Source of the DNA: a virus
DNA length: 26,357 bases
Virus record (IMG/VR): IMGVR_UViG_3300034375_001979
Coordinates: 1 to 26,357 of that record
Reading direction: 5' to 3' (one strand)
The translations under genes and the position numbers were made by a program. Positions 1-26,357 of this stretch are shown one piece after another. Below the pieces are notes generated by a model. It worked only from the letters and a program-made list of their open reading frames with translations, was not told the origin of the DNA and did not search any database. The first letter of the stretch is position 1. Each line of letters starts with the position of its first letter.

Positions 1-12
1 AATAACCCCTTT

Positions 13-30
13 ATTTTTTTCTAAAAAAAT
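13..30. repeat. A/T-only inverted repeat in the leader
   Basis: ATTTTTTT (13-20) and AAAAAAAT (23-30) form a perfect 8-base inverted repeat around CT. It abuts the hairpin at 28-48. Phased A-tracts like this can bend DNA or give the U-run of a terminator. I see no gene in 1-150; this leader holds the palindrome, two hairpins and a TATAAT-like box (77-82) without a good -35 partner. Confidence 0.5.
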
Positions 31-48
31 CCTCGCTTCGCTCGGATT
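20..48 (-). terminator. Possible leftward rho-independent terminator
   Basis: AATCC (28-32) pairs with GGATT (44-48) around an 11-base loop whose centre can form a GC-TTC-GC mini-hairpin. Read on the minus strand the stem is followed directly by a run of T (from 30 down to 23), the usual form of an intrinsic terminator. No leftward gene lies immediately to its right, so it may stop antisense transcription, or have another role. Confidence 0.35.
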
Positions 49-54
49 AATAAT

Positions 55-73
55 GTATTCGCTTCGCTCATAC
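55..73. repeat. Second leader hairpin with the same loop sequence
   Basis: GTAT (55-58) pairs with ATAC (70-73) around the loop TCGCTTCGCTC, identical to the loop at 33-43 of the neighbouring hairpin although the stems differ. Changed stems that both still pair around a conserved loop suggest that structure is kept. Confidence 0.45.
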
Positions 74-150
74 TATTATAATTAAAACCCAAAACCTAAT
101 GGTCGGTCATACTAGGGCATTTTAAATTTATTTATTTACTAGGAGATATT

Positions 151-345
151 ATGTTTGTTAATCCAAAACTAAAAGAACTATCTACTGATGAACTACAGTT
201 AATGTATTGTTATTATTTCTTTAAACAATACAATCGTTATCCTAAAGCTGATGAATATGGTCATACATCTACTAAACCTAGACGAGATATTTTACTAAGT
301 CAATGTAATTATTTATCAAACCTAACTAACAACGGAGTCTTATAA
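151..345 (+). CDS. Small early-type protein, unknown
   Basis: 64 codons, starting 6 bases after a clear AGGAGA ribosome-binding site (141-146). The protein is rich in Tyr and charged residues, with no signal peptide or membrane segment. I do not recognise a family. It is the first of five closely packed tiny genes, the layout of phage early regions that encode host-takeover proteins; that role is inferred from position only. Confidence 0.75.
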   Translation: MFVNPKLKELSTDELQLMYCYYFFKQYNRYPKADEYGHTSTKPRRDILLSQCNYLSNLTNNGVL

Positions 346-346
346 C

Positions 347-556
347 ATGCCTATTCAATTTACTGACAAAGAATTTACAAACCTAAATGTCTGGATTACT
401 AGGGTGTCTCAATCATACCATAACCTCAGTCCAGAATCTAAACTAGCATTTGACGAAATCTTTGATTTATTATATGATAAACATAAAGAAAACGAACAGA
501 CTAAACTAAAAAAAGTCTTCCAAACAACGTTAAAAGATTTAGGAGATTGTGTATGA
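347..556 (+). CDS. Small early-type protein, unknown
   Basis: 69 codons, one base after the preceding stop, with GGAG (334-337) upstream. Predicted to be helical and soluble; the C-terminal half (KHKENEQTKLKKVF) is strongly charged. No family recognised. Its TGA overlaps the ATG of the next gene (ATGA), indicating translational coupling. The reverse-strand reading over the same bases has no ribosome-binding site and looks like a shadow. Confidence 0.7.
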   Translation: MPIQFTDKEFTNLNVWITRVSQSYHNLSPESKLAFDEIFDLLYDKHKENEQTKLKKVFQTTLKDLGDCV

Positions 557-723
557 AATTTAAAGTCAAAGCTAGTGAACTTATAAACTACGAATGTAAT
601 GTAGAAGCTGAGTCTTACCAACATGCTAAAGAAGTATTTTATAAAACTTTATCAGAAGATATACATAATGAATGTATTAGTGGGGGTTCTTTTGATATTA
701 ATACTGTGGAAAAACTATCATGA
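553..723 (+). CDS. Small protein, unknown; resembles the gene at 1711
   Basis: 56 codons from the ATG that overlaps the previous stop, with AGGAG at 541-545. The pattern is a short beta strand (MKFKVKAS), a second strand (ECNVEAES) and a helix (QHAKEVFYKTL). The protein at 1711-1893 has the same order (FEFEVIE, KFTIDAT, NKAIKLFQEY), so the two may be distant paralogues. Function unknown. Confidence 0.65.
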   Translation: MKFKVKASELINYECNVEAESYQHAKEVFYKTLSEDIHNECISGGSFDINTVEKLS

Positions 724-884
724 GTCACGAAGGAAATGATGCAATACTAGAAAGTTATTGGGAAATGTATTATCATATTTATATTGAAGCTGGTTACTCT
801 CATAATGTAGCTAGTCTATTAGCTAGTAAATATGCACGTAAAAAGTTTGACAACGGACCACATGGAGATCACGAAAATGACTGA
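720..884 (+). CDS. Small protein, unknown
   Basis: 54 codons, ATG overlapping the previous TGA (ATGA at 720-723). The ribosome-binding site is weak (GGAAAA), so translation probably depends on coupling. The protein is acidic in its first half, with aromatic clusters (YWEMYYHIY) and a His/Asp-rich tail. No family recognised. Support comes from tight packing and from codon use like its neighbours. Confidence 0.55.
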   Translation: MSHEGNDAILESYWEMYYHIYIEAGYSHNVASLLASKYARKKFDNGPHGDHEND

Positions 885-999
885 ACGTTTAGATCAAGAA
901 CAAGAACAAATTATGGAAGATTATTTATATCGTAAGTTAATAGGTCAACAAGAGTATGACTTAGAACAATCTGAAAAAGGAGATGTAGATATTACCTAG
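877..999 (+). CDS. Very small acidic protein, unknown
   Basis: 40 codons, overlapping the previous gene by 8 bases, with GGAG at 864-867. Very rich in Glu, Gln and Asp (ERLDQEQEQIMEDY), so probably one helix. The stop codon lies inside the first helix of the structured region that follows (CCTAGA at 995-1000). It could be a chance reading frame, but the spacing fits the operon. Confidence 0.5.
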   Translation: MTERLDQEQEQIMEDYLYRKLIGQQEYDLEQSEKGDVDIT

Positions 1000-1240
1000 A
1001 CTAACTGATGGTGAATCTTTGAAAGAATCTAGGTGATTAGGTGTGGTTAATACCTTGCTGCTACCGCCATTGCAGCTAAAATTAACCAAGATAGCAGTAG
1101 ACTGCTAACGGGGTAATAATGGCAGTGATACCCAGAACAACACATCCTGCTCAGTCTATGTATATCCAACTGCTCACATTATGTGCAAGGATAGTTAGGT
1201 TAAATTAGCAGTTACTACCCTAACCATAGGCTTTTCTTTT
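991..1240 (+). ncRNA. Candidate structured RNA in a gene-free stretch
   Basis: The 280 bases between the coding genes are visibly richer in G and C than their surroundings and hold a chain of stems: 991-1000/1028-1037; GGTTAAT 1045-1051/ATTAACC 1081-1087 with inner GCTGC 1057-1061/GCAGC 1072-1076; TAGCAG 1092-1097/CTGCTA 1102-1107; GGGTA 1111-1115/TACCC 1129-1133; TATCC 1163-1167/GGATA 1189-1193; GTTAGG 1194-1199/CCTAAC 1219-1224. Loop GCCATT (1066-1071) complements loop AATGGC (1118-1123), and loop AACTGCT (1168-1174) complements loop AGCAGTT (1207-1213), giving two possible kissing contacts. The T-rich stretch 1231-1240 could be a terminator tail. I cannot assign a known RNA class. It may be a free small RNA or the leader of the nuclease gene at 1280. 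Confidence 0.5.
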
Positions 1241-1279
1241 ATTTATTGTTATTAATCATCATGATAAGGAGAATCTTTA

Positions 1280-1714
1280 ATGAATACTTTTAATACTGAT
1301 TTAAATCGTGGTTTAAAAGTAGAAAAAGAAGTACTTAAAATTGCACGTAAAAAATATAAATGTGCAACTTTAATTGATGCTTACAAAGGTTATGATTTAT
1401 GGATACCAGAGATTCATAAATCTTTTGAAATTAAATATGATCCTATGAGTCATGAAACAAATAACTTTGTAATTGAAATAGAAATGTTTAATAAACCTTC
1501 AGCATTACTTACTACAACAGCAGACTACTGGATTCTTTGTGATAATGTAATTAAAATTATAATAAAACCTATTGATATTATTCGTTGTATCTTTTTAAAT
1601 AAATTACAATATCGAGAATTTATAGGACAAGGAGATACTACTTCTAAGAAAGCATTTCTTGTAAATAAAAATGAATTGTTTAGATTTGGTAAACCTTTAG
1701 GAGAGAGCTTATGA
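1280..1714 (+). CDS. PD-(D/E)XK-like nuclease domain protein
   Basis: 144 codons with a strong AAGGAGA site (1265-1271). Residues 30-54 contain a catalytic-looking pattern: Asp39 in a short strand (GYDLWIP), then Glu50-Ile-Lys52 (SFEIKYD), i.e. the D...ExK signature of the PD-(D/E)XK nuclease fold, preceded by a helix with Glu15 and Glu17. The length suits a single-domain enzyme such as a resolvase-like or DNA-degrading nuclease. Phages use such enzymes for host DNA breakdown or replication intermediates. Substrate unknown. It sits between the candidate RNA and the antirestriction gene and overlaps the next gene by 4 bases. Confidence 0.6.
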   Translation: MNTFNTDLNRGLKVEKEVLKIARKKYKCATLIDAYKGYDLWIPEIHKSFEIKYDPMSHETNNFVIEIEMFNKPSALLTTTADYWILCDNVIKIIIKPIDIIRCIFLNKLQYREFIGQGDTTSKKAFLVNKNELFRFGKPLGESL

Positions 1715-1893
1715 AACAATTTGAGTTTGAAGTTATAGAAGAACAAGTATGGAAATTTACTATTGATGCTACATGTCAAAATAAAGCTATTAAATTATTT
1801 CAAGAATATGCTACAGAGTATATGACTGATACTAATTTAGAAGATACTAATTGTAATTATGATGTAAAAGAACTCTCAAGAGAGGAATATTAA
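1711..1893 (+). CDS. Small protein, unknown; resembles the gene at 553
   Basis: 60 codons, ATGA overlap with the nuclease gene, preceded by AGGAGAG (1699-1705). Predicted strand-strand-helix, the same order as the protein at 553-723, with an acidic tail. Soluble, function unknown. Many phages keep small families of such proteins in the early region. Confidence 0.65.
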   Translation: MKQFEFEVIEEQVWKFTIDATCQNKAIKLFQEYATEYMTDTNLEDTNCNYDVKELSREEY

Positions 1894-1894
1894 C

Positions 1895-2107
1895 ATGTAT
1901 GAAATACAAACATATACCCTTTGCGAAGGGTGGAAAAATGTTTGGACGTGTGAAGGAGTACCTGAGACATTTGAAACTTTCAGCGATGCTCTTGACTGTC
2001 TTGACTCATTCCTTGATGAATATCTTGAGGACTTTTATAATGATTTTGTGCCTGACGTACCTGACAGGGAAAACTATCGAATTAAATTTGTAGGAGAGAA
2101 TTTATGA
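1895..2107 (+). CDS. Small conserved-looking phage protein, unknown
   Basis: 70 codons starting one base after the previous stop, with GAGAGGA upstream. The opening (YEIQTYTLCEGWKNVWT) followed by a very acidic helical tail resembles a small family that recurs in environmental phage genomes; I know of no function for it. Its codons use more C and G than the flanking small genes. The overlapping frame beginning at 1899 is a shadow. It overlaps ardC by 4 bases. Confidence 0.65.
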   Translation: MYEIQTYTLCEGWKNVWTCEGVPETFETFSDALDCLDSFLDEYLEDFYNDFVPDVPDRENYRIKFVGENL

Positions 2108-2961
2108 ACTCAGCAGAAGTAGCAAAACAAGTAACACAAAAGATATTAGAAGAACTACGTAGTAATCCAGGTAAATGGATTAAGTCATGGGAAACTACAC
2201 GACCACGTAATCTTATTACTGGTCATGAGTACTCAGGATTTAATTGGATGTGGCTTAACATGAACACAGATGAGAAGCATGGTATGTCTCCTTATTGGAT
2301 GACATACAATCAAGCCAAACAAATAACAGGACTAGACAAACCTATTAAGAAAGGTGCTAAGTCTGTTCCTATTATCTTTTATAAACCAATGTCTAAAGTA
2401 GATGAACAAGGTAAAGAACATTGGTGGAAAATGGTTAGATCATACAACGTATTCAATCGTGATAACGTTGAGGGTATGTCACCATTACCTGAACCAGAAG
2501 AAGTAAAGTTTCGTAAAGATAATTGCGACACAGTTATTAAACGCACTGGTGCAGAACTTCAAGTAGGTTATGACAAAGCTTGTTACATACCTAGTATGGA
2601 TTTAATACAAGTACCAAAAATTACAAAGTTTAAAACTGCAGAAGATTATTATGCAACTACGTTTCATGAACTTACACATTGGACAGGACATAAGAAACGC
2701 CTTAATAGAGATTTAAACAATAGGTTCGGAGACAAAGCTTATGCTTTTGAAGAACTTGTAGCAGAACTAGGTGCTGCTATGTTATGTAATGCCAATGGTG
2801 TTGAAGGTAAACTACAACACACAGAGTACATTAACTCTTGGTTAGAAGTACTTGAAAAAGATACTAAAAATATTATGAAAGCTAGTGCCTTAGCACAAAA
2901 AGCTTTCGACTTTATAATGGGAACTAAACCTTTTATAGAAAAAGAACTTGACAAGGTTTAA
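2104..2961 (+). CDS. ardC: ArdC-like antirestriction protein (zincin metallopeptidase)
   Basis: 285 codons. The N-terminal part (about 1-130) matches the ArdC N-terminal domain (DUF1738 type): helix, then W-x-K-x-W and a 'SGFNWMWLN' stretch, typical of proteins that bind single-stranded DNA. The C-terminal part is a zincin-like metallopeptidase with HELTH (His188-Glu189, His192) and a downstream acidic helix (FEELVAELGAAML, 215-227) that would give the third zinc ligand. Known ArdC proteins are made early after DNA entry and shield incoming DNA from type I and II restriction. Position in the early block fits. An AGGAGAG ribosome-binding site lies at 2092-2098, and the start overlaps the previous stop. 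Confidence 0.88.
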   Translation: MNSAEVAKQVTQKILEELRSNPGKWIKSWETTRPRNLITGHEYSGFNWMWLNMNTDEKHGMSPYWMTYNQAKQITGLDKPIKKGAKSVPIIFYKPMSKVDEQGKEHWWKMVRSYNVFNRDNVEGMSPLPEPEEVKFRKDNCDTVIKRTGAELQVGYDKACYIPSMDLIQVPKITKFKTAEDYYATTFHELTHWTGHKKRLNRDLNNRFGDKAYAFEELVAELGAAMLCNANGVEGKLQHTEYINSWLEVLEKDTKNIMKASALAQKAFDFIMGTKPFIEKELDKV

Positions 2962-2976
2962 AATCTATGTTACTAT
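2948..2976 (+). promoter_or_regulatory. Possible sigma70 promoter for the zinc-finger gene
   Basis: A perfect -35 box TTGACA (2948-2953) lies 17 bases before TACTAT (2971-2976), a 4-of-6 match to the -10 box. Transcription would start about 20-25 bases before the gene at 3007, which has a terminator-like hairpin at its end, so this could be a one-gene transcript. The -35 lies in the ardC 3' end and may be chance. Confidence 0.35.
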
Positions 2977-3006
2977 AACAATACATCAATACGAAAAGGA
3001 AAACTT

Positions 3007-3195
3007 ATGAGATGTATTGCTTGTGATAGACAACTATCAGATTTTGAATCGACTAGGAAGTCTGCTACTACTGGTGAATATGTAGACCTATGTAATACTT
3101 GTTTTCAAAGTATACAAAGAGAATTAAATGCAGATGAACGTGAAGATTTAAGAGGTGATGTTGATGAGTTTGATGAAGTAGAGGAAGGGGAGTAA
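3007..3195 (+). CDS. Small four-cysteine zinc-binding protein
   Basis: 62 codons with AAAGGAAAA upstream (2995-3003). Two CxxC knuckles (CIAC at residues 3-6, CNTC at 29-32) are separated by a short polar stretch, the layout of a treble-clef or zinc-ribbon finger. The tail from about residue 40 is almost entirely acidic. Similar small zinc-finger proteins are common in phages, often as regulators or adaptors, but the role is unknown. The stop codon lies in the loop of the hairpin at 3183-3205, and the pqqA-like gene runs toward it on the other strand. Confidence 0.75.
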   Translation: MRCIACDRQLSDFESTRKSATTGEYVDLCNTCFQSIQRELNADEREDLRGDVDEFDEVEEGE

Positions 3196-3205
3196 TCCCC
3201 TTTCC
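3183..3205. terminator. Shared hairpin terminator between convergent genes
   Basis: GGAAGGGGA (3183-3191) pairs with TCCCCTTTCC (3196-3205), one bulged base, around the loop GTAA that contains the upstream gene's stop codon. It is the most G/C-rich stem in the neighbourhood. The plus side is followed by a T-rich stretch (TTATTTGTT), so it could work as an intrinsic terminator for the rightward gene. It begins right after the stop of the leftward pqqA-like gene, so it may protect or end both transcripts. Confidence 0.65.
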
Positions 3206-3277
3206 TTATTTGTTCATTACGTACATTGTAACTTCAAAACCAAAACGCATTTCAGTAGCTGATGGAGTTGTCCACAT
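3206..3277 (-). CDS. pqqA: PqqA-like pyrroloquinoline quinone precursor peptide
   Basis: A 23-residue reading frame on the minus strand. The peptide begins MWTTPSATEM and its second half contains RFGFEVTMY, which matches the conserved core of bacterial PqqA. Glu15 and Tyr19 sit at exactly the positions that PqqE crosslinks in classical 23-24 residue PqqA peptides to make the cofactor PQQ. AAAGGAA (3286-3292, minus strand) is a good ribosome-binding site 8 bases from the ATG, and an extended -10 promoter lies further upstream. It points against all neighbouring replication genes and ends at a hairpin. No pqqB, C, D or E is present, so the peptide would need host enzymes; it may raise the supply of precursor during infection. 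Family assignment is from sequence; the phage role is inference. Confidence 0.88.
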   Translation of the reverse strand: MWTTPSATEMRFGFEVTMYVMNK

Positions 3278-3330
3278 AGTATAGTTCCTTTCGTTTAGAT
3301 TAATAAAATAAATTTTCATTCTATATGTAT

Positions 3331-3339
3331 ATTATATCA
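3331..3339 (-). promoter_or_regulatory. Extended -10 promoter for the pqqA-like gene
   Basis: On the minus strand the bases read TG-A-TATAAT: a perfect -10 hexamer with the upstream TG of an extended -10 promoter, which can work without a strong -35 box. None is seen. Transcription would begin near 3324, giving a leader of about 45 bases before the ATG at 3277. The stretch 3278-3392 otherwise holds only the ribosome-binding sites of the two flanking genes and very AT-rich DNA that may also carry a rightward promoter for the replication genes. Confidence 0.6.
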
Positions 3340-3392
3340 TACTTATTAACATTTGTATTGTGTTTTTGTATGAATTAAAACTAAGGAGAATC

Positions 3393-4082
3393 ATGAGTCA
3401 GTTTCTAGGACATAACCCTTGCCCTAAGTGTGGCAGTAAAGATAACCTAGCAGAGTATACTAACAATTACTATTGCTTTGGTTGCGGTTATAATAAAATT
3501 AAAAATGATCTTAATTCCCTACGTCAACGTTTCAATAATAAACCTATAATTAAAGAGTTTGAAATGATTACTACCATCAAAGATATTCCACAAAAAGCTA
3601 TGAAATGGTTGCTAAAATACGACATCTCCAGCGAAGATGCAATAAAATACAAAATGGAATGGTCTCCATTACATAAAGTTTTAGTACTTATTCGTAGTAG
3701 AAACTACTGGCAAGGACGTAACTTTTCTGATGGAGCTAAATACAAATCACAAGGACAAAAACCTATTATAGTTTATGGCAAAGGAGATAAGATTGTACTT
3801 GTTGAAGATGTACTCTCTGCAATTAAAGTTGCTCGACTACGTTACGAAGGCTACTGTGCTATCCCTTTATTAGGATCAACAGTTTCTACTGAGTTAGAAC
3901 AAAAGTTGACAGCTTCAAAAAAACCTGTTACAATATGGTTAGATCGTGATAAAGCTAAACAAGCAATTAAGATTAAGAATAATTTAAAAGCAAAAAGCAT
4001 CGCTGCGAGTGTAGTTATAACTGCAGCAGATCCAAAAGAATATAGTAAAGGAGAGATTTTAAAATGGTTGAAAAACAAATAG
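3393..4082 (+). CDS. DNA primase (zinc ribbon plus TOPRIM), T7 gp4 N-half type
   Basis: 229 codons from the ATG with AAGGAGA 5-6 bases upstream; the frame is open 33 bases earlier but without such a site. Cys10, Cys13, Cys28 and Cys31 form the zinc ribbon that recognises the priming site. The TOPRIM fold follows, with Glu138 (VLVEDVLSAI) and the acidic pair Asp184/Asp186 (IWLDRDKA) that bind Mg2+ for primer synthesis. This corresponds to the N-terminal half of T7 gp4, whose helicase half is here the separate next gene, overlapping by 19 bases in another frame. The two products presumably act together at the fork. Confidence 0.9.
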   Translation: MSQFLGHNPCPKCGSKDNLAEYTNNYYCFGCGYNKIKNDLNSLRQRFNNKPIIKEFEMITTIKDIPQKAMKWLLKYDISSEDAIKYKMEWSPLHKVLVLIRSRNYWQGRNFSDGAKYKSQGQKPIIVYGKGDKIVLVEDVLSAIKVARLRYEGYCAIPLLGSTVSTELEQKLTASKKPVTIWLDRDKAKQAIKIKNNLKAKSIAASVVITAADPKEYSKGEILKWLKNK

Positions 4083-5305
4083 CTAAACTTTTTTGTGAAG
4101 ACAAAGAGTTATATAGTAATTATTATAAGTATCTTAATTTAGAATTTATTAAAACTAATTATACTAACTTATATAAATTATTTATTAGTATTGATAGTTA
4201 CTATAATAAATATAATACTAATAGTATTACAAAAGAACAATTAGAAATTAGTTATAATAATAATTATTTATTACAATCATCAGAACGACAAGAACTTAAA
4301 GACCTTATTGATGAAGTATTTTATTACAACACAGAAGAAATTACAGAACCTCTTATCGAACTACTACGTACACACAAGACACGCTGTCTTGCAGGTAGTC
4401 TAGCTAAAATAGCACTAGACGTAGAGGACGGCAATACAGAAATACAAAAGTTATTCGACAAATTCTTAGAGTTTGAACAAGACGATATAGAAGATGATAA
4501 ACCAGAAGCAATTACTACTGATCTTGCTGACTTGTACCAATCACAAGTAGCAGAGTCTGGACTACGTTGGAGATTAAATTGGCTTAACAAATCAATGGGT
4601 TCACTACGTCAAGGAGACTTTGGATTTATCTTTGCTAGACCTGAAACTGGTAAAACTACCTTCTTAGCTAGTGAAATTACTAACATGGTAGCTCAAACTG
4701 ACAAAGATATTATATGGTTTAACAACGAAGAGCAAGGTAAGAAAGTAGCTATCCGTTGTTACCAAGCTTTACTCGGATTAGAAACACAACAATTGTTTAG
4801 TAATATACCACACTATGCAAAACAATACATGGACATTACAGAAGGACGCATTAAAATCTTTGACTTTAATGACTCATCAAATGCTAAACGTATTGAAGCT
4901 GTATTAAAACAATACAATCCCGGTCTTATTATATTTGACCAGATAGATAAGATTAAAGGATTCAAAGCAGATCGTAATGACTTAGAACTTAAAGCTATCT
5001 ACCAATGGGCAAGAGAACTTTCTAAACAATATGGACCTGTTATTGCTGTTAGTCAAGCAGGTGGTGAAGCAGAGGGTAAACTCTGGTTAACTATGGATAT
5101 GGTAGACAGTAGTAAAACAGCTAAACAAGGAGAAGCTGATTGGATATTAGGTATTGGTAAAGAACAAGACAACACATCTCGTAGACGTTACCTTAACATT
5201 AGTAAAAATAAACTACTAGGTGATACAGATTCGTTGCCTGATTTACGACATGGGCAAACACAAGTCATCATTCAACCAGAGGTAGCTCGATATGCAGAAA
5301 TATGA
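4064..5305 (+). CDS. Replicative DNA helicase, DnaB/T7 gp4 C-half type
   Basis: 413 codons with AAAGGAGAG upstream (4049-4057). A RecA-like ATPase core occupies about 165-400: P-loop ARPETGKT (191-198) with Ala in place of the usual first Gly, Walker B LIIFDQ (about 288-293) and a late VIAVSQ motif. This is the hexameric helicase of phage forks. The first 140 residues are a helical extension unlike a zinc or TOPRIM domain; the first 80 codons are much richer in A and T (Asn, Tyr, Ile, Lys) than the rest, which may mark a separately acquired or fast-changing domain. Probably recruits the separate primase encoded just upstream. Confidence 0.9.
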   Translation: MVEKQIAKLFCEDKELYSNYYKYLNLEFIKTNYTNLYKLFISIDSYYNKYNTNSITKEQLEISYNNNYLLQSSERQELKDLIDEVFYYNTEEITEPLIELLRTHKTRCLAGSLAKIALDVEDGNTEIQKLFDKFLEFEQDDIEDDKPEAITTDLADLYQSQVAESGLRWRLNWLNKSMGSLRQGDFGFIFARPETGKTTFLASEITNMVAQTDKDIIWFNNEEQGKKVAIRCYQALLGLETQQLFSNIPHYAKQYMDITEGRIKIFDFNDSSNAKRIEAVLKQYNPGLIIFDQIDKIKGFKADRNDLELKAIYQWARELSKQYGPVIAVSQAGGEAEGKLWLTMDMVDSSKTAKQGEADWILGIGKEQDNTSRRRYLNISKNKLLGDTDSLPDLRHGQTQVIIQPEVARYAEI

Positions 5306-5435
5306 TAAAGCTAAAAAAGTTTGCAATAAGTGTGGACAATCTGCAAAAGTATGGTATAATAATAAGTGGTGGTGTACAGCAGGAAGCCATCCAGGTGAGT
5401 TTAATATAATAGGATTATGTAAGGAGAAAAAATGA
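5292..5435 (+). CDS. Tiny zinc-finger protein between helicase and polymerase
   Basis: 47 codons, overlapping the helicase 3' end by 14 bases and sharing ATGA with the polymerase start. Cys11 and Cys14 (CNKC) followed by Cys28, His33 and Cys43 could bind zinc; the centre is aromatic (VWYNNKWWC). Codons match the neighbours. The tight overlaps at both ends argue for a true gene. Function unknown; similar small zinc proteins often lie in phage replication operons. Confidence 0.6.
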   Translation: MQKYDKAKKVCNKCGQSAKVWYNNKWWCTAGSHPGEFNIIGLCKEKK

Positions 5436-6607
5436 ACTACACAATTATTGATGTTGAAACTACAATAAGTAATAAAGGTAATCCGTTTGACCAAAACAAT
5501 AGCCTTTGTTTAGTAGGTACTACATCAACTCCTTACAATAACTCACCACAATCAATTTATATAATTGAGTTTGATGCACAACCTTACAAGAACAATCTGG
5601 AGAATCTTCAACTCTCCTTAGATTCAACGGATATTCTTGTAGGGTTTAACATCAAGTTTGATTTACACTGGCTACGTAAATATGGTATACGTTTTAATAA
5701 GAAACGGATATGGGATTGTCAACTTGTACACTTCATTCTTACAGGACAAAACAAACCCTACCCTAGTCTAAATGAAGTAGCAGAACATTATGGTATAGAA
5801 CAAAAACTTGACACAGTAAAAGAAGAATACTGGAACAATGGTATTAACACACCTAACATACCTAAAGATATATTGTTTGACTATCTTAGACAAGACCTTA
5901 TTGTTACAGAACAAGTCTATCGTAAACAAATAGAAGACTTACATAAACAACCACATCTCTTACGACTAATTAGTTTACATAATCAAGACTTACTTGTATT
6001 AGAAGAAATGGAATTTAATGGTATAACTTATGACTACAACTGGAGTGAGGTACTCGCTAATGAACTTGAAGAACAAATTGGAAAACTTGATAGAAGACTT
6101 TATAAGCACCATAATCATCCTGATTTCAATCCCTCTAGTAATGAGCATCTTTCTGCTCTCATTTATGGTGGAGACATTAAATACCGCGAACAGGTGGAGA
6201 TTGGAGTATATAAAACAGGTCTTAAAAAAGGACAAATCAAATACAAATGGGAAGAAAAAACTTTAGTACTACCTAGATTATGTACACCTTTACCTAAATC
6301 AGAACTAGCTAAAGAAGGTTACTACTCTACAGACGAGAGTACTCTTAAACAATTAAAGTTACCTACTAACGATGCTAAAGAAATACTTAGCTTGTTACAA
6401 ACTAGAGCAACGTTAGACAAAAGATTGACAACTTACTATAGAGGTTTAAACAAACTTGTTGATGAACAGAACTGGAGAAAAGGAGTATTACATGGTCAAC
6501 TCAATCAATGTGTAGCACGTACAGGGAGACTATCCAGTAGTAAACCTAATCTACAAAACTTTGATGGAGAAATTAAATCATTATTTAAAACTAGATATGG
6601 AGAATAG
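5432..6607 (+). CDS. polA: DNA polymerase A, N-terminal part (3'-5' exonuclease and thumb)
   Basis: 391 codons with AAGGAGA 6 bases before the ATG. Residues 1-170 are a DnaQ/DEDDy proofreading domain: Asp7-Val-Glu9, Asp77 (GFNIKFD), Tyr151/Asp155 (YLRQD). The rest is thumb and early palm, ending with ARTGRLSSSKPNLQNF, the conserved template-contact motif just ahead of motif A. It stops at '...SLFKTRYGE', where intact family A polymerases run on into the motif A strand. Motifs A, B and C lie in the gene at 6892, so this product cannot polymerise alone; the two chains probably assemble. See the 94-codon gene between them. Confidence 0.9.
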   Translation: MNYTIIDVETTISNKGNPFDQNNSLCLVGTTSTPYNNSPQSIYIIEFDAQPYKNNLENLQLSLDSTDILVGFNIKFDLHWLRKYGIRFNKKRIWDCQLVHFILTGQNKPYPSLNEVAEHYGIEQKLDTVKEEYWNNGINTPNIPKDILFDYLRQDLIVTEQVYRKQIEDLHKQPHLLRLISLHNQDLLVLEEMEFNGITYDYNWSEVLANELEEQIGKLDRRLYKHHNHPDFNPSSNEHLSALIYGGDIKYREQVEIGVYKTGLKKGQIKYKWEEKTLVLPRLCTPLPKSELAKEGYYSTDESTLKQLKLPTNDAKEILSLLQTRATLDKRLTTYYRGLNKLVDEQNWRKGVLHGQLNQCVARTGRLSSSKPNLQNFDGEIKSLFKTRYGE

Positions 6608-6892
6608 ATGAACAATAAAGAACTACGTACAAGAAACACCCATATTGTAATAGCAATTGTAGCATTTTTCACCACGTTAATCTTTGGAATCTGGCTTAAT
6701 TACGATGCCAAGATTGAAATTGTAGATATACGAGGTGATGAGGAAGTTATAATTCAACCGATCCCTACCGCTCAAACAGAATTTTATGTAGGCATTGAAG
6801 AAGAACTTCCAGAGGTAGTCGGATATAACGAAAAAGTTATATCCGATTTACCACCTTTAATGCAAGAGGAAGCTGACTTAGGAGACCTCTAA
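6608..6892 (+). CDS. Small single-pass membrane protein inserted in the polymerase
   Basis: 94 codons, starting directly after the polymerase stop (TAGATG) with GGAG at 6599-6602. Residues 1-11 are basic, about 12-30 form a hydrophobic membrane segment (IVIAIVAFFTTLIFGIW), and the remaining 60 residues are strongly acidic and would lie outside the inner membrane. No homing-endonuclease, intein or splicing motif is seen. Codons use more C and G (ACC, CCG, GCC) than the polymerase parts, hinting at a separate origin. Its 3' half contains an 11-base-pair perfect inverted repeat. Function unknown. Confidence 0.75.
   Translation: MNNKELRTRNTHIVIAIVAFFTTLIFGIWLNYDAKIEIVDIRGDEEVIIQPIPTAQTEFYVGIEEELPEVVGYNEKVISDLPPLMQEEADLGDL
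6817..6848. repeat. Strong inverted repeat inside the inserted gene
   Basis: TCGGATATAAC (6819-6829) and GTTATATCCGA (6836-6846) are perfect complements around GAAAAA; one wobble and one more A-T pair extend the stem. It lies about 45 bases before the start of the polymerase C-terminal gene. A short T-rich stretch follows (TTTA). It could pause or end transcription, process the message, or mark a past insertion. Confidence 0.75.
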
Positions 6893-7620
6893 TGTTATTA
6901 CAAGCAGATGCAAAACAACTTGAATGGGTAGGTGCTGCCTATCTATCTCAAGATAAATTAGCCATAGATGAGATATGGAAAGGTACAGACATGCACTCAG
7001 ACAACCAAGAACGTTTTGGTTTACCAAGTCGTTTGATTGCTAAGACCTTTGTATTCCGCCTTATCTATGGAGGCTCTGCTTATAGCTATGCTAACGATCC
7101 TAACTTTAAAGACGTAGGTAATGAAGACTACTGGCAAAAGATTATTAATGAGTTTTATAACAAATACAAACAACTACAAGTTTGGCATGATGAGTTAGTT
7201 TTTCGTGCTAAACGAGATGGTAAATTAATTATGCCTACAGGTAGAACTTATTACTACGAACCAGAAGTAACTAAGTATGGAAAAGTTAAGTACCCTCGTA
7301 CAAGAATACTAAATTATCCTGTGCAGGGATTAGGTGCAGACCTAATGGCTATTGCACGAGTATCATTATACAATAGACTTAAAGACAAGGAAGGAATTAT
7401 AATGGTTAATACTGTACATGATTCTATAATACTTGACTTTAATCCTAAAGTGTGGGATAATATAAGTATAGTGAACATTGTTGATAAATGTTTTAATGAT
7501 GTTCCTAAGAACTTTGAAAAGTTATTCAAAGTTAAGTTTAACCTTCCAATGAGAGTCGAGTGTCAAGTAGGTTCTGATTGGAAAAACATGGAGATAGTCA
7601 ATGCAAATTACAGTAATTGA
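6892..7620 (+). CDS. polA: DNA polymerase A, C-terminal part (catalytic palm and fingers)
   Basis: 242 codons; the ATG overlaps the previous TAA (TAATG), with AGGAG at 6879-6883. It begins exactly at motif A: Asp6 in LLQADAKQLEW. Motif B (O-helix) is Arg47, Lys51, Phe55, Tyr59-Gly60, so the residue equivalent to E. coli position 762 is Phe. NYPVQGLGADLM (141-152) and motif C TVHDSIIL (Asp177; the usual Glu is Ser) follow. All catalytic residues needed with the N-terminal chain are present, so the split enzyme looks functional rather than decayed. The end overlaps the SSB gene by 20 bases. Confidence 0.9.
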   Translation: MLLQADAKQLEWVGAAYLSQDKLAIDEIWKGTDMHSDNQERFGLPSRLIAKTFVFRLIYGGSAYSYANDPNFKDVGNEDYWQKIINEFYNKYKQLQVWHDELVFRAKRDGKLIMPTGRTYYYEPEVTKYGKVKYPRTRILNYPVQGLGADLMAIARVSLYNRLKDKEGIIMVNTVHDSIILDFNPKVWDNISIVNIVDKCFNDVPKNFEKLFKVKFNLPMRVECQVGSDWKNMEIVNANYSN

Positions 7621-8104
7621 TGTAGGACAAATGCAAACACAAACAGGCAAGAATGGTCGTTCCTATCAGTTCTTAGAGATTACATATAAGAACGAACAAG
7701 GACAGGCTCAGTCTAAAAAGTTAATGTCATTTGGTAATCCTGCAGTATTTAAAGCAGCACAAACATGGCAGAAAGGAGATACAGTAGATATTATGTCTGA
7801 AAAAGATGATAATGGTTATTGGCAATGGACAGGGTTAGGTAAGCAAGATCCTACTCTTTCTAAACCTGCAACTAAAGTAACACAAGGTGCAGAAACAGAT
7901 CGTCAGATTATGATTATTCGACAATCCTCTTTGTCTAATGCAGTAGCTACCTTAGCAACACATGGTACTAAACTAAACGCAGCAGACGTTGTAGCCTTAG
8001 CACAAACTTATGAACACTTTGTATTACATGGTTCATTAGGTAGTGCAACTACAGAAGCAAGTGACGAGGCTTTCTCAGAACTTGCTGATGATGTTCCGTT
8101 TTAG
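7601..8104 (+). CDS. ssb: Single-stranded DNA-binding protein
   Basis: 167 codons, ATG inside the polymerase 3' end. The N-terminal 80 residues look like an OB fold (short strands, KNGRSYQFLEITY, Trp-rich turn GYWQWTG). The acidic tail ends in ADDVPF, like the DDDIPF tip by which bacterial SSB recruits partner proteins. It would coat unwound DNA at the fork and match T7 gp2.5 in role. Family assignment rests on tail, size and position between polymerase and exonuclease. Confidence 0.75.
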   Translation: MQITVIDVGQMQTQTGKNGRSYQFLEITYKNEQGQAQSKKLMSFGNPAVFKAAQTWQKGDTVDIMSEKDDNGYWQWTGLGKQDPTLSKPATKVTQGAETDRQIMIIRQSSLSNAVATLATHGTKLNAADVVALAQTYEHFVLHGSLGSATTEASDEAFSELADDVPF

Positions 8105-8805
8105 TGTTAGCACTTATTGACATGGATATCGTATGCTTCAGAGCAGCCTCTTCGGCTGAATCTGAGGCATTTGGTATTGCTAAAAGTAGATGTCAAGACA
8201 TGCTTGATGGTATACTAGGCAAAGTAAAAGCAACAGAGTATCGTGCATTTATTTCATCACCTAGTAACTTTCGTAAGGATGTCTTGCCTACCTACAAAGC
8301 AAATAGAACAGCAGTAAAACCTGTTCACTTGCAAAAACTTAAAGACTATGCAATTAAAAAAATGGGTGCAGAAATGTCACCTGAAGGATTAGAAGCTGAC
8401 GACGCATTAGCTATCTTTCAGAAAGAACAAGGTACTATTATTTGCACTATTGATAAAGATTTATTACAAGTACCTGGTCATCACTTCTCATGGGAAATAA
8501 GTGGTAAGGGATGGAAGAGACCTGACTTATTTCTTGAACAAACAGAGTTAGAAGGTAATCGTTTATTCTTTGAACAATGTATTAAAGGCGATAAAGCTGA
8601 TAATGTAATAGGAATTAAAGGATTAGGTGATAAAAAAGCAAAAAACATGCTAGGTAATTGTGAAACAGAACAAGAAATGTTTGAGATTGTTCAAGACCTA
8701 TACGCTGATGATGATAGATTCATACGTAATGCTACTTGTTTATGGATGAAACGTTCTATCGAAGACAATTGGAAGGATAGGTTTGACTCCTACATTCAAA
8801 AGTAA
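8104..8805 (+). CDS. 5'-3' exonuclease, FEN / T7 gp6 type
   Basis: 233 codons from a GTG that overlaps the SSB stop (TAGTG); no better ATG lies upstream. The start is chosen because LALIDMD must be included. Acidic metal-binding residues: Asp6 and Asp8, Asp99/Asp100 (EADDALAI), Asp117 and Asp119 (TIDKD), then Asp residues in KGDKADN. GIKGLGDKKAKNML is the helix-3-turn-helix DNA-binding motif of the flap-nuclease family. In T7-like phages this enzyme removes primers and degrades host DNA for nucleotide reuse. Confidence 0.88.
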   Translation: MLALIDMDIVCFRAASSAESEAFGIAKSRCQDMLDGILGKVKATEYRAFISSPSNFRKDVLPTYKANRTAVKPVHLQKLKDYAIKKMGAEMSPEGLEADDALAIFQKEQGTIICTIDKDLLQVPGHHFSWEISGKGWKRPDLFLEQTELEGNRLFFEQCIKGDKADNVIGIKGLGDKKAKNMLGNCETEQEMFEIVQDLYADDDRFIRNATCLWMKRSIEDNWKDRFDSYIQK

Positions 8806-9187
8806 ATTCGAAGCTGTAGTTTGGAAACTATTAGTTAAACACTTTAACCAAAGTTCATACGAACAAGACAAGTTTAAATATATACAACCACAAATATATA
8901 GAACTTATATCCCTGACTTCAAGACTCATAAAACAAAAGAAGTTTATCTTGAAGCTAAGGGTAAATTAGATTTACAAACACGAAAGAAAATGATTTGGTT
9001 TAGAGATAGTAATCCTAACGTTATTATTATCTTTCTGTTTCAGAATCCTTCTGTTAAAATCTCTAAGAAAAGTAAAACTACTTACGGAGATTGGGCAACT
9101 AAGAATGGATTCAAATGGTTAGACAGTCGTAAAGACTGGATTAAACAATATAAGGAAATACTTAATAATGAAAATCCTATTACTTGA
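8783..9187 (+). CDS. Endonuclease I (Holliday junction resolvase), T7 gp3 type
   Basis: 134 codons from TTG at 8783 with AAGGA (8773-8777) upstream. The catalytic set of T7 endonuclease I is in place: Glu10, Asp45 (YIPDF), Glu57 and Lys59 (LEAKG), followed by the conserved TRKKMIWFRDSNP and TTYGDWATKNG segments. The T7 enzyme is a dimer of about 150 residues that resolves branched DNA and helps break host DNA. It overlaps both neighbours, as is usual in this operon. Confidence 0.9.
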   Translation: MTPTFKSKFEAVVWKLLVKHFNQSSYEQDKFKYIQPQIYRTYIPDFKTHKTKEVYLEAKGKLDLQTRKKMIWFRDSNPNVIIIFLFQNPSVKISKKSKTTYGDWATKNGFKWLDSRKDWIKQYKEILNNENPIT

Positions 9188-9905
9188 TATAGAAACTTCC
9201 CCTAATACAGCTCATGTATGGGGACTATGGAATCAAAACGTTTCACTTAATCAGCTTATGGAGTCTAGTTATGTTATGTGCTGGGCAGCTAAGTGGTTAG
9301 GTAAATCAGAGATTATGTTTGATTCTGTTATGGAAACTACTCATAAGAATATGATTAAACGTATTCATACTTTGCTTGATGAGTGCGATGCAGTTATCCA
9401 TTACAATGGCAGTAAGTTTGATATACCTACGCTCAACAAAGAGTTCTTATTACAAGGACTACGACCACCATCACCATACAAAGAGATTGATTTACTACGG
9501 ACATCAAGACGTAAGTTTAAATTCCCTAGTAACAAGCTTGACTATGTTGCACAAGCATTAGGTGTTGGTAAGAAAGTCAAACATATTGGTCATGAATTAT
9601 GGATTCAATGTATGGCGAAAGATAAAAAGGCATGGTCGGTCATGAAGAAATACAACAAGAATGATGTTGTTATCTTAGAAAAAGTATATAATAAAATGAT
9701 TGCATGGATTAAAACACATCCCAATCATAATATGTTTAGTAGTTCAGTAGTCTGTCCAAATTGTGGTAGTCATCACTTACACAAACGTGGTACAGCTAGA
9801 AACGCTAGATACGAATACATTCGTTATCAATGTCAAGATTGTGGAACATGGTCTAGATCTAATAGATCACAAAGTTCTAAATCAGAATCAGCTATAGTAA
9901 TTTAA
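9168..9905 (+). CDS. DEDD-type 3'-5' exonuclease with C-terminal zinc ribbon
   Basis: 245 codons. The RNase H-like exonuclease fold shows Asp7-Ile-Glu9 (LLLDIETSP), Asp85 (YNGSKFDIPTL) and Asp166 (YNKNDVVIL), the DEDD acidic set. A zinc ribbon follows (Cys196, Cys199, Cys222, Cys225), then a Ser/Arg tail. This two-part layout is distinct from the proofreading domain already in the polymerase N-terminal chain, so it is a second, stand-alone nuclease, perhaps for repair, recombination or RNA. Overlaps the endonuclease I gene by 20 bases. A promoter lies right after it. Confidence 0.82.
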   Translation: MKILLLDIETSPNTAHVWGLWNQNVSLNQLMESSYVMCWAAKWLGKSEIMFDSVMETTHKNMIKRIHTLLDECDAVIHYNGSKFDIPTLNKEFLLQGLRPPSPYKEIDLLRTSRRKFKFPSNKLDYVAQALGVGKKVKHIGHELWIQCMAKDKKAWSVMKKYNKNDVVILEKVYNKMIAWIKTHPNHNMFSSSVVCPNCGSHHLHKRGTARNARYEYIRYQCQDCGTWSRSNRSQSSKSESAIVI

Positions 9906-9908
9906 TAC

Positions 9909-9937
9909 TTGACTTTTTATATAGGATATGTTATAAT
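9909..9937 (+). promoter_or_regulatory. Near-consensus sigma70 promoter
   Basis: TTGACT (9909-9914), a 17-base spacer and TATAAT (9932-9937), with TG one base before the -10 box (extended -10). Five of six and six of six matches at ideal spacing. It lies in the only gap of the replication operon, so it may give the reductase segment its own transcription. The -10 box touches the ATG at 9938, which creates a conflict discussed in the findings. Confidence 0.7.
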
Positions 9938-10147
9938 ATGATACCAGCTAAAAAGAAACAAATCGGTGGCACTCACTACATGAAGTTTTCAATACAACCT
10001 ATTGAATTTATTCATAAAAACAAGATACCTTTTATAGAAGGGTGTATAATTAAATATGCAATGCGATGGAGAGAAAAAGGTGGTATAAAGGATCTTGATA
10101 AAATAATCCATTATGCTGAACTACTAAAAGAACTAGAAAGTAAATAA
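9938..10147 (+). CDS. DUF3310 (T7 gp1.7-like) protein
   Basis: 69 codons. The pattern KKKQIGGTHY...IQPIEFIHKNKIPFIEGCIIKYAMRWREKGGIKDLDKIIHYAELL is that of DUF3310, a small phage family often annotated as nucleotide kinase by relation to T7 gp1.7. The conserved core starts near residue 5, so the ATG at 9938 gives a complete domain; its ribosome-binding site (AGGA, 9923-9926) is distant. It stands beside the ribonucleotide reductase, consistent with nucleotide metabolism. Confidence 0.82.
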   Translation: MIPAKKKQIGGTHYMKFSIQPIEFIHKNKIPFIEGCIIKYAMRWREKGGIKDLDKIIHYAELLKELESK

Positions 10148-10151
10148 GATT

Positions 10152-10343
10152 ATGGCACTTACATTTCCTGAAGTATGTGAAGAATTAAAAAAGTTAGATG
10201 AACAATCTTTACTTGAGTTGCTTGAAATTACTTCAGATGAAATTGTAAATAAGTTTGAAGATAAAATAGAAGACAATTTAGAACATCTTACATTACTAAT
10301 AGACGATAATAAAGAAGAAGGACTATACGAATATGACGATTGA
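10152..10343 (+). CDS. Small acidic helical phage protein, unknown
   Basis: 63 codons, 4 bases after the DUF3310 stop. Start MALTFPEVCEELKKLDEQSLLELLEI followed by acidic helix. I have an impression of similar short proteins beside phage nucleotide genes but no function to offer. It overlaps the reductase start by 11 bases, so translation is probably coupled to it. Confidence 0.65.
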   Translation: MALTFPEVCEELKKLDEQSLLELLEITSDEIVNKFEDKIEDNLEHLTLLIDDNKEEGLYEYDD

Positions 10344-12213
10344 ATTACCTACTGTATACCAACAAGTTATTGCTTCATCAAGGTATGCTAGATTTATACC
10401 AGAAGCACACAGACGTGAAACTTGGGAAGAGACAGTTAACAGATTAGTTACTTATCTTGAGACTAAAGTACCTAGTCTTAAAGAAGAACTAAAAGAAATA
10501 CATAAGGCTGTACTAAATTTAGAAGTTATGCCTTCTATGAGATTATTAATGACAGCAGGAGAAGCCTGTGAGAGAGATAATATTAGTGCTTATAACTGTT
10601 CATACTTGGCAGTTAATAATAAACGAGCCTTTAGTGAGGCACTCTACATTCTTATGAATGGTACGGGTGTAGGCTTTAGTTGTGAACGTCAGGAAATTAC
10701 ACACTTACCTGTAATTCCTAATGACATTAAAGAGTGTGAAGATGTCATCGTAGTAGGTGACAGTAAACTAGGATGGGCAAAAGCCTTCAAGAAACTCTTA
10801 TCTAGCCTATGGGAAGGAGACATTCCTACCATAGATTATTCTCAAGTACGACCAGCAGGAGCTAGGTTAAAAACCTTTGGTGGTAGAGCTTCAGGACCAG
10901 CACCTCTTAAACGTTTATTTGACTTTGTTGTAGAAACGTTTCATGAGGCTAAAGGTAGAAAACTAACCTCTATTGAAGTACATGATATTATGTGTATGAT
11001 CGGTGAGATTGTTGTTGTTGGTGGTGTTAGACGTAGTGCTTTGATTTCACTATCTAATCTAACAGACAAACGTATGAGAGATGCTAAAATAGGAGCTTGG
11101 TGGGCTGACTATGCCCATCGTGGTTTAGCTAACAATAGTGTAGCTTACACAGAAAAACCAGATGTAGAAACTTTTATGGAAGAATGGTTATCCTTAGTTA
11201 AATCTAAGTCTGGTGAACGTGGTATCTTTAACAGAGTTGCTGCACAAAAACAAGCAGCTAAATGGGGTAGACGTAATAACTCTTTAAACTACGGGACAAA
11301 CCCCTGCTCGGAAATAATCTTACGTGATAAACAATTCTGTAATCTTTCAGAAGTTGTTATTCGTGCTGATGACACAGAGAAAACGTTACAAAATAAAGTA
11401 CGTATTGCTACTATATTAGGTACAATACAATCTACACTTTCTAACTTTAAATTTCTTTCTCATGAATGGCAAACTAATACTGAAGAAGAAAGACTGTTAG
11501 GAGTTTCATTAACTGGGATTATGGATGCAAAAATTACATCTAATCCTGATCCTAAAATGTTAGAAAGGTTAAGGGATGAAGCTAGAAAAACAAATAAAAC
11601 GTACGCAGAAATACTTGGAATACCGTCGTCAGCAAGTATTACGTGTGTTAAACCGAGTGGTACTGTTAGCCAGCTTGTTGATGCTGCTAGCGGGATTCAT
11701 GCTCGTCACAACGACTACTACATACGTAGGATCAGAATGGATAAAAAAGATCCTATCTACGATTTTTTAAAAGATAAAGGTGTATATGTTGAAGACGAAG
11801 TACATCGTCCAGATAGTACTGCTGTATTTAGCTTTCCTATGAAAGCACCTAAACAAGCTATCTTACGTAATGATTGGTCTGCTCTAACTCAATTAGAAAA
11901 CTGGTTAATATATCAACGTCACTGGTGTGAACATAAACCTAGTGTTACTATCTCAGTTAAAGATGAAGAGTGGGTAGACGTAGGAGCATGGGTATGGAAA
12001 CACTTTGATGAGATTAGTGGTGTATCTTTCCTACCTCATAGTGACCATACATACCAACAAGCTCCTTATGAAGATTGTACTAAAGAAGTATATAACTCTT
12101 TACTTAAAAATACTCCAAAGTATATAGATTGGACATCCTTTATTGAAGAAGACGATAATACTATTGGACAACAAACTTTAGCCTGTACAGGAGGTACTTG
12201 TGAGATAATATGA
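10333..12213 (+). CDS. nrdJ: Class II (B12-dependent) ribonucleotide reductase, monomeric type
   Basis: 626 codons. Closest in pattern to the monomeric adenosylcobalamin-dependent ribonucleoside-triphosphate reductase of Lactobacillus leichmannii (739 residues), but shorter. The active site is complete: Cys89 (AYNCSYLAV) and Cys336 (FCNLSEV) as the reducing pair, and NPCSE with Asn323, radical Cys325 and Glu327. GTGVGFSCERQ (110-120) and the C-terminal relay cysteines Cys618 and Cys623 (ACTGGTCEII) are present. It turns ribonucleotides into deoxynucleotides for phage DNA and needs host cobalamin but no oxygen and no small subunit. No intein is seen. The small frame with a membrane segment at 11576-11770 is a shadow inside it. 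Confidence 0.93.
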   Translation: MTIELPTVYQQVIASSRYARFIPEAHRRETWEETVNRLVTYLETKVPSLKEELKEIHKAVLNLEVMPSMRLLMTAGEACERDNISAYNCSYLAVNNKRAFSEALYILMNGTGVGFSCERQEITHLPVIPNDIKECEDVIVVGDSKLGWAKAFKKLLSSLWEGDIPTIDYSQVRPAGARLKTFGGRASGPAPLKRLFDFVVETFHEAKGRKLTSIEVHDIMCMIGEIVVVGGVRRSALISLSNLTDKRMRDAKIGAWWADYAHRGLANNSVAYTEKPDVETFMEEWLSLVKSKSGERGIFNRVAAQKQAAKWGRRNNSLNYGTNPCSEIILRDKQFCNLSEVVIRADDTEKTLQNKVRIATILGTIQSTLSNFKFLSHEWQTNTEEERLLGVSLTGIMDAKITSNPDPKMLERLRDEARKTNKTYAEILGIPSSASITCVKPSGTVSQLVDAASGIHARHNDYYIRRIRMDKKDPIYDFLKDKGVYVEDEVHRPDSTAVFSFPMKAPKQAILRNDWSALTQLENWLIYQRHWCEHKPSVTISVKDEEWVDVGAWVWKHFDEISGVSFLPHSDHTYQQAPYEDCTKEVYNSLLKNTPKYIDWTSFIEEDDNTIGQQTLACTGGTCEII

Positions 12214-12398
12214 TAACTGAATTTGTACTAATATTAAGTTTTGTAGGAAACTTTGGTCCTGCTGAAAAGTATGAAGCTACGTTTAGTAGTTGTAAAGAAG
12301 CAAGTGAGTACTACGAAACTTTTTATAGAGGTAAGAAAGAATACAATGGTTATAGATGTATTCGTAAAGACTTGATAGTAACACCTTTAGGAGAGTGA
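12210..12398 (+). CDS. Small two-cysteine protein, unknown (pair with next gene)
   Basis: 62 codons, ATGA overlap with the reductase. Hydrophobic N-terminal strand or weak membrane segment (FVLILSFVGNF), then KYEATFSSCKEASEYY and CIRKDLIVTP. The next gene has the same spacing of Cys, Ala-x-Glu, Cys and a final D-x-I-x-x-P, so the two look like tandem paralogues. Function unknown. Confidence 0.6.
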   Translation: MITEFVLILSFVGNFGPAEKYEATFSSCKEASEYYETFYRGKKEYNGYRCIRKDLIVTPLGE

Positions 12399-12401
12399 AC
12401 T

Positions 12402-12620
12402 ATGCTAGATTATATATTAGTAATTTATTTAAACTTAGAACCCCAATATATTGGTACATTTCAAGATTGTCAAACAGCTCATGAGTTTGTAACAGAAAGA
12501 TATGCAGAGTTTGATAGTAGTTGTTTACATAGAGACTATATTAATTTACCTTTAAACCTACAAGAAAGCTTTTATATGCGTGATTTTAGAGGTGTTTTTG
12601 TACACTGGGAAAATAAATGA
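12402..12620 (+). CDS. Small two-cysteine protein, unknown (pair with previous gene)
   Basis: 72 codons, 3 bases after the previous stop, with AGGAGAG at 12390-12396. Hydrophobic start (YILVIYLNL), then QYIGTFQDCQTAHEF and CLHRDYINLP, matching the preceding protein in order and spacing, with an extra 20-residue tail. The two cysteines could form a disulfide if exported, but no clear signal peptide is seen. ATGA overlap with the next gene. Confidence 0.6.
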   Translation: MLDYILVIYLNLEPQYIGTFQDCQTAHEFVTERYAEFDSSCLHRDYINLPLNLQESFYMRDFRGVFVHWENK

Positions 12621-12757
12621 ATATTACATTACATTGGATATGTGGTATAGGCTTTGGTCTAGAGTTTACTACTAATACTATTAATGATATGAGTATAGGT
12701 TATTGTTTAATTGATGTAGGTGTTGTACGAGTACAGTTAGCTTGGTATATAGATTAA
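12617..12757 (+). CDS. Very small hydrophobic protein at the end of the rightward operon
   Basis: 46 codons starting in the previous TGA (ATGA). MNITLHWICGIGFGLEF and a hydrophobic second half (CLIDVGVVRVQLAW) suggest beta strands or membrane association. Short phage proteins with a similar start (a helix or strand followed by GFG) exist, without known function. Its TAA shares the palindrome TTAA with the stop of the leftward gene at 12754. Confidence 0.5.
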   Translation: MNITLHWICGIGFGLEFTTNTINDMSIGYCLIDVGVVRVQLAWYID

Positions 12758-15700
12758 CGTAAACCTGCTGCTCGTTCTGCTTCTCTACGAAGACGAGCTT
12801 TTTCTTTAAGTTGTCTACGTCTATCTTCTTTTACTTGTCCTTCATAACCTTTTAATTTTACATCAATTTGTCTAGCAAACCATTTACCATCAACATCTCC
12901 AGAAGTAGCTATTGCTGATACTTGAGGTATAGTACTTACTAATTTTTTACCTATGTCAACAACTATTTGACTAGCTGGATCATCTGTATAATAAACTGGT
13001 TGTCCATTGTAATATGTTTGATTTAAAGCTATTTCACCCAGTAACATTGCTGCAGGATTAACTGTAAGTAAGTTTTGCTGTAGTGCTTTCATATCTTTAG
13101 TTCCATCAGTAACATAACCTAATGTTTGTAGTATATGAAGGAATCCTGCTCGTCTCATAACAGCAGAATTATCACCAAAAATATTACTAAAGATATAATC
13201 CATCATAGGGTATATTACATACAAAGCTGAAGCCATTGCTAAAGCAGAATCCATACCATCCATAATTTGTTTTTGAGCTGTTCTAGAACCTCTAATATCT
13301 TTAGAACCATACAAGTCTTTAACAGTATTCATTGCAGATTTAATCATGCCATGTTTATATCGTGCAAAAATAACAATGTTAGGATTTTGTAATGTTTTAG
13401 ACAAACTTCTAGCCATACTAGAACCTAACTCAGCATTTCCAACTAATTTTCCTAAGAGTCTTAAAGGTTTTTCTCCTATTCTAGTAGGCAAACGATAAGT
13501 TGGCATGTGTTGTTCTACTCTAAACACAGCTTCTTTCATGTCTATATTGTCTTTTCGCATCTTTTCTTTAATTAACTGTACAAATAGTATATCTCGTACT
13601 TGCCACATTGCTAAATTAGAATGGTCAGATATAGCTGAATAAACTTCAGCTAAAGACCTACCAGTAAGGTTAGCATAGCCTTTTAAATCTTTAGGAGGAA
13701 ATACAGATTTAGTAGTATCTCGTAAGATTTTATCCATATATAATGTATTAGATATATTAGTACCCATCATAGATGAATTTTCTTTAAGCAACTTTTTATA
13801 AAAATCACTACGTCCTAGTACATCTTGAGTAGCTTCGATCATTTCTTTTCTAAAAGAAGCAATTGATCTAGGATCAAAAGTACGCATCATACCTCTAGAT
13901 AGATACCAGTGAATTAACTCATTGTGCATGTGAGGTAAAGAGTTAAGCATCATATTTTTAACCATAGCATTAGAAACTATAGTAAAATAGCTATCTTTAC
14001 GAGTTCTAAAAGCATCTTCTAATATTTCAGCAGTCTTAACTTTAAATTTATGCTGTCTTAAAGGCTCATTAATACGTCCTATATCTTCAGCAATAACTTT
14101 AAAGTCGTCAGAAGCTATAGCTGTTTTAGTTGTAGGTTGGAAAACTTCTTGTTTTATAAATGGAGATTCCATTATTGAATTATTATATTCATATAATCGA
14201 ATATCTTGAGCCATTTCATTAAGTCGAATTAACTCTGAAGCAAGGGGATCAACATGCTTAATATATCCTGAAGCATCTTCTAGCTCTTTAGCAGTAGCTT
14301 CTTTAATAGTATACTGCCCTAGTTTTTGTCCAGAGCCATCTGTTTTAGCTACTTTTTGTAAATCACTTAGTTCTTTATTAATTGGAAATGCTGCACGTCC
14401 TTCTTTGTTTTTAAAAGAAGTCCATGTAGAAATAGTAGCACCATTATTTGTATAACCAAAAGGAGTACGCTTACCATTTTTATCAACAGCTACAAAGTAT
14501 TCTCTTGCTCCTGATGCTCCTGAACGAACTTCTCTTGCATAAGGATCTTGAATTCTTGCTCGATCTCCTGTTAACATTTCTTTAATTGATTTTTTAGGAC
14601 GTTCTCTCATACGAGAAAGAAAGTTAAACCCTTTTTCAAATTTAACAGGACGTTCAAGTAAGCCATACTTTTGCATTTTTTTAGCAAATTGTTTATGTAA
14701 TTTACCTAAAGGTTGAAAAGTATTTTTATAAATCTTCATTTCTTTAGGAGTTAATTTAGGACGAGCATATCCTATTTTAGGATGCCATTCATAGTAATCT
14801 CTAATTTTATATAAAGATTCAATACCTTTTGAACCTTGTAAGGGTATTCCTAAATCATTTCTAACAGAGCGTAATATACGAATAGAATGGGTTTCATCAA
14901 TTTTACTAGCATTTTTTACAGTCATTTCTGTAGCTTCAATTAATTCTTTTTCATTTTCAATTTTCTTTAATGTTTTATTAAGAGAATCTCGTTTCTTTTC
15001 AACGATGTAGTCATTAACTAATTGAGTAGGATCAGAAAGATCTTTAGTTAAGAGGGGTGCTTTTTCAATACCTGAAATAAATCCAAAACGTTTGTTATTA
15101 AAATCATTTCGTTCTTTAGTAACGTCATACTTTTCACCTAAAGGACCTACCATTTCTTCTTTTTTTCTAATAGTTTCTTTAGCTATAGCTTTATCACTAA
15201 GACCAGTAGCTCTTTCACTTATTACTTTAGGTACTCTAGCTTTTAATAAAAGTAGTTCTGAGGCTGCAAGGGTAGCTTCACTAGGTATACCTGTTAGTCC
15301 TTCAATAGCTTCAGAAGAAGCTTGAAGTTTTTCACCAAGTAATGCAAACCCTTTCATAACAGTAGTATCTTCTACTGCGTTATTTTGATAATTTTTAAAC
15401 TGTTCCCAAGAGTCTCGTTGTCCTATAGCTTCATAGTATTCATCTAAAGCTTTAATAGGTAAATTAGAAAAGGTAGCACCTTCCATCCACCCTTCCCATT
15501 TTTTTGCTTTTTCTCTCCATAGCTTTTTAGTAGGAGTTTCTGACTTAGACTTAATAAAAGCATCGACTTCTTGTCTAGTATACCCTGCATTTAAAGCTCC
15601 TTCTACATCAAATGTACCTTTTAATGTTGATGTAGTTAACTCTTTTATACGAGTTCTATCAGCATCCGTAATTGGATTTAATCCAGATAGTCTATCAGGT

Positions 15701-16026
15701 AAAAAACTAAATAATTGTTTACGAACTAATTGGTTTTTTTCTGCAGCTTGTCGAACAGTACCTAAAATTCCGTCACTAAGAGTACCCCCTGCTGTAAGAA
15801 TAAGCTTAACTAATTCATCAACAGCCACACCTATAGCAAATCCCTCTTGTAGCATATCTTCAGCAAACATTTTAGCTGACTCTGCTACAGTATTAGTAGG
15901 AGAAACACTAAGGGAAGGAGATTTTTCTAATGTTTTTGTTTTTAAAAACTCAACAATTTCTTCTTGACTATAACCAGCTTTTTTTGCACCTTCATAATCA
16001 AAGTTTTTATAGGTAACGTCTACCAT
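12754..16026 (-). CDS. Large internal virion protein, T7 gp16 position
   Basis: 1090 codons, the largest gene of the window and last of the leftward operon. By order (after gp11-, gp12-, gp13-, gp14- and gp15-like genes) it corresponds to T7 gp16, which is ejected into the host and forms the DNA channel. It contains two copies of a short helical motif (EGAKKAGYSQEEIVEFLKTK near residue 13, EGALNAGYTRQEVDAFIKSK near 138) common in phage ejection proteins, long charged helices and, in its last quarter, hydrophobic stretches (ALAMASALYVIYPMMDYIF). I do not see a lytic transglycosylase signature such as the one in T7 gp16. The tail is very basic (RRRQLKEKARLRREAERAAGLR region). Confidence 0.75.
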   Translation of the reverse strand: MVDVTYKNFDYEGAKKAGYSQEEIVEFLKTKTLEKSPSLSVSPTNTVAESAKMFAEDMLQEGFAIGVAVDELVKLILTAGGTLSDGILGTVRQAAEKNQLVRKQLFSFLPDRLSGLNPITDADRTRIKELTTSTLKGTFDVEGALNAGYTRQEVDAFIKSKSETPTKKLWREKAKKWEGWMEGATFSNLPIKALDEYYEAIGQRDSWEQFKNYQNNAVEDTTVMKGFALLGEKLQASSEAIEGLTGIPSEATLAASELLLLKARVPKVISERATGLSDKAIAKETIRKKEEMVGPLGEKYDVTKERNDFNNKRFGFISGIEKAPLLTKDLSDPTQLVNDYIVEKKRDSLNKTLKKIENEKELIEATEMTVKNASKIDETHSIRILRSVRNDLGIPLQGSKGIESLYKIRDYYEWHPKIGYARPKLTPKEMKIYKNTFQPLGKLHKQFAKKMQKYGLLERPVKFEKGFNFLSRMRERPKKSIKEMLTGDRARIQDPYAREVRSGASGAREYFVAVDKNGKRTPFGYTNNGATISTWTSFKNKEGRAAFPINKELSDLQKVAKTDGSGQKLGQYTIKEATAKELEDASGYIKHVDPLASELIRLNEMAQDIRLYEYNNSIMESPFIKQEVFQPTTKTAIASDDFKVIAEDIGRINEPLRQHKFKVKTAEILEDAFRTRKDSYFTIVSNAMVKNMMLNSLPHMHNELIHWYLSRGMMRTFDPRSIASFRKEMIEATQDVLGRSDFYKKLLKENSSMMGTNISNTLYMDKILRDTTKSVFPPKDLKGYANLTGRSLAEVYSAISDHSNLAMWQVRDILFVQLIKEKMRKDNIDMKEAVFRVEQHMPTYRLPTRIGEKPLRLLGKLVGNAELGSSMARSLSKTLQNPNIVIFARYKHGMIKSAMNTVKDLYGSKDIRGSRTAQKQIMDGMDSALAMASALYVIYPMMDYIFSNIFGDNSAVMRRAGFLHILQTLGYVTDGTKDMKALQQNLLTVNPAAMLLGEIALNQTYYNGQPVYYTDDPASQIVVDIGKKLVSTIPQVSAIATSGDVDGKWFARQIDVKLKGYEGQVKEDRRRQLKEKARLRREAERAAGLR

Positions 16027-17003
16027 TAGTCTTTTAAAAAATCTTCTAAACTTGGTTTATTTGCAGGTTGTGTAGATGTTACTGGAGTCTCTGTAGCAAC
16101 ACTAGAAGACATAACATTTACAGGTTGTGCAGTTAATCCTCTTTGAACTTCTAAATCTCTAATTCCTTTTAATGCCATTGCTTCTCTTTTAGTTTTTTTA
16201 GGTATAAAATAATCATTAAAAGCTTCCATATTAAGTTTATTACCTGTAAACCAAAACTCTTTATCTATAACATGAGCATTTAAAAAGTTTTGAGTTTCTG
16301 TCCAAGCATCAAATGGGGTATATAAAGGTACTGTTCCATATTTAGTTTCAGCAGTAGCTCCAGCAAATTCATTAAATATTTGTAATGCTTGGCTAGTTAA
16401 ACCTTTTATATCAGATATATCATTACGCTCTGCAAAACTAGCTATTGCTTGTCCATAAGGTTTTAAAGGATCAAAACTTGCATAACTTTGAGTTAGCAAT
16501 GTTTTATTGTCTGATCTTGCTTTTTCAAGTCCATCTTGTATTTCTTTTTCTATTTTTAATACATTAGCATCTACTGCTTTTTGTTTTAAATCACCATAGT
16601 AAGCAGCTTTAATATCTAGTTCTTCAGAAGCAATTGCAGCTTCTTGTGCTTTTTGTAATGCCATCATAGATTCATTAGTATACCCTTTAGCTGACAATTT
16701 CTCATATAATTTATTATATATAGCAGCAGGAGGAGTTCCAGTAGGTGAGTCTGATTGTGTTTCTTTTATAATTTGTTCAATATCTTTAGCTTTCATAAGT
16801 GTTTCATCTTCTAAACCAAGTAGACTACTACCAGCACGAATTGCCCCAGCTCCTAGTTTAGAAAAACCAGCACCTATTGCTCCATAACCTTGAGGCATTA
16901 ATTGACCAAAGTTTAAAGCTTCTCCAGTGTCAGTAGCTTGTTGTTGTCTTCTTATTTCATCTGAAGACAATCCAAATAATCCACCTACAATATCTTTTGC
17001 CAT
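16026..17003 (-). CDS. Internal virion protein, T7 gp15 position
   Basis: 325 codons; its stop shares one base with the start of the large protein. Gly/Ala-rich N-terminus (AIGAGFSKLGAGAIRAGSSLLG), then long charged helices (EAAIASEELDIKAAYYGDLKQKAVDANVLKIEKEIQDGL), then a Ser/Thr/Pro-rich tail with FLKD at the end. No enzyme motif. Position between gp14-like and gp16-like genes suggests a core/ejection protein; the family itself I do not recognise. Confidence 0.6.
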   Translation of the reverse strand: MAKDIVGGLFGLSSDEIRRQQQATDTGEALNFGQLMPQGYGAIGAGFSKLGAGAIRAGSSLLGLEDETLMKAKDIEQIIKETQSDSPTGTPPAAIYNKLYEKLSAKGYTNESMMALQKAQEAAIASEELDIKAAYYGDLKQKAVDANVLKIEKEIQDGLEKARSDNKTLLTQSYASFDPLKPYGQAIASFAERNDISDIKGLTSQALQIFNEFAGATAETKYGTVPLYTPFDAWTETQNFLNAHVIDKEFWFTGNKLNMEAFNDYFIPKKTKREAMALKGIRDLEVQRGLTAQPVNVMSSSVATETPVTSTQPANKPSLEDFLKD

Positions 17004-17935
17004 TATACTCTACTCCTTAAATGAGGTGATCCTGCAAAACCAGAAGAAGCAGGCATAAATGTTCCACCACCCGTATACCCACCACTACTAAATGGATTAG
17101 ACATGTTACTCCAATTAGGTATTGACATAGCTTGTCCTAGTAAATTAGTAAACATACCAGCGTTAGCTAAAGAAGCGTTCAATCTTGTATTTGCAGCTTG
17201 ACCATATCCTTGAGCTTGAGCTACTCGTCCTGACTGTGCAGCAGTACCTAAGTCTGCTCCTAATTGTAAAGGTATGATACCCATTTGTTCTACACTACTA
17301 GCCATATCAAGTAAACTACCAGACTGTGTAATAGGTTGCATACGCATTTCTCTACCTAAACCAAAGAGACCAGTACCCATTGATATATCTTGTTGTTGTA
17401 GTTGTCTAGCTCTATCCTCAGCAGTTGATGCTAAGTTTAAATTAGCCATCTCTCTTGCTAGTGAAGCACCATATTGTTCAGGATTAACATAACCACCTGT
17501 ACCTAAAGATACTCCTAAACCACCTCTACCTGTTCCATAAAGGCTCTCTCTTAAACGAATGTCTTCCATTGTTCGTTCTGGTTGTAAAAGTCGTAACTGT
17601 TGATTATAATAATCTTGAGCTGCAGTGCCTATATCAGTTTCTGCACCACGTCTAAATATATCTGCTCCTGTTTGAGATATATCACTAAACAGCCTTTGTT
17701 CTTGTCCTGAAGGTTGAAAACCTAAAGCTTGATTATAAAAGTAATCTCTAAAAGTTTGTAGCTCTGGACTAAGTTCATAACTTACAGTATCAGGACCAAA
17801 AGCAACATCACCATAAAATGATCCCTCTACATCATAAGGTTTATACTTAGCCATATCAGCAGCACGTCTTTGTTCTTCTGCTGCCCTTTTAGCTGCCTTA
17901 GTTGTTCCTGTTATACTTCCTATTAGTGATCCCAT
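17003..17935 (-). CDS. Internal virion protein, T7 gp14 position
   Basis: 310 codons. Begins with Gly/Ser (MGSLIGSITG) then a basic Ala-rich helix (KAAKRAAEEQRRAADM), as in gp14-like core proteins, which are thought to form the outer-membrane pore of the ejection channel. The centre is Gln/Arg/Leu-rich and helical, the C-terminal 60 residues Gly/Ser/Asn-rich and probably flexible. Assignment is by gene order and this overall look. One-base overlaps join it to both neighbours. Confidence 0.6.
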   Translation of the reverse strand: MGSLIGSITGTTKAAKRAAEEQRRAADMAKYKPYDVEGSFYGDVAFGPDTVSYELSPELQTFRDYFYNQALGFQPSGQEQRLFSDISQTGADIFRRGAETDIGTAAQDYYNQQLRLLQPERTMEDIRLRESLYGTGRGGLGVSLGTGGYVNPEQYGASLAREMANLNLASTAEDRARQLQQQDISMGTGLFGLGREMRMQPITQSGSLLDMASSVEQMGIIPLQLGADLGTAAQSGRVAQAQGYGQAANTRLNASLANAGMFTNLLGQAMSIPNWSNMSNPFSSGGYTGGGTFMPASSGFAGSPHLRSRV

Positions 17936-18252
17936 TAGATTACCTCTTTTTCAAATATATAGCCTACTAGTTTAAAATTATATTTCTTTACAAATGCTTT
18001 ATAACTCTTACGTGAAGTACCACCTAAAATTGTTTTACATCCTAACTGTTTAGCAAATTTGTTCATATACTTATCCCAATACTCTCCATCACCATAGACA
18101 TTAATACAAACAAACTTATCTCCATCTATTTTCCAACTCATAAACCCATGTTCATTTTCTATTAAGTTGGTTGTATCTACATATTCACTTCTAGACTTTT
18201 CTAAAAATCGTTGTATATCTTTATCTTGCATTAAGCTTTCATAATGTAACAA
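17935..18252 (-). CDS. Small virion-module protein, T7 gp13-like / GNAT-like
   Basis: 105 codons overlapping the fibre-type gene upstream by 22 bases. The second half (FVCINVYGDGEYWDKYMNKFAKQLGCKTILGGTSRKSYKAFVKKYNFKLVGYIFEKE, given here by its landmarks Gly-Asp-Gly, Gly-Gly-Thr and Tyr-Asn-Phe) has the strand-helix-strand order of the acetyltransferase fold. T7 gp13, an internal virion protein at the same place in the gene order, has a similar degenerate fold. Whether it has enzyme activity cannot be told. Confidence 0.6.
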   Translation of the reverse strand: MLHYESLMQDKDIQRFLEKSRSEYVDTTNLIENEHGFMSWKIDGDKFVCINVYGDGEYWDKYMNKFAKQLGCKTILGGTSRKSYKAFVKKYNFKLVGYIFEKEVI

Positions 18253-18896
18253 AGTGCATAGTATGGGGGTAAGTTTTTATTAGTACCATCTTCACCAGTC
18301 AATGGGTTTACTGTTACACTTATTCCTGTTGTTGCAGAAGCTGTTGTTTGATTAACAGCTCCACCAGGAAGAGTGTTGGGGTTTCCTCCTCCTGCATCAT
18401 ATAATAATCTATTACTATAACTCCAGCCATGTTGGTGTCCTGGATCTGTTACACTAGCAGTATGAGTATGGTTTACTGCTACAGCATCTGCACTACCACC
18501 AGTATCTCCTACATTATAAGTATCAGTAGCACCTACAACAAACCTATTTCTTAAATCTGGAGTACTATTACTACCATCACATAATAACCATCCACTAGGA
18601 ATTGCGCCTGAAGAACCTGACCAAATAATAATACCACCTGATGGAAAACCATTGTTTACTGCTGTAGTTACAAAAGCAGTTGTAGCTATTTGTGTTGTAT
18701 TTGTACCTGCTGTTGCGGTAGGAGCTGTAGGAGTACCTGATAATGCAGCAGATAAACTGTTAGCTTTACTATTTACAGCTGTTTGTAAGTTATTAAATTC
18801 AGTATCAAACTCTGAACCTTTAATAATCTTTCCAGCATCTGTATCTGGTAAAGAATCCTTTGCTAAAAAGTTAGTGGCTTTAGTATATGCTGTCAT
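18231..18896 (-). CDS. Tail fibre / collar-domain protein
   Basis: 221 codons. N-terminal 80 residues are Ala/Thr/Ser-rich with a coiled section (EFDTEFNNLQTAVNSKANSL). From about residue 83 comes a phage tail collar domain: PSGGIIIWSGS, IPSGWLLCDGS, TPDLRNRFVVGA, then a His-rich loop (HTHTASVTDPGHQHGW) of the kind that binds metal in the tips of short fibres, ending LPPYYALCYIMKA. Such domains form trimeric host-binding tips. It lies between the nozzle gene and the core genes, so it may be a second, short receptor-binding protein beside the long repetitive fibre. Confidence 0.85.
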   Translation of the reverse strand: MTAYTKATNFLAKDSLPDTDAGKIIKGSEFDTEFNNLQTAVNSKANSLSAALSGTPTAPTATAGTNTTQIATTAFVTTAVNNGFPSGGIIIWSGSSGAIPSGWLLCDGSNSTPDLRNRFVVGATDTYNVGDTGGSADAVAVNHTHTASVTDPGHQHGWSYSNRLLYDAGGGNPNTLPGGAVNQTTASATTGISVTVNPLTGEDGTNKNLPPYYALCYIMKA

Positions 18897-20509
18897 TATA
18901 TTGTTTTCCCTGTTTTAAGATATACATCTATTTTCTGAACACTTAATGCTTCGTTATTAATTGTGGATTTAACTCCAAATTGTAAAACTTTTCCTGATCC
19001 TGTTAAAGGTACTCTTAAATCTTGAACACCTAATCCTACAGTATTATACTTATCTATATTATATTTATATGTCATATTGTATCTAGATAAAGTAGTTGTA
19101 CCAAAATCTCTATTAATAATTTGTGAATTAAGATTAAGTGTATAATCATAACCCCATTGAAATGTAAAGTCTTGATTTCCTGTACCTATAACTGTAAGTT
19201 CAGCAGTCTTTAACATTTTATTAGTAGTAGGTGCTTGTATATCAGAAGCAGCTGTTAAATACTCAAAGTCATAAGTAGCTGTATTATCTAAATAACCTGA
19301 GTATTCTGCTATACCATTAGGTACACCTAACAATAGTTTTCTATCTTCTGTATTGCAAAAAGCATTAAATAATGTTCCAGAAGTTGTTCTCCATATTGAA
19401 GCCCTAGCTGCTCCATTAGGTAAAGCCGACCTCATATCAAAATAAATCATAATACGAGAACCTGGAAATGTTATTAAATAAAACGCATCATTTTCATAAT
19501 AAACACTTCTAATGTTATTAAGTGTTTCTACTGATAAATATCCAGATAAATCATCTTTAATATTAAGAGACAATTCTCTCATAGGTAAAGATTTTTCTTG
19601 TATAGTTCTATTTAAACTTCTAACACCACTACGAGATAAAAAGATTAAATCAGTACCAGTTGCTTGTACAGAGTCCCTAGCTATACACCCAATGCCGTTA
19701 ATAACATCTGCTAATTGCATTGATGCAGGAGAAATAGCTCCTGAATACATAACAATATGATGTGTACAAAAGATAATTAAATAGTTATTATGTTGTGCTA
19801 AAGCAACAATAGAATCATTGCCCCCAACAACAGTACTAATATCTAGTACACCAGAACCTGAATCACTAAAGTTAGCAGGTTCGTTCATCTTACTAAAATA
19901 AATTGTAGAAGGATTACTATTTAAACCAGCTACCCACATTCTACCAAAAGCACTTAAACAACAATCAGGATCAAATGTTGTTACTCCTGTTGGTTTATTA
20001 CCATAGTCTGTTCCAATTCGTTGGAAAATATATGGTCCTGTATAGCTTGGTCCTGATCTTCTATAAACTAAAGCTGTGTTATTTTTTTGAGTTGCTATAG
20101 CATAAGACCTAGCTGTCTCTCCAGTACCTTCTAATAAACTTTGAAACTGCCAACGATTTCCTGTAAAAGACGTAACGACTGGAGTTGTTTCATCAGTTAA
20201 ATAAACTTGTACTTGAGTTTGAGTAGTTGTTCCTTTAAATAATTTACCATCACCACCTGATAAAAAAGTAACAGTACTATCAACATCTTTAAACTCAAAA
20301 ATAGATTCTATATAAGCATCAGTACTTAAAGAAGTTGAAGTAGTTTGTAAGTTCCAACCTTTCCTAGCTCCAAGTCTACCAAACTTGTCAATAACACAGT
20401 TATTAGCTACTGTAGCATACCCACTTTCTAAGTTAACTCCTGAGTCTTGAGTGTTTAATCCAAGAAAACCTGGTGCAGAAATACTAGTAGTTTTTAAAAC
20501 TCCTGCCAT
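18896..20509 (-). CDS. Tail nozzle protein, T7 gp12 (tail tubular B) type
   Basis: 537 codons. Starts GFLGLNTQDSGVNLESGYATVANNCVID, a start widely shared by gp12-like nozzle proteins of marine podoviruses, and continues as repeated beta strands (propeller-like), with conserved FGRMWVAG and NNYLIIFC segments. Shorter than T7 gp12 (794 residues) but typical of small podoviruses. It would form the hexameric nozzle below the adaptor ring encoded by the gene just upstream. One-base overlaps with both neighbours. Confidence 0.82.
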   Translation of the reverse strand: MAGVLKTTSISAPGFLGLNTQDSGVNLESGYATVANNCVIDKFGRLGARKGWNLQTTSTSLSTDAYIESIFEFKDVDSTVTFLSGGDGKLFKGTTTQTQVQVYLTDETTPVVTSFTGNRWQFQSLLEGTGETARSYAIATQKNNTALVYRRSGPSYTGPYIFQRIGTDYGNKPTGVTTFDPDCCLSAFGRMWVAGLNSNPSTIYFSKMNEPANFSDSGSGVLDISTVVGGNDSIVALAQHNNYLIIFCTHHIVMYSGAISPASMQLADVINGIGCIARDSVQATGTDLIFLSRSGVRSLNRTIQEKSLPMRELSLNIKDDLSGYLSVETLNNIRSVYYENDAFYLITFPGSRIMIYFDMRSALPNGAARASIWRTTSGTLFNAFCNTEDRKLLLGVPNGIAEYSGYLDNTATYDFEYLTAASDIQAPTTNKMLKTAELTVIGTGNQDFTFQWGYDYTLNLNSQIINRDFGTTTLSRYNMTYKYNIDKYNTVGLGVQDLRVPLTGSGKVLQFGVKSTINNEALSVQKIDVYLKTGKTI

Positions 20510-21150
20510 TACTCAGGATACCAAGTAACTTCATCAGGCATACGTCCTGCTTCAATAGCAATAAAATCAGCTAACATATTTTTATATCGCATCTCTTGGT
20601 CAATAAACCCACCATCATCTCCACGTTCACTAATTGCTCTAGAAACAACACCTTCAATAACAAGATGTGGATTTAATAATAAAACATCTGTAGGTGCAGA
20701 CAAATCATCCTGTTGTTTTATAATATTAAACCTAATATTGTAAACACCATCAGGAATAGGGTAAAGGTCTACTTGTAAATCACCATTACTTGTACCATTC
20801 CAATTGTAAAACATTGGGGCATCTTTTTGAACTGTGTCAACCATTCTCATTTGTTGGTCAAACCAGTTACTAGGACGATAGTGCATTTGAATATCGTCTG
20901 TATCATTGTAAACATTTAATACTCTAGACGTAGTTCCAGAGTCAGTTAGCACATAGTTAAATAAATCATTAGCTGTAGTTACAGTAAGAGTTTCTCTTAA
21001 ACAATCCCAGTTCCAAGCGTTCTCTACTTCTCGTTTAACTACATTAACTAAATCAGCTACAAGTTTAGAATAAGACGTTTCAGTAAGAGAAGAAACTTCG
21101 TTTTCTCTTAGTCTAACTAAAACTTTATTAACTATTTCTAAATAAGTCAT
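20509..21150 (-). CDS. Tail adaptor protein, T7 gp11 (tail tubular A) type
   Basis: 213 codons. MTYLEIVNKVLVRLRENEV...YSKLVADLVNVVKREVENAWNWDCLRETLT is the characteristic N-terminal helix bundle of gp11-like adaptors; T7 gp11 is 196 residues. The C-terminal part (VVSRAISERGDDGG, RYKNMLADFIAIE) is the second helical half. Twelve copies would join portal and nozzle. The gene is first after a near-perfect promoter; AGGAA lies about 5-9 bases before its ATG. Confidence 0.85.
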   Translation of the reverse strand: MTYLEIVNKVLVRLRENEVSSLTETSYSKLVADLVNVVKREVENAWNWDCLRETLTVTTANDLFNYVLTDSGTTSRVLNVYNDTDDIQMHYRPSNWFDQQMRMVDTVQKDAPMFYNWNGTSNGDLQVDLYPIPDGVYNIRFNIIKQQDDLSAPTDVLLLNPHLVIEGVVSRAISERGDDGGFIDQEMRYKNMLADFIAIEAGRMPDEVTWYPE

Positions 21151-21175
21151 TTTAATTCCTATTAATTATATTAAC

Positions 21176-21204
21176 ATTATAGCACATTTTTATTAATTTG
21201 TCAA
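21176..21204 (-). promoter_or_regulatory. Consensus sigma70 promoter for the tail and core genes
   Basis: On the minus strand TTGACA (21199-21204), exactly 17 bases, TATAAT (21176-21181), with TG one base before the -10 box. All twelve hexamer bases match. Start of transcription near 21169, leader about 20 bases. The -35 box overlaps the 3' end of the DUF1289 gene. It should be strongly recognised by the host's housekeeping RNA polymerase and gives the tail and core genes a transcript of their own. Confidence 0.85.
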
Positions 21205-21366
21205 GCGTTCTAGCTGTAATTGTTGAATTCTTCGTACTCTTTCTTCTCTAGACATAACCAACCATTGATCTAAGTCTTCATAAGTACGATAGCAACTAAT
21301 ACATCTAGGCTCTCCACCTGTTGTGTCTACTATACGGCAGACACCTGTACAAGGAGAATTATCCAC
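21193..21366 (-). CDS. DUF1289 protein (small cysteine-rich)
   Basis: 57 codons from GTG at 21366, which overlaps the upstream stop by 8 bases; an in-frame TTG at 21390 would add 8 residues but lacks a ribosome-binding site. SPCTGVCR...GEPRCISCYRTYEDLDQWLVMSREERVRRI is the DUF1289 pattern (four Cys: CxxxC and CxxC) that probably binds zinc or an iron-sulfur cluster. The family is common as a single small gene in Proteobacteria, function unknown. Here it sits among virion genes, unusual company. Confidence 0.8.
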   Translation of the reverse strand: MDNSPCTGVCRIVDTTGGEPRCISCYRTYEDLDQWLVMSREERVRRIQQLQLERLTN

Positions 21367-21697
21367 CTTGTACTGTAATGTCTTCTTCAATTACAGACAT
21401 TAACAATGTCATTGTTTGTGTAGAAGAAGCTGTTATTTTATCCCCTGCTTCCATTTTAATAAATGAATTATAGTCTTCACCTATCTGGAAAAATTGTTTA
21501 GCAGATATAGTATACCCAGATAGTACAGGTAATGTTGCAGTTTCAGAAGCATCATAAAAATTAACATCTACTGTCCCATTAGACCCTGATGTATTAGTAA
21601 TATATAACAATACCCATTGAGTATTTTTTGTTGTAGGTACTTCATATACATCTTGAAGTGTTCCTGTTAATACTTTACCAAAAGACTTTTTAATCAT
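21359..21697 (-). CDS. Beta-rich virion-associated protein, unknown
   Basis: 112 codons. Mostly predicted beta strands with many Thr, Ser and Val (LLYITNTSGSNGTVDVNFYDASETATLPVL), no membrane segment or enzyme motif. This composition and place, just before the tail adaptor gene, suggest a head decoration, fibre or other structural protein, but no family is recognised. Weak ribosome-binding site; the start overlaps the previous stop, so coupled translation is likely. Confidence 0.65.
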   Translation of the reverse strand: MIKKSFGKVLTGTLQDVYEVPTTKNTQWVLLYITNTSGSNGTVDVNFYDASETATLPVLSGYTISAKQFFQIGEDYNSFIKMEAGDKITASSTQTMTLLMSVIEEDITVQGG

Positions 21698-22077
21698 GTT
21701 CTATACTTTTTTACTTTTTTAGCTACTTTTTTAGGTTGAGCTACAAACTGTTTGCCTTGTTTATTTCCTTTTGCTTTAGCAGCATTAGTAGCTTTTTTTT
21801 CAGAACTAGATAAAGCAGACCATGCTTTTTTAGGTAAGTAACGTTTTTTTCCTTCACTAGGTTTACCATCACTTGTAGTCCACTTTTGTTTAGTCCATTT
21901 ACTTAATGACTTTTGTTTAGTTGTTTTACTTCCAGAATAACCACCACCTGCTTTTTTATATTCATTAGCAAGTAATTGTGCTTTACGAGCAGACCATTGT
22001 CCAGGATTTCCACCTTTAGAGCTTGCCATTATTTTATTTTTAAGTCTTTCTCTAAGACTAGCTTTAGTGTAAGCCAC
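21694..22077 (-). CDS. Basic DUF5872-like protein
   Basis: 127 codons from GTG at 22077 that overlaps the upstream TAG by one base; GTG at 22083 is an alternative. The protein is very basic. RERLKNKIMASSKGGNPGQWSARKAQLLANEYKKAGGGY, then LSKWTKQKWTTSDGKPS and KRYLPKKAWSAL, then KQFVAQPKKVAKKVKKYR match, to my memory, the DUF5872 type found in viruses and environmental genomes. Strong charge suggests nucleic-acid binding, perhaps in the capsid. Function unknown. Confidence 0.7.
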   Translation of the reverse strand: MAYTKASLRERLKNKIMASSKGGNPGQWSARKAQLLANEYKKAGGGYSGSKTTKQKSLSKWTKQKWTTSDGKPSEGKKRYLPKKAWSALSSSEKKATNAAKAKGNKQGKQFVAQPKKVAKKVKKYRT

Positions 22078-22367
22078 TACCACTTAACCTTATTTGCCCA
22101 ATAGGCTGCACTCATTTTACCTTTAGCTATATTTTTAGCATGTCTAGCTTTAAATGATTTACGTTTAGCTTTCATTCTAGCCGACTCACCAGCTTTAGGT
22201 TTACCTGCTACACTAGCTCCTTGTTCACCAAAACGTATAGTTTTAATTTGATCTCCAGATTTAGCTACTACAATATGTGATTTTTTTGGATGACTAGGAG
22301 TACGTTTAGGTTTATTATAACCTGATACCCCTGCACGTTTAAGTCTAGAGTCTGGTTTATTAGGCAT
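22077..22367 (-). CDS. Basic DUF6321-like protein
   Basis: 96 codons. PDSRLKRAGVSGYNKPKRTPSHP, KSHIVVAKSGDQIKTIRFGEQG and KSFKARHAKNIAKGKMSAAYWANKVKW match, to my memory, a small basic family (DUF6321) seen in aquatic phages. It contains no enzyme motif. It belongs to a run of four basic small proteins in consecutive genes, perhaps DNA-packing or internal head proteins. Confidence 0.72.
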   Translation of the reverse strand: MPNKPDSRLKRAGVSGYNKPKRTPSHPKKSHIVVAKSGDQIKTIRFGEQGASVAGKPKAGESARMKAKRKSFKARHAKNIAKGKMSAAYWANKVKW

Positions 22368-22482
22368 ACTTTTTCTTTCCTTTAACTTTAGTCATTTTTT
22401 TACCAGTACGTTTAGCTTCTTTCTTAGCAGCTTCCATACCTTTTTTAGTATATGAATAATGCTTTGTTCCGACTTTTGGCAT
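22360..22482 (-). CDS. Tiny lysine-rich protein
   Basis: 40 codons; MPKVGTKHYSYTKKGMEAAKKEAKRTGKKM followed by a lysine-rich tail. Overlaps the next gene by 8 bases, with AAGGAAACG upstream of the ATG. Similar short proteins beginning MPKVGxKxxxYTxxG occur beside structural genes in phages. No known function; probably binds DNA or RNA by charge alone. Confidence 0.65.
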   Translation of the reverse strand: MPKVGTKHYSYTKKGMEAAKKEAKRTGKKMTKVKGKKKYA

Positions 22483-22483
22483 A

Positions 22484-22714
22484 TTATCGTTTCCTTAAGT
22501 TAGTTTTAGCTGATACTTTACGTAAGTTCTTTTTACTATTGTTTTGTGGATTACCATCTTTATGGTCCACATGTCTAGGATCTCCTTTTTTTACTCCTGT
22601 CTTTTTACGAGCAGCATTACGTGATGCTCTATCTTTTACTCGACTAGGTTTCTTTTTCTTTTCCCAGTTAAGTTCACGTTTATAATCTCTTTTACCATTC
22701 TTTTGATATGGCAT
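22484..22714 (-). CDS. Small HNH-like protein
   Basis: 76 codons, very basic. RASRNAARKKTGVKKGDPRHVDHKDGNPQNNSKKNLRKVS holds a recognisable HNH core: Asp50-His51 (VDHKDGN), then Asn residues and NLR, which in HNH nucleases hold the catalytic metal. No zinc cysteines are seen. It could be a minimal homing or packaging nuclease, or a DNA-binding remnant. It starts at the stop of the holin-like gene. Confidence 0.7.
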   Translation of the reverse strand: MPYQKNGKRDYKRELNWEKKKKPSRVKDRASRNAARKKTGVKKGDPRHVDHKDGNPQNNSKKNLRKVSAKTNLRKR

Positions 22715-23139
22715 TATCTACCCTTTGCTAATTGTCCACCAAAATAAAACTCTATAATCATTGTTGCCCATTGAAAGATTTCTTCAAACTTATATAATCC
22801 ATCAACAGTTTTCATAACAGTACCACCACCAAATTCAAACCAAAGAAAATTAAAAGGTTCAATATTAACTGGTATCGTAGTTTTAACACCTAGTATTCCC
22901 GCAATAGGGTATATAGCAACAAGTGATAGTATAACTAATATAAGTATTCTACGATTCCATGCTGCAAAGTTAGACTCGTTATTAGATTGTTTACGGGCTT
23001 TGTCTATTTCAACAGACTTAGCAGCTAAAGCCTTTAACATTAAAGCTTGTTGGTCATGAGCTTGTTGAGATTTAATTGCTAGAAGTTTAGCAAAAAAACC
23101 TAACGCTATTGGAATTATATGTTGTAATATAGTTAGCAT
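22714..23139 (-). CDS. Membrane protein, holin candidate
   Basis: 141 codons. A hydrophobic N-terminal helix (1-20), a charged helix (25-55), a strong membrane segment (RILILVILSLVAIYPIAGILG, about 64-84) and a second hydrophobic stretch near the C-terminus (WATMIIEFYFGGQLA). This layout with a preceding small one-pass gene is like phage holin cassettes, so a role in lysis is likely but unproven. No endolysin is in the window. Confidence 0.55.
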   Translation of the reverse strand: MLTILQHIIPIALGFFAKLLAIKSQQAHDQQALMLKALAAKSVEIDKARKQSNNESNFAAWNRRILILVILSLVAIYPIAGILGVKTTIPVNIEPFNFLWFEFGGGTVMKTVDGLYKFEEIFQWATMIIEFYFGGQLAKGR

Positions 23140-23312
23140 TATAAATGTAATGTACTCATAACTACAGCTACTACAATAGCTCCAAAACCAGCCATGATTC
23201 CCCAGATTAATTTGTTAAGCATTGCTTCAATGCGATTTAATCTATGATGTATTGTGTCATATCTTTCTGCACAGAGTTTTTCGTGAGCAACTAATTCTTC
23301 ATGGGGATTCAT
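23139..23312 (-). CDS. Small coiled-coil plus membrane-segment protein (XhlA-like)
   Basis: 57 codons; the stop overlaps the next start (TAATG). A charged amphipathic helix (EKLCAERYDTIHHRLNRIEAMLNKL, residues 11-35) leads into one membrane segment (IWGIMAGFGAIVVAVVM, 36-52). This is the layout of XhlA-type haemolysin/holin partners. With the holin candidate right after, it makes a probable two-gene lysis cassette. Confidence 0.6.
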   Translation of the reverse strand: MNPHEELVAHEKLCAERYDTIHHRLNRIEAMLNKLIWGIMAGFGAIVVAVVMSTLHL

Positions 23313-23323
23313 ACTGTTTCTAC

Positions 23324-23554
23324 CTAATTAACTTCTTCTTCTTTATTTTCCAAAGATACTTTTAATAGATTAACAAAGGCATCTTTACCAACCATAAGTT
23401 GGTCTAAATTAAACTTTGTTCCGTTTATTTTTTTATCTAAATCAGCAATATGGTTAACCATTGTTTGCTGTTCTTGTGTCATATCCTCATAATGGTATTC
23501 AACATCGTCTACCGTTATTGGAGTCTTAATGGTTTCTTGTTTATTTTTTGCCAT
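23324..23554 (-). CDS. Small helical protein, DUF6447-like
   Basis: 76 codons from the ATG with AAAGGAAA just upstream; the frame is open for 27 more codons but these lie over the previous gene's end. TPITVDDVEYHYEDMTQEQQTMVNHIADLDKKI and a second helix match, to my memory, DUF6447, a short phage family: one small beta hairpin and two helices. Function unknown. Confidence 0.65.
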   Translation of the reverse strand: MAKNKQETIKTPITVDDVEYHYEDMTQEQQTMVNHIADLDKKINGTKFNLDQLMVGKDAFVNLLKVSLENKEEEVN

Positions 23555-23576
23555 TTTTAATTTCCTTTTAGTTAAG

Positions 23577-23837
23577 TTAAGCTGTGTATGTTTCTCCAGC
23601 AGCGATTGCTTCGTTTGATGGTTGCATATCTTCATCGCCCCACCATTCTTTTGCGACCATAATTTTAAGATGTTCTACGTTACGTGATACGCAGTCTTTC
23701 TTTTCTTCATCGGTCTCTTCTGTCATTGCGTTACCCGCGATCACATCATGAATTAAAGTCACAGAGTCACCCATTGCTTTATAGTGCTGTGCTTTTTCTT
23801 CTGTACTTGGTATATCTAATACTACATCGTCTGTCAT
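23577..23837 (-). CDS. Small acidic phage protein, unknown
   Basis: 86 codons with AAGGAG 8 bases upstream. CVSRNVEHLKIMVAKEWWGDEDMQPSNEAIAAGETY resembles a short protein family seen in marine myo- and podoviruses, of unknown function. Its codons use clearly more C and G (GCG, CGC, ACC, GAC) than the genes around it, which suggests recent arrival from another phage. Confidence 0.7.
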   Translation of the reverse strand: MTDDVVLDIPSTEEKAQHYKAMGDSVTLIHDVIAGNAMTEETDEEKKDCVSRNVEHLKIMVAKEWWGDEDMQPSNEAIAAGETYTA

Positions 23838-23839
23838 GT

Positions 23840-24094
23840 TTATTCTCCTTTTAAGACAGTTTGTGATTCAATTAAATTTTTATCTATATTTTCAAATAAT
23901 ATATCTAAGATTTTATCCCTAGAAAAAGTAATAAAAATATCTTTTGCTATAGAAGTAGAAAGGTTACAGTTTCCAGTTGTTTCGGCAACTTTTCCTTCTT
24001 CTGTTATTTTTTCACATTTCCAATCAAAAGTGTCAATATTGTCACCATCACTTGGATAAGTTTGAAAAACTGACCATACATATATTGTATCCAT
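23840..24094 (-). CDS. Small acidic protein, unknown
   Basis: 84 codons with AAGGAT before the ATG, 2 bases from the next gene. Strands at the start (TIYVWSVFQTY), two Cys (27 and 43), then a helix. No family recognised. It lies directly after the repetitive fibre gene, so a chaperone or fibre-linked role is possible, from position alone. Confidence 0.6.
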   Translation of the reverse strand: MDTIYVWSVFQTYPSDGDNIDTFDWKCEKITEEGKVAETTGNCNLSTSIAKDIFITFSRDKILDILFENIDKNLIESQTVLKGE

Positions 24095-24125
24095 CTTAAT
24101 CCTTATATTGTGTCTATATTAATCA

Positions 24126-26357
24126 TTAAAAACTAGGTCCATGAACTAGTTGTCTAACATTATATGAAGAATATAAATTTCCTGTTCCACTCACCGTTAC
24201 TGTTATTGCTCCATTGACTCCAGTTGATATACTAATACTAGGAGCTGAGCTAGTTAAAGTTTTTGCAATATCTGAAACTAGATTATATGTAGAGGACCAA
24301 TTACTGTAAGGATATCCAGATAAACCAGCAAAATGATATACTTGATAACGAGTACCATAAGCACCAGAACTATTTCTAGCCGCATAAATAGAGACTTCAA
24401 ATATACCATAACTAGATGGTAATGTTATTGTATAACTACTACCCGCATTTTCATTATAATTTGCATCGGTAGATAAAAAAGAACCTGTTGCAGTGCTAAG
24501 ATTTTTTGCTGAATCTATTGTAAAACCAAGTGCTGGAACTCTAAGTGTTGTAACATTTGCATCACCTAGTGTAATCTCGTTAGAGACTGTAGCAGAGGAA
24601 GGTTGTGCATTTTTACCTAAGCAAGTATTATTGTTTCCTGTGGTAATACTGCTTCCAGCGTCCCACCCAATAGCTGTGTTGTAGTTTCCTGTTGTGTTGC
24701 CAAAAAGAGCTCTGCGACCTAGACCAACGTTGTAAGAACCAGTGGTGTTTAATGCACCAGCTCCAGCACCAAGAAATGTTAATGAACTTCCTGTTGTGTT
24801 ACTATTACCACAAGCATATCCAACACCAGCTTCACGAGGTCCTACAAATGTATTTTCAGTACCTGAGGTATTATTTTGCCCAGCAGCAAATCCTACAGCA
24901 CAATTATCGAGAGCCGTATTATCAAACAACGCTTTATAACCCACTGCGGTATTGTTAGATGCAGTGGTGTTGGAGTAGAGAGAATCATTGCCTAATGCGG
25001 TGTTATAACCACCAGTAGTGTTTAATCGTAATGCACCTAACCCAACAGCAGTATTTCTAGTCCCAGTAGTATTAGAAAGAAGAGCTGAATGCCCTACAGC
25101 AGTAAAATATCCTCCAGATGTATTTGATAGTCCAGCCTGATATCCTATAGCTGTAGCTCCAGCCGAAACATTATTATACAAAGATTGGTAACCAACCGCT
25201 GTGTTATTAGTTGCAGTGGTGTTCAAAGCCAAAGCTCCTTGACCAACAGCAGTGTTATTACTACCTGATGTATTAGATGTTAATGCACTTTCGCCTAAAC
25301 CAGTATTTCTGCTTCCTATTGTATTATCATCAAGTGCTGACTTTCCAAAAGCGGCATTTGACACACCAGTTGTATTATCATATAGTGCCTGATAACCGAC
25401 AGCTGTATTGTTAGTTGCAGTGGTGTTGTTGCGTAAGGATTCAAAGCCTAATCCTACATTATTAGAACCAGTAGTATTAATAAATAATCCACCATATCCT
25501 AATGCCACATTATTTGAGCCTGTAGTATTGCTATATAATGAACCCCAGCCAACCGCAGTATTTTGAGGTCCAGTAGTTGTTCCTCCTAGTGACAAATAAC
25601 CTACAGCAGTGTTGTTATTTGCAGTGGTGTTGGATGAGAGGGCAGAACGACCTACCGCTGTATTATATCCTCCAGTATTAGCAAATAATGCACTAACTCC
25701 AACGGCAACATTTTCTGTTCCTATTGTATTTGAATACAGTGAGAAAGCACCAACAGCTGTATTTGTAGCACCTGTAGAGTTACTAGCTAGTGCTTGATAC
25801 CCTATAGCAGTACTGTTACTAGCAGTAGAGTTGTTAAATAATGTTTGATAACCTACAGCTGTGTTTTGTGAACCAGTTGTATTGTTATTTAATGCAATAG
25901 TTCCTATAGCAATATTGGTTGCACCTGTCGTATTGTCAAATAAAGCTTGATAACCTATAGCTACATTGTTATTTGCGGTGGTGTTGTTAGCTAAAGATTG
26001 GTGACCTAATGCTACATTATTTGCTCCAGTAGTATTATCAAATAAAGCTTGAAACCCAACAGCAGTGTTGTAAGATGCGGTGGTATTGGCTAGAAGGGCA
26101 TCTCTACCAAAAGCATTATTAAACTGACCTGTAGTATTATTTAACAGAGCTTGGTAGCCTGTAGCAGTATTTGCTGCTCCAGCACCTGTATTGCTATATA
26201 ACGCTTTGTAACCTATAGCTGTTATTTGTATACCTGTTGTATTATTATAAGCAGCTTGATAACCAACTGCTGTGTTATAAGATGCAGTGGTGTTGTTGCG
26301 TAAGGATTCAAAGCCTAATCCTACATTATTAGAACCAGTAGTATTAATAAATAATCC
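24126..26357 (-). CDS. Repetitive tail-fibre / adhesin-like protein, 5' end beyond the window
   Basis: The frame is open from the window edge (last codon 26355-26357) to the TAA at 24126: at least 743 residues, with no start seen. The in-frame TTG at 25595 is internal to the repeats and is not the start. About 34 units of 17 residues follow the theme NTAVGYQALxxNTTGxx, like the beta-roll head repeats of trimeric autotransporters (YadA/Hep_Hag type). A linker (NEITLGDANVTTLRVPALG) and a roughly 150-residue beta-rich C-terminal domain, presumably the tip, follow. Repeats suggest a long trimeric shaft for host attachment. First of the visible leftward genes. Confidence 0.85.
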   Translation of the reverse strand, partial: GLFINTTGSNNVGLGFESLRNNTTASYNTAVGYQAAYNNTTGIQITAIGYKALYSNTGAGAANTATGYQALLNNTTGQFNNAFGRDALLANTTASYNTAVGFQALFDNTTGANNVALGHQSLANNTTANNNVAIGYQALFDNTTGATNIAIGTIALNNNTTGSQNTAVGYQTLFNNSTASNSTAIGYQALASNSTGATNTAVGAFSLYSNTIGTENVAVGVSALFANTGGYNTAVGRSALSSNTTANNNTAVGYLSLGGTTTGPQNTAVGWGSLYSNTTGSNNVALGYGGLFINTTGSNNVGLGFESLRNNTTATNNTAVGYQALYDNTTGVSNAAFGKSALDDNTIGSRNTGLGESALTSNTSGSNNTAVGQGALALNTTATNNTAVGYQSLYNNVSAGATAIGYQAGLSNTSGGYFTAVGHSALLSNTTGTRNTAVGLGALRLNTTGGYNTALGNDSLYSNTTASNNTAVGYKALFDNTALDNCAVGFAAGQNNTSGTENTFVGPREAGVGYACGNSNTTGSSLTFLGAGAGALNTTGSYNVGLGRRALFGNTTGNYNTAIGWDAGSSITTGNNNTCLGKNAQPSSATVSNEITLGDANVTTLRVPALGFTIDSAKNLSTATGSFLSTDANYNENAGSSYTITLPSSYGIFEVSIYAARNSSGAYGTRYQVYHFAGLSGYPYSNWSSTYNLVSDIAKTLTSSAPSISISTGVNGAITVTVSGTGNLYSSYNVRQLVHGPSF
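25416..25490. repeat. 75-base direct repeat, copy 1
   Basis: Identical base for base to 26283-26357. The distance between copies is 867 bases, exactly 17 units of 51, so the copies are in register within the fibre repeats. Confidence 0.95.
26283..26357. repeat. 75-base direct repeat, copy 2, at the window edge
   Basis: Exact copy of 25416-25490. The window stops at the end of this copy, which points to a break or collapse caused by the repeat rather than a natural genome end. Confidence 0.95.

Follow-up and report, generated by a model that had tools for sequence, protein, structure and literature searches.

Introduction

PqqA is the peptide from which bacteria make the redox cofactor PQQ. 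A 23-codon minus-strand frame resembling its gene lies in a 26,357-nucleotide stretch of viral DNA (IMG/VR record IMGVR_UViG_3300034375_001979, positions 1 to 26,357; here called the window), which raises the question whether a phage encodes a genuine PQQ precursor and what it would gain from doing so. A sequence-only reading had proposed that the phage supplies extra precursor so that host enzymes keep up PQQ-dependent oxidation during infection, and had left aside whether such a gene had been reported before.

Viral PqqA as a kind is not new, since it has been described in two settings. In 2020 the Lake Baikal methylophage contig VP_266 was reported to encode PqqA together with a viral methanol dehydrogenase (PMC7678222). 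Phage-encoded PqqA, a predicted Methylophilaceae host and the proposed role are common to VP_266 and the window, whereas VP_266 belongs to a T4-like freshwater phage with a methanol dehydrogenase and the window to a small phage of Zobellviridae type in which no other pqq gene was seen. Viral contigs from reservoir sediment likewise carry pqqA, listed with pqqD and pqqE among phosphorus-cycling auxiliary metabolic genes (AMGs) and read there as serving inorganic phosphate solubilisation, not methanol oxidation (PMC13188868). For cultured OM43 phages, the paper on MEP401 and MEP402 gives several AMGs and leaves PQQ unmentioned (PMC10580990), as do the Venkman and MEP301 papers, while the Melnitz paper names PQQ as a medium additive only. 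As far as the open-licence literature shows, what appears new is that pqqA occurs in every OM43/LD28 isolate examined and in more than a hundred viral contigs, is under strict selection, recurs in an antisense slot and has been missed by annotation.

Results and Discussion

The coordinates and the 23-residue sequence of the frame were reproduced exactly, and in profile searches the peptide clearly exceeded both curated cut-offs, with 41.3 bits against PF08042 (cut-off 21.1, E 1.4e-10) and 38.5 bits against the TIGR02107 equivalog (cut-off 20, E 6.9e-10). Residues 1-19 align with positions 1-19 of the former profile and residues 2-22 with positions 1-21 of the latter, and Trp2, Glu15 and Tyr19 stand in PqqA register, as had been claimed for the latter two. 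The E-x3-Y spacing of the PQQ-forming residues is present as E15/Y19, the two positions that are turned into PQQ in known PqqA. As the window contains 610 stop-to-stop segments of at least 20 residues, the probability of matching this well by chance is of the order of 1e-7, which excludes a chance match. The peptide shares length, register, Glu15/Tyr19, W2, P5 and R11 with bacterial PqqA (PF08042 / TIGR02107; Methylophilaceae orphans), but its gene is part of a phage genome, where it runs in antisense between replication genes of the phage (Table 1). Neither PHROGs v4 nor the solved structures contained a match for it.

Table 1. Features at and around pqqA in the window.
Feature	Position	Strand	Remarks
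62-aa CxxC...CxxC zinc-ribbon-like phage protein	3007..3195	+	left neighbour; weak phrog_10364 match, unknown function
Stem-loop and T-rich tail	3181..3207	+	between convergent gene ends; terminator-like on + strand only
pqqA	3206..3277	-	23 codons; peptide MWTTPSATEMRFGFEVTMYVMNK; stop TAA 3206-3208; PQQ precursor
Shine-Dalgarno AAAGGAA	3285..3291	-	7 nt before ATG of pqqA; sequence read
5'-leader stem-loop ATAGAATGAAAATTTATTTTAT	3303..3324	-	predicted; directly after presumed transcription start
Extended -10 TGATATAAT	3331..3339	-	presumed own promoter of pqqA; from sequence and leader alignment
DNA primase	3393..4082	+	right neighbour; phrog_47, E 9e-27; anchor of synteny test

The window is a phage of Zobellviridae type, its host probably being OM43/Methylophilaceae. 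Its replication module is MEP401-like, with a helicase 61% identical to that of MEP401 over the full length, and it possibly belongs to the "group II" phages of the MEP401/402 subfamily, whose groups I and II consist mostly of members predicted to infect OM43 (PMC10580990). MEP401 and MEP402 share the replication module with the window but carry pqqA at a different site, immediately ahead of a series of co-directional late genes. Since pqqA is flanked by phage replication genes in the window and also occurs in cultured phages, its setting is a real phage genome. Elsewhere in the window, a family A DNA polymerase is split over two frames (5432-6607 and 6892-7620, within 5432-7620), to which positions 49-132 and 154-380 of the DNA_pol_A profile map separately; the 94-aa ORF between the halves (6608-6892) is unrelated and has no family match. 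Further genes encode an ArdC-like antirestriction protein (2104-2961, ArdcN and zincin-like metallopeptidase domain), a phage ribonucleotide reductase matching the insertion domain of B12-dependent (class II) enzymes (10333-12213) and a long repetitive tail spike or virion structural protein with NTAVG-type repeats that runs past the window end (24126-26357).

Annotated phages were searched with the window pqqA by blastn and tblastn. The gene was found in every OM43/LD28 isolate examined, a set comprising all OM43 isolates named in PMC10580990 and the LD28 phage P19250A, with peptide identities to the window PqqA of 95.7% for P19250A and Venkman, 91% for MEP301, 83% for MEP401 and MEP402, and 73% for four Melnitz genomes. 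A podovirus from Manatee Spring encodes a PqqA 91% identical to that of the window. The isolates span unrelated groups, namely the T4-like Melnitz, the Zobellviridae MEP401/402, Venkman/P19250A and MEP301; connected-component clustering of the pqqA loci merged most of them, and "unrelated lineages" refers to the classified isolates. None of these phage records annotates pqqA, the place being either blank or occupied by an ORF called on the opposite strand (Melnitz, ctXG6705), which bears out the suspicion that standard gene callers miss the gene. The deposited "hypothetical protein" CDSs antisense over pqqA in Melnitz (3006-3101) and ctXG6705 (2996-3124) are probably spurious.

A scan of IMG/VR with a DNA pattern for GFEVTMY returned at least 120 matches, and each of the 126 GFEVTMY frames in the viral and phage loci listed is preceded by an ATG in frame and at the distance proper to PqqA. 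The gene is thus present in over a hundred viral contigs, a lower bound, as are the viral counts from both pattern scans (GFEVTMY and N-terminal). Five viral contigs (L010, L019, L024, L030 and L034) encode a different PqqA type, RLGFEVTMYFK, which suggests that pqqA also occurs in phages infecting other PQQ-using hosts. Among the matches listed, 90 of 166 viral loci have pqqA on the strand opposite to the long ORFs on either side, which fits an independently transcribed cassette. No viral locus contained pqqB, pqqC, pqqD or pqqE nearby, whereas many Methylophilaceae host loci show them. Host contamination was rejected, as cultured isolates carry the gene and viral loci are free of pqqB-E. One record labelled "Acinetobacter phage MD-2021a" (CAKLQF020000010.1) holds ppk and pqqBCDE, looks like a mislabelled bacterial chromosome and was set aside.

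As fixing GFEVTMY in the first scan made it circular for Glu and Tyr, conservation was retested with the N-terminal pattern. Glu15 and Tyr19 were kept, and stops were absent, in all 114 distinct viral copies among the matches listed. For selection, copies were anchored on the neighbouring primase, not on pqqA, yielding 34 distinct synteny-linked copies with a dN/dS of 0.072 overall and 0.128 outside the residues fixed by the expression that served to locate them. Synonymous sites are strongly diverged (pS 0.48, pN 0.05); it is the peptide, rather than the DNA, that selection conserves. The frame in the window is a genuine PqqA gene under selection.

The primase also allowed us to follow the slot through related phages. 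The set comprised the window and 80 relatives, 81 sequences with the primase in all. Of these, 50 have a minus-strand pqqA upstream of the primase, 21 lack it in a long-enough flank and 10 could not be judged, so that related phages do conserve this frame. With the profile match and the lack of substitutions at Glu15 or Tyr19, all three grounds on which the sequence-only reading would have been refuted were checked, and none applied. The same antisense slot is used even where the relatives' primases are only about 50% identical. The 62-aa CxxC...CxxC neighbour adjoins the primase both with and without pqqA, and close pairs such as L303 (with pqqA) and L318 (without) display the slot filled and empty, with the same gene on either side. 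Ten long records, possibly fragments, in which the slot held no complete copy were searched whole; nine have no pqqA anywhere and one has it elsewhere. On the primase tree its presence is clustered, yet it was gained, lost or moved several times. Since 21 of the 71 informative relatives lack the gene near the primase and nine of the ten long records lack it altogether, pqqA is not essential to this phage group.

Of the control elements described earlier, the good ribosome-binding site is there, and a Shine-Dalgarno-like motif occurs in 34 of 34 pqqA leaders of the primase-linked family. The extended -10 element is likewise present, and its TATAAT columns, about 55-60 nt upstream, rank with the most conserved positions when the family leaders are aligned. 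A consensus scanner, however, found no two-hexamer sigma-70 promoter at the pqqA leader, and -10-like hexamers, frequent in AT-rich DNA, occur in 74% of shuffled leaders, which limits the promoter argument to alignment conservation; the element is presumed to be pqqA's own promoter. Single-sequence folding of the leader hairpin gave a family mean z of -2.7 against shuffles, and RNAalifold on a MAFFT alignment of the leaders returned zero consensus pairs, so we only tentatively propose a conserved hairpin at the presumed 5' end. The hairpin at the end of the gene exists; as it scores as a terminator on the plus strand only, it more likely terminates the convergent neighbour than pqqA.

On the host side, all 12 Methylophilaceae genomes searched carry pqqA in 1-12 copies and 11 of the 12 have PqqE over the cut-off, the host of the window phage itself being inferred from its relatives. 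OM43 strain LSUCC0665, whose 1.3-Mb genome is complete, has three pqqA that are each separated from pqqE by over 100 kb; the region 868000-882000 of this streamlined genome contains two tandem copies with 200 bp between them, at a distance from the pqq operon. Methylophilaceae have been described to carry 3-12 pqqA and typically a single copy of the other pqq genes (PMC4109929). The orphan copies of OM43 hosts stand alone away from pqqBCDE, as the phage gene does. The window pqqA is 96% identical to one Methylophilaceae pqqA over 73 nt and 86-92% to other host copies over 85-106 nt, the similarity reaching into the leader and ribosome-binding region and stopping at the stop codon; four PqqA peptide sequences, including that of the window, are identical between virus and host. 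The simplest account would be that a host gene was captured along with its ribosome-binding region, and phage pqqA is best read, from these comparisons and the dN/dS, as a host-derived metabolic gene maintained by selection.

PqqA is a substrate spent one peptide per PQQ, while PqqB-E are catalytic. Since the precursor is consumed and the enzymes are catalytic and already there, a phage would need the precursor only. In the scheme that we consider likely, a selected pqqA supplies precursor from which host enzymes finish PQQ for the energy supply through XoxF. A phage that acquired pqqA from its methylotrophic Methylophilaceae hosts would make extra PqqA on infection, probably by way of a short transcription unit of its own. 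The peptide would be bound by PqqD/PqqE of the host and receive the cross-link between Glu15 and Tyr19, after which the host's PqqF/G, PqqB and PqqC would complete PQQ. Periplasmic enzymes that depend on PQQ would then be loaded with it; in OM43 the main one would be XoxF, the lanthanide methanol dehydrogenase. As a phage curtailing host expression would run short of consumable PqqA first, PqqA alone could be the minimal supply that keeps PQQ synthesis, and hence XoxF, running.

The originally proposed support of PQQ-dependent oxidation fits these hosts, which possess pqqE and several orphan pqqA, and xoxF invariably topped the transcripts of an OM43 isolate (PMC5120137); the purpose itself we infer. 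The multiplicity of host orphan pqqA parallels the precursor-only gene content of the phage. According to the citation of Ge et al. in PMC11317620, PqqA availability is rate-determining in Methylovorus, and work cited there reportedly found pqqA dispensable for PQQ in Methylobacterium extorquens AM1, with orphan copies not investigated. Since OM43 already has up to three pqqA, the benefit of one more copy is not obvious.

Other purposes for the peptide have to be weighed. PqqA or PQQ might serve a role outside energy supply, such as acquiring lanthanides or protecting the infected cell against oxidants; XoxF requires lanthanides, and PqqA has been proposed to take part in their uptake by M. 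extorquens (PMC11317620), but the phage peptides bear no feature that distinguishes them from host precursors, and with four sequences identical between virus and host we regard such a role as unlikely. Phage PqqA could also act as a decoy that occupies PqqD/PqqE or proteases and thereby lowers or redirects host PQQ synthesis. Abundant free substrate could in principle saturate PqqD/E, although we found no observation in support; a decoy could afford to lose Glu15 or Tyr19, both of which are invariant, and hosts multiply pqqA themselves, making this reading very improbable.

That the locus is a conserved RNA or DNA signal, a small RNA or attachment site overlapping a pqqA remnant, would agree with the predicted leader hairpin and with host similarity extending into the leader. 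The peptide is kept despite diverged synonymous sites, however, no Rfam match was obtained, and the locus lacks the fixed nucleotide core needed by an attachment site, with host similarity ending at the stop codon; we give this explanation very little credence. A neutral passenger or misassembled host DNA, conceivable for metagenomic IMG/VR records and given the Acinetobacter phage MD-2021a contig with pqqBCDE, is extremely improbable in view of the cultured phage genomes, the synteny across divergent primases, the purifying selection and the absence of viral pqqA adjoining pqqBCDE.

Conclusion

Supply of precursor to host enzymes is thus the reading that we prefer for phage pqqA. Whether a precursor without maturation enzymes is a general, convergent strategy in phages of PQQ-dependent methylotrophs, with PQQ supply to XoxF becoming limiting after host shutdown, appears to us evenly balanced. 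At 23 codons, the gene is short enough for standard annotation to have overlooked a candidate AMG found in all OM43/LD28 isolates examined. It also offers a clean test system, comprising one 72-base gene, host enzymes in trans and cultured phage-host pairs (MEP301, MEP401/402, Venkman, Melnitz). Bacteria of the OM43 type play an important part in coastal methanol oxidation, and the occurrence of pqqA in unrelated families of their phages suggests that cofactor supply is a bottleneck during infection.
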